Shown piece after piece: positions 1 through 64,000 of a DNA stretch of 64,000 nt (the first letter of the stretch is position 1; each line of letters starts with the position of its first letter). The notes beneath the pieces are model-generated. The model was given only the letters and a program-made list of their open reading frames with translations, searched no databases and was not told the DNA's origin. Both the position numbers and the translations under genes were made by a program. This stretch comes from Strigops habroptila (Eukaryota; Chordata; Aves; Psittaciformes; Psittacidae), in the NCBI RefSeq assembly GCF_004027225.2, contig NW_022651112.1, positions 62,001-126,000 of the forward strand. Direction: 5' to 3'.

Positions 1-55
1 TGGGGGGGATGGGGAAGGGAGGAGGGATGGGGAGGGGTCTCTGTGCTGATGGGGG

Positions 56-307
56 CACAGCTATGGAGGGGATGGGGAAAGGAGAAGGACTGGAGGGGTC
101 CCTGTGCCCATGGTGGGGGCACAGCCATGGAGGGGATGGGGAAGGAAGGAGGGATGGAGGGGGCCTGGGCACATGGTGGGGGCACAGCCACGGAGGGGAT
201 GGGGAAGGGAGGAGGGATGGGGGGGGCCTGGGCACATGGTGGGGGCACAGCCATGGAGGGGATGGGGAAAGGAGAAGGGCTGGGGGGGGTCCCTGTGCCC
301 ATGGAGG
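56..307. repeat. 63-bp minisatellite in a PFKFB1 intron
   Basis: Units start ATGGTGGGGGCACAGCC at 110, 173 and 236 (period 63), with a partial unit at 49. Each contains GGAGGGGATGGGGAAGG. The rest of the intron to 538 has no repeat I can name. Confidence 0.9.
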
Positions 308-520
308 GGGTTGTAGGGGGTGCAGGAGGAGGGGCGGGGCTAAGAGAGACCACACCCTCAGTTAATCTAAAGAAGGTCAGGGGGTGGAGCCAAAGGCGTG
401 ACTACAGCAGAGGCCACACCCACATTTGCCTTCCCCACCCCATTTATCAATGGGGTGTGAAGGGGGGGGGGCGTGGCCAAAGCCTTGTCCCCGCCCACAT
501 GGGGGCGTGTCCGCGCTTAG

Positions 521-1654
<1,134 letters not shown>

Positions 1655-1690
1655 GGGGGTCCCCCTCTCACACTGGGGGGGCCTCCCCAA

Positions 1691-1696
1691 ATTAAA
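1691..1696 (+). terminator. poly(A) signal ATTAAA of PFKFB1
   Basis: ATTAAA lies 36 bp after the PFKFB1 stop codon, giving a very short 3' UTR. It is about 50 bp from the poly(A) signal of the convergent MAGE gene on the other strand. Confidence 0.6.
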
Positions 1697-1742
1697 CCTG
1701 GCCTTAACGAAGAGCTGAGCATGGAGGTTGTCAGGCTACACC

Positions 1743-1748
1743 TTTATT
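1743..1748 (-). terminator. poly(A) signal AATAAA of the MAGE gene
   Basis: TTTATT on the + strand reads AATAAA on the - strand, 36 bp downstream of the MAGE stop codon. Cleavage about 15-25 nt further on would fall close to the PFKFB1 cleavage zone. Confidence 0.65.
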
Positions 1749-1783
1749 GTAGGGGGGTCCTCCCCCCCAGGGTTTTGGGGGGG

Positions 1784-3770
1784 TCAGAGGGTGGCTTTAG
1801 CCTCGTTGTGCTGACTCATCCAGTATGCGGGATCCTTCCCTTGGATCTGGGGAGGGAAACAAAGTGGGGGGGTGTCAAATTGAGCCCCAGGCCCCCCCCA
1901 AAACCCGGGACCCCCCCCCAACATGGCCTCACCTTTGCCACAAAGTGCAGCACATCCATCTTGGAGGTCTCCTTGGCCGCCCTTGGCCCCCACTGGTACT
2001 TGAACTCGGGGGGGTCCGTCAAGGGGATGGGGGTGATCTCCAGGTACCTGCAAGGGGGTGATGGGGTGAACCCCCCCCCCAGTATGGTTGAGGGGTCCCC
2101 GGGGGGGGGGTGTCCAGCACTCCCCAGCCCTGCAACGGACCCTCAAGTCGCTGGGTGTGGGGGGGCTGCGGGGGTGTTTCTCTGCGGTGTGGTATAAACA
2201 GCCCAGCCAAGACTGGTGCTGTGGCTGCTCTGAGCACACCGGGGGGGGGAGGGACACACTTCAGGGTCCAGAAAAGGGGGGATCCCCCTCAAGACTCACT
2301 TCTGCCGCACAAACTCCTCTGTCACCAGCTTCTTGACGTCCCCAAAGACCTCGTGGCGCTCCCTGAGGGTGGGGGGGTCAATGAGCTGTGGCAGCAATGA
2401 ACCCTGCCCCCCCCCCATTATGTGGGTGTGTGTCCCCCCCATATCCTACCCTGGTTGTATGCGTAGCCTGCGGAGAAATTCCCACACAGCACCTGGGAAA
2501 AGGGGTGTCAATGGGGAGCACAAAGAGGAATTGGGGTACTGGGGGGGGTTGGGAGGAGCTCACCGTCTTTGACTGAGTTGCCTTTCATGAAGATGAAGCT
2601 GAGGATGACCATGAGGAGCCCCAGCTTCGCTGTCTGGTTGTCCCTATGGGAGACAGAGATGAGCAAAGAGGGGGGGGACACCCTGATGGGGTCTGTGTTC
2701 CCTGTGCCCCCCCCTCACCGGCGCAGGTTCTCCCCCTCGGTGCGGGGTATGGTGCTGGTGAGGATGTAAATGTGCTGCCTGGTGTCAATCTCCATCAACT
2801 GCAGCCCAAACACCTGCAGGAGGAGAAACGTTCATCTAACAGGGGGTGCCCCCACCCCAAAACTGCCCCCCCACTCCTGTTACCCCCCCCAACCTGCTGC
2901 AGGGTCCTGCCTGCCTGGTTGACAATCTCTGAGTAGACATCTCTGTATTCCCGGATGACTTTCTTCAGGATATCTACGGGGAAAGGGGAGGGAACCACTT
3001 GGATGCTTGAGCTCCCCCTCAGCAAGGTTTAGGGGGGGGTCCCCTAAACTCACCCGCCCTCTTGATGGGGATCTTCTTCTGGTCTTTGACAAGCAGGAAC
3101 TGAACGAGCTCACTGACCTGTGAGGGAAGAAGGGAGGGAAGGCTGAGAGCTGGGTGGTAGGAGAGGACCTGAGGCAGGAAGACATCGCCTGGGGTCGCCT
3201 GCACCCACCTTCTGATTCACTTGGTCCTGGGAGCGCCTCTCCAGGTTCCGCTGCACTTGGCTGCGCGGTAGCGTGGGGCTGAGGCTGAAATCGTCATCCC
3301 CATCCTCTGCCTGTGGGGAGAGAGCAGGGAGATGGTGGGGGTGGGGGGAGAGCCCACAGCCAGGGGGAAGGGGGGAGAAAAGTGGGGAGAAAGGGGGAAG
3401 AAGGAAAAGGGAGAAAAGGAGAAAAAAAAACAAAGGGGAAAGGGGGGAATACAGAGGAAAGAGAAAGGGAATAAGGGGGGGAAGAAAGTGAAATAAGGGG
3501 GGAAGGGGAAAGGAGAGAAGGGGAATAAGGGGGAAAGAAAGGGGGATAAGGGGGGGGAAGAAAGGGGGATAAGGGGGGGGAAGAAAGGGGGATAAGGGGG
3601 GGGAAGAAAGGGGGATAAGGGGGGAAGATAAATAAGACGGGAAGAAAGGGGAATAAGGGGAAGGGGAATGAGGGGGGAAAAGGGAGAACAGGTAAACAGG
3701 AAAGGGGGGCGGGAAAGCAGCCTCTTACCTGGGAGGGACCGGACCCTTTGGTGCGCTTCCTCTGGGACAT
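1784..3770 (-). CDS. NSMCE3: MAGE-family protein, NSMCE3-like (SMC5/6 complex subunit), ten exons
   Basis: Exons in coding order: 3729-3770, 3209-3310, 3054-3117, 2894-2973, 2719-2813, 2564-2643, 2450-2492, 2300-2362, 1933-2047 and 1784-1846. All junctions are GT-AG, the phases agree, and the total is 248 codons. The N-terminus (MSQRKRTKGSGPSQ, then an acidic AEDGDDDF patch) is disordered. The MAGE homology domain follows from about residue 45: VSELVQFLLVKDQKKIPIK, then ILKKVIREYRDVYSEI, HIYILTSTIPRTEGE, GLLMVILSFIFMKGN, VWEFLRRLRI and FKYQWGPRA. NSMCE3 binds the RING protein NSMCE1 and the kleisin NSMCE4 in the SMC5/6 genome-maintenance complex. That role is family knowledge, not visible here. 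Non-eutherian vertebrates have one MAGE gene with introns, and this fits it; its position corresponds to the mammalian MAGED cluster. The start codon is the first ATG and lies in a CpG-rich region. Confidence 0.9.
3330..3715. repeat. Purine-rich tract in MAGE intron 1
   Basis: Almost purely G/A on the + strand for about 380 bp. A short unit of about 22 bp (GATAAG, a G run, then AAGAAAG) is repeated roughly four times near 3,540-3,625. It fills most of the first intron. Confidence 0.8.
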
Positions 3771-4200
3771 TTCTCACACAGCCCTGAGGGTAAAAGCAGC
3801 GCCAAAACGGGCCGAAAGTGCTACGAGGCCGCTCCTACGGCCGTGCCCCACTTCATGGCGGCCGCGAACCGCTCCCGCGGCGACCGTTAAACCCACTCGG
3901 AGCCGCCGCCGCCGCCGCTTCCCTCAGCCCGCGCTCCCCCGCCCGACCCCCGCTCTGCGCATGCGCCCGCCGCGGCCCCGCCCACCCCACCTCCCATTGG
4001 CCCAAGCTCCGCCCTCTCCACGCCCACTCCCCCTTCTTCGCATCGCGATTGGACGAGCAGCCGCGCTCGCCCCGCCCCTTCGCACGTGCCGGGACGGCGG
4101 CCGCGAGGCTCTTGTGGCTACCTTACTGCCCCCCCCTCCCCGGGGTGGGGTGGGAGAAAAAGGCGGGAAACTTCCCCCTCTCACCCCGGTCCCTCAGGGC
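3771..4200 (-). promoter_or_regulatory. CpG-rich promoter of the MAGE gene
   Basis: Directly upstream of the MAGE start codon. It contains a perfect palindromic NRF1-type site TGCGCATGCGC at 3956-3966, two CCAAT boxes (ATTGG at 3996-4000 and 4048-4052), several CCGCCC GC boxes, and a CACGTG E-box at 4083-4088. This is typical of a TATA-less housekeeping promoter. No gene lies immediately on the other side, so it may be one-directional. Confidence 0.6.
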
Positions 4201-4560
4201 GACAAAATGGCGCCGCCATTAAAAACGAGATTAAAACACTCCCCAAAACACCCCAAACGGCCCATTTAACCCCTGTCCTCACCTAAATAATGGCAATTAA
4301 AGCACCTGTGTTGCCCCATCTCATATAATGAGCCTCTAAAGCCCTTCCCTCAGGGAGAAGAGGCAACAAAACGGCGCCCGGGGGTTCTGGCTGTTAAAAG
4401 CGAGGTTAAAACACCCCAAACCCACCCAAAACAACCCATTTATCCCCTGTCCTCACGTCAATAATGGCAATTAAAGCACCTGGTTTGCCCCATGCCTCGT
4501 AATGAGCCTCTGAAGCCCTTCCCTTAGGCAGGAGAAGAGGCAACAAAATGGCGGCCAGGG
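4200..4560. repeat. Tandem duplication of about 170 bp in the MAGE-GNL3L spacer
   Basis: A block starting CAACAAAATGGCG recurs at 4200, 4364 and 4541 (spacings 164 and 177). Shared internal text includes AATAATGGCAATTAAAGCACC, written here as AATAATGGC plus AATTAAAGCACC, and AATGAGCCTCT. Each copy starts with an ATGGCG-type (YY1-like) core. The rest of the spacer, 4,560-5,017, shows nothing I recognise. Confidence 0.75.
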
Positions 4561-5017
4561 CTGAGGGGACCTGCCCCAGCCTGGCAATGGGATATGGGGG
4601 GACCCTGATCCTTTTGGAGGTGTTTAAGGGGTGTTGGGGCCCCCAATGTGTGCTCCAAGGTGGCTTTTGGGGTGTTCTGAAGGGTTGGAGGGGGCACTTA
4701 CAGTCTTAATGGGGCAACACAGGCTGTCCTATAGGGGATGTGGAAGAGTAGGAGGTGGAAATGGGGTGCCTTAAGGTGCACCCCTCTGTTTAACCCCCCA
4801 ATTGAGCTCCCCTTGATCCCCATTTTCAGGCTTATTAAGCTGAATCAGCTGGAAAAGTGAGGTCCCCCCAAACCAGGGGACCTCATTCTGCTCTATGGGG
4901 TGAGCCCCCCCAAAACCATGAGCAGTTGGGTCTCCTTTTCCCACCCCAAACCCAAAGTCCTGCTTCAGACCCCCAAAATCACACCTCCCAGATACACCCC
5001 CATGTTGTGCCTGTGCT

Positions 5018-5023
5018 TTTATT
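5018..5023 (-). terminator. poly(A) signal AATAAA of GNL3L
   Basis: TTTATT on the + strand, about 70 bp downstream of the GNL3L stop codon on the - strand. Confidence 0.65.
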
Positions 5024-5091
5024 CCAAAAAGGGCTGTTTTTAACCATTTCTTGCTTAAAAAAAGCCATAGATCTCTATTGAATCTTCATCT

Positions 5092-8000
5092 TCAGAACTG
5101 CATCGCCGCCTCCAGCGTCTCCGAAAGCTTCGTGGCAATCTTCTCTATGGGATGAATGGGATAAAAAAGGATTTGGGGGGGTTAAGGAAGGGTTTCTGGG
5201 TTGAAAAGGAGGATTTGGGGGGCTCACAGAGGGTTTTTGGGTTGGAAAGGAGGATTTGGGGGGGTTAAGGAAGGGTTTTTGGGTTGGAAAGGCAGATTTG
5301 GGGGGCTCAGGGAGGGTTTTTGGGTTGGAAAGGAGGATTTGGGGGGCTCAGGGAGGGTTTTTGGCTTGGAAATGAGGATTTGGGGGGCTCAAAGAGGGTT
5401 TTTGGGTTGGAAAGGAGGATTTGGGGGGCTCAAAGAGGGTTTTTGGGTTGGAAAGGAGGATTTGGGGGGCTCAGAGAGGCTTTTTGGGTTGGAAAGGAGG
5501 ATTTGAGGGGCTCAGGGAGGGTTTTTGGGTTGGAAAGGAGGATTTGGGGGGCTCAGAGAGGCTTTTTGGGTTGGAAAGGAGGATTTGGGGGGCTCAGGGA
5601 GGCTTTCTGGGTTGGAAAGGAGGATTTGGGGGGCTCAGGGAGGGCTTTTGGGTTGGAAAGGAGGATTTGGGGGGGTTAAGGAAGGGTTTTTGGGTTGGAA
5701 AGGCAGATTTGGGGGGCTTAGGGTGGGTTTTGGGTTGGAAAGGAGGATTTGGGGGGCTCAGGGAGGGTTTTTGAGTTGAAAAAAGGCTTTTTCTTTACTT
5801 ACCTGCTCTTTTTTGCAGCTTTTTCCTCCTTTTGCTGGCTGCCTGCAGCCCCTGTCCCTGCAGCAGAGGGTGGAGAGCAGCCACCTCCTCCAACCGGGGG
5901 GCACGGGGCATGGGACCCTCCCCATTGCCCCCCGTCTTCACCCGGGGGGGCTTCAGCTCCACTGTCACTGCACCAAGCTGGGGTTGGGGGAGGTCAATAA
6001 TAAACCTATGACCCCCCCCCCAAACCCCATTCCTATATCTCATCATACCCCCAATTCCTCCCATACCTCCAGGTCATCATCATCCTCCTCCATGGCTGCT
6101 TCTTCATCCCCACTGGACTTCACCTCCTCTTCCTCCTCAGGGACACATGGGGCCAGCCCTATGCCTGGCACCGTCACCGGTACAGCTATGGGGGGGGGTC
6201 AGTGAGCTTTGGGGGGGTCACCCCAGGGTGGGAAATGGGGGAGGATGCTCCAGTTCTCACCCGCCAGCGCCTCGGCATCGCCCCGCTCCAGCGCTTCCAG
6301 GTCAAACGCTGGCCCCAGCGTTGTCAGGATTTGGGCTTCCAAATGCACCCCCTGTGTTTCGGGGGGGTGGGTGTAGTAGGAGATCTTGCCGCTGTGGTGG
6401 GAAAGGGGGGGGTCAGGGTGTGGAGACCCCCCCAAAATGGGTTAGGGTGTGGGGAGACAACCCCCCCCGCCCTTCAAAAGGGGGTCAGGGTATGGGGCGA
6501 CCAACCTCAGCCCCCCAAAATGATGGCCAGAGTGTAGGAAGACCCCCCCAAAACCAGGGTCAGGGTGTGGAAAGACCCTCCCAGCCCCCCAAAAGTGGGT
6601 CAGGGTGTGGAGAGACCCACTCCTGTCCACCCAAAGTGGGTCAGGGTATGGGGAAACCCTCTCACAGTCCCCCCCAGAATGGGTCAGGAGGTGGGGAAGA
6701 TCCTCCCAGCCCCCCAGATGTGGGTCAGGGTGTTCAGAGCCCCCCCAAAAGCATTGCCCCCCGCTGCCCCACCTGGTCCAGTCACGCAGCAGGGCCACAG
6801 CAGCAGCGTGGGGGTCCGGGAGCCCCCCCGGCCGGAGCCGGCCCTGCCGCCGGGCCAGATGGGACAGGAACTGCCGGGGGTCATCGCAGGGGGGGACCCC
6901 ATAGAGCTCGCTCAGCTGTTTGGGGGGGACACACATGGGGTCTTGTCACCCCCTTCTGGGCTGGTGTCACCCCACAGCTCCCGTTCCTCCCTTTGGCTCC
7001 CCGTTTTGGGGACAAACTGGGATGGAAATGGCAACCCTCCATGTTGCCATGGTGATGGGGGGGGTCCCATAGCAACAGGGCTGAGCCCTCCCGGGGGTTC
7101 CCCAATGTGCCTAGTTGCCATGGCAACGGGTCTGAGGGTCCCCAGGCACCCCCAGTCACCATGGCGACAGGCCTGAGCACCATGGGGGGATTCCCAACAC
7201 CCTTAGTTGCCATGGCGACAGGTCTGAGCCCCCAAGGGGGACTCCCAACACCCTTAGTTGCCATGGCGACAGGTCTGAGCCTTCAAAAGGGGCATCCCCA
7301 ACATGCCTAGTTGCCATGGCAACGGGTCTAAGCCCCCCCAAGGGGGTTCCCAACACCCTTAGTTGCCATGACAACCGGTCTGAGCCCCCAAGGGGGATTC
7401 CCAACACCCCTAGTCACCACGACAACACCCCTAATCACCATGGCAACAGCCCCCCCCTACCTGCTGCGGGGGGCAGCGGCGCAGGATGGCAGCAGCGGGG
7501 GTCAGGGGGTCCCGCAGGCGCTGTGGGGCCAGAGCCCCCCGCAGTGGGGCAGCAGCGGGGGGGGCGCCCGTCTCCATGACAACGCCGGGGCAGTCCAACA
7601 GCTGGATGTGCCGGTCCAGCTGCACGGCCTGCAGGCACCTGGGGGCGTGGTCAGGGGGCGGGGCCTCGCAAGCCACGCCCCCTCCCACAGCAGGAGGTGT
7701 GGCCAATGCAGGCTCCACCCCCCTGGGGGGCGGGGCTTACCTGGTGACTCCCGGTGTTGCCCCCACCCCACAAGCCCGGCTCCGCTTCAGGCTGTTGATG
7801 AGGCTGCTCTTACCCACGTTGGGGTACCCTGGAGGGGGTGAACCATCAGTGGGGTGCCCCCAAAGCCCAGCACCCCTCTGCAGACCACTCCCATTGTCCC
7901 CATCCCACTGACCCATCCCACTCCCATTGTCCCCATCCCACTGACCCATCCCACTCCCATATCCCCATCCCACTCCCATATCCCCATCCCATTCCCACTG

Positions 8001-10379
8001 TCCCCATCCCACTCCCACTGTCCCCATCCCACTCCTATATTCCACTCCCATTATCCCCTTCCCACTCCCATTGTCCCCATCCCACTCCTGTTACCCCCTT
8101 CCCACTCCCATTATCCCCATCCCACTCCCGTTATCTCCTTCCCACTCCCATTGTCCCCATCCCACTCCTACATCCCCGTCCCACTCCTATATCCCCATCC
8201 CACTCCCATTATCCTCTTCCCACTCCCACATCCCCATCCCGCTCCCATTATCCCTATCCCACTCTCGTTATCCCCTTCCCACTCACCCACAACACCCACG
8301 GTGATGGTTGTTTTCACCTCCCCGGAGCGGCTGTAGTTGGCCAGGACACGGAGCAAACAGTCGGCTCCCACACAGGCTCCCCCGGCCAGGACCTCCTCTG
8401 GGGCCGTCGCCACCGGCAGCCGGCTCTGCTTCTGCATGAGGGGGGGTCCCCATTGTCCCTATGGCCCCTGTGACACCCCCAACCCCTTAAACACCCCCCC
8501 CTTTTCCCTTCCAGGCCCCCCACCAGGTTGCGGCTCTGCTGCTGCGTGCACGCCTTGAAGGCCACGGTGGGGAACTCTGCTCGCAGGTACTTCAGCCACG
8601 CCGCCACCACGTCCCGCGGCACCAGGTCTGGGGTGACAACGGACAGAAAGGGGGTGTCCCCCATCAATTGCTCGAAAAGGGGACCCCCAAACACCCCCCC
8701 CATCCTCCTGCTACCCCCCTGTACCGATCTTGTTGAGGACCAGCACCAGGCGCTGGCGGTGCCCGGCGCACCGGACGGCGGCTTCCAGCTGGGGGCTGCG
8801 GCAGCCCTGGGGGTCCCGGGCGTCCAGCACCTCCAGCACCACATCAGACGCTGTCAGCACCTGCCAAAGAGGGGGGTCACGGGGAGGGGAGACCCCCAAA
8901 CCCAACCCATGTCCCCCCAGTGCCACCTCCCCTGTGTGTGTCCCGGTGTCCGCATCGCACCCCAGTGACCTGCCCTTGTGTCCCCCCAGGGCCACCTCCC
9001 TACATCCCCATCCCACTCCCATGTCCCAGTGTCACCCCAGTGACCCGCCCTCAAGTCCCGTGTCCCCACACGCTTCCTCCCCCTATGTCCTCATGTTCCC
9101 ATCTCACTCCTGTTGTCTCCATCCCACTCGCATTGTCCCCATCCCACTCCGATTGTCCCCATCCCACTCCCCTGTCCCATCTCATTCCTATATCCCCATC
9201 TCATTCCCACTGTCCCTATACCACTCCTATATCCGAATCCCATTCCCACTGTCCCCATCCCACTCCTATATCCCAATCCCATTCCCATATCTCCATCCCC
9301 CTCCCATGTCCGAATCCCACTCCCATGTCTCCATCTCACTCCCATTGTCCCCTTCCCACTCCCATGTCCCCATCCCGCTCCCATGTTCCCATCCCACTCC
9401 CATTATCCTCACCCCACTCCCACTGTCCCAATCCCATTCCTATATCCCCTTCCCACTCCCATGTTCCCATCCCATTCCTATATCCCCATCTCATTCCCAC
9501 TGTCCCTATACCACTCCTATATCCCAATCCCATTCCCACTGTCCCCATCCCACTCTCATGTCCTCATCCCACTCCTACATCCCAATCCCACATCCCACTC
9601 CCATGTCTCCATCTCACTCCCACTGTCCCCTTCCCACTCCCCTGTCCCCATCCCACTCCCACTGTCCCACCCCTATATCCCAATCCCACCCCTCACCTTC
9701 CGCAGCTCCCTCCCGTACTGCCGCAGCGCCGCCTCCTCCTGCACATCCTGCCGGGCGCTCCCCCCCTCCTGCATAACCCCCATGTTACGGGGTGTGGGGA
9801 GGGAGACCCACACTTTGGGGGTGTCCCCCCCGCCCCCCCGGGGGTACCCGCACCCCGCACCTTGCGCTCGAACTCCCGCTGCCGCCGCAGCGCCTCGTGC
9901 TGCAGCGCCTCCAGGCTCCGCCGCCGGCTCCTCTCCGCCTCCCGCGCCCCCTCCCGCCGCTCCCGCGCCTCCGCTGCCTGCGGGGGGGGTGTGTGTGGAG
10001 GGGGGGGTCAGAACTTCGGGGGGACCCCCCCCCCCAACCCCATTGGTTTTACCCTTTTCTGCCTGTTCTCGTTCTGCTGCTGGACGTGGGCAGCGAAGCG
10101 GCGCAGCTGCGGCACCCCCGGGTCCTTCTTCCCTCCTCCCTTAGCGCGTTTTGCCTATGGGAATGGGGGGGGGGGTGTGTGACACCCCCAAACAGACCCG
10201 GTGTCCCCCCCCACCCCAGCGCATGGGCTCACCTGGACCCGCTTCTTCCGGGCAGCTTCCACTTGTCGCCCTGCGGAGGGGGGGGGCAGAGTGAGGGGGG
10301 GGGCTCCAACCCCCCCCCCCCCCCGAACCCCCAAATAACCCCCCCCGGTCCCCTCCAAGGACTCACGGGAGCGGGTCAT
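5092..10379 (-). CDS. GNL3L: Guanine nucleotide-binding protein-like 3-like, nucleolar GTPase, 15 exons
   Basis: Exons in coding order: 10367-10379, 10233-10270, 10053-10154, 9861-9977, 9697-9768, 8725-8860, 8524-8627, 8287-8431, 7741-7828, 7461-7638, 6773-6915, 6261-6391, 6067-6185, 5803-5977 and 5092-5144. All are in phase, giving 537 codons. A basic, coiled-coil-prone N-terminus is followed by a circularly permuted GTPase of the YRG/YlqF type: DARDP (G5), NKID (G4, split across two exons), GYPNVGKSS (G1), TPGVT (G2), DCPGV (G3). The C-terminus is [12 protein letters not shown]-like, as in GNL3L. GNL3L acts in ribosome biogenesis and nucleolar-nucleoplasmic shuttling (family knowledge). GNL3 (nucleostemin) is the alternative; the C-terminus and the neighbours favour GNL3L. 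An in-frame ATG at 10395-10397 would add six residues (MGGVSA). Confidence 0.93.
5178..5785. repeat. 41-bp minisatellite in the last GNL3L intron
   Basis: About 14-15 copies of a unit containing GGTTGGAAAGGAGGATTTGG and GGCTCAGGGAGGGTTTTT. The period was measured as 41 bp between 5281 and 5322. It fills almost the whole intron between exons 14 and 15. Confidence 0.9.
6410..6760. repeat. Minisatellite of about 38-43 bp in a GNL3L intron
   Basis: GGGTCAGGGTGTGG-type units recur near 6411, 6481, 6558, 6597, 6637, 6679 and 6722, separated by C-rich stretches. The array sits in the intron 6,392-6,772. Confidence 0.8.
7043..7447. repeat. 51-bp minisatellite carrying RFX X-box-like palindromes, GNL3L intron
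   Basis: Nine units, mostly 51-53 bp apart, each with GTTGCCATGGCAAC or a near match. They start at 7043, 7114, 7155, 7206, 7257, 7310, 7362, 7413 and 7434. The copies at 7114 and 7310 fit the RFX consensus GTNRCCNNRGYAAC exactly. The last copy ends 12 bp before the exon 10 donor. Confidence 0.85.
7880..8286. repeat. Pyrimidine-rich 20-bp-type repeat in a GNL3L intron
   Basis: CCCATCCCACTCCCATTGTC and variants (ATCC, GTCC, TATCC endings) run through the intron 7,829-8,286. The same monomer family occurs again at 9,010-9,690. Confidence 0.85.
9005..9690. repeat. Pyrimidine-rich 20-bp-type repeat in a second GNL3L intron
   Basis: Units such as CCCATCCCACTCCCATGTC and CCCACTCCTATATC fill the intron 8,861-9,696. 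They belong to the same family as the array at 7,880-8,286, although four exons lie between. Confidence 0.85.
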
Positions 10380-10496
10380 GGCTGAGACCCCCCCCACGTT
10401 GGAGCCGCGTTTCGCCTCGCTGCGGTGTCACTTCCGTCGCGACGGGAAAGGACCCGCGACACGAGGTTTAAACACGGGGCGTTCCGGCTGCCACGC

Positions 10497-10982
10497 TCAA
10501 GATGGCGACCGCAGCGTGACATCGACACGCTCAAAATGGCCGCTGCGGCATAGGGATACCCATAGTGCATTGAAACAAGGTGTGTTCCGGCTGCCACACT
10601 CAAGATGGCGGCCACACGGCATAGAACACTAATTGCCCTACTCAAGATGGCCGCCGCGCCGGCAGTGCCACACTCAAGATGGCCGCCGAAGCAATGTACT
10701 TTTATTGCCTCACTCAAGATGGCGGCCACAAGGCATAGAACGTTAATTCCCTACTCAAGTTGGGCGCCTCGCTGTCAGTGCCACACTCAAGATGGCGGCC
10801 ACCCTGTGCCACAGGCACACTCAAAATGGCGGCCAGAGGACAGAGAACGTTTATTGCCCTCCTCAAGATGGCCGCCGCGCCAGCAGTGCCACACTCAAGA
10901 TGGCGGACGAAGCAATGTACTTGCATTGCCACACTCAAGATGGCGACCACACCCTACCACAGCCCCCCCAAGATGGCGGCCG
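10497..10982 (-). promoter_or_regulatory. Cluster of about 13 YY1-type motifs upstream of GNL3L
   Basis: CAAGATGGCGGC or close variants begin near 10498, 10532, 10601, 10643, 10675, 10715, 10788, 10822, 10864, 10896, 10934 and 10969, all in one orientation on the + strand. A degenerate copy (CTCAAGTTGGGCGCC) lies at 10754. Spacing is about 33-43 bp, with one gap of about 68 bp. A higher-order unit of three motifs (106-114 bp) is marked by GGCATAGAAC at 10618 and 10732 and GGACAGAGAAC at 10838. The cluster lies 100-600 bp upstream of the GNL3L start, and downstream of the likely HUWE1 3' end. Confidence 0.85.
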
Positions 10983-11040
10983 CCCCTCCCCTCCCCCCCC
11001 CAAGAACGACCGGAACTGCCCTTACCAAGAGTGCACTTTT

Positions 11041-11046
11041 TTTATT
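11041..11046 (-). terminator. Candidate poly(A) signal AATAAA of HUWE1
   Basis: TTTATT on the + strand, 311 bp downstream of the HUWE1 stop on the - strand. The 3' UTR also holds a long A run (T run in sense) at about 11,252-11,271 and a short TA repeat near 11,290-11,302. Other TTTATT strings at about 10,700 and 10,850 lie in the YY1 array and are less likely. Confidence 0.5.
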
Positions 11047-11356
11047 CCTTTTTTCACTTTTTCTCTCAATTTTTCTTTTTTTTGGGGGGGGAGGGGCCGA
11101 ACCTCTTCCTCTATAACTTAGGGGGTGGCTTCTCCCCTTTAATTCCCCATCCCGACCCCCTCCAAATCCCCCAAGACATGGTGGGGGGGGCGAGGACGCA
11201 CACCCCCCTCCCCCACCTTCCAACAGAGCAAAAATCCCCCCAAAAAAACCCCAAAAAAAAAAAAAAAAAAAAGCCAACGAAACCAAAAAATATATATATA
11301 TATTTATAGAGCCGCTCCGGGGGGGGGGGCGGGGGGCGGCACCGCGGGGACCCCCC

Positions 11357-14300
11357 CTAGGCCAGCCCGAAGCCCTCGGAGCACTCCTGGATGGCCAAGA
11401 GCAGCATGTGCCGCAGCTTCTCGTAGCTCTCGTAGGCCGGCAGGTCCAGCTGGTTGAAGCTGGGGGGACACAGGGACACCCCCAAAGTGGCTCAGGGACA
11501 GAGCTGCCTCCTGCGGGCCCCATGTGGCCCCCCCATGTCCTATGTCCTGTGTATTCCATATCCCATACCCCATATCCTGTGTCCCATGTCCAGTGTGTCC
11601 CATAACCCATGTCCCATATCCCATGTCCATATCCCATGTCCTATGTCCCATGTCCAGTGTGTCCCGTATCCATGTCCTGTGTCCCATATCCCATATCCCA
11701 TGTCCCACGTCCCATGTCCATATCCCATGTCCACGTACAGCGTTCCCATGTCCCATGTGTCCCATATTCCACGTCTCCTGTCCCATGTCCTGTGTCCCCA
11801 TGTCCCATATCCTATATCCCATATTCCATGTGGTCCCATGTCCTATATCCCATGTCCCATATCCTACATTCCACATCCCATGTGTCCCCATGTCCTATAT
11901 CATGTGTCCCATATGCTATATCCCACATCCCATGCGTCCCCATGATGTCCCATATCCCATGTCCCATATCCTGTATCCCATATCCCATGTGTCCCCATGT
12001 CCCATGTCCCATATCCCATGTCCCATGTCCTATATCCCATATCCCATGCATCCCCATGTCCCGTGTCTCCCATGTACCCTGTCCCACGTGGCCACATCCC
12101 ATGTCCTGTATCCCATGTGTCCCATATCTCACGTCCCGTGTCCATGTCTCCCGTCTCCCATGTCCCGCACACCCCCCGCATCCCGTACCAGGTGTGTGCA
12201 GAGGGCAGGCGGTCGGTGGAGCGGTCATCCCGGTGGATCTGGAACTTCTGGATCCCGTTCATCCCCTCCAGGGCAGCGAATCCCTGCAGCGGCACCTTGG
12301 ACGTGCCCGTCACGAACTGCAGGAACTTGGCCCTGTCCGCTTGGTCGAAGGACCTCAACGCTCTCCAGAACCACTGGATCTGAGGGGGGATCCACCACGA
12401 ACCCCTCAAACACCCCCAGGCTCAACACGTCGCTTTGGGGGTGTCTTGGGGGTGGTTTTGGGGTGGTTTAGGCTTTTCTGGGGTGTTTTGGGGTGGGTTT
12501 GGGTGGTTTGGGATGGTTTGCAGATGTTTCGGGGGTGTTTTGGGGTATTTGGGGGTATTTGAGGATGGGTTTGGGGTGCTTCTGGGTGTTTTGGGGGTGA
12601 TTTTGGGGTGTTTTAGGCTTTTCTGGGGTGTTTTGGGGTGGGTTTGGGTGGTTTGGGATGGTTTGCAGATGTTTCGGGGATGTTTTGGGGTATTTGGGGG
12701 TATTTGACGATGGGTTTGGGGTGTTTCTGGGTGTTTTGGGGGTGATTTTGGGCTGTTTTGAGCTGATTTTGGGGTGTTTTGGGGTGGTTCAGGGGTATTT
12801 TGGGATGGTTTTGGCGTAGTTTAGGATGGGTTTGGGGTGTTTTGGAGTGTTTTGTGATGTTCTGGGGTCTTTCTGGTGTGCCTTTAGAGTAATTTTGGGG
12901 TGGTTTTGGGCTCTTTGGGGGTGTTTTGGGGTGGTTTTGGGCTGATTTTGGGCTGGTTTGAGTAGTTTTGTGATGGTTTTTGGTGTTTTGGGGCGGTTTC
13001 GGTGTGTTCTGGGCTGATTTTGGGCTGTTCTGAGGTGTTTTGGCATGGTTTTCGGGTGTTTTGAGCTGATTCTGGGCTGTTTCGGGGTGTTCCCAAGTGT
13101 TTTCAGGATGTTCTGGGCTGTTTCGGGGTGTTCTGGGGGTGGTTTCGGGGCTGAAGCCCCACCTGGATGGAGTTCCCCTGGTACTTGTGGTACTCGGTGT
13201 TGGCTTTGAGGTCGTCGATGTCGATGGTCGGCAGCCCCGAGATGAGCAGCTCCAGCTCTTGCTCCGTGAAGATGGAGATGAGGCGTTTGGGGATGATCTC
13301 GTAGAAACCCTCCAAGAAGGCGGCGAGTTGCTTCCGAATGGCTCCTATGGGATAATGGGGAGGGGGTGGGGGGGGTGTGTCAAAGAAGGGGGTGTTGGGG
13401 ACCCCCCCCCCGCCCCCTCCTCAGGCCCCCCGGTGCTCACCGGTCATGCGCATCTGGCACACGAGGTGCACGTATTCCTTCTTGTTCTCCTCCGTCACCA
13501 GCACGTTGGCTCCGTTGGGCTTCAGGTCCCGAACCTCACACACCCCGAACTCCTGCACCTGGGGGGGGAGGGAAAAGAGGGGGGGGTCAGGGGATACCCC
13601 CCAAAGCACAGGGGACACCCCAGGGACACCACTGGAGTAGGGGGGGGACACCCCAAGCCAGGAGGACACCCCTGGGACACCCCCAGAACAAAGGGGACTT
13701 GAGGACACCCCAAGACAGAGGGGATCCCCCCCAGAATAAAGGGGACACCCCTGAGGTAGGGGGGACACCCCAGGGACAGAGGGGACACCCCCAGAATAAA
13801 GAGGACACCCCTGAGGTAGGGGGGACACCCCCAAAGCAGGAGAATAGCCCAGGATAAAGGGGACACCGCTGGGACACCACTGGAGCAGGGGGGACACCTC
13901 AAACCCAGGAGGACACCCCCAGAACAGAGGAGACCCCTCTGGGACACGGGGACACCTCTGGGACTTGAGGACACCCCCAAACAAGGAGGACACCCCAGGA
14001 CAAAGGGGACACCCCAAGAACAGGGGAGACCCCTCTGGGACTTGGGGACACCATTGAAGCAAGGGGGGATACCCCCAAAGCAGGAGGACACCCCAGGACA
14101 GAGGGGACACCCCTGGCACATGGGGACACCAAGTCCCTGGTAGCAGCATGAGGGAGGTTTGGGGGTGATGGGGGGACCCCGTGGCTGGGTTTTGGGGGGT
14201 CTCCGGGGGGGGGGGGTGACAGGTACCTCAGTGCTGAAGGTGAGGTCGTAGCCCAAGGTGGAGACATCGTTCTCCAGCAGATAGACCAGGCCCTGGTAGA

Positions 14301-17300
14301 AGTGGTAATCCTCGCTCTCCATGTCCGTGTACCTGCGCCACAGGGGGGTCAGCACCCCAAAAACGGGGGTCTACACCCAAAAAGGGGGGTCTACACCTCA
14401 AAAGGGGGGGTCTACACCCAAAGAAGGGAGTTCTACGCCTCAAAAATGGGGTTTAACGCCCCCCAAAAGGGGGTTGTACACCTTAAAAATGGGGTTCGAC
14501 ACCTCAAAAAGGGGTTGAACCAGCCCAAAAGGGGGTTCGACACTTCAAAAAGGGGGTTCTACACCCAAAAAAGGGGCTTTTACACCCCAAAAATGGGATT
14601 CTACACCCCAGAAGGGGGGTTCTGCATCTTAAAAAGGAGGTTCTACACCTCAAAAAGGAGTTGAACGCCTCATGAGGGGGTTTTACAGCCCAAAAAGGGG
14701 GTTCAACACCCCATGAGGGAAGTTCCAACACCCCCCCCCGGCAGTTCAACACCCTGTAAAGGTGCCCAACACCCCAAGAAGGGGGGTTCAACACCCCAAG
14801 ATGGGTGTTCATCACCCTGTGAGGATCTTCTACACCCCATTAGGGTGGCTTAGCATCTCAACACGGGTGTTCTGCACCCCAGATGGGTGTTCAACACCCC
14901 AAGACGGGCATTCATCACCCTATGAAGGTCATCCATCACCCCAGATAGGTGTTCATCACCTTGTGAGGGTGTTCCATACCCCAAGATGGGTGTTCGTCAC
15001 CCTATGAAGGCCCTTCATCACCCCAGATGGGTGTCCATCACCTCGTGAGACTGTTCTACACCCCATGAGGGTGCTTTAACACCTCAACATGGGTGTTCTA
15101 CAACCAAAGATAGGTGTTCATCACCCCATGATGGTCATCCATCACCCCAGATGGGTGTCCATCACCTCGTGAGACTGTTCTACACCCCATGAGGGTGCTT
15201 TAACACCTCAACACGGGCGTTCTCCACCCCCCGAAGGGGGTTCTCCACCCCCCAAAGGGGGTTCTACACCCCATGCGTGTGCTTTAACACCCCGAGACGG
15301 GTGTCAAACCCCCTTCTCTTACCTGACAGACTTGCCCAGGATGTGCTTGTAGAAGGACCTGGTGAAGTAACACTCGAGGAGACGGTTGTCGTAGACGGCC
15401 TTGGCCACGATGCGCCCCACGAACTTGAAGTAGCTGAGGTGGTTGGGGTTGCAGTGGGACGAGGGGTTGATGGTGTAGGTGACCCTGTCCCCCGGCGACG
15501 TGCGGAACAGGGCGTACATGGGGTTGAACATCTCCCTCGAGATGATCATGTACCACTCCCGCAGGAGCCCCCCCGCGTCCTGCCCCTCCTCGCCCTCGAA
15601 CACGATGTACCTGGAGGGGGGGGCACACAGAGAGAAAGGGGGTGTTTGCGGGGGGGGGCGCTTGGGGTGGTTTAGGGGGTGTTTTGAAGGGCTGGGAGGG
15701 TGTTTGGGGGAGCTAAGGGGTGTTTTGGGGGGGGCTGAGGGGTGGTTTGGGGGGATTTAAGGGGTGTTTTAGGGGATTTGGGGCTGTCTGGGTGTATTGT
15801 GGGGGTGTCCGCGTGGATTTGGTGTGTCTCGGGGGTGGATTTGGGGTGTTTCCGGTTGGATGTGGGGATCTCTGGGTGGAACTGGTGGGTCTCTGGGTGG
15901 ATTTTGGGCATTTCTGGGTGGATTTGGGGTGTCTCTGGGTGGATTTTGGGCACTTCTGGGTGGATTTGGGAGGATTCTGGGTGCATTTTGGGGGTCTCTG
16001 GGTGGATTTGGGGTGTCTCTGTGTAGATTTGGGGGTCTCCGGGTGGATTTGGGGATCTCTGGGTAGGTGCGGGGTGTCTCTGAGTGAATTTGGGGTGTCT
16101 CTGGGTAGATATGCATGTTTCTGTGTAGATTTTGGGGGTGTCTGTAGCTTTGGGGCTGTCTCTGTGTGTTGGGGGCTGTCTCCGGGTGTATTTTGGGGGT
16201 GCCTGCGCAGCTCTGGGGCTGTCTCTGTGTGTTGGGGGCTCTCTCCGGGTGTATTTTGGGGGTGCCTGTGCAGCTCTGGGGCTGTCTCTGTGTGTTTTGG
16301 GGCGCTCACAGCCTGTTCTTCATCTCCTCGGGGGACTTTCGGTGCAGTTCCCTGTATGAGTCCTCGAAGACGTGGTCGCGCCGCACGTGCACGGCCATGT
16401 CCTCCTTGCGCAGCCCCTCGTCCAACCGCTCCAGCTCCTGACGGAAGTACCTTTGGGGGGGGGGGGACACCCCAAAAACAGGCTTTAGGGGACACCCCCC
16501 TCTATATTTAAGGCTCTTTCCCCCCCCCCCATTTCAAGGGCTCAGCCTCATACTTGCGCTTGACGTCGAAGTCCAGGACGCGGATGTAGTCGACCAGGAC
16601 GGCGAAGGGGCCGTCGGCCAAGTGGGTGGTGGATTGACGCAGGATCTGGTTCAGCACCGTCCGGTGGGTCTCTGGAGGGGGGGGCACAAGGAGGGGTTAG
16701 GGGGACCCTGCAATGTGGGGACCCCCCCCCTCAAAAGGGGGGTTTATTCACCCAGAATGAGCGGGGAGGGGTGATGTGCCCCCCACCCCCCACCCCCAAA
16801 TCCTCTTGGAGGATGCAAAGGACCTTGGAGAGGCCCCCAAAAGCACTTCAAAAAGCCCCCGACACCCCCAAATCCCTTCCCAAACCCCCTCCCAACATCC
16901 CCGGCTGCTCCTACGCTGCCTCCTGACACCCCAGACACCCCAAATCCTCCCCAAACCTCTTCCTGAGCCCCAGGCTCCCCCCGTTATCTTCCCTAAGCCC
17001 CCTCCCATCACCCCAAACACCCCCAAATCCATTTCTTAATGCCCCAAACACCCCCTAAACCTCCTCCCATCACTCCAAACCCCCTTCCCATCACCCTAAA
17101 CACCCCCCAATCCCCATCCCATCACCCCAATTCCCCCCCAAACCCCCTTCCATCACCCCATGCACCCCTCCCATCACCCCAGACACCCCCCAAATCCACT
17201 TCCCAATGCCCCAGACACCCCCCAAATCCACGTCCCAATGCCCCAAACACCCCCTAAACCCCCTCCCATCACTCCAAACCCCTTCCCATCACTCTAAACA

Positions 17301-20300
17301 CCCCATAATCCCCATCCCATCACCCCAATTTCCCCCAAAACCCCCTTCCATCACCCCAAGCACCTCTCCCATCACCCCAGACACCCTCCAAATCCACTTC
17401 CCGATGCCCCAAACACCCCCTAAACCCCCTCCCATCACCCCAAACCCCCCCCATCCCCATCCCATTACCCCAATTCCCCCCCAAACCCCCTTCCATCACC
17501 CCAAGCACCCCTCCCATCACCCCAGACACCCCCCAAATCCCCTTCCCAATGCCCCAAACACCCCCTAAACCTCCTCCCATCACCCCAAACCCCCCCAATC
17601 CCCATCCCGTTACCCCAATTCCCCCCCAAACCCCCTTCCATCACCCCAAGCACCCCTCCCATCACCCCAGACACCCCCCAAATCCACGTCCCAATGCCCC
17701 AAACACCCCCTAAACCCCCTCCCATCACTCCAAACCCCTTCCCATCACTCTAAACACCCCATAATCCCCATCCCATCACCCCAATTTCCCCCAAAACCCC
17801 CTTCCATCACCCCAAGCACCTCTCCCATCACCCCAGACACCCTCCAAATCCACTTCCCGATGCCCCAAACACCCCCTAAACCCCCTCCCATCACCCCAAA
17901 CCCCCCCCATCCCCATCCCATTACCCCAATTCCCCCCCAAACCCCCTTCCATCACCCCAAGCACCTCTCCCATCACCCCAGACACCCCCCAAATCCCCTT
18001 CCCAATGCCCCAAACACCCCCTAAACCCCCTCCCATCACCCCAAACCCCCCCAAACTCCCTCCTAACGCCCCAAACCCCCCCTCACCGGCGAAGCGCAGG
18101 AACTTCTGGGTGTCGGGGGGCAGACTGGCCGAGATGTGCATGGACGAGGGCTCGCGGGAGAAGAAGGGGTCGAGGGAGGAGGGGGTGGCGGGGGTGAGGG
18201 GGGCCGGGGACAGCGGGGGGGGCTCGTCCTTGATGTGGGCCAGTTGGCTCTCCCGGGTATCCCGCACCGGGGGCTTGCTCTCCCGCTCCGTGGCGTGAAC
18301 CAGGAAGAACGCCTCCACCGCCGGCTGCAGCACTGGGGGGGCACACAGACAGGGGGGTAATGGGGACCCCGGGAATGGGGGGGCACAGAGAGACATGGGG
18401 GTAATGGGGGGTAATGGGGGGGGAACACAGAGACAGGGGGGTAATGGGGACTTCGGGAATGGGAGGGCACAGAGAGACATGGGGGTAATGGGGATCCTGG
18501 GAATGGGGGGGCAGAGATATGGGGGTAATGGGGGGTAAGGGGGACCCCGGGAATGGGGGGGCACAGAGAGACATGGGGGTAATGGGGACCCCGGCAATGG
18601 GGGGCACAGAGACAGGGGGGTAATGGGGGGTAAGGGGGACCCCGGGAATGAGGAGGCACAGAGACATGGGAGTAATGGGGACCCCGGGAATGGGGGGGGA
18701 ACACAGAGACATGGGGGTAATGGGGACCCGGGGAATGGGGGGGCACAGAGAGACACGGGGGTAATGGGAATGGGGGGGCAGAGACATGGGGGTAATGGGG
18801 GGTAAGGGGGACCCCGGGAATGAGGAGGCACAGAGACATGGGAGTAATGGGGAGTAATGGGGACCCTGGGAATGGGGGGGCACAGAGAGACATGGGGGTA
18901 AAGGGGACCCTAGGAATGGGGGGGGACAGAGAGACATGGGGGTAATGGGGGGGCACAGAGAGACATGGGGGTATAATGGGGGGTAATGGGGACCCTGGGA
19001 ATGGGGGGGCACACAGAGACATGGGGGTAATGGGGGTAATGGGAATGGGGGGGCAGAGACATGGGGGTAATGGGGGGTAAGGGGGACCCCAGGAATGAGG
19101 AGGCACAGAGACATGGGAGTAATGGGGACCCCGGGAATGGGGGGGGACACACAGAGACATGGGGGTAATGGGGACCCCGGGAATGGGGGGGGGAACACAG
19201 AGACATGGGGGCAATGAGGGGGCACAGAAAGACATGGGGGTAATGGGGGGTAATGGGGACCCCGGCAATGGGGGGGCACAGAGACATGGGGGTAATGGGG
19301 ACCCCAGCAATGTTGGGGCAGAGACATGGGGATAATGGGGAGTAAGGGGGACCCTAGGAATGGGGAAGGCACAGAGAAACAAGGGGGTAATGGGGGTAAG
19401 GGGGACCCCGGGAATGGGGGGGAGGACACAGAGACATGGGGGTAATGGGGGGTAAGGAGGACATGGGGAATGGGGGGGCACAGAGAGACATGGGGCTAAT
19501 GGGGGGTAAGGGGGACCCCGCGAATAGGGGCATACAGACAGACATGGGGGTAATGGGGAGTAATGGGGACCCCGCGAATGGGGGGGGCACGGACAGACAT
19601 GGGGGAGAGACACTGGGTGCAGGGGACACCCTGGGGACCCTCTTGAGGGTCTTGTGGCCCCCCCTGAAGCACGAGGGGCCCCCCCCCGAGCACCCACCGA
19701 GCACGGCGTGCTGGTCGTGCGACTCCTCCAGCTCCTTGAGGCACTCTCCCAGCATGTCCCAGAGCTCGTCCAGGCAGAGTTGCTCACTCAGCAGCGGCAG
19801 CTCGGGGGGACGCTCGTCCCGCTCCGGCCCCTGCGGCCCCTCCGAGCCTGCGGGGGGGGGGGGACACACACACGGTCAGGACCCCCCCGCGCCCCACTCC
19901 TGCCCCTTCCCAACCAGGAGCAGCGCCTGGATGGAGGCAGGCACGGAGCGGGGTCAAGCAGGATGGGGTAAGTGCGGGGGGGGAGCTCAGTTTGGGGCAC
20001 TGGGGGGCACTGGGGGGCACTGGGGGGCGTTCTCTCACCCACGGAGGGGTTGTCCTGTGGGGCTGGCGACGGCTGATCCACGTCCATGGGCGACTCGTCG
20101 CGACGGGGAGCGGCGTCCGCCGGCCCGGCCTCCGACTGCGGGGGGACGGGGGCAGGTTTAGGGGGACGGGACCCCCCCAAAGACCCCAAATACCCTCCCC
20201 AATGGACCCCAAACCACCCACTCCCCATGGGTGGGGAGGAGGAGGAAGAGAAGCAGGAATGGGATGGGATGAGGAAGAGGAGGAGGAGGTGAAGGCAGGG

Positions 20301-23300
20301 AGGAAGAGGGAGGAAGAATGAGGAGGGAGAATGGGGGGGGAAGAGGAGAAAGAGCAGGAAGGGAATAGAGAGAACTGGAGAGGAGGAGGATGGAGAAGAG
20401 GAAGGTGAGGGGGAGAAGGAGAAGGAGGAAGAAGAAGATAAGAAGGAGAAGAAGGAGAAAGAGTACGGTGAAGGAAAAGGATGGGAAGGAAGAGAAGAAG
20501 GAGGAAGCGAATGAGGAGGAAAAGGAGGAAGAAAAGGAATAAGAATAGGAAGAAAAGGAAGAGAAGGAGGAAGAGAAGGAGAAGGAGAAGGAGGAAGAGA
20601 AGGAGGAGGAGAAGGAGGAAGAGAAGGAGGAGGAAAAGAAGGAAAAGGAGGGCGAAGGAAGAGGATGAGGAGGAAGAGAAGGAAGAGGAGGAGGAGAAAG
20701 AAGAGGAAGAGGAGGAAGAGGAAAGAAGAGAACAAAGAAGAGAAGAGGAGGGTGAAGGAAGAGGATAAGTAGGAAGAGAGGGAAAAGGAGGAAGAAGAAG
20801 AGGAGGAAAAAGGAGAAGAAGACAAAGGAAGAGGAGAAAGAGGATGAGGAGAAAGCAGAAGAAGAAGAGGAGGAAAAGAAGGAGGAGGAGAAAGAGGAGA
20901 GCGAAGGAAGAGGATGAGGAGAAAGAGAAGGATGAAGCGGAGGAGGAGGCAGAGGGTGAGGAGGAGCAGGAGGAGGAGGAGGAGGGAGGAAGGGCGGCCG
21001 TGCTAACCGTGTCTGCCTGCTGCCGCCTCCGGGCCCTCTGGCCCTCACGTACCATTTGTATGATGGCGTCGGCCTCGGCCTCCAGCTGCCGGACGGCTGC
21101 TTGGATGCTGCCAGCCGCCCCGAGGCCCCCGGCGCCTGGGGGGGACACACGCACACAGAGAGGGGTGTGTTAGTGTGCGGGGGGTGTCAATGTGGGGTGC
21201 AGGGACACCAATATGTGTGTGTGGGGGGGTCCCCCCCATGTCCTTACCCAGGCGCCCGGCCTGCTTGGCCTTCTTGTGCGCCCGGCGCGTGTCGTCGCGC
21301 AGCTGGATGATGACCTGCAGCACGCGGAGGAAGAAGCGCTGGGTGGAGGTCTTGGAGGTGAGCACGGACATGGAGGGAAGCTGCAGCTCCCGCCCGCCCA
21401 GCGCCCGCTTCTGCGACGCCACGATCACCACGCTCTCGGCCGTGTCGAAGCTGGGGGGGGGGGGAAGATGGGAAATGGGGGTTAGAAATGGGGGGTGGGG
21501 ATGGGGAAGGGGGAGAAGAACAGGGGAGGGAGGTGGGGAGGGAGGGAGGGGGGTTGTGGTCAGTAGGGACAAGGGTTAACAGCAGGAACAAGGGTTAACA
21601 GAAGGGACAAGGGTTGTCATCAATAGGGACAAGAGTTAATGGCAAGAACAAGGGTTAACAGGAGGGACAAGGTTGTCATCAGTAGGGACAAGAGTTAACA
21701 GGAGGGACAAGAGTAGTCATCGGTAGGGACAAGAGTTAACAGGAGGGACAAGGTTGTCATCAGTAGGGACAAGAGTTGACGGGAGGGACAAGAGTTGTCA
21801 TCAGTAGAAACAAAAGTTAACAGGACGGACAAGGTTGTCATCAGTAGGGACAATGGTTAATAAGAGGGACAAGGGTTAACAGGAGGAACAAGGCTGTCAT
21901 CAGTAGGGACAAGAGTCAACGGGAGAGACAAGAGTTGTCATCAGTAGGGACATGGCTTGTTGTCAGTAGGGACATGGGTTAACAGGAGAGACAAGACTTG
22001 TTGTCAGTAGGAACAAGAGTTAACAGGAAGAACAAAGGTTAACAAGAAGGACGTGGGTTGTCATCAGTAGGGGCAAGGGTTAACAGTAGGGACAACATCA
22101 TCAATAGGGACAAGAGTTATCAGTAGGGACATGGCTAACAGGCAGAACAAGAGTTGTCATCAGTAGGGACAAGGGTTAACAACAGCAACAACTACAATTA
22201 GTAGCAGGGCCCAGAGTGAACAGTGGGGGCACGTCGCGGGCAGGAGGGGCCGTGCCCCCTTGCTGTGGGGCGCCCATGTCTCACCGACTCTGCATCTTGC
22301 CCTTGAGCTTGGCGCTGGGCGGCTGCTCCTCGGGGAGCCCCTCCGGGGACGGGGCCTCGCTCTGCGCCCGCCGCTGCTGCTCCAGGTTGTATTCCCGCAG
22401 CTCGGCCAGCAGCGTCCCTGCACCGGGCACGGCACCGCGGTGTCACCGGGGCGGCCGGGGGGGGGGGACACACCATGGTAACCCCCCCCCCCGTGACACC
22501 CTCCCTGCGGCCAGGGCCTCACCGATCTGGCGGCAGAGGGTGGCCCCGAGGTGCCGGGCGCCGGTGAGGAGCAGGCGCAGAACCGTGTCCCTGGTGCCGG
22601 CGTCGCCGCGCGAGAGCTGGAGCAGGACGTTGGCCGCGTCCTCCAGCCCTTCCTCGGAGCACGAGTGGGACGTCAGGACCTGGGGGCAACAGGGGACATG
22701 TGTGGGGGACACGTGGGGGGATGTGGTTGTGTCCCCCCCAACCTCGTTGTGGTGTCCCCGTGGGGTGCTCACCTCCACCGAGAGCTGGAGCTGGCTCTCG
22801 GTCAGGCCCGTGGCCGCCATCCGGGGGTCGGGGCTGGTCTCGGGGCCCTTCGCTGGGGACTTGGAGCTCTTGGCAGGGGCTGGGGACACGTGGGGACGTG
22901 TGGGGATGGTGGCACCTCCGGCCCCGGCCCCATTCCTGTGTCCCCACATCCATATCCCCCTGCTCCTGCCCCCATCCCCATGGCCCCAACCCCATCCCTG
23001 TGCCCCTGTCCCCATGTCCTTGTCCCCATTCATGTCACAATCCATGTTTCCATCCCCATCCATGCCTCCATCCCCATGTTCCCATCTCATCTGTCCCATC
23101 CATCCCTCTGTCCCCATTCTCCCATTCCTGTGTCCCCATCCCTGTCCCCATGTCCCCTTATCCCCTTCCATGTATGTCCCTGTCCCCACATCACCCATAT
23201 CCATGTCACCATCCCCATATCCCCATCCCTTGTCCCTTCGTCCATGTCCCTCCATCCCCATCCATATCCTCACCCCATCCCCATTCCTGTCCCCATCCGT

Positions 23301-26300
23301 GTCCCTCCATCCCCATCCTCACCCTCACCCATATCCTGTCCCCTTGTCTATGTCCCCATCCTTGTCCCTCCATCTCCATCCAGATCCTCACCCCCATTCC
23401 TATTCCTGTCCCCATCCGTGTCCCTCCATCTCCATCCAGATCCTCACCCCCATCCCCATTGCTGTCCCCATCCATATCCCTCCATCCCCATCCTCACCCT
23501 CACCCATATCCTGTCCCCTTGTCTATGTCCCCATCCATGTCCCTCCATCTCCATCCAGATCCTCACCCCCATCCCCATTCCTGTCCCCATCCATGTCTGT
23601 CCATCTCCATCCAGATCCTCACCCCCATCCCCATTCCTATCCCCATCCCCATCCCTGTCCCCATCCCTAACCCTCTACCCTCATCCATATCCCCATTCCC
23701 ATCCCCATCCACTCACCCCCGGCCGCAGCTCCCCCTCCCGCCGCAGCATTCCCGGCATTCCCACTCTGCGCCGATGGACTCGACGGAGCCGCCCCGGCTC
23801 CCGTTGCCACGGGGACACTTTGGGGCGCTGCCGCCGCCGCCGCCGCTCCCCCCTCACCCCCTTTCCCACCTTCGGGAAGAGCGATGGAGATGAGGGACAG
23901 GAGCCGGAGCAGCTTTTCCGTCAGGAGCGCGCTGCGGCGGATCACGCCGTGGGACAACATGTTCATCAGTTGGCCCAAGGGAGACGCTTCCAGCCCCATT
24001 CCCGTGGCCTCGGGCTCCGGGCCCCCCCCTCCCGCTCCCGTTTTAGCCGAGCTCTTCCCTTTCCGGCTCACGTTCATGTTATCCAGCTTCACCAAAAGGT
24101 CCCAAAAATCAGTGGAAAGGCTGCCGGAAGGGGGGGGCAGGGCGGGGGGAGGGGCTCCGGAGGGAGGGGGAGGGGGTGGGGGGGCAGGAGGGGTTTGGGG
24201 AGGAGGGGGGGGAGGTGGAGGAGGAGGAGGAGGGGGGGGACAGGGGCTGCCCCCGGATTTTGGGGGGCCGCGTTCCCGCTCCGGCTCCGTGCTGGGATCC
24301 CGGCCGCGCTGCTGGGTGAAGTGGCTGGGAAAGACCTGGAAAAGGGGGGGGTGGGGAGAGGAAATGGGGGGGTCAGAGAGTTGGTGACCCCTCAAATGGC
24401 ACCATAGCATCCCCCCAGTGTCCCCCAGGCACCCCCCCAACGAGCCCGGTGTGGGTTTTGGGGGGACCCCCATATGCTTTAGTGACCTCCCCCCCCATAG
24501 TTTGGTGGTTCCAGCTCTGGACGGGGCCCCAGTCACCCCATAACGTACCCCAGTACCCCCCAATTGCCCTAATGTCCCCCCAGACTGCAGTGAGGAGCCC
24601 TCAGTCACCCCCATAAAGGGCTCAAGTGCCCCCCAAAACACCCCAGTGCCTCCAAACCCCATCAGGAAACCCCCAGACACCCCATAACATGCCCCAGACC
24701 CCCCTAAACACCATCAGGGACCGCCGAGACACCCTGTAATATGTCCCAGTATCCCCCAAAACACCCCATTGCCCCCCAAGCCCCATCAGGGGCCCCCCAG
24801 ACACCCTGTAACGTCTCAGTGTCCCCCAAAACACCCCATTGCCCCCCAGGCCGCATCAGGGGCCCCCCAGATACCCCCCAAATGCCATCAGGGACCCCCC
24901 GGACACCTCCTAACATGTCCCAGTGTCCCCCAAAACACCCCATTATCCCCCCAAACCCCATCAGGGACCCCCCCAAACTCCCCATATCATACCCCAGTCA
25001 CCCCATAACATGCTCCAGTGCCCCCCAAAAGCCAGCAGTGAATCCCCAGTCACCCCATAACATACCCCAGTACCCCCCAATTGCCCTAATGTCCCCCCAG
25101 GCTGCACTGAGGAACCCTCAGTCACCCCCATAAAGGGCTCAAGTGCCCCCCAAAACACCCCAGTGTCCCCTAACCCCATCAGGGAACCCCCAGACACCCT
25201 ATAACATGCCCCAGACACCCCCCTAAACCCCATCAAAGACCCCCCCATACCCCATAACATGCCCCAAACCCCCATAACATGTCCCAGACCCCCCCCAAAC
25301 CCCGTCAAGGATCCCCAAACACCCCATAACATGCCCCAAACCCCCCATAACATGCCCCAGAAACCCCATAACATGTCCCAGACACCCCATAACATGTCCC
25401 AGACTCCCCCAAACCCCATCAGACACCCCTGAGACACCCCCTAACATGTCCCAGCATCCCCCAAAACACCCCATTATCCCCCCAAACCCCATCAGGGACC
25501 CCCCCAGACTCCCCATATCATCCCCCAGACACCCCATCCCATGCCCCAGCGCCCCCCGTTGCGCCCCCTTACCTTGGCCAGCTGGATGAGGGTGTCGAGG
25601 ACGTGCCGGCACACGACGGGCGCAGCCTGCGGGTGGATGTGGACGGCGGATCCGGCGGCGGCGCCGTGTTTTTCCGTGTGTTTCCTACCGGGAATCCTTT
25701 GGATCTGGAATATATTGGTCCGACATCCTAAAGCCGCATCCATAGAGACGGAAAGCCAGGAAAGCTGTCCGGAACTCCGCGCTTCCACTCGGTGCATGAG
25801 GTCGAGAGCGCGCGGCTCGCTGCTACTGGCGGTGGTGCTGGTGGTACTGGTGGTACCGGTGGTGCTGGTGGTGCTGGGGGGGGCTCGGGCACGGCGAGGG
25901 CGCTCGTCGGGCGCTGGGGGGGCGCGGGGGGCCTCGAGGCAGAGCTCGCTCTCGCTGCTGCGCTGCAGGATGGAGAGGAGGCTCCGCACCACCCAGCCCC
26001 GCGTGGCCGCGTGGTAGCAGAGGTTCCGCAGCACCCGGTGCAGGCGGCTCGTGTTCAGCTTGGGCTCGTCCACGAAGAGCAGCACCAGGAGGCAGGAGAG
26101 GGCTTCGTGGTCCAGCAGAAGGCGGCCGCGGAGGCGGAGGAGGTTGTCGACGTTGCCGGTCGAGGGTCTGTGTGGAAAGGGGGGAAACGGGGGTTAAGCG
26201 GGGATGGAGTCGGGATTGAAGACAGATCAAACTCGGCGCAAATCAGGATCAAATCAGGATCAAATGAAGCCCAAACCCAGCCCAAATCAGGATCAAACCC

Positions 26301-29300
26301 AGATCAAATCGGGATCAAATCAGGTTCAAATGACGATCAAATCAGGTTCAAATCACGATCAAATCAGGCTCAAACACAGCCCAAATCAGGATCAAACCAG
26401 GATCAAACCAGGCTCAAAACCAGCCCAAATCAGAATCAAACCCAAATCAAATCAGGTTCCAATCAGGACCAAGTAAGAATCAAACCCAGATTAAATCAGG
26501 ATCAAATCAGGTTCAAATCAGGATCAAATAAGAATCAAACCCAGCCCAAATCAGGATCAAATCAGGCTCAAAACCAGCCCAAATCGGAATCAAACCCAGA
26601 TCAAATCAGGATCAAATCAGGATCAAATCAGGCTCAAACCCAGCCCAAATCAGGATCAAATCAGGATCAAATGAGGCCCAAACCCAGCCCAAATCAGAAT
26701 CAAACCCAGATCAAATCAGGTTCAAATCAGGTTCAAATCAGGATCAAAACAGGATCAAATCATGTTCAAACCCAGCTCAAATCAGGACCAAATGAGGATC
26801 AAAACAGGATGAAACCAGGTTCAAATCAGGTTCCAACCAGGATCAAAACATGATCAAATCAGGATCAAACCCAGCTCAAATCAGGATCAAATCAGGTTCA
26901 AACCCGACTCAAATCCAGTTTGAACGAGGATCAATCCCAGACCAAACCAGGCTCAAACCCAGCTCAACTTCAGTTAAAATGAGAGTAAAATAGTGCATTA
27001 AAATTTGGCCCAAGTTTGGTTCAAATTTGGCTCAAATTCGTATGAAATTCAGCCCAAACTCAGTTCGAAGTCAGTTAAAAGTTCAAATTTGGTTCAAATT
27101 CAGTTAAACCAGCTCAATTCAGCTAAAACTCAGCCCAAATTCACCTCAATTAGGTCCAAATTCAGTTCCAATTTGGCTCAAATTAATTTCAAACTAAGTT
27201 TAAATGTTTAAGTTTGGTTCAAACCAGGTTTAAATTCAGCTCAAATTTAGTTAAAAGTTGCTTAAACATCAGTTAAAACTTGGTTCAAATTCGACTCAAA
27301 TTATGTTCAAATTCAGCTCAAATTAGGCTCAAATTTGGTCAAATTCTTTCAGACTTAGTTCTGATTAGGCTCGGATTTGGTTTACAAGTTTAAATTTGGT
27401 TCAAATTAAGTTCAAATTAAGCTCAACCTATGGTCAAATTTGCTCAAATTCCCTTCAAACTCTGTTCAAATTCAATTTCTGTTGAAATTTGGTTCAAATT
27501 TGATTGAAATTCAGTTCAATTTGGCTCAAATTCAGTTCAAATTCACCTTACGTTGAAATTCGCTTCAAATTTAGCTTAAATTCACTTCAAATCTGGTTTA
27601 AATTCACCTCAAATTGGTTCAAATTCAGCCCTGGTTCGGTGTATGTGTCCCCCCCTCGTTTCCCCCCCCCCGGTACCTGCTGTGCCCGGCGGTGCCGCCC
27701 ATGTGGAAGGTGCCCCCGCGCTGCACCGCCAGGCGCGTGTACTGCACCCCCCGGCTCCCGCTCAGGCGGCTCGTGAACGCTGCGGGGACAGCGGAGTCAG
27801 TGGGAATCCCATGGGAATGGGGTGCTGGGGATGGGGGGGGAATGGGGGGATTGGGGTGCTGGGGATGGGGGGGGGAATGGGGGGATTGGGGTGCTGGGGA
27901 TGGGGGGGGAATGGGGGGATTGGGGTGCTGGGGAATGGGGGTGTTGTGGATGCAGGGAATGGGGGATATTGGGGATGAGGGGGAATTGGGGGTGTTGGGG
28001 ATGGGGAAATGGAGGGATTGGGAATTGGGGAGTAAGACGAGAAATGGGGGGATTGGGATGTTGGGGACATGGGTACTGGAATGGGGATGGTGGAGCTAAA
28101 GTGATGTGGGGGGGGGCTGGAGTGATCTGGGGTGCGTGGAATAGGGGTATAGTGGGGCTGGAATAGGGGTGCTGGAGCTGGATAGATCTGGGGGGCCTGG
28201 AGGGACCAGGGGGAGCTGGAGGGTCCACAGGGGATCAGGAATAGGGCTGGTAGAGCTGTAGGGATCTGGTGGGGTCTGGGGGGATCTGGAGGGGCTGCAG
28301 GGATCTGGGGATGCCGTAGGGATGTGGGGGGCTGGAGGAATCTGGGGGTGCTGGGGGGGCTGGAATAGAGGTGGTGGGGCTGGAATAGGGGTGCTGAAGC
28401 TGAATAGATCTGGGGGGGCTAGAACAGATGTGGGGGGGCTAGAACAGATGTGGGGGGGCTGGAATAGGGGTACTGGAGCTGAACAGATCTGTGGGGGCTA
28501 GAACAGATGTGGGGGGGCTGGAATAGGGGTGCTGGAGCTGAATAGATCTGGGGGGGCTAGAACAGATGTGGGGGGGCTAGAACAGATGTGGGGGGGCTGG
28601 AATAGGGGTGCTGGAGCTGAATAGATCTGGGGGGGCTAGAACAGATGTGGGGGGGCTAGAACAGATGTGGGGGGGCTGGAATAGGGGTGCTGGAGCTGAA
28701 TAGATCTGGGGGGGCTGGAATAGAGGTGGTGGGGCTGGAATCGAGGGGCTGGAGCTGAACAGATCTGGTGGGGCTGGAATAGAGATCGGGGGGGGCTGGA
28801 ATAGACATGGTGGGGCTGGAATGGAGGGGCTGGAGCTGGATAGATCTAGGGGCACTGGATGGCTCTGGGGGGGCAGGACCGGAGCTGCGGGAGCTGCAGG
28901 GCCGCGGCGGTGCCGCCTCACCGGGGCTGCGCAGGATGGCGGAGAGCGCGGAGGTGCTGGAGTGGCCGAAGAGCCTCTCGTGCATGAGCTGCCGCTGCCG
29001 CGCCTCCTGCTCGCGCCGCAGGGCCTGGGCCTCGGCGGCGATGTCGGGCGGCATGACGGCCAGCACGCTGTCCTCCATGTCCTCCAGCACCGAGCGCCGC
29101 AGCTCCGACGGCAGCGTCTGGATGAACGTCACCGGGTCCATCGGCGCGTCCGAGCTCGTCGCCTGCGCCAGCTCCCGCCGCTGCTGCTCCGCGCGCTGCT
29201 GCGCCAGCACCTGCAGGGGAGAGCGGTCAGGATGGGGCCCTCCATAAGCCACGCCCCCAATACACCCTGTCCCCTTTGTATAAGCTCCACCCCCTTTAGA

Positions 29301-32300
29301 TAAGCTCAGCCCCCTTTGTATAACGCCTACCCCTTTGTATAAGTCCCATCCCCCTTGTATAAGCCCCACCCCTTCGTATAAGCACCATCCCTTTCCATAA
29401 GCTCCACCCCCTTTCTATAAGCCCCACACACCTCATACAACCCCTGCCCCTTCGTGTAAGCTCTGCCCCTTTGGACAAGCTCCGCCCTTTCATATAAGCT
29501 CCACCCCTCTGTGTAAGCTCCACCCCCTTTCTATAAGCCCCCCACTTTGTATGACCCCGCCCCTTCAGATAAGCCCCACCCCCTTTCCATAAGCCCCACC
29601 CTTTTACATAAGTCCTGCCTCTTCGTATAAACTCCATCCCCTTTGTATAAACCCCGCCCCTTCATATAAGCCCAGCCCCTTTCTATAAGCTCCGCCCCCT
29701 TTGTATAAGCCCTGCCCCTATGCATAAGCAGCAACCCCATAGGGTTAAGCCCCACCCCCTCTAAACCACGCCCCCTTGTGCCAAGCCCCGCTCCCATTGG
29801 ACAAGCTTTACCCACTTCCAGTTAAGCCCCACCTCCGGGACAGGCTTCACCCCATAAAAGGCCACGCTCCCAGGACAGGCCACGCCCCCTTAACCCCACC
29901 CTCTCCCCTATCCTTTAGGCTCCGCCCCCTATGCATGAAGCTCCACCCCCTGGGGACACCCCCCTTATAACCCCGCCCCCTTGTCCCGAGGCCCCGCCCC
30001 TTTCCCATAGCCCCGCCCCCTTGTCCCGAGGCCCCGCCCACCTCCTCCTGAATGGCCGGGGGCAGCGCCGCCAGGAACTCGGGGCTGACCTCGGTCAGGC
30101 CGGGATTGGCCACCACCGGGGGGGCGGGGCTTGGGGTGGGCGGGGCCCGCGCGGGGGGGCGGATCCCCAGCTGGTTCTGCAGCACTTCCCGGCGGATGTC
30201 GTCCGGCAGCGCCGCCAGGAACGACGGGTCCACCCCCTCCGGCAGGCTGATCCCTGCGGGAGGCACGTGGGACACGTCATGGGGACACCCCCCGGGCATA
30301 GGGACACCCCCAGGGACACCCCCAGGGACATGAGGACACAGTCCACTCCCCCCAGCAGGCTAATCCCTGGGGGATGCACATGGGACATGTCATGGGGACA
30401 CCCTCAGCGACATGGGGACACCCCCAGGGATATGGAGACCCCCCCAGGGACATGGGGAACCAGGGCCCATCCCCTCTGGCAGGCTGGTTCCTGCAGGACA
30501 TCCATGGGGACATGTCATGGGGACACTCCCAGAGCCCTTCCAGGGACATAGGCACACCCCTGGGGACATGAGAACACCCCCAGAGCCTCCCCATGGGACG
30601 TAGGGACACCGGGTTTACGCCCTCTGGCAAGCTGATCCCTGTGGGACACAAGGGGACAGCCTCAGAACCCCCCTTGGGGACATAGGGACACCCCCAGATC
30701 CTCCCAGGGACATGGGGTTCGCCCCCTCTTGCAGGCTGAGCCCTGAAGGATACATGCTGGGGACACCCCCAGGGCTGAGGGGAGCCCTGAGGTGACACAG
30801 TAACATCCCCTGGGGTGCCAGATCCCCTCTGGGATGTGACAGGGGGACAAGCCCCTTGGGGGGGGGGGGGGGACATGGACATGGGGACAAGCCCCTTAAC
30901 CCCCAAGTGACACAAGGGCCCCCCCCCAGATAACATCAAGACCCCCAATGACACCCTCAGGGGTGCCACATGGGAATGCAAGAGGTGATGTGAGGCAGGG
31001 ATGGGGGGACGGGGGGGTGACAAAGGTGACACTGACCGGCCAGGGGGTCCTCCTCCTCGCTGCTGGTGGATGGCAGCGGCTCCTCCAGGATCCCTTGGGA
31101 ATCAGCTCCCGAAATGGCAACGGCTGAATCCCGGGTGGAGGAACTCTCCGAGGACGAGGCCGGGGGCGAGCTTGGGGACAAGAAGGGGAGGGTGACATCA
31201 GCTATGGGGCACCCCAACCCTCTAACCCCCCCCTTTCCTTCACACGGGAGGGCTCTTACCTGTCGTCGGGGGGCTGAGCGGTGTCAGGGGGAGCTGGGGG
31301 GGGTCCTTGGGGGGTCCCGGGGGGATTTTGGGGGGCTGTTGGAGGAGGGGGGGCCCCCCCTGACTCTTCCAAGGTACAAGAAGCCAAACTCGAGGTGTCC
31401 ATTGGGGATCCTTCCAGTTGGCTGCTCACGGCTGTCAGTGCATCCGAGTCCTCCGCTCGCTCCGGGGACAGCGATGCTAAGGGGAAAAAGGGGGGGACAC
31501 ACATTAATAGAGACCCCCCCAATATAAGGAGACCCCCCCCCCAAATCAAAGACACCCCCAAAAACCAGGGATCTCCCCATAAAACCAAGGACTTACTGAT
31601 GGTGGGAGCGGGTGACAGCTCCATTTGAGTGGCTTCAGCATCTTGGGGGGGTCGCCCGGGTCCCCCCTCTTCATGTTCAGGGGGTTGGGGGGGGCGAGTG
31701 GGAATTTGGGGGGTTCCTCCTGAAGGAGGATCTGGGGGGGTCGGCGTCGGTTCCAACATCACCAATGTCCGGTGGGGACCGGGAGGGGGGGTCTCTCCCG
31801 TTGTCCCGCTGTGTTCTGGGATGGGGGGGACACACATATAGGGATGAAGGTCAAGGATACCCATAAAGGTTTATGGGGACCCCCCCCCAGTAACACACCC
31901 TTCCCCCAATTTGCAGGATGTAGACCCAAAACAAGTTGGGGGGGGGGGATATTTAAGGCAACTGGGGGTCTCCAACCCCCACCCAGAGCCACATTGTGCC
32001 CCCCAAACCCCTCTCCACCCCCCCCTCCATTTACAATCCCCCTCCTCCCATCCAAACAACCCCCATTATCAACCTCCAGCTGGATACTGGGGATACTGGG
32101 GGAGGGGAGGGGATGCTCCAGAGCCCCCCCCCTTGGTGTGTGACCCCCCCCCGAGCCCCGAGGGGACCCCGTGCTCCGGCGGCGGGCGCGCGCCCCGCGA
32201 GGAAGACAGTAGACTGTATAGTTATCTCCGAGACGGGGGTGTGACCCTCCAACTATACAATCTACTACCTCAACCCGCGGGGTGCCAGGTCAAGGGGAAT

Positions 32301-35300
32301 AAAGGGGGGGGACAGGGAAGGCGTTTTGGGATAAGGGGGGGGTCATCTGGATACCCTGGGAAGCCTGAAATTAATGGGAATGAATGGAAGGAGTTACCTG
32401 GGGGGGTGACGTCAGTGGTGGCGGTGGCGGCTTTGGATGCCACGTCCTGTGGGTGATGGAGATAGGAGGTGGGGGGGGTGCAAAAAGGGGGACCCCCCCC
32501 CCGAATGGATATAAAGGGGTGTGGGATGGTTGGGGTGCCCCTCACCTGGGTGTCAGGCCCCTCTTTGTCCTCAGGGCCCCGCTCGGTGCCTTTGGCTTCC
32601 TCCTCGGCCGCCTGGCGCCGGCGCTTCTCGCGCCGCTCGTCCAGCTCCTCGTCACGCAGCGCTTCCAGGCGGGCCAGGATGGGCACCTTCACCACTGCGG
32701 GGACAAAGCGGGGGGGTTTGGGGGTGCTGGGACACCCCAAAGGGTGTGGGGACAGTGTGGGGATGCTGAGAGCACGAGGTGATGGAGGTGGAAGGGCTCC
32801 TGGTGAGCAGTGGTGGTGGTGCTGGGGGTAGGGGGGAGATGGTGGTGGTGGTTTGGGGGGTACATGTGGGACAGTGGGGGGGGACTGGGGACCCCCATGG
32901 TGGGGATGCTGAGAGCACCAGATGATGGAGCTGGAGGGGTTCCTGGGTGATCAGTGGTGGTCCGGGGGGTAGGGGGGAGATGGTGGTGGTGGTTTGGGGG
33001 GGTGTTGGGGACCCCCATGGTGGCGGTGACATCATAGGGATGCTGCTGACAGTGCTGGATAAGTGGTGGGGATAGAGGAAAGATGGTGATGGTGGTTTGG
33101 GGGGTTATATGTGGGACGCTAGGGGGGGTTTGGGGACCCCCATGGTGGTGGGGGCATCATGGGGGCACTGAAAGCACCAGATGATGGAGATGGAGGAGTC
33201 CCTGGGTGGGTGGTGGTGAGGCTGGGATTAGGGGGGAGGTGGTGGCGGTGGTTTGAGGGGTACATGGAGAACGGTGGGAGGTGCTGAGGACCCCCATGGT
33301 GGTGGGGACATCATGTGGACACTGCTGATGGTGCTGGAGGGGACCCTGGATAGGTGGTGGGGATAGAGGAAAGATGGTGATGGTGGTTTGGGGGGTATAT
33401 ATGGGACAGGGGGGGGGGGATTGGGGACCCCCATGGTGGTGGGGACATCATGGGGACACCCATCAGTGCTGGAGGCGTCCCTGGATGGGTGGGTGGTGGT
33501 GGTGGGGACAGAGGGGAGGTGGTGATGATGGTTTGGGAGGGCCATGGGGGATGCTGTGGGGGTAAAGGGGGGGCACTGGGGTCGCTCGGGACACCCTGTG
33601 GGCCCGGTGGCTCACCCGAGACGCAGTCGTGCATGCTCTCAGCATCCAGCACCTTGCACTCCTCGGTCCAGCGCGTCAGGGCCGTGGGGATGCTGGAAAG
33701 GGTCCCTGTAGGGCGGGGGGGGAGCTGGGTGAAGGCCTCTGCCAGGCCACGCCCCCTCGGGTCAGGCCACGCCCCCTTCCTCCAAGCCCCTCCCCTTTCC
33801 GCCAGGTCCATCCTCTTGCCTTACATCCCATTGGTTTGGAGCTGTGACAGTGTGGCCACGCCCCCTTCAGACCACACCCCATTTAATAGGCTCCACCCCT
33901 TCCTCTAAGCCCCGCCCCTTTTCACTAGGTCCATCCTCTTTCCCCGCATCCCATTGGCTTGGGGTGTATGTGTGACCACGCCCCCTTAAGGCTCCACCCC
34001 TTCCCCTAAGCCCCACCCCTTTCCTCCAGGCCCATCCTCTTTCTTTGCATCCCATTGGTTCAGGGGTACGTGTGACCACACCCCCTTTAGGTCATGCCCC
34101 CTTCAAACCGCGCCCCTTTATTTAGGCTCCACCTCCTTCCCCTACGCCCCTCCCCTTTCCCACCAGGTCCATTCTCTTTCCTTGCACCTCATTGGTGTGG
34201 GGCTGTGTCTGTGGGGCCACGCCCCCTTGAGACCACACCCCTGTATTTAGGCTCCACCCTCTTCCCCTAAGCCCTGCCCCCTTCCCACCGAGTCCATCCT
34301 CTTTCCTTGCATCCTATCGGTTGGGGGGTGTGTGCATGTATGTGTGACCACGCCCCTTTAAGCTCCGCCCCTTTATTCAGACTCCACCCCCTTCCCCTAA
34401 GCCCCTCCCCTTTCCCCCAGGTCCATCCCCTTTCCTTGCACCCCATTGGTGCAGAGCTCTGTGTGACCACGCCCCCTTATTTAGGCTCCACCCCTTCCCC
34501 TAAGCCCCGCCCCCTTCCCACTGAGTCCATCCTCTTTGCATCCTATTGGTTTGTGTGTGTGACCACGCCCCTATTAGGCTCCACCCCTTCATTTAGACTC
34601 CACCCCCTTCCCCAAGCCCCTCCCCTTCCCCCCCGTCCTTCCTCTCTCCCTGCATCCCATTGGTTTGGGGTGTGTGACCACACCTCCTTTAGGACACGCC
34701 CCGTTTGGACCACACCCCTTTGTTTAGGCCCCACCCCCTTCCTCTAAGCCCCACTCCTTCTCACCAAGTCCATATTCTTTCCTTGCATTCTATTGGTTTG
34801 GGGGTGTGTGTGTGTGTGACCACGCCCCCATTAGGCTCCACCTCTTCATTTAGACTCCACCCCCTTCCCCTAAGCCCCTCCCCTTTCCCACCAGGTCCCT
34901 CCTCTTTCCTTGCACCCCATTGGTGTGGGGCTGTGTCTGGCCCCGCCCCCTTTAGGCCCCGCCCCTACTCGCCTGCCTGGCTGCCGGTGCTGCCCTGCTC
35001 GTGGAAGAAGTCGTCGAGCAGCTCGTCGTCGGAGCGGGCGATGATGTGCACGTCCTCGTTACCCACCAGCAGGCGGGCCCGGCCCCGGCTCTGCAGCGGG
35101 AGGCTGCTGCTCAGCTGCAGGATGTCGGCCGCCGCCGACGGGCCCAGCAGCCTGCGGGAGGGACCCCGAACCGTCAGGATGTGGGGGGAGAGTGGGGACC
35201 AGGGGAGGAGGGAGACACTGGGGGGACTGCGGTGGAGGGGACACTGAGGGGGATATGGGGAAAGGGGGACATTGAGGGGGATATAGGGACCAGGGAGGAG

Positions 35301-38300
35301 GAGGGCACTAAGGGGGATATGGGGACTAGGGAGAAGGGGGCTCTCTATGGGGGGTGTTTTGGGGCCCCCTCACTCACCGCTACAGGATGAGGGGCGGGTT
35401 GGGGGTCCCTATGGGGGGGTTTTGGGGGTCCCTATGGGGGGGTCTGTGCCCCCTCACTCACCGCTGCAGGATGAGGGGCGGGTTGGGGGTCCCTATGGGG
35501 GGGTCCGTGCCCCTCACTCACCGCTGCAGGATGAGGGGCGGGTTGGGCTGCCGGGCGCCGGGGTAGTGCACGTGGATGGTGTGGCCGGCGTTGGCCGTGA
35601 GCTGGCGCAGCGTGCGCTGGCTGCGGCCCAGCCCCTGCGCCAGGCGCGTGGTGGCGGCGCCGGTGCCCAGCGCCAGCGCCCCGTGCTCCGCGTGGCGCAC
35701 CAGCAGCGGGTGGCTGGCGGGGATGTTCCCGGGGGACGGCGGGATGTCGGCTGCGGGGGGGGGACAGAGGGTCAGCGAGATGGGGGTGAATGATGGGAGA
35801 TGAGGGGTCAATGATGGGAGATGGGGGGTGACGGGGAGATGGGGGTGAGGGAATGTGGGGGTATGGGGGTCAATGATGGGGACATCGGGTGTCAGGAATG
35901 GGGAGATATGGGGGGTCAATGACAGGAATATGGGGTGTGAGGGAATGGGGATATGGGGTGTCAGGGATGGGGGGATATGGGGGGTCAATGATGGGGAGAT
36001 GGGGTTTCAGGAATGGGGGGATATGGGGGGTCAATGATGGAGACATGGGGTGTGAGGAAATGGGGGGATATGGGGGGTCAAGGATGGGGATATGGGGTGT
36101 GAGGGAATGGGGGGAGATGGGGGTCAATGATGGGGATATGGGGTGTCAGGGATGGAGGGATATGGGGGGTCGATGATGGGGATATGGGGTGCGAGGGATG
36201 GGGGGATATGGGTGGTCAAGGATGGAGAGATGGGGGGTCAAGGATGGGGATATGGGGTGTGAGGGCAAGGGGGGGATATGGGGGGTCAATGATGGGGATA
36301 TGGGGTGTGAGAGAATGGGGGGATGGGGGGGTCAATGATGGGAACATGGGGTGCGAGGGATGGGGAAATGGGGTGTCAGGAATGGGGGCATATGAGGGGT
36401 CAATGATGGGGATATGGGGTGTCAGGAATGGGGGGATATGGGGAGATACGGGGGGGATAGAGGGTGTCAGGGAATGGGGGGAGATGGGAGGTAAATGATG
36501 GGGATACGGGGTGTTAGGGATGGGGGGACATGGGGGCATATGGGGAGATATGGGGTGTCAGAAATGGGGGGGGATATGATGGGGATATGGGGGCATATGG
36601 GGGGGTCAATGATGGGGATATGGGGGGTCAGAGCGAATGGGGGAGATGGGGCGTTAGAGAATGGGGAGATGGGGTGTTGGGGGTGGGAGATATGGGGTGT
36701 CAGGGAATGAGGGGGAAGAAGCCTCCTGACCCCCCTGTGCTGGTGCGACGTGGGGGAAGGTGAAGCATTGGGGTACTGAGGGTGAACCCCTTCCTGACCC
36801 CCCCCCCCAGCTACGGGGAGATGAAGAACGGGGGGGGGGGGGGGCAGGGGGTGAACCCCTTCTTCACCCCCCCAAGACCCCACGGAGACCCCACGCAGGT
36901 CTCAAGGGGGTTCACCCCACTTTACCCCCCCCAACTGGGGCTCCTGCACCCCGTGGGGTTGGGGGGAGCCCCCCAAAGGCCTCGTGTCCCCCCCGGTTCC
37001 ATACTGGGGCTGGAGAACATGTTGTCGAACTCGATGATGAGGTCGTCGTCGCGATCGAAGCGCTCGAAGCGCACGAGGGGCGACGCGTTCATGTCGGGAT
37101 AGTCCTCGTCCAGCTCCATCTCGGAGCCATCGTCGTCGTCCTCCTCCTCCTCCCCTTCCTCCCCTTCCTCGTCATCCTGGGGGGAACAGCCCCCGGGGGG
37201 GGGGGGGGTCAGGACCCAAAATGGGGGCACCTCGATGTGAAATGGGGGGACCCCGGCACCAAATGGGAGCACCCGGACCCCAAATGGGGGCACCGTGATC
37301 CAAAATGGGGGTATCTTGACCCAAAATAGGGGTGCCCTGACACCCACATTGCAGCTCTGGAGCTGAAATGGGGGGACCCTGATCCAAAATGGGGGCACTT
37401 TGGCCCCAAAATAGCAGCTCTGACATGAAATGGGGGGACCCTGACCCAAAATGAGGGCATCTTGACCCAAAACAGGGGTACCCTGACCCCCAAATTACAG
37501 CTCTGGACCTGAAACGGGGGGCCCCTGATGCAAAATGAGGGCACCATGACCCAAAATGGGGGGATCCTGATCCCCAAATAGCAGCTCTGGAGCTGAAATG
37601 GGGGGAGCCTGACCCAAAATAGGGGTGCCCTGACCCTAAATAGAAGCCACTGACCTGAAATGGGGGAACCCTGACCCCAAATGGGGGCACTTTGGCCCCA
37701 AAATAGCAGCTCTGACATGAAATGGGGGGACCCCAACCTGAAATGGGGGAACCTTGACCCAAAATGAGGGCATCTGGGCCCAAAATAGGGGTACCCTGAC
37801 CCCCAAATTGCAGGTCTGGAGCTGAAATGGGGGACCCTGACCCAAAATAGGGGCACCCTGACCCCCAAATTGCAGCTCTGGAGCTGAAATGGGGGGAGCC
37901 TGACCCAAAATAGGGGTGCCCTGACCCTAAATAGAAGCCACTGACCTGAAACGGGGGGACCCTGACCCCAAATGGGGGGACTTTGGCCCCAAAATAGCAG
38001 CTCTGACATGAAATGGGGGGACCCCGGCATGAAATGGGGGGACCCCAACTTGAAATGGGGGGACCCTGACCCAAAATGAGGGCATCTGGGCCCAAAATAG
38101 GGATACCCTGACCCCCAAATTGCAGCTCTGGAGCTGAAATGGGGGGACCCTGACCCCAAATGGGGGCACTTTGACCCCAAAATAGCAGCTCTGACATGAA
38201 ATGGGGGGACCCCAACTTGAAATGGGGGGACCCTGACCCAAAATGAGGGCATCTGGGCCCAAAATAGGGATACCCTGACCCCCAAATTGCAGCTCTGGAG

Positions 38301-41300
38301 CTGAAATGGGGGGACCCTGACCCCAAATGGGGGCACTTTGACCCCAAAATAGCAGCTCTGACATGAAATGGGGGGACCCCGACATGAAATGGGGGAACCC
38401 TCACCCAAAATGAGGGCATCTGGGCCCAAAATAGGGGCACCCTGACCCCCAAATTGCAGCTCTGAAGCTGAAATGGGGGGAGCCTGACCCAAAATTGGGG
38501 TGCCCTGACCCTAAATAGAAGCCACTGACCTGAAATGGGGGGACCCTGACCCCAAATGGGGGCACTTTGGCCCCAAAATAGCAGCTCTGACATGAAATGG
38601 GGGGACCCCGGCATGAAATGGGGGGACGCTGACCCAAAATGAGGGCATCTGGGCCCAAAATAGGGGCACCCTGACCCCCAAATTGCAGCTCTGGAGCTGA
38701 AATGGGGGGACCCTGACCCCAAATGGGGGCACTTTGACCCCAAAATAGCAGCTCTGACATGAAATGGGGGCCCCTGACCCCAAATGAGGCCACCATGACC
38801 CAAAATGGGGGCACCCTGACCCCCAAATTGCAGCTCTGGAGCTGAAATGGGGGGCCCCTGCCCCAAAATGGGGGTACCCTGCCCCAAAGCAGTGCCCCAC
38901 CTGATCATCCTCATCTTCCTCCTCTTCCTCCTCCTCCTCATCCTGACTGTCATCCTCATCCTCATTGCTGCCGCTGCTGTCCTCCTCCTGCGTGTGCTCC
39001 TCCTCATCCTCAGGATCCAGGATGTTCATGGAATCTTTGGGATGGGAATATGGGGGGGGGGCGTCAATAGGACCCCAGCACCCCCCAAACCCTTCCATGA
39101 CCCCCCCAAAACCTTAATGCCCCCTATGGAGCACCCACCTTCCCTGTTGGCCTGCAGCGTGGAGGCTTGGCTGAGGTTGGAGGGAGCTTCATCCATCAAC
39201 ACATCCTCTTGGGACTCATCCTCACCCGAGCGACTCACTTGGAAAAGGGGGGAAAACCACCATCAGGGGGGCACCCCATAGCTGGGGGGGGTCCCCAATA
39301 TGTGGGGGGGGTCCCTGTTATATGGGGGGACCCCACTTTGGGTGTCTCACCGATGATGGTGCTGTTCCCAGCGGCTCCATCCCGCTCCAGCAGCTCGTCA
39401 ATGAGATCCTCCAGTTCATTTTCCACCTTTGGGGGGGGGGATATGGAGAGGTTTGGGGGTGCTGGAGGGGGGGGTTTGGGGTACAGGGGGGTTGGGGGGG
39501 GGGCCCCTCACCTGCATCTCTTGGGTGCTGAGCCCCTCGGGCTGCCCCGTTGTGTCACCTTCAGCCTCACCATCCATGTCCCCATCGGCCGCCTCTGCCT
39601 GCGCCACCTCCGCGTCCTCCTCGGGGGGCTCGGGGTCCCCGGGGTCCCCTTTAATGGGGGGGGGTGGGTTAAAGTGGGGGTCAGGGTGACAGGGGTGCCC
39701 CTGGGGTGGGGGGTGTGGGGGGGATAAGGGAGATGAGGGAGGGGACAGGGGAAGTTGGGGGGTACCAGACATGGGGGGACATGGGAGATACTGGGGGACA
39801 AAGGACATGGGGGGACACATGAAAGATGGGGGGCTCAGGGGACAGAGGGGACACAGCAACAATTGGGGGGGTCACAGGGGAGATGTTGGGACACACACAC
39901 GCAGCGGGGAGATGACTGTGGGGTGCTATGGGGGTGCTGTGGGGCACCATGGGCTGCAGTGGGGTGCTATGGGGGTGCAGTGTAGTGCAGTGGGGTGCAA
40001 TGCGGCACTATGGGGTGCACTGGGAGGTGCAGGGGGTGCTATGGGGGTGCAGTAGCAGCACTATGGGGTGCAGTGGGATGCCAAAGGGTGCCATGGGGTG
40101 CGGTGGGGGTGCTGTGCGGGTGCTATGGGGTGCAGCGAGGGTGCCATGGGGCACTAAGAGGTGCAGTGGGGGTGCCATGGGATACTAAGAGGTGCACTAG
40201 GAGTGCTATAGGGTGCCATGGGGTGCAGTGTGGGCACTAAGGGGTGCAGTGGGGGTGCTAAGGGGTGCAGCGAGGGTGCCATGGGGCACTCAGGGGTGCA
40301 GTGGGGGTGCTATGGGGCCCTATGGGGTGCCATGGGGCACTAAGGGGTGCAGTGGGGGTGCTATGGGGCACCAAGGAGTGCAGTGGGGGTGCTATGGAGT
40401 GCAATAGGGTGCAGTGTGGGCACTAAGGGGCGCAGTGGGGGTGCTATGGGGCACTAAGGGGTGCAGTGGGGGTGCCATGGGGCACTAAGGGGTGCAGTGG
40501 GGGTGCTACGGGGCACTAAGTGGCGCAGTGGGAGTGCTATGGGGCACCAAGGGGTGCAGTGGGGGTGCTATGGGGCACTAAGGGGCGCAGTGGGGGTGCT
40601 ATGGGGCACTAAGGGGTGCAGTGGGGGTGCTATGGGACACCAAGGAGTGCAGTGGGGGTGCTATGGAGTGCAATAGGGTGCAGTGGGGCACTAAGGGGCG
40701 CAGTGGGGGTGCTATGGGGCACTAAGGGGTGCAGTGGGGGTGCCATGGGGCACTCAGGGGCGCAGTGGGGGTGCCATGGGGCACTCAGGCACACAGTGGG
40801 GGTGCCATGGGGCACTCAGGGACACAGTGGGGGTGCCATGGGGCGCTATGGGGTGCCGTGGGGCGCGCTGGTGCAGCCGTACCTCCATCGGGGGGGGCGG
40901 CGCCGCTGTCCCGCGCCCCCCCGGCGCCCTCGGCCTTGCTCTTGCTGGAGGAGCCCTTGGTGCCGAAGAGGCTCCCGCTGGGCTGGTTCACGATGCGCGA
41001 GAGCGTCTCCAGCGGCTTCAGCGCCGCGTTCACCGTGTTCGCCATGTTCGGGCTGGGGGGGGGGGGGGCACGGAGCGGGGGGGGTCACGGTGAGGCCCCC
41101 CCCACACACACACCTCCCCCCGAGCCCCCCAGAGCAGCCGCAGCCCCTTGAGAGCCACCGTAACGCATCAAGACCCCCCCAAACCCCACCAGGACCCATC
41201 CGCAGCTCCCTGAGACCCCCCCCAGCACCTCCCCGCAACCCAGCGAGACCCCGGCCCAGCCACTTGAAACCCCCCAAAACCCCTCAAGATCCACCACGAC

Positions 41301-44300
41301 CCCTTGAGGACCCATCACGACCCATCAAGACCCCCCCCAACCCCTTGAGATGCCACCACAACCTCTCACAACCCCCCCAAAATCCATCAATACCTTCTCA
41401 AAACCCCGCCATAACCCATCAATACCCCCCCAAAACCTTTCAAGACCTTCCAAGACCCCACCACAACCCCTTGAGACCCCACGACCCATCAATCCTCCTC
41501 CAAAAACCCTTCAAGATCCCACCAGAACCCATCAATACCCCCCCAAACCCCCTCAAGGGCCACCACAACCCATCATGACCCCCCCCAAGACCCACCACAA
41601 CCCCTTGAGACCCCTCCACAACCCATTGTGATCCCCCAAGGCCCACCACAACCCACTGAGACCCATCACAACCCTTCAAGACCCCGTCACAACCCCTTGA
41701 GATCCCACCACAACCCATTGCAACCCCTCCAAAACCCATCGCAACCCACCAAGACCCTCCAAAACCTCCCCCAAGACCCACCACAACCCCTCGAGCCCCC
41801 CCCCAAAGACCCCTCTGAGCACCCCCAGGCGGGCGGGGGGGGGGCACCTGGAGAGGTCCAGGCTGTGGGGGACCCTGGCCAGGTCGTTGACCAAACCCTT
41901 CTTGAGGAAGAGGCGGATGATGTTGTTCATGCCGTTGTGCTGCGTCTTGGTGGCGCTGCTGTAGAAGCTGGAGGTGGTGGGGCAGGACTCCATGATGGTG
42001 CTGATGATGCACATGACGGCCTGGAGCCTGCGGTGGGACCAGGGTCAACCCCATAGAGAAGACGACAACCCCATGGAGGAGATCCCCCATGGTGGTCACC
42101 CGATGGAGGAGACGTCAATCCCATGGAGACCGTAACACCATGGAGGCCACGTCAACCCCATGAGGAAAGCAGCCTCACTTCCCCCTGCCACAGAGGCCAC
42201 ATCAACCCCATGAGGAACATCAGTCCCATGGAGGCCATGTCAACCCCATGAACAACATATCCCCCAATGGAGGCCATGTCAACACCATAGAGGCCCCACC
42301 AACCCCATGAGGAACATCTCAGCCCCATGGAGACCACCACAGCCCCATGGAGGGACTTCTCCCTGCCATGGAGGCCACGTCAACCCCATGAGGCAACCCT
42401 ATGGAGGTCACACCACCATGGAAAGCCCCATGGACTTCTCCCCACCATGGAGGCCACGTCAACCCCATGAGGAACAACCCTGTGGTCACCACCACCATGG
42501 AAAGCCAATGGACTTCTGCCAACCACAGAGGCCATGTCAACCCCATGGAGACGGACTCCCTATAATGGAGGCCACGTCAACCCCATGTGGAACATAGCCC
42601 TATGGAGGTCACGTCACCACCATGGAAAGCCCCATGGACTTCTCCCCACCACAGAGGCCATGTCAACCCTACAGAGAACAGCCCCATGGGGGGACTTCTC
42701 CCCGCCACGGAGGTCACGCGAACCCCATGGAGAAGACCTCAGCCCCATGGACGGACTTCTCCCCACCATGGAGGCCACGTCAACCCCATGACAGCTGCCC
42801 TGTGGAGACCCTCTCCCCCCAAATGGAGGCCACGTCAACCCCATCTCAACACAGCCACGATGTCTCCATGGCGCCCCCACGCCGCCCCATACCGGGCGTG
42901 CTTCTCGGTGCTCTCGGCCATGGCGAGCGCCCGGCCCAGCGCCGCCTTCACCTCGTTGACCAGCGCCACCTGCGCGTCGGTGCCGGTGCCGGCGGCTGCC
43001 AGGCTGGCCAGGAAGAGCCGCGCCAGCGCCGGCGTGTCCTTGTCCTCCACGTTGGGCGTGTGCGGCAGGAGGTGGTCCAGCACGAAGGCCAACACGCTGC
43101 AGTCCTGCGGGGACAGGGGCCTCTAGAGGGGGGGCACCCAAACCTGCTATGGGGGGGACAGGGGAACCTGCGACAGGGGGGACAGGGGACCTTCTGTGGG
43201 GGGACACCCAAACCTGCTATGGGGAGACGGCGACCTCTATAGGAGGGGACATCCAAACCCTCTATAGGGGGAGCAGGGGAACCTTCTATGGGGGGACACC
43301 CAAACCTTCTATAGGGGGGGACAGGGGACCTTCTATGGGGGGGACACCCAAACCTTCTATGAGGGGGACACCCAAACCTTTTATGGAGGGGACAAGGGCC
43401 TCTATAGGGGGGACACCCAAACCTGCTATGAGGGGGACAGGGACCTCTACAGGGGGGACACCCAAACTTGCTATAGGGAGGACAGGGGACCTTCTGTGGG
43501 GGGGACGCCCAAACCTTCTATGGGGAGACGGCGACCTCTATAGGAGGGGCACCCAAACCTGCTATGGGGGGGACAGGGGAACCTGCGACAGGGGGGACAA
43601 AGGACTTCTATAGGGTGACACCCAAACCTTCTATGGGGGGACAGGGACCTCTATAGGGGGGGACACCCAAACCTTCTATAGAGAGGACAGTGGACCTTCT
43701 ATGGGGGGGACAGGAACCTGGTATGGGGGGGACAGGGGAACCTTCTATAGGGGGAACACCCAAACCTTCTATGAGGGGGACACCCAAACCTTTTATGGAG
43801 GGGACAAGGGCCTCTATAGGGGGGACACCCAAACCTGCTATGGGGGGGACAGAGGACCTCTGTGGGGGGGACACCCAAACCTGCTATAGGGAGGACACGG
43901 AACCTTCTATGGGGGGGACACCCAAACCTTCTACAGGGGGGGACAGGGGAACTTCTATAAAGGGCAATGGGGGACCCAAGCACATGGGGTGACAGGGGAA
44001 CCTTCTATAGGGAGTGACAAGGGATCACAGCATGTGGGGTGACAGGGACCCCAGAACACAGGGTGACGAGGGAATCTTCTCTATGGGGTGACAGGGGATC
44101 ACCCCATGTGGGGCGACCGGACACCTCAACACACAGGGTGACGGGCACCCCAGAATATGGGGTGACAGAGCAGAACATGAGGTGACAAGAGAACCTTCTA
44201 TATGGGGTGACAGGGGACCTCAACCCGTGGGCTGACACAACACACACGGTGCTGGGGGACCCCTATGGACCCAGGGCCTGCCCCCCGGGGGGGAGCTGTT

Positions 44301-47300
44301 GCTGTCACCTCCTTGATGAGCTCGGACTGCCCCACGGTGTAGCTGTAGTTGGCGATGAGCGTGGCGATGCCCACGTAGGAGCGCACGAGCTCCGCCAGCA
44401 GCCGCAGGATGGTGGACGTGGGCATGAGGGGCTTGGAGGCCTTCACCCGCTGCCGCTCCTCGCCCCGCTCCCCGTCCTTCTCCTTCCGCCCTTCCCGGCC
44501 CTCCTCGGGGCTGGCTGCTGGGGGGGGGGACAGCGTTAGGGGGGTGCTGGGGACATGGGGGGGTTGAGGAGGTGCTGGGGAATGCTGAGGGGTTGGGATG
44601 TGGGAGGGCTCAGGGATGTGGAGGGGACGTGGGGGGGGGTGGGGACATGGAGGGGATGGTGGGGGGCTTGGGGATGTGAAGGGGATCTTAGGGGGGTTGG
44701 GGATGTGGAGGGGATCTTGGGGGGCTCAGGGATGTGGAGGGGACATTGGGGGGCTTAAGGATGTGGAGGGGACATTGGGGGGGTTGGGGATGTGGAGGGG
44801 ATCTTGGGGGGCTCAGGGATGTGGAGGGGATCTTGGGGGGCTCAGGGATGTGGAGGGGATGTTGGGGGGCTTGGGGACATGGAGAGGACATTGGGGGGGC
44901 TCAGGGATGTGGGGGGGCTTGGGGACGTGGAGAGGATGTTGGGGGGAGCGCAGGGATGTGGAGGGGATCTTGGGGGGCTTGGGGACGTGGAGAGGACATT
45001 GTGGGGGGCTCAGGGATGTGGAGGGGACATTGGGGGAGGCTCAGGGATGTGGGGGGAGCGCAGGGATGTGGAGGGGACATGGGGGGGCTTAAGGATGTGA
45101 AGGGGACCTTAGAGGGGATGGGGACATGGAAGGGACATGGGGGGGCTTGAGGAAGTGGAGGGGATGTAGAGGGGGACCTAGGGGGGATTGGAGACATGGA
45201 ACACACTGGGGGAGGCTCAGGGATGTGGAGAGGATGTTGGGGGGACTTGGGGACATGGAAGGGAACATGGGGGGGACACCGATACCTTCACCCTGCGGCG
45301 TCCCCGACGGCGGCGTCTCCGCAGCAGCTCCATCAGCACCAAAAACCTGGGCCTGGGGGAGCCGGGGGGGGGGCACATGAGAACTTGGGGGGCCCCAAAC
45401 CCCCCCCCAAACCCCCTCCCAAGGCCCCCCGTGTCCCCACTGACGTTGATGGCGAAGCCGGAGGGGGGGTCGAAGTCGCCGGGCTGGCGCGTGAGGCTCC
45501 GGTACTGCTGGTACATGTCGTCGCCGATGTCCGACAGGAGCTGGCTCACCTCCGAGGGCGCCGCGCTCTTGGGGTCCCCCTTGTCACCTGCAGGGGTGCA
45601 GGGGCCACGGGTGAGGGGACCCCCCCAACAAGAAAGGCCTTGGGGACACCCCTCAATTGCCTGGGGTTTGCTGCCGGGAATGGTGCGTCCCATTGGGGGC
45701 ATCCTGATCCTCAGCCCATGTTCCCTAGAGACACCCCAATTCCAGCCCCCAAATGCACCCCAAACCCTGGGGGCACCCCCAGTTCTCCCTTTATATGGGC
45801 ACCGCCATCCCTATTGACAGCCCAATTCCACCCCCCCCAATGCACCCCACTCTCTGGGGGTACCCCAACTCCCCCCCCATATGGGCACCCCAATTCCCTA
45901 TATGGGTACCCCATTCCCTAAGGGCACCCCAATTCCCCCCCATACACCCCACACCCTGTAGGCACCCCAAATCTCCCCATGTATGGGCACCCCAATTCCC
46001 CCATATGTGCACCCCGCTCTCTGGGGGCACTCCAATTCCCCCCCCATATGGGCACCCCAATTCCCTATATGGGTACCCCATTCCCTAAGGGCACCCCAAT
46101 TCCCCCTCCATATACCCCACACCCTGTACACACCCCAATTCTCCCCTATGCACACCTCACTCTCTGGGAGCACCCCAACTCTCCCCCATATGTGCACCTA
46201 GCCCTTGTAGACACCCCAATTCTCCCCCCTTCACATGCACCCCACTTCCTGGGGTCACCCCCATTCCCCCTTCATATACCCCTCACTCTCAGGGAGCACT
46301 CCAATTCTCCCCCCATCCAGGCACCCCATTCCCTATAGACACCTCAATTCCCCCCCCCCATATACCCCACACCCCATGGACACCCCGATTCTCCCCCATA
46401 TGTGCACCCCAGCCCCATAGACACCCCATTTCCCTCCTTCAACCCATCCCCATCCATCCTCCTCCCCTCTCCTCCTGCTCCCCACAGGGTGCCCGTAACC
46501 CCCAATGGGGTGCCCATAACCCCCAATGGGGTGCCCGTAACCCCCAAAAGGGGGGTGTGAACACCCAGGGGTGCCCCCCAAGCCCCCCCATACCCTCGTC
46601 GGGTGCATGGTAGGCTGCCAGGGCATTGAGCATGTCGTAGATGACGTCCTTGATGGGCTCGGGGATGACGGGCAGCGCCGACGGCTTCACCGGCGTCGTC
46701 TTCACCAGCTGCACCGCGTTGGGGCCTTTGATGCGCAGGTTCTCGAACTCATCGTCCGAGGCTGCTCCGAGGGCGAAAAGGGGGTGTCAGGGGGGAGAAA
46801 GGGGGCGAAAAGGGGGTGTCAGGGGGTGGGGGGACCCCCGTGGGGTCGCACTGAGTGGGGCTTGCTGGGGTTGGAGGCAGGGAGGGGCTGGGGGGGGCTG
46901 GGGTTGGAGGGAAAGGGATGGTTGGGAGGATGGTTTGGGGGGGAAGGGACCCATAGGACTCTGTTGGGGGGGGAAAGGGACCCTGAGATCCTGTTTTAGG
47001 GGTGAAAGGACCCACAGGAAACTGTTTTGGGGGTGAAGGGACCCATAGGACTCTGTTTGGGGGGGGAAGGGACGCTGGGATCCTGTTTTGGGGGGGAAGG
47101 GACCCATAGGACTCTGTTTGGGGGGGGAAAAGGACCCTTGGGATCCTGTTTGGGGGGGAAGAGACCCATAGGACTCTGTTTGGGGGGGGGAAGAGACCCC
47201 TGAGATCCTGTTTTGGGGGTGCAGGGACCCCTGGGCCCCCCATATTTAAGATAATGGGAATGCTGTTTTGGGAATAAAGAGAGCCATAGGACCCTGGTTT

Positions 47301-50300
47301 AGGGGTGAAGGGACCCCAGGGAGCCATAGGACCCCATTTGGGAGTAATGGGATCCCATCGGGAAGCCACAGGGAGCCATAGGACCCCATTTGGGAGTAAT
47401 GGGACCCCATTTGGGAGCCCCAGGATCCAATCCTGAGGCCCCAGGGAGCCAGAGGACCCCATTTGGGAGCCACAGGACCCCATTTTTGGTGCCCCAGCCC
47501 CCATGGGACCCCATTTGGAAACCCCAGGGAGTCATAGGACCCCATTTTGGAGCCATGGGACTCCATTTGGGAGCACTGGAACCCCATCCGGGACCCCAGG
47601 ACCCCATTTGGGAGCCCCAGGACCCAATTCTGAGGCCCCAGGGAGCCAGAGGACCCCATTGGGAGCCCCTGGACCACATTTGGGAGCCCCAGACCCCATT
47701 TGGAAGCCCCAGACCACATTTGGGAACCCCAGACCCCATCTGGAAGCCCCAGGACCCCATTTGGGAGCCCCAGGACCCCATTTGGGAGCCCCAGGACCCC
47801 ATTTGGGAGCCATAGGAGCCCATTTGGAAGCCATAGGACCCCATTTGGGAGCCCCAGAACCCCATTTGGAAGCCCAGGACCCCATTTGGAAGCCATAGGA
47901 CCCCATTTGGGAGCCCCAGAACCCCATTTGGAAGCCCCAGACCCCATGTGGGAGCCCCAGACCCCATCTGGAAGCCCCTGGACCCCATTTGGAAGCCCCT
48001 GGACCCCATTTAGGAGCCCCAAAACCCCATTTGGGAGCCATAGAAACTCCATTGGGAGCCCCAGACCCCATTTGGAAGCCATAGGACCCCATTTGGGAGC
48101 CCCAGACCCCATTTGGGAGCCCCAGAACCCCATTTGGAAGCCCAGGACCCCATTTGGGAGCCCCAGAACCCCATTTGGGAGCCCCAGAACCCCATTTGGA
48201 AGCCCCAGACCCCATTTAGGGAGCCCCAGACCCCATCTGGAAGCCCCAGGAACTCCACCGGGAGCCGGCGTTCCCGAGGCCAGGCCTCACCGGTGCCGGA
48301 GCCGCGGGGAGCGGGCAGGGCGATGCGGATGCAGCCGGTGGCCACCTCGGTGAAGACGTTGGGGCTGCGGCAGGCGGCGGGCCCCAGCACCCGCAGGATG
48401 TAGTTCACTTCCCGGGATCCCAGGCTTCCCGACACCACTCCCGACGTGGTGCTGCCGGCGCCGCTGGTGGCTGCGGAGCGCACCACCTGGGGGGGGGGCA
48501 GCAGTGTGGGGGGGGGCACAGCACCGGGGGACCCCCCCATACCCCATCACACCCATCCTCAGTGTCCCCTGAACTGCTCTTGGGAATAGGATCCCTATTC
48601 CCCAATCCCAGTGGCCCCCACACCCCCATTCCTTAATCCCTTTATCCCTTACGGTCCCATAGATCCCTTTATCCCTAAACCCCCCCATTCCCCAATCCCC
48701 TTGTCCCCCGTGTCCCTTGGACCCCCAATTCCCAATCACAGTGTTTCCTGGACCCCAAATTCCTGATCCCTTTGCCCTCAGTGTCTGCTGGACCCCCAAT
48801 TCCCCAATCCCATTGTCCCCAGTGTCTCCTGGACTCCCAATTCCTCAATCCCAGTTTCTCCTGGAGCCCCAATTTCCTGATCCCTTTGTTCTTGGTGTCC
48901 CCTGGACCCCCATCTCCTCAGTAGCAGTGTTCTTAGACCCCCAATTCCCCAAACCCTTTGTCCTCAGCCCTGCGTAAGACTCCCAATTCCCCAAACCCAG
49001 CATCTCCTGGACCCCCAATCCCCTTGTCCCCAGGACCCCAATTTCTCAATCCCAGCCCCCTTATACCCCCAATTCCCCAATCCCAACGTCCCCAGGATCC
49101 CAATTCCCCAACCCCCTTGTCCCCAGGACCCCAATTCCCCAATCCCAGTGTCCCCAGGACTCCAATTCCCCAACCCCCTTGTCCCCAGTGTCTCCTGGAC
49201 CCCCAACTCCTCAATCCCAGCCCCCTTATACTTTCAATTCCCCAATCCCCTTGCCCCCAGGACCCCAATTCCTCAATCCCCTTATCCCCAGGACCCCAAT
49301 TCCTCAATCCCCTTGCCCCCAGGACCCCAATTCCTCAATCCCCTTGTCCCCAGGACCCCAATTCCCCAATCCCAGTGCCCCCAGGACCCCAGTTCCACAA
49401 CCCTCTTGTTCCCAGTGTCTCCTGGACCCCCAACTCCTCAATCCCAGCCCCCTTATACCCTCAATTCCCCAATCCCAGTGTCCCCAGGACCCCAATTCCC
49501 CAATCCCAGTGTCTCCTGGACCCCCAACTCCTCAATCCCAGCCCCCTTATACCCTCAATTCCCCAATCCCAGTGTCCCCAGGACCCCAATTCCCCAACCC
49601 CCTTGCCCGTAGGACCCCGATTCCCCCCTCACCTTCTCCATGGTGTGCCGCAGGGTGCAGGGGTCCTCGATGATGTGCCGGAAGAGGAGGGTGACGAGGG
49701 GGGTGAAGCCGGTGAAGCCGGAGCTCTGGGTCAGCCCCAGGATGGTTCTGGTGCTGCGGAGCTCGGCGAAGAGCAGCGCGTGTTTGTGGTGCCGCGTGAG
49801 GCGGAGGCACAACCGCAGCGTGGCGTGAAGGGTGTCGGGGTCCACCGGGACCCCCAACATGCTCACGCAGGCCCTGAGCACGGCCGGCACCGCCTCCTCC
49901 GCCAGCCCCTTCACCGGCGCCTCGGCCCAGCCCGACGGCTCCTCCGGCGATGGGGAGCACGAGGACGGCGATGGGGAGGATGAGGAGGATGGAGCTGCCG
50001 AAGCGTCGTCCTCGGGGGGGGCTTCTGGGGCTGTGGGGAGAGGGAGTGAGGTGGGGGGAGCACCCCCAGACCCAAATCACCCCCCCCCTCAACATACATT
50101 CACCCCCCCCACACCAAGTCCTGTGTCCCCTCCATGTGCTGCAGGGATAGGGGGTGACCCCAACAACATGCCAAGCCCCAAATGCCCTGTCTCAATCCCA
50201 TATCCCACCCCAAAATCCTCCCCCCTTAAAAGCCCCCTATCACCTTGTATCCCACCCCCCGACAACCTGACAAGCCCCGGATCCCCCCCATCAATCCCAA

Positions 50301-53300
50301 ATCCCTCCCCTCATCCCAAAATCCCCCCAATACTGGCCCCTAAAAGCCTCCCCATCACCTTGTGTGTGTGTCCCCCAAGTCCCGTGTAGTGCAAGGACGC
50401 TGGGTGTCCCTCAACAACAACATGACAAAGCCCAAATCCCCCCCTTAATCCCAAATACTTCCCCTCAATCCCAAAATCCCCCCAAGATTCCCCCCTAAAA
50501 GCCCCCCATCATCCCATATCACACCCCCCAACTCCTGTATCCCCTCCATGCAGTGCAGGGACATGAGGCGCCCCCCAACAACCTGACAAGCTCCAAATTC
50601 CCCCCCTCAATCCCAAATCCCCCCATTCCCACCCCCCCAACCCCCTTTCCCACATACCGGGGGGCTCCTCTTTGCCCCTTCCCTCCGGATCCCGGTTTTC
50701 CTCGGCCGCCCTCTCTCCGTCCCCCCCGTCCTTCCCGGCCTTGCGGGGGGAGCGCAGCAGCGTCAGCATCACCGGCCGCCTGTTGCCCGTCTCCTCATTC
50801 ACCTGAACAACAACACCCGGGGACAATGATGGGGTGACCCCCCCGTCACCGCGTGTGCCATAGAGCCATGGTTGGGAAGGATCCCATCCCCTTTCCTCTG
50901 GATCCCATCCCCTTCCCGCAGCGCCTCAGCCCACCCACCCAGCTCAGTGTCACCACGAACGTGCTGAGAGCACATCAATCCCAATGTCCTTTTCCCATTT
51001 ATCCCAGTATCTTTTTCCCCTCGCTCCCAGTGCTCTTTCTCCCTTGATCCCAATATTCTTTCCTGCTCAATCGCAACATCCTTTTCCATTCAATCCCCAT
51101 GTCCTTCTCCACTCAATCCCAGCGCCCTTCTCCCTTCCATCCCAGCGCCCTTTTCCCTTCCATCCCCATGTCCTTCTCCACTCCGTCCCAAAGTCCTTCT
51201 CCACTCAATCCTAGTGCCCTTTTCCCCTCTATCCCACTCTTTTCCCCCTTAATCCCAATGTCCTTTCCCCCCCCCACTCCCAGTTCCTTTTTCTCTCCAT
51301 CCCAACGTCTTTTCCCCCTCAATCCCAATATCCTTCTCCACTCAACCCCAACATCCTTCTCTACTCCATCCTAGTGCCCTTTTCTCCTCCATTCTAATGT
51401 CCTTCCCCCCCGCTCCTAGTTCCCTTTTCCCCTCTCAGCCCCAATATCCTTCTCCCCTTGCTCCCAACGCCCTTTTCCCCTCCATCCCAATATTTTTCCC
51501 CCTCCATAGAACCACGGAATGGTTTGGGCTGGAAAGGACCTTAAGATCATCCAGTTCCAACCCCCTGGCACGGGCAGGGACACCTCACACTAAACCACGT
51601 CACTCAAGGCTCCATCCAACCTGGGCTTGAACACCGCCAGGGATGGAGCATTCCCAACTTCCTTGGGCAACCCATTCCAGCACTCAGCACCCTCACAGGG
51701 AAGAACTTCTTCCTTATACCCAACCTAAATTTCCCCTGTTGCAGTCTGAAGCCATTATTCCTTGTTCTGTTGCCGCAATCCCTGATGAAGGTCCCCCCCA
51801 GCATCCTCGCAGCCCCCTCAGACGCTGGGAGCTGCCCTGAGCTCCCCTCCAGGCTCCGCATCCCCAACGCTCTCCCTACGGGAGCTGCTCCACCCCCTGC
51901 TCACCCTCACGGTTTCCTCTTGGAGCCCTTGCTCCAGCAGCTCCATGTCCTTGTGCTGAGCACACCAGAGCCGGCCGCAACGCTCCGGGCGAGCTCCCGC
52001 GGCGCAGAGGGGCAGCGTCCCCTCCTCCAGCCCGCGCTCCCCTCCCGGCGCAGCCCAGCGCGCGGCTGCTTTCTGCCCCCCGGCACCCGCCGAAGCGCCT
52101 CGTGTCGGGCTGCTCCTCACCCGCAGCACCCCCGAACCCGCCCCGGGGCTGCTGCGCCGCCCAGCCCGGCTCCCCGCCGCGGCGCTCACCTGCACCATGG
52201 TGGTGAACTGCACGGTGTAGCGGCGGCGCCCGGCGGTGAAGCGCACGCTGGGCTCGCCGGCGCGCCAGGCCGCGTCGATGGTGCTGTTGTTGCTGGCGCT
52301 GTAGCTGCACCAGCGCCCCGAGCGGTCGTCGAACCAGCGCCAGTTGTTCCCGCTCGCCTGCAGGTACTGGGGGGGGGGGACATGGACACACAACGGGGTG
52401 AGGGAGGGGGGACATCAGTGGGGGGCCCCCCCACACACACACACACAAACACCCCATGTCATGAGCCACTGCAATGGGCATGGGCTGGTTGTGGTACCCC
52501 AGGGCATCGTGTGTCACCCCAAGACATCGTGTGGCACCCCAGGATATCATGTGGCACCCCGACATCATGTGATACCCCAAAACATCACGTAACCCCAAGA
52601 CATTGTGCAGCACCCCAACGCATTGTGTAGTACCCCAGGACATCGTGTGGCACCCCAACATTGTGTGGCACCCCAAAACATTCTGTGGCACCCCAAGACA
52701 TCGTGCGGCACCCTAAGACATGTCACCCCAAAACATCATGTGGTACCCCAAGACACACTGTGGTACCCTAGGACATCGCGTGGCACCCCAAGACATCGTG
52801 GTGCACCCCGACATCGTGTGGCACCCCAAAACATCATGTGTCACCCCAAAACATTATATGTCACCCCAAGACATCATGTGTCACCCCAAGACATTGGGTG
52901 GTACCCCAGGACATAGTGTGACACCCCAAAACATCATGTGGCACCCCGACATCATGTGGCACCCCAAAACATCATGTGGTACCCCAGGACATCGTGTGGC
53001 ACCCCAAGACATCGTGTGGCACCCCAAGATATGTCACCCCAAAACATGGTTTGGCACCCCAGGACATCGTGTGGTACCCCAGAACATAGTGTGGCACCCC
53101 AAAACATCGTGTGGCACCCCAAGACATCGTGCGGCACCCTAAGACATGTCACCCCAAAACATCATGTGGTACCCCAAGACACACTGTGGTACCCTAGGAC
53201 ATCGCGTGGCACCCCAAGACATCGTGGGGCACCCCGACATCGTGTGGCACCCCAGGACATAGTGTGGCACCCCAACACATCATGTGGCACCCCAACATCA

Positions 53301-56300
53301 TGTGGCACCCCAGCACATCGTGTGGCACCCCAACATTGTGTGGCACCCCAAAACATTGTGTGGCACCCCAAAACATCGTGTGGTACCCCAGGACATCGTG
53401 TGGCACCCCAACATTGTGTGGCACCCCAAGACATTGTGTGGCACCCCAAGATATGTCACCCCAAAACATGGTTTGGCACCCCAAGACATTGTGTGGCATC
53501 CCAAAACATCATATGTCACCCCAAAACATCATGTAGCACCCCAGGACATAGTGTGGCACCCCAAAACATCATGTGGTACCCCAAGACATCGGGTGGTACC
53601 CCAAGACATCGTGCAGCACCCGAGGGCATCATGCAGCACCCCAAAACATCATGTGTCACCCCAAGACATTGTGCAGCACCCCAAGACATCGTGTGGCACC
53701 TCAAAACATCATATGTCAACCCAAAACATCATGTGGCACCCCAAGACATCATGTGGTACCCCAGAACCACATCTGTCCCCCCAGGGTGTCTTAAGTCCCC
53801 CCAAGATATGCGGATCACCCCAAGACAGTGTGTGTCACCCCAGGACATCCTGTATCACCCCAGAACCACGTGTGTCACCCCAGGGCCTCCTGTGTCCCCC
53901 TCCTAGAGCGTCCTGTCCCCCCCAGTACATAACATGTCACCCCAAGACACAACACGTCACCTCAGGACACCCTGTGTTACCCCAACACATCACGTGTCCC
54001 CCCCAGGCATTGTGTGCGCCCCCCCCCAGGACCCCCTATTCCTCCTTAGGACCCCACATGGACCCTCAGCACCCTCTTTTCCCACCCCAGGACCCCACAT
54101 GCACCCCCCCAAACCATCCCACGTTCCTCCCCAGGACCCTGGGTGTCCCCATGTGTCACCCCAGGACCCCACATGCACCCCCCCAAACCATCCCATGTTC
54201 CTCCCCAGGACCCCATGTGGGCCCTCATCACCCCACATGCCCCCCCAGGACCCCACGGGTGCCCCCAAGACCCTGTGGCTGTTGCTGCAGGACCCCGATG
54301 TGTGCCCCCCCATCCCTATATCCCCCCCTCCAAGCCCCATAACCCCTCCTCAGAAGCAGATGGGTCCTCCTAGAAGCCGCTGCCTCCATCCAGGAGCCCG
54401 TGTCCCATCCAAGGCTGCTCCATCCCCACCCCAGATGCTTCCATGGGTCCCCCTGGCCCCCCCGAACCCCCACCTTGTTCATCTGAGCCCTCCTCTTGGA
54501 GGAGACAGCCGTCTTCTCATAGAAGTCAATGAGCAGCAGGACGGGGGTGATCCACCTTTGGAACGGGAACAGGCACAATGGTGTCAATGGGGGGGTTATG
54601 GGGGGGTGCTGAGGAGCTTTTGGGGGTCCCCCCCCCTTTCCTTACTTGGGGGTCTGCACCTCCTTGTGCTCCTTGGCAGCTTGCAGGCAGGGCTGCACCA
54701 CTTCCAGCAGCTTGATGAGGACATCCAGCACGCAGCTCGATTCCACCACGCGAGCACACGGCAGCTTCAGCTCCTGGTTCGGGGGGGGGGGGACACACAC
54801 AACCACGTGTTCTGAGGGTCAGGAACACCCCAAAACACAACAAACCCCCCGAAACCCCAAAACACCCCCAAAAACACCCCCTAAATGGGTATTCTTTGAC
54901 CCAAACAATTGGGTTTTATGGAAACGAGCAGCATTAGAAGAACATCGTGAAAGTTAAAGCATAGACAAGAAAATAGAAGGTTCCCCCCCATATATTTTGG
55001 GGTCACCCACATATTTTGGGGTCCCCCCCATATATTTAGGGGTCCCCTCTTTGTATATATCGGGGTCTCACCTCAAAAAGAAGAGTAAGCAGAAGGATCC
55101 GAGTGGCCAAATTGGAAGCTTGAGGCAAAGTGGCCATTTGGCTGATCCATTCGGACACCGTTTTGGTGTCGCTGGTGGTGAGGGGCAAAGCTGCCTTGAT
55201 GAGCACATCAGCTGCTTCCCAAACCTGGATTTAGGGATGTCAGAGATGGGGGGGGGCTCCCAGATATCGGGATGAGCACGAAATGAAGGGGGGAAGCCCA
55301 TAGATCTCACCTGCTTCACCACTTGCTTGAGCACGGAGTCGCGGTAGGCGGCCCCGTTGCGCTTGATGGCCGTCATGATCAGGTCGCACACGCGGTACAC
55401 GGTGTCGGGAAGCTCATCCAGGAGTTGGGAACAACCCGGGAGCATGGAATCGGTGAAGGCCAAAAGCTCGGCAGCTTCCAAAGGTTCAGCCCCTTCGAAT
55501 TTCTCCAGGCATTTGGCTTCTTCTTCCTCCTGGCGCTCGCGGGCGCGACGTTCCTCCTCTTCCTTCCGGCACGCTGCCTCCTGCCGCGGCAAAGCCAGAG
55601 AGAAGCCACGTTAGGGGTGGGGAAGGGGGTTTGGGGGTGGGAAATGGGGTCCCAGAGGTACAAAATGGGATTTAGGGGGTGGGAAATGGGGTTTGGGGGT
55701 GGGAAATGGGGTCCCAGAGGTACAAAATGGGATTTAGGGGGTGGGAAATGGGGTTTGGGGGTGGGAAATGGGGTCTCAGACATACAAAATTGGATTTAGG
55801 GGGTGGGAAATGGGGTTTGGGAGGTGGGTAATGGGGTTTGGGGGGTGGGAAATGGGGTTTGGGGGAAGGAAAATGGGGTTTGGGGGGTGGGAAATGGGGT
55901 TTGGGGGGTGGGAAATGGGGTTGGGGGGTGGGAAATGGGGTTGGGGGGTGAGAAATGGGGTCCCAGACGTACAAAATGGGATTTAGGGGGTGGGAAAGGG
56001 GGTTTGGGGGTGGGAAATGGGGTTGGGGGAAGGGAAATGGGGTCCCAGAGGTATAAAATGGGATTTAGGGGGTGGGAAATGGGGTTTGGGGGTGGAAAAT
56101 GGGGTCTCAGACATACAAAATGGCATTTAGGGAGTGGGAAATGGGGTTTGGGAGGTGGGTAATGGGGTTTGGGGGGTGGGTAATGGGGTTTAGGGGGTGG
56201 GAAATGGGGTCCCAGACGTACAAAATGTGATTTAGGGGGTGGGAAATGGGATTTGGGAGGTGGGTAATGGGCTTTGGGGGGTGGGAAATGGGGTCCCAGA

Positions 56301-59300
56301 GGTACAAAATGGGATTTAGGGGGTGGGAAATGGGGTTTGGGAGGTGGGTAATGGGGTTTGGGGGGTGGGAAATGGGGTCCCAGAGGTACAAAATGGGATT
56401 TAGGGGGTGGGAAATGGGGTTTGGGGGAAGGGAAATGGGGTCCCAGAGGAACAAAATGGGATTTAGGGGGTGGGAAGTGGGGTTTGGGAGGTGGGTAATG
56501 GGGTTTGGGGGGTGGGAAATGGGGTTTGGGGGAAGGAAAATGGGGTTTGGGGGGTGGGAAATGGGGTCCCAGACGTACAAAATGGGATTTAGGGGGTGGG
56601 AAATGGGGTTTGGGGGAAGGGAAATGGGGTCCCAGAGGTACAAAATGGGATTTAGGGAGTGGGAAATGGGGTTTGGGGAGTGGGAAATGGGGTCCAAGAG
56701 GTACAAAATGGGATTTAGGGGGTGGGAAATGGGGTTTGAGGGTGGGAAATGGGGTTTAGGGGGTGGGGAATGGGATTTGGGGAGTGGGAAATGGGGTTTG
56801 GGAGTTGGGGAATGGGGTTTGAGGGAAGTAAAATGGGATTTAGGGGGTGGGAAATGGGGTTTGGGACGTGGGAAATGAGGTTTAGGGGTGGGAAATGGGG
56901 TTTGAGGAGTGAGAAATGGGGTTTGGAGAGTGGGAAATGGGATTTGGAAGGTGGAAAATGGGGTTTAAGGGGTGGGGAATGGGATTTGGGGAGTGGGAAA
57001 TGGGGTTTGGGAGGTGGGGAATGGGGTTTGAGGGAAGTAAAATGGGACTTAGGGGGTGGGAAACGGGGTTTGGGACGTGGGAAATGAGATTTAGGGGTGG
57101 GAAATGGGGTTTGGGGAGTGGGGAAGGGGGTTCACGGGTAGGAAATGGGGTCCCAGAGTTACAAAATGGGGTTTGGGGGAAGGGAAATGGGATTTGGGGG
57201 GTGGGAAATAGGATTTGGGAGGAGTGAAATGTACTCCCAGAGGTGAAAAATGAGGTTTGGGGCATGAAACGGGGCTTAAAAAGTCTGAAACGGGGCTTTG
57301 GGAGTGGGAGATGGGGCTTGGGGGGCTTAAAACAAGGTTTAGGGTCTTGAAAGGAGATTTGGGGGGGCATGAAACGGGGTCTGGGGGCACAAAATGGGGT
57401 TGGGGGGGGCACAAACCCAAGTTGAGGGGCTGCGCCCCCGGCTCGAGGGGTGCAAACCATTGTTGGGGGGTGGAAAAGGGGGTGTGTGGGGCACAAACCT
57501 GGGCTGGGCCCCCCCAGTGTCCCCCCCCAGTGTCCCCCCTACCTCTGGGGACTCTGCCCGCTGGTCCATGGGGATGTCCTGGCCCAGGGACATGGCGATG
57601 GCGCGCATCATCTGGTCCTCCTCCGACATGCTCAGGTCCTGGGGAGAGGGCCCAGAGCAGGGATGAGGGGCTGGGGAAGGGGCAGGAGGATTTGGGGGGG
57701 GGGGTCCCTTCAAGCCTTTGCACCCCGTTCTTACCCGTACTACACCCCCCATGAGGGGAGGAGGGTGGGTGAGCAGATACTCGGTGGCTTGCTCCATGGT
57801 GTTGGTGTTGAGCAGGGCCTCCATAGCGTGCTCCCGGGAGAAGCCCATGTCCATCAGCTGGGGGGGGACACACAGAATAGGGGTATGTGGAGAAACAGGG
57901 GTATTGGGGGGACAAGAAGAGGGTTTTGGGGACCAGAAGGTTGTTATGGAGGATCCAAAGCAGGTTTGGAAGGAGCAGAATGGGGTTTGAGAAGACAAGA
58001 AGGGTTGGGGGGTGCCAAGAGCACCAGGAGGAGCTTGGGGGGTGCCAAGAGCATCAGGAACACCAGGACATGGCTGGGGGGTACCAACAGCATCAAGAAC
58101 ACCAGGAGAGGATTGAGGGGTGCCAAGAGCATCAGGAACATCAGGACAGGGTTGGGGGGTGCCAAGAGCACCAGGAACACCAGGACAGGGTTCGGGGGTG
58201 CCAAGAGCATCAGGAACACCAGAACAAGGTTGGGGGGTGCCAAGAGCATCAGGAACACCAGGAGAAGGTTAGGGGGTGCCAAGAGCACCAGGAATACCAG
58301 GAGAAGGTTGGGGGGTGCCAAGAGCATCAGGAACATCAGGAGAAGGTTGGGGGGTGCCAAGAGCATCAGGAACATCAGGAGAAGGTTGGGAGGTGCTAAG
58401 AACATCAGGAACACCAGGAGAAGGTTGGGGGGTGCCAAGAGCATCAGGAACACCAGGACAAGGTTGGGGGGTGCCAAGAGCATCAGGAACATCAGGAGAA
58501 GGTTGGGGGTTGCCAAGAGCACCAGGACCACCCGGAGGAGCTTGGGGGGGGTCCCACCTGCTGGAGCTGCTGCTGGTTGACCTGGGGCTCCCTCCGGGGC
58601 CCCCCCTCCTCGGTGCCCGGCTCCTCCTCGGCGCGGGGCCCTTCGCGCTCCCGGCCCAGGCGCTCCCGGATGAGGGGCTCCCCGCGCAGGATGTGGCACA
58701 GGATGGCCAACATGGACTCTGCCATCCGGCCCCCGTACACCTTCAGCGGCCGCCGGTTCCACAGCTGCTTGATGCACGTGAAGGCGGCCTGACGGGATAC
58801 AATGGGGGGGGATTGGGTGAGAAAGGGGAGATATAGGAGCAAAGGACAAAGATTGAGCAGAAAGGAAGGAAATTTAGGTTCAAAAACGAAGATTTAGGTT
58901 CAAAAACGAAGATTTAGGGTAAGAAACAGATGATTTGGGGTGAGAAAGAGGAAATATGGAGCGTATAGAGAGAAGATTTGGAGCATGGGGGAAAGATTCA
59001 AGGCGAGGCATGGGAGATATGGAGGGAAAGAAGGAGACGGCGAATGAAAGAAGAACATTAAGGGTGACGAGTCAGATGTGGAATAAGGGGAGAAAAGATT
59101 TAAGGTATGAAAGGCGATATTTAGGGTGAAGGAGTAAAGATTTGGGGAGAAGGAGTAAAGATTTTGGGAGAAGGAGTAAAGATTTAGGGTAAAAAAAGGA
59201 GACATGGACGGAAAGAGGAAGATTTGGGGTGAAGGAGGAAGATCTAGGCGAAAGAATTTAGGGACCCCCCACCAGAATTGACCCTACGCATCCCATCTCC

Positions 59301-62300
59301 CTTCCCTCACATCACGTGGGTGCTCCCCCCACGCCACCCCCAAGTCCCCAGAGTCCCCCATAACCTCCTGGGTATGTCCCCAGGTCCCCTCTGCACCCCC
59401 TAAACCCTCTTTGCACCCTCAAAACCTCCTCCACAGCCCCCTCTGCACCCCCAAAACCCCATTCACAGTCCCCTCTGCACCCCTCCCAAGCGCTCAGGTC
59501 CCCTCTATGTCCCCCCAACCCCTCTCTGTGCATGTCCCCACCTTCTGGGTGACAACGAGGAAGCGCAGGGCGCTGAAGTGGGGTGTCCCATGGGTAGGGG
59601 CCTTGGCTGGCAGCGCGTGGGGGGACTCTAGCACCGTGCTGGGGTTCACCATCTTCTCCACCAGCATCAACCACGCGTCCAGGAACTCCCCGGTGCCATC
59701 GGGAAGGTCGGGATGCTCCAACCCTTCTGCTACCGGCACTTTGCCCCCCATGGACAGTGCCCAGTTAAAGGTCCTGAGGGGGAATAACGAATACAATGGG
59801 GGTGTTAAAGGGGGGTCCCCCTAAATTTGTGCCCCCCCAGGGTGCCATTTAGGGCTGGACTCACTCAAAGAGAGCATTATGGCCACCAGAGCAGAGGAAC
59901 TTCTGCAGCATGAGGTGATAGGGGAACTTGCGCTCGTCGAAGAGCATGGGAGAGGTGAAGCCGACGGAGCAGATGAAGAAGGTCAGGCTGGGGAGGAAGA
60001 GGAGGGGATGGGGGGGGTCAGGCCCCACAGGACACACACAAGGACCCTGCTCCTGCCCTGTCCCAAGGGCAGGGAGACAAGCCCCGCCCACTGGGGAGGA
60101 GCCCACGCCCCTTCCCCTTAGCTCCACCCCTCACCCTTGGCCCCGCCCCAAGCCCCACCCACCCCCACCTATCCCAGGTCCTGCACTTCCCTTAGCTCCG
60201 CCCCTTACACAAGCCCCACCCCTTCCCCCAGACCCTGTCCATATTAACCCACACCCCCTCCTTTGGCTCCACCCCCTTGCCCAAGCTCCGCCCCTTCTAT
60301 TTGGCTCCACCCCTTACACAAGCCCCGCCCCTTTCAGCCCCACTCTTCTCTTAGCCCCACCCCTTCTCTCTCCCGACTCCACCCCCGGCCAAGCCCCGCC
60401 CCTTCCATGTGGCCCCGCCCCTTCTCTTTCCTTAGCCCCTCCCCTGACTCCAGCCCTACAAGCCCAGCCCCATTTGGCTCCACCCCCTGCCGAAGCCCCG
60501 CCCCTTTCAGCCCCTCTCCTCTTAGCCCCTCCCCTTCCCCAGACTCCACCGCTCCACAAGCCCCACTCCTTCCATTAGACACCACTCTGCCTAAGCCCCG
60601 CCCCTTTCAGCTCCATCCCAGCCCCTCCCCATCCCTTTGGCTCCACCCCCTGCCCAAGCCCCACCCCTTCCAGCTTCTCTCTTCCCTTAGCCCCTCCCCT
60701 TCCCTCGATCCAAGCCCCGCCTCTTCCCCAGACTCCACCCGCCAAGCCCCGCCCCTCCCATTACACTCCACTCTGCCTAAGCCCCTCCCCTTCCATTTGG
60801 CTCCACCCCCTGCCCAATCCCAACTCTTCCCTTTAGCTCCTCCCTTCCCCTTTGGCCCCGCCCCTCACCGGAACCGCGGGGTGGGGGTGTACGGGGGGGG
60901 CTGCCAGCTCAGCCCCTTGGTCAGCAGCTTGGTGAGGGCCGAGGCGGTGGCTCTGGCCGCGGGGGTCGGGGCGGGCGCCGCGGCGGCCGCGTGGTGGCTG
61001 CGGCGCTGCCGCACCGGGGAGCCCACGCACAGCTTCACCAGCAGCCCGAAGAGCTCGGCCAGCGCCCGGCCCAGCCGCGACGAGGCTGCGGCACACACCG
61101 GGGGGGTCAGCACAAACACACACAGCCCCCCCTCAAAGGGACCCCAAAATCCAGCCCTAAACCCCCCTCAAAGGGACCCCAAAATCCAGCCCTAAACCCC
61201 CCTCAAAGGGACCCCAAAATCCAGCCCTAAAACCCCCCAAAAGGACCCCAAAATCCAGCCCTAAACCCCCCCAAAGGCACCCCAAAATACAGCCCCAAAC
61301 CCCCCCAAGGGACCCCAAAATACACCCCAAAATCCCCCCAAAGGGACCCTGAAATACAGCCCCAAACCCCCCCAAATGGACTCCAAAATACAGCCCTAAA
61401 CCCCCCCAAGGGACCCCAAAATACAGCCCTAAACCCCCCAAGGAACCCCAAAATCCAGCCCCAAACCCCCGCAAATGCAGCCCAAAATACAGCCCCAACC
61501 CCCCCGAAATGGACTCCAAAATACAGCCCAAAATCCCCCCGAAGGACCCTAAAATACAGCCCTAAACCCCCCTGAGGGACCCCAAAGTCCAGCCCCAAAC
61601 ATCCCCCCCCACACCCCAAAACACAGCCGGGGGACCCCAAAATCCAACCCCAGGGCCCCCCACATCCAGGACCTGAGGACCCCAAATCCAGGCAGTGGGG
61701 ACCCCAAAACACAGCACCCACCCCCTGGGGACCCCCAAAATCCAGCCCTTGGGGCCCCCACACCCTTGCACACGAGTCCCTTAAATCCAACTTCTTTGGG
61801 GCCCCCACCCTCCAGCCTCCCCCCCCCCCAAGCGCTCCAGGGGCTGGTTTTGGGGGTGTCCCGTGCCCCCCCTTACCGGAGAGCAGGGGTTTGATCTGCT
61901 TGATGCGGGCGGCCATGGCCGGGGTGATCTTGGCCTTGGCCTTGGGGTCGGTGGCGCTGGGCTCGTCCGTCTCCATGGGGGCCAGAGCTTCGCTCTCCAG
62001 CCCCATCCCCTCCAGCAGCCCCTGTGCTGGGGGGGGGTCCCCAGCACCCCCCGAGCCCCCCGGCACTGGGGTCTCTGCTTCACCCTCTGGGGTGGTGGGG
62101 GGGGAAAAGGTGAGCACCCCCAAAGTGTTCAACCCACAACCCATAGATACCCCCTTTCCCTCTTTAAGACCCCCCCCAAAGACCCCCTTCTTTTAAGGAC
62201 ACCCCCCCCCAAAGGCCTTCCCTATCCCTAAAGGCTCCTTAATCCCCGCTCCTTCCCTATAGGATGCCCCCCCCTTCCTCCTGAAGGCCCCCCTGAATGA

Positions 62301-64000
62301 CCCCCCCATTCCTTAAGACCCTCCAAAAGACCCCCCCCATTCCACTAGACAGCCCCCCCAAACACCCTCCCTTCTCTTAGAGACCCCCCCATTACTAAGC
62401 CACCCCCCCAAAGATGCCAATTCTGCTATAGGACCCCCCTTTTCCCCCCTAAAGACTCCCGCTTCTCTTAAAAGTACACCCCCTCCTTTGCCCCACTAAC
62501 CCCCCCCAACCCCTTCCAATAGAAAGACCCCCCAAAACCACCCCCCCATTCCCCTCTGGCCCCCCCCATTCCCCTCTGGCCTCCCCATCCCTACCTGCCC
62601 TCTTCCCGCCCTGGGGGGGGCTGGGGGCTGCCTTCTCCTCCTTGGGCACCAGCTTCTGCATGTCGGCCTGGCCGAACTCACACCCTGGGGGGAGGCTGGG
62701 GGGGGGGGAATGGGGGGTCACTGGGGTGCCCCATGGCGGGGGGGGGGCCCTTGACACCCCAAAGGCCCCCCCCACAATATCCCATAGGCGTAGGGATGCT
62801 CCTCTCCATTCATTTGCACCCCCCAACCCTTCCCGGCCCCCCAAGATCCTCCTTGACCCCCCCAGAATCCCCCTTAGACCCTCCTCAACCCCCCCCAAGA
62901 CTCTCCCCATGCCCCCCCAGCACCCCATAGACCCTCCTCAACCCCCCCAAACCCCTCCATGACTCTCTCCATGCACCCCCAAGTCCCCCATAGACCCACC
63001 TCAACCCCCTCCATAGACCCTCAAGCCCCCCACTCCCCCCAGACCCTCCCTGTGCCCCCACAGACCCTCCTCAACCCCCCCCAAGACCCTCCCCATCCCC
63101 CCCCAGCACCCCATAGACCCTCCTTAACCCCCCCAAACCCCTCCATAGACTGCCCTTAACCCCCCCAAACTCCTCCATAGACCCTCCTTAACCCCCCCAA
63201 ACCCCTCCATAGACCCCCAAGCCCCCCAAGACCCTCCCCATGCCCCCCCAGCACCCCATAAACCCTCCCTAACCCTCCCCAAACCCCTCTGTAGACCATC
63301 CTTAACCCCCCTAACCCCTCCATAGACCCTCCTTAACCCCCCCAAACCCCACCACAGACCATCCTTAACCCCCCCAAACCCCTCCATAGACCCCCAAGCC
63401 CCCCAAGACCCTCCCCATGCCCCCCCAGCACCCCATAAACCCTCCCTAACCCTCCCCAAACCCCTCTGTAGACCATCCTTAACCCCCCAACCCCCTCCAT
63501 AGACCCTCCTTAACCTCCCCAAACCCCACCATAGACCATCCTTAACCCCCCCCAAACCCCTCCATAGACCCTCCTCCCCCCCCCCCCCGCCCCAAGCGCC
63601 CCCCCGCACCTATTTGGGGTGCAGAGGGAGAGCAGCACCGTGCTCTCCCACACCAGGGAGCAGTAAAGCTGACTCAGCTTCCCCAGCACGCTCAGGCCCA
63701 ACTGGGAGCCCCACTGGTTCACCGAGATGGCCCGGATCTCACTCTGGGGGGGGGGGGGGAACAACAAAAGGCCACATTAAACCCCCCCATAGCCATGGGT
63801 ACACCCCCAAAATGGGGTGTATGAGGGGGGCACACCTCTCTTTACCTGCCCCACGCGGCACGTGTGGACGAACATCATGATGTAGGCATGGGCGGCCGTG
63901 AGGGCGTGCAGGAGGGGGGTGGCCTGGGCCGAGAGGGTGGCGTCGGGGACGCTGCCGGCCCCCGCCAGCTCCCGCAGCAGCACCGACCCCCCCGGAGCCT
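11357..64000 (-). CDS. HUWE1: HECT, UBA and WWE domain E3 ubiquitin-protein ligase HUWE1 (partial: N-terminal part lies beyond the right edge)
   Basis: Giant E3 ligase (MULE/ARF-BP1) that ubiquitylates p53, MCL1, MYC, histones and unassembled proteins (family knowledge). Fifty-nine coding exons are visible, about 10,490 nt or 3,495 codons, against about 4,370 residues for the full human protein. The first exon read (63,846-64,000) continues past the window edge. Exon coordinates are given in the block entries below. Every junction keeps phase; all introns are GT-AG except one GC-AG at 34,972. Domain order on the - strand: armadillo-like region, UBA (57,735-57,857), UIM (57,543-57,638), WWE (52,190-52,366), BH3-like (45,445-45,587), acidic tract (37,005-39,034), three UBMs (28,922-30,253) and HECT (11,357-16,671). 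Folded domains are almost identical to remembered mammalian sequence; linkers are diverged and proline/serine rich. Introns are mostly minisatellite. Confidence 0.98.
11520..12180. repeat. CATGTCCCATATCC repeat in the last HUWE1 intron
   Basis: Short units built from CCCATGTCC and CCCATATCC (about 10 bp each, merging into longer variants) fill the intron 11,460-12,188 that splits the catalytic Cys codon. Confidence 0.9.
12430..13150. repeat. TTTGGGGTGTTTTGGG array with a 145-bp duplication
   Basis: G/T-rich units fill the intron 12,380-13,162. A longer block starting GGCTTTTCTGGGGTG is duplicated at 12471 and 12616. Confidence 0.85.
13580..14120. repeat. GGGGACACCCC-type array in a HUWE1 intron
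   Basis: Units like GAGGGGACACCCCTGGGACA repeat with many variants across the intron 13,559-14,226. The unit contains GGGGACACCCC near-palindromes. Confidence 0.85.
14340..15300. repeat. About 20-bp array (GGGGTTCTACACCCCAAAA) in a HUWE1 intron
   Basis: About 960 bp of units alternating GGGGGTTCTACACC and CCCAAAA/CATGAGG. A longer block (CATCACCCCAGATGGGTGTC and onward) is duplicated near 15,019 and 15,150. It fills the intron 14,333-15,322. Confidence 0.85.
15650..16300. repeat. About 20-24-bp array (CTCTGGGTGGATTTGGGGTG) in a HUWE1 intron
   Basis: G/T-rich units throughout the intron 15,611-16,309. Toward the high end the unit lengthens to a 60-70 bp block containing CTGTGTGTTGGGGGC. Confidence 0.85.
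16840..18075. repeat. C/A-rich array with a near-identical 466-bp tandem duplication
   Basis: Units of CCCCAAACACCCCC and CCCATCACCCC fill the intron 16,672-18,086. A segment containing AATCCACGTCCCAATG begins at 17225 and again at 17691. The two 466-bp copies look almost identical by eye, suggesting a recent duplication or an active array. Confidence 0.85.
18340..19640. repeat. GGGGGTAATGGGGACCCCGGG array in a HUWE1 intron
   Basis: About 1.3 kb of units of 40-60 bp combining GGGGGTAATGGGG, ACCCCGGGAATGGGGG and GCACAGAGAGACATGG. It fills the intron 18,333-19,697 and leaves a 574-codon open frame on the - strand with no protein-like composition. Confidence 0.9.
20225..20985. repeat. Polypurine (GGA/GAA) tract of about 760 bp
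   Basis: The + strand is almost entirely G and A (GGAGGAAGAGAAGGAGG-like), so the HUWE1 sense strand is polypyrimidine here. It lies in the intron 20,136-21,007, close to the acceptor side of the exon at 20,039-20,135. Confidence 0.9.
21540..22190. repeat. GGGACAAGGGTTAACAGG / GTTGTCATCAGTAGG array
   Basis: Two alternating motifs of about 20 bp, repeated some 30 times in the intron 21,451-22,284. It is less GC-rich than neighbouring arrays. Confidence 0.9.
22920..23710. repeat. CCATCCCCATTCCTGTCC array in a HUWE1 intron
   Basis: Pyrimidine-rich units of about 18-20 bp, in blocks with CATCCAGATCCTCACCCCC, fill the intron 22,880-23,716. Confidence 0.9.
24400..25560. repeat. CCCCATAACATGCCCCAGACACC array with a duplicated block of about 514 bp
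   Basis: Units mixing CCCCATAACATG, CCCCCAAAACACC and CCCCATCAGGGACC fill the intron 24,336-25,572. A long block with CCCCCATAAAGGGCTCAAG occurs near 24,609 and again near 25,123. Confidence 0.85.
26214..27640. repeat. CAAATCAGGATCAAAC / CAAATTCAGTTC array, about 1.4 kb
   Basis: From 26,214 to about 26,990 the unit is CAAATCAGGAT(C) with CAAACCCAGCC. From about 27,000 to 27,640 it drifts to TCAAATTTGGTTCAAATTC. This is the longest AT-rich stretch in the window and fills the intron 26,168-27,676. Confidence 0.9.
27820..28860. repeat. Two adjoining G-rich arrays in one HUWE1 intron
   Basis: At 27,820-28,080 the unit is GGGGATGGGGGGGAATGGGG plus GATTGGGGTGCT. At 28,130-28,860 it is GGCTGGAATAGGGGTGCTGG, GCTGAATAGATCTGGGGGG and CTAGAACAGATGTGGGG, in higher-order blocks. 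The intron is 27,780-28,921. Confidence 0.9.
28922..30253 (-). other. HUWE1: HUWE1 ubiquitin-binding motif (UBM) exons
   Basis: Exons 30042-30253 and 28922-29210. Three UBM-like helices are visible, each with the Leu-Pro centre: [34 protein letters not shown] and [18 protein letters not shown]. UBMs bind the Leu8 face of ubiquitin (family knowledge). The following segment, [20 protein letters not shown] and [16 protein letters not shown], is essentially invariant. Confidence 0.96.
29280..30035. repeat. CCACCCC/CCGCCCC array (AAGCCCCACCCCCTTTGTAT) in a HUWE1 intron
   Basis: Units of about 22 bp: AAGCTCCACCCCCTTTGTAT and AAGCCCCGCCCCTTC. Each holds a CACCC or CCGCCC box of the SP/KLF type. It fills the intron 29,211-30,041. 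Confidence 0.9.
30254..30760. repeat. Minisatellite made of copies of the UBM exon acceptor
   Basis: The first 25 nt or so of the exon 30042-30253, plus its AG and flanking intron, recur upstream with AGs at 30367-30368, 30491-30492, 30639-30640 and 30743-30744; the real AG is 30254-30255. The copies translate as [28 protein letters not shown] and [10 protein letters not shown], against [10 protein letters not shown] in the real exon. Confidence 0.85.
31037..32694 (-). other. HUWE1: HUWE1 linker exons around the let-7f intron
   Basis: Exons in coding order: 32546-32694, 32398-32446, 31597-31815, 31260-31476 and 31037-31170. They encode a charged helix ([16 protein letters not shown]), a 49-nt micro-exon ([16 protein letters not shown]), a proline-rich linker, then the conserved [35 protein letters not shown] and [17 protein letters not shown] stretches ending in [17 protein letters not shown]. 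The function of this disordered part is not evident from the sequence. Confidence 0.94.
32194..32280 (-). ncRNA. MIRLET7F2: let-7f microRNA precursor (let-7f-2-like) in a HUWE1 intron
   Basis: The - strand of 32251-32272 is the 22-nt let-7f guide: it starts TGAGGTAGTAG and ends TTGTATAGTT. The opposite arm, 32201-32221, reads CTATACAGTC then TACTGTCTTCC, as expected for let-7f-3p. The loop (GGAGGGTCACACCCCCGTCT, then CGGAGATAA) resembles the let-7f-2 loop. The stem continues into GC pairs (CCGCG with CGCGG). Let-7 represses LIN28, RAS, HMGA2 and other growth genes; it is probably co-transcribed with HUWE1 from the intron 31,816-32,397. The mammalian partner miR-98 is not seen in this intron. 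Confidence 0.95.
32740..33600. repeat. About 125-130-bp minisatellite (GGTGGTGGTTTGGGGGG unit)
   Basis: About six to seven long units with GGGGACCCCCATGGTGG, GCACCAGATGATGGAG and GATGGTGGTGGTGGTTTGG. It fills the intron 32,695-33,615. Confidence 0.85.
33720..34965. repeat. Ten-unit CCAAT/GC-box minisatellite in a HUWE1 intron
   Basis: Units of 98-140 bp, each with CACGCCCCCTT, CTCCACCCC, AAGCCCCNCCCCTTTCC, TCCATCCTCTTTCCTTGC and CCCATTGGTTTGGGG. ATTGG-type boxes lie near 33,830, 33,953, 34,051, 34,191, 34,315 (ATCGG), 34,444, 34,543, 34,659, 34,792 and 34,919. It fills the GC-AG intron 33,706-34,972. Confidence 0.88.
35369..35550. repeat. Tandem copies of the exon 35522-35750 donor region
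   Basis: CTCACTCACCGCTGCAGG plus ATGAGGGGCGGGTTGGG occurs three times. Donor dinucleotides lie at 35376-35377, 35460-35461 and 35520-35521 (the real one), 84 and 60 bp apart. Upstream, 35,200-35,340 is another short G-rich repeat. Confidence 0.88.
35765..36720. repeat. GGGGATATGGGGTGTCAGGG array in a HUWE1 intron
   Basis: About 950 bp of GGGGATATGGGGGGTCAATGAT and GGGGATATGGGGTGTGAGGG units (about 40-47 bp), in the intron 35,751-37,004. The remainder, 36,720-37,000, is C-rich with a short direct repeat (GTGAACCCCTTC). Confidence 0.88.
37005..39648 (-). other. HUWE1: HUWE1 acidic tract and adjacent exons
   Basis: Exons in coding order: 39512-39648, 39351-39426, 39139-39237, 38901-39034 and 37005-37176. 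They encode [54 protein letters not shown], long Asp/Glu runs, [20 protein letters not shown] and [12 protein letters not shown]. The acidic stretch is interrupted by the 1.7-kb minisatellite intron 37,177-38,900. Confidence 0.95.
37190..38890. repeat. 1.7-kb higher-order minisatellite (about 167-bp units)
   Basis: Monomers such as TGAAATGGGGGGACCC, CAAAATGAGGGCATCTGGGC and TTGCAGCTCTGGAGC combine into blocks of about 167 bp (for example, TTGCAGCTCTGG at 38120 and 38287). The array leaves a 611-codon frame open on the - strand, continuous with the neighbouring exon in a different frame. Confidence 0.9.
39900..40865. repeat. 31-bp minisatellite (GGGGGTGCTATGGGGCACTAAG)
   Basis: About 30 copies. 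The period was measured as 31 bp between 40561, 40592 and 40623. It ends beside the donor of the exon 40883-41052. At 39,650-39,900 a weaker G-rich repeat is present. Confidence 0.9.
41110..41815. repeat. CCCACCACAACCCCTTGAGACC array in a HUWE1 intron
   Basis: C/A-rich units of about 15-23 bp (CCCATCAAGACCC, CACCACAACCCCTTGAG) throughout the intron 41,053-41,847. Confidence 0.88.
42040..42850. repeat. GGAGGCCACGTCAACCCCATG array in a HUWE1 intron
   Basis: About 20 units with CAACCCCATGGAG and GACTTCTCCCCACCATGG, in longer blocks of about 60-120 bp. It fills the intron 42,028-42,892. Confidence 0.88.
43115..44240. repeat. CCTTCTATGGGGGGGACACCC array in a HUWE1 intron
   Basis: About 1.1 kb of units such as GGGGACACCCAAACCTTCT and GGGGGACAGGGGACC. 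Toward 44,000-44,240 the unit changes to ATGGGGTGACAGGGGA. The intron is 43,105-44,308. Confidence 0.88.
44530..45270. repeat. About 29-30-bp minisatellite (GGGATGTGGAGGGGATCTTG)
   Basis: About 25 copies of GGGATGTGGAGGGGATCTTG with GGGGGCTCA, in the intron 44,518-45,285. Confidence 0.9.
45690..46480. repeat. CCCCAATTCCCCCCCATATGGGCACC array in a HUWE1 intron (unit shown split in evidence)
   Basis: C-rich units CCCCAATTCCCCC plus CATATGGGCACC, with a duplicated block (ATATGGGTACCCCATTCCC) at about 45,900 and 46,068. It fills the intron 45,588-46,593. Confidence 0.88.
46800..48260. repeat. Two minisatellites in one HUWE1 intron
   Basis: At 46,930-47,230 units of about 55-60 bp contain GGGACCCATAGGACTCTG and GGGATCCTGTTTTGGG. 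At 47,280-48,260 the unit is a 20-21-bp CCCCATTTGGGAGCCCCAGG. The intron is 46,762-48,290. Confidence 0.9.
48291..50802 (-). other. HUWE1: HUWE1 exons after the WWE domain
   Basis: Exons in coding order: 50658-50802, 49633-50030 and 48291-48486. They encode the end of the WWE module ([19 protein letters not shown]), a diverged charged then serine/proline-rich linker ([19 protein letters not shown]), and conserved armadillo-like text: [40 protein letters not shown] and [20 protein letters not shown]. Confidence 0.95.
48560..49620. repeat. CCCCAATTCCCCAATCCCAGTG array in a HUWE1 intron
   Basis: About 1 kb of CCCCAGGACCCCAATTCC and CCCAATCCCAGTGTCC units (about 28-30 bp, with longer blocks) in the intron 48,487-49,632. 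Confidence 0.88.
50100..51500. repeat. C-rich repeats flanking the exon 50658-50802
   Basis: At 50,100-50,640 there are long degenerate C/A-rich copies (CAATCCCAAATCCCCCCC). At 50,960-51,500 there is a CCTTTTCCCCTCCATCCCA / TCCTTCTCCACTCAATCCC array. Each fills its intron up to the CR1 element. Confidence 0.8.
51505..52040 (-). mobile_element. CR1 LINE 3' fragment (truncated)
   Basis: Read on the + strand it starts CATAGAACCACGGAATGG, continues GGCTGGAAAGGACCTTAAG, ATCATCCAGTTCCAACCCCC, GGGCAACCCATTCCAGC and GAACTTCTTCCTTATACCC, and ends in the conserved CTCCATGTCCTTGTGCTGAG zone. That is the complement of the CR1 3' region, so the element is on the - strand, in sense with HUWE1. No target-site duplication was recognised. 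It is 5'-truncated and non-coding, and its upper edge lies about 150 bp from the WWE exon. Confidence 0.9.
52190..52366 (-). other. HUWE1: HUWE1 WWE domain exon
   Basis: A 59-codon exon in phase 0 at both ends. It carries [36 protein letters not shown] and [18 protein letters not shown] domains bind iso-ADP-ribose of poly(ADP-ribose) (family knowledge). The W-W-E signature is partly W, W, E/Q here as in mammalian HUWE1. Confidence 0.97.
52480..54350. repeat. 20-bp minisatellite (CATCGTGTGGCACCCCAAGA) followed by a longer C-rich repeat
   Basis: At 52,490-53,930 there are about 70 copies of the 20-bp unit with higher-order blocks. One block with CACACTGTGGTACCC and CATCGCGTGGCACC appears near 52,745 and again near 53,173. 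At 53,930-54,350 the unit becomes GGACCCCACATGCACCCC. The intron is 52,367-54,473. Confidence 0.92.
54474..55580 (-). other. HUWE1: HUWE1 exons between UIM and WWE
   Basis: Exons in coding order: 55311-55580, 55072-55224, 54646-54773 and 54474-54555. A highly charged helix ([19 protein letters not shown]) is followed by armadillo-like helices: [58 protein letters not shown] and [19 protein letters not shown]. Confidence 0.96.
55615..57250. repeat. GTGGGAAATGGGGTTTGGGG array, about 1.6 kb
   Basis: Units GGGTGGGAAATGGGGTTTGG, GGTCCCAGAGGTACAAAATG and GGATTTAGGG, in variable order, fill the intron 55,581-57,542. Confidence 0.92.
58010..58540. repeat. 39-bp minisatellite (CCAAGAGCATCAGGAACACC)
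   Basis: About 13-14 copies. The period was measured as 39 bp between 58201 and 58240. Thirteen codons per unit keep long open frames on both strands. It lies in the intron 57,858-58,557, just below the exon 58558-58788. Confidence 0.92.
58850..59250. repeat. Purine-rich AAAGATTTGGGGTGAAGGAG array
   Basis: Units of about 25-30 bp with GATTTAGGGT and AAGGAGTAAAGATTT in the intron 58,789-59,541. The remaining 59,270-59,520 is C-rich and ends in CCTCTGCACCCCC repeats. Confidence 0.85.
60060..60865. repeat. CCGCCCC/CCACCCC array in a HUWE1 intron
   Basis: Units of about 15-25 bp: TTAGCTCCGCCCCTT, AAGCCCCGCCCCTTTC and TTTGGCTCCACCCCCTGCC. It has the same box composition as the arrays at 29,280 and 33,720. 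It fills the intron 59,988-60,868. Confidence 0.9.
61130..61620. repeat. About 34-bp minisatellite (GGGACCCCAAAATCCAGCCC)
   Basis: About 14 copies of GGGACCCCAAAATCCAGCCC plus TAAACCCCCCTCAAA, with CACAGCC/TACAGCC variants. It fills most of the intron 61,086-61,876. Confidence 0.9.
62130..63590. repeat. C-rich arrays on both sides of exon 62595-62695
   Basis: At 62,130-62,500 there is a degenerate CCCCCCAAAGACCCCC repeat. At 62,800-63,590 there are units CCCCTCCATAGACCCTCC, TTAACCCCCCCAAACC and CCCCATGCCCCCCCAGCACC, with a duplicated block of about 190 bp near 63,200 and 63,390. Confidence 0.85.

Follow-up and report, generated by a model that had tools for sequence, protein, structure and literature searches.

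Sequence stuttering has been described for introns and exon edges of chicken dot chromosomes, on which it is concentrated (190 of 236 exon-stuttering introns), and the main text of that report never uses the word "promoter" (PMC12954441). Dot chromosomes have a very high GC content and an excess of housekeeping genes (PMC9974502). YY1 binds the promoter element TISU in extracts and also, in vivo, at a promoter (PMC2518114). In the account given for Peg3, control regions carry 4-10 CTCF or YY1 sites each, in one orientation, and when seven YY1 sites were mutated, expression of Peg3 and Usp29 fell and that of Zim1 rose, with methylation unchanged (PMC5526879).

We analyzed a 64-kb stretch (the window; C84:62001-126000) of a 1.1486-Gb genome comprising 89 contigs. 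Contig C84 (460,413 bases) is GC-rich and laden with tandem repeats, 351 tandem-repeat rows being found in the window; these properties, together with its small size and gene density, suggest that it probably belongs to a dot chromosome of a bird. Scanning the window with CAAGATGGCGGC, allowing up to three mismatches, revealed 13 plus-strand matches at 10498-10980, of which four are exact, seven carry one mismatch, one carries two and one carries three. The minus strand of the same interval holds a single three-mismatch match, at 10795, which overlaps a plus-strand site. The sites are spaced 32-42 bp apart except for a single gap of 69 bp; the original prediction gave 33-43 bp. The pattern AAGATGGCGGC (up to two mismatches) has 28 matches in the window, 12 of them within the array; since shuffling predicts 18.2 over the whole 64 kb, matches are far denser here than chance would allow. 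Tandem Repeats Finder reported a period of 114 with 3.2 copies at 10592-10951, and the array can be divided into higher-order units of 114, 107 and 114 bp with three sites each, the unit boundaries being our choice:

10498 to 10980, plus strand: array of 13 CAAGATGGCGGC-like (YY1/TISU-type) sites in one orientation, from motif scans
10593 to 10706, plus strand: higher-order unit 1, three sites, from repeat finding and unit alignment
10707 to 10813, plus strand: higher-order unit 2, three sites, one with three mismatches, from repeat finding and the motif scan
10814 to 10927, plus strand: higher-order unit 3, three sites, from repeat finding and unit alignment

The prediction of about 13 YY1-type motifs, all in one orientation and grouped in a three-motif unit of 106-114 bp, therefore agrees with what we measured. 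A coding repeat was ruled out for this array, as only four of 11 spacings are multiples of three.

The array lies between two genes on the minus strand. On one side, the frame 11900-12421 matches HUWE1 at 3.5e-39 and also matches HECT, identifying a C-terminal exon. On the other, one GTPase exon matches MMR_HSR1, and we take the remaining exons of that gene to be those of GNL3L. The following elements were read directly from the sequence:

11357 to 11359, minus strand: HUWE1 stop codon, closing the last coding exon (11357-11491), HUWE1 being named through the neighbouring exon
11205, minus strand, and 11088, plus strand: further G-rich GGGGAGGGG elements
11041 to 11046, minus strand: AATAAA, presumed HUWE1 poly(A) signal
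10983 to 10996, minus strand: two GGGGAGGGG copies that overlap, immediately beyond the point where HUWE1 transcripts are presumed to be cleaved
10850 to 10855, minus strand: AATAAA in an array spacer
10701 to 10706, minus strand: AATAAA in an array spacer
10585 to 10612, minus strand: second YY1-type/CCGGAA pair
10482 to 10509, minus strand: YY1-type site followed by ETS-like CCGGAA, the pair closest to GNL3L
10431 to 10436, minus strand: ETS-like CGGAAG, lying between the array and the start codon
10377 to 10379, minus strand: predicted GNL3L start codon, the gene name being partly presumed, with one exon matching MMR_HSR1

Read along the minus strand, the order is thus AATAAA at 11041, the two GGGGAGGGG copies, the array, CCGGAA at 10585 and 10482, CGGAAG at 10431 and the start codon. 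The placement first proposed, between the GNL3L start and the HUWE1 3' end, is correct: the HUWE1 poly(A) signal and the GNL3L start codon are 662 bp apart, and the array fills 483 bp of this interval. Its sites lie on the plus strand, antisense to GNL3L, a point that the original prediction does not make. A plus-strand CCGGAA is also present at 11010. The string formed by a YY1 site, GAG(T/C)GTGGCAGC and CCGGAAC closest to GNL3L is repeated at 10585, which would suit a local source of the array.

The candidate roles for such an array are a promoter element, a partition between HUWE1 and GNL3L, and an insulator, each of them possible. As a partition, YY1-bound sites following the HUWE1 poly(A) signal and the G-rich element would slow or halt read-through polymerase and shield the GNL3L promoter. 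Where genes lie close together, polymerase can be made to pause between them by G-rich elements of the GGGGAGGGG type, and here the poly(A) signal, two GGGGAGGGG copies, array and GNL3L promoter follow one another on one strand within 662 bp, with two additional AATAAA in the spacers. These spacer signals, however, are not retained in the other unit copies, and the arrays of six named genes elsewhere in the genome stand on the sense side; we consider such a partition improbable.

Several other features were observed in the window. A tandem GTTGCCATGGCAAC/GAC array of 51-bp period lies at 7100-7460, between GNL3L exons; we take it to resemble the RFX X-box, and its gaps fall just beyond the range of the genome-wide RFX search described below. 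Past the 3' end of GNL3L and before the next gene, at 4160-4570, are about three diverged plus-strand copies with AAAATGGCGCC, AACGGCGCC and AAAATGGCGGC. Plus-strand exons at 521-1172 and 2795-3216 have histidine-phosphatase matches and are presumably PFKFB-like; minus-strand frames, which we assume to be MAGE-like, had no match to any Pfam family.

Same-orientation arrays of this type are found elsewhere in the genome, which the original prediction, made on a single stretch, could not show. A search for three copies of AARATGGCSGC separated by gaps of 16-46 gave 48 matches genome-wide, and the reversed pattern gave none. Grouped by eye, the matches fall into 14 loci of the 1.15-Gb genome, on contigs C9, C12, C20, C23, C26, C27, C31, C38, C39, C43, C77, C78 (two) and C84. 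Triples with the middle site reversed were absent genome-wide in a pattern search with the same gaps (16-46). Same-orientation pairs number 108 genome-wide and represent at least 41 loci plus C84 among the 100 matches listed; pairs of opposite orientation occur at one convergent and seven divergent places, two of these eight falling inside array loci (C39 and C31:34446). The C39 locus (L047:4437-5528) contains back-to-back arrays of opposite orientation, five plus-strand sites followed by 24 minus-strand sites. A 16-base motif of the GNL3L array, CACTCAAGATGGCGGC, has three matches there and five elsewhere in other surroundings, leading to five more loci with clusters of 2, 3, 2, 5 and 3 sites.

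When 15 arrays were compared with their motifs masked, only two of 105 pairs shared sequence at E 1e-3 (a strong match for L045/L051, and one of 45 bases for L042/L043), and the masked GNL3L array matched none of the 14 others. Most arrays therefore probably arose separately, and their origins are probably independent for the most part. A single dispersed repeat family as their source was rejected for most arrays on the same count. Nine of the 14 triple loci lie on contigs shorter than 1 Mb and five on contigs longer than 1 Mb. At least 20 contigs exceed 1 Mb, so the rest hold at most 69 Mb, or 6% of the genome; with this upper bound the binomial probability of nine loci is 1.5e-8.

Searches named the genes beside six of the other arrays as METTL3, RBM8A, TXNL1, IGBP1, TPGS1 and VPS16. 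For TPGS1 the naming rests on RIIa above the cut-off and TPGS1_C below it, and for VPS16 on a Vps16_N match; a PDB search with the VPS16 neighbour gave no match. EIF4E2 presumably lies beside L054. With start codons placed by eye, all six named genes are downstream of their arrays in the orientation of the motif, and GNL3L faces the opposite way. At the C27 array a zinc-finger frame lies on the other side from the motif direction, and at the C43 array a PP2A-family phosphatase exon is found on the opposite strand about 3 kb away. Pfam gave no telling match in the frames tried near C12, C20, C38, C39, C77, C31, C78b, C6 and C19.

The orientation of the named genes bears on a further reading. 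The GNL3L array sites face HUWE1 and so may start plus-strand transcription, at about 10980-11030, into the HUWE1 3' end, as the six-for-six downstream position of the named genes and the plus-strand CCGGAA at 11010 would suit. The composition of the flanks speaks against such a promoter, GC content and CpG ratio being higher on the GNL3L side (0.69 and 0.64) than on the HUWE1 side (0.56 and 0.52), as does the finding of no coding frame of interest on the HUWE1 side. Promoter YY1 sites have, moreover, been published in either orientation (PMC2518114), and we consider antisense initiation very improbable. The same genes weigh upon the likeness to imprinted and X-inactivation loci drawn in the original prediction. 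Site number and single orientation do resemble those of imprinting-control clusters such as that at Peg3 (PMC5526879), and this part of the likeness holds. The class also adjoins six ordinary genes, for which reason we set the analogy aside, and mutating seven Peg3 sites altered expression, not methylation (PMC5526879); an imprinting-control role is close to negligible in our estimate.

Individual arrays have features of their own. In the METTL3 array (L050:4790-5449) most units combine YY1-type and RFX half-site motifs. Units at L046:4813-5071 carry YY1-type sites, with ATTGGC, which we assume to be CCAAT-box-like, in several spacers. The C31 array (L045:4657-6429) is contained in a 590-residue open frame with KMAA repeats. 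Spacings are multiples of three in 34 of 34 cases in L045 and in 21 of 24 in the related L051 array (C78); other frames are open too in both, and the L045/L051 frames gave no Pfam match. L045 may be a coding repeat, in which case conservation of its sites is possibly that of coding sequence.

The behaviour of other promoter motifs indicates how far amplification is particular to YY1. Counted as single sites genome-wide, YY1 has 1443 matches (68 for the reversed pattern), NRF1 684 (22 reversed) and ETS 918; because the reversed ETS pattern has 3124, ETS is not enriched by this measure. NRF1 triples occur at two places and ETS triples at none. The excess of YY1 triples is significant against NRF1 and ETS pooled (p=0.0016) and not significant against NRF1 alone (p=0.11). 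The RFX half-site GTTGCCATGG, searched with gaps of 10-40 rather than the 16-46 used for the other motifs, gave 27 triples at about 10 loci, the METTL3 array being one of them, and none when reversed. Amplification is therefore not confined to YY1.

To compare the sites with their spacers, mismatches between copies were counted at the repeat lag. In the GNL3L array the core differs at 14 of 113 positions and the spacer at 64 of 240 (p=0.0024), whereas unit 1 compared with unit 3 without gaps (core 3/33, spacer 12/81) is not clear alone; the earlier impression that the core is better kept than the spacer thus holds at the repeat lag and is indistinct between these units. Lag and pseudo-core tests covered 14 of 19 clusters, L041, L052, L053, L054 and L056 being excluded as too short, and used different lags for L039 and L055. 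Pooled over the 14 arrays, mismatches number 250/1853 in the core and 1102/3891 in the spacer; the core rate is the lower in 13 of the 14, with p<0.05 in nine. In L046 the counts are 1/44 in the core and 40/110 in the spacer, and the trend is reversed in the TXNL1 array (15/109 and 28/220). The core rate is below the mean pseudo-core rate in all 14 arrays and below every pseudo-core in 11, with little advantage in C77 and C19 and with a single usable pseudo-core for the GNL3L array. In phase profiles of ten of the 19 clusters, the GNL3L array not among them, the core takes first or second place among the 11-base windows in eight; it ranks fourth in C39 and eleventh in TXNL1. Twenty-five ordinary arrays of the window have well-kept 11-base windows too, with contrasts of up to 0.171, a value exceeded by four of the ten motif arrays; expressed as a ratio, the contrast does not set the motif arrays apart. 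All of these comparisons concern arrays ascertained through intact motifs, with phases anchored on those motifs. Judged from these substitution patterns, it is likely that selection keeps the YY1-type sites while the spacers drift.

The same data bear on the possibility of neutral stuttering, in which a promoter fragment expanded like any minisatellite and the copies beyond the original site are idle. The discovery of arrays through intact sites could by itself produce apparent site retention, tandem arrays abound in the window (351 rows), ordinary arrays share the well-kept windows, RFX half-site arrays exist, and GNL3L units 1 and 3 differ unclearly (3/33 against 12/81). Ordinary promoter motifs of similar number, however, form few triples (NRF1 at two places for 684 sites, ETS at none for 918), and the core ranks first or second among windows in eight of ten arrays and is below every pseudo-core in 11 of 14. 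We regard idle copies as unlikely, while giving the idea appreciable weight.

For the observed repeat, its observed location and the genome-wide same-orientation class with mostly unrelated spacers, we lean, with some reserve, towards an array that is a locally amplified piece of promoter, expanded by a stuttering-like process, whose copies probably bind YY1. The source would be a fragment with one YY1-type and one ETS-like site beside GNL3L, the module closest to the gene. Local expansion of the sequence-stuttering kind would have copied it upstream in two stages, producing monomers of 32-42 bp and later a three-site unit, and filling most of the space up to the HUWE1 3' end. The copies would bind YY1 and, so bound, keep open the interval that separates the end of HUWE1 transcription from the start of that of GNL3L, while selection would retain the sites and let the spacers drift. 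Counting against this proposal are the TXNL1 core, which has no advantage, the antisense position of the GNL3L array, unlike those of the six named genes, the ascertainment of arrays through intact sites, the well-kept windows of ordinary arrays, the RFX half-site arrays, the non-significant YY1 excess over NRF1 alone, and the five loci on contigs longer than 1 Mb.

Similar arrays beside other genes hint that this kind of switch has been multiplied repeatedly. In a broader and more doubtful reading, which we put forward tentatively, they would be repeat-amplified bird promoter switches, in which YY1 or RFX sites were multiplied independently beside housekeeping genes, selection keeps the sites as spacers drift, and site number tunes output. 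METTL3, RBM8A, TXNL1 and GNL3L would be examples, and by the same tentative reading site number would vary between individuals and species. If the amplified-promoter account of the GNL3L array is true, the stuttering of dot-chromosome introns extends to promoters, and a natural series of one-orientation YY1-site numbers stands beside several housekeeping genes. The effect of YY1-site number and orientation on a promoter would become testable, as would the question of whether repeat instability on bird microchromosomes alters gene output. Among the openly licensed papers listed in our searches, none described YY1 arrays at promoters of birds or the stuttering of a promoter, and none joined GNL3L, HUWE1 and chicken; the main text of a chicken-promoter paper (PMC4203960) contains neither "YY1" nor "ATGGCGGC".

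Each of the closest described systems shares part of these properties. The mouse LINE-1 Tf monomer promoter is likewise built of tandem units, and YY1 is a reported activator there, but LINE-1 Tf is a mobile element and the GNL3L array consists of 32-42 bp units at a host gene (PMC11602158). A cluster in the first intron of YY1 also combines clustered YY1 sites with unconserved spacers (PMC2743690); it differs in that its five sites span about 100 bp, have mixed orientations that are conserved, and do not form a tandem repeat. Peg3 clusters have, like this array, many YY1-type sites in a single orientation (PMC5526879), whereas the GNL3L array is a dense tandem repeat with 13 sites in less than 500 bp and belongs to a class found beside ordinary genes. 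With TISU the array shares the sequence, including the consensus of the YY1 promoter element, and the single orientation, TISU being bound by YY1 (PMC2518114). TISU, however, lies downstream of the start site and contains the start codon (PMC2518114); the GNL3L sites are upstream and antisense, and the start codon at 10377-10379 falls outside the array. With stuttering the array shares imperfect local tandem copies, tens to hundreds of bases long. Stuttering affects formerly unique sequence on small gene-dense chromosomes (PMC12954441), as the sequence copied here presumably was and as C84 probably is; unlike in published stuttering, the copied sequence here would be a promoter fragment with a transcription-factor site. 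In its local, imperfect tandem copies the array fits stuttering, here of a promoter.
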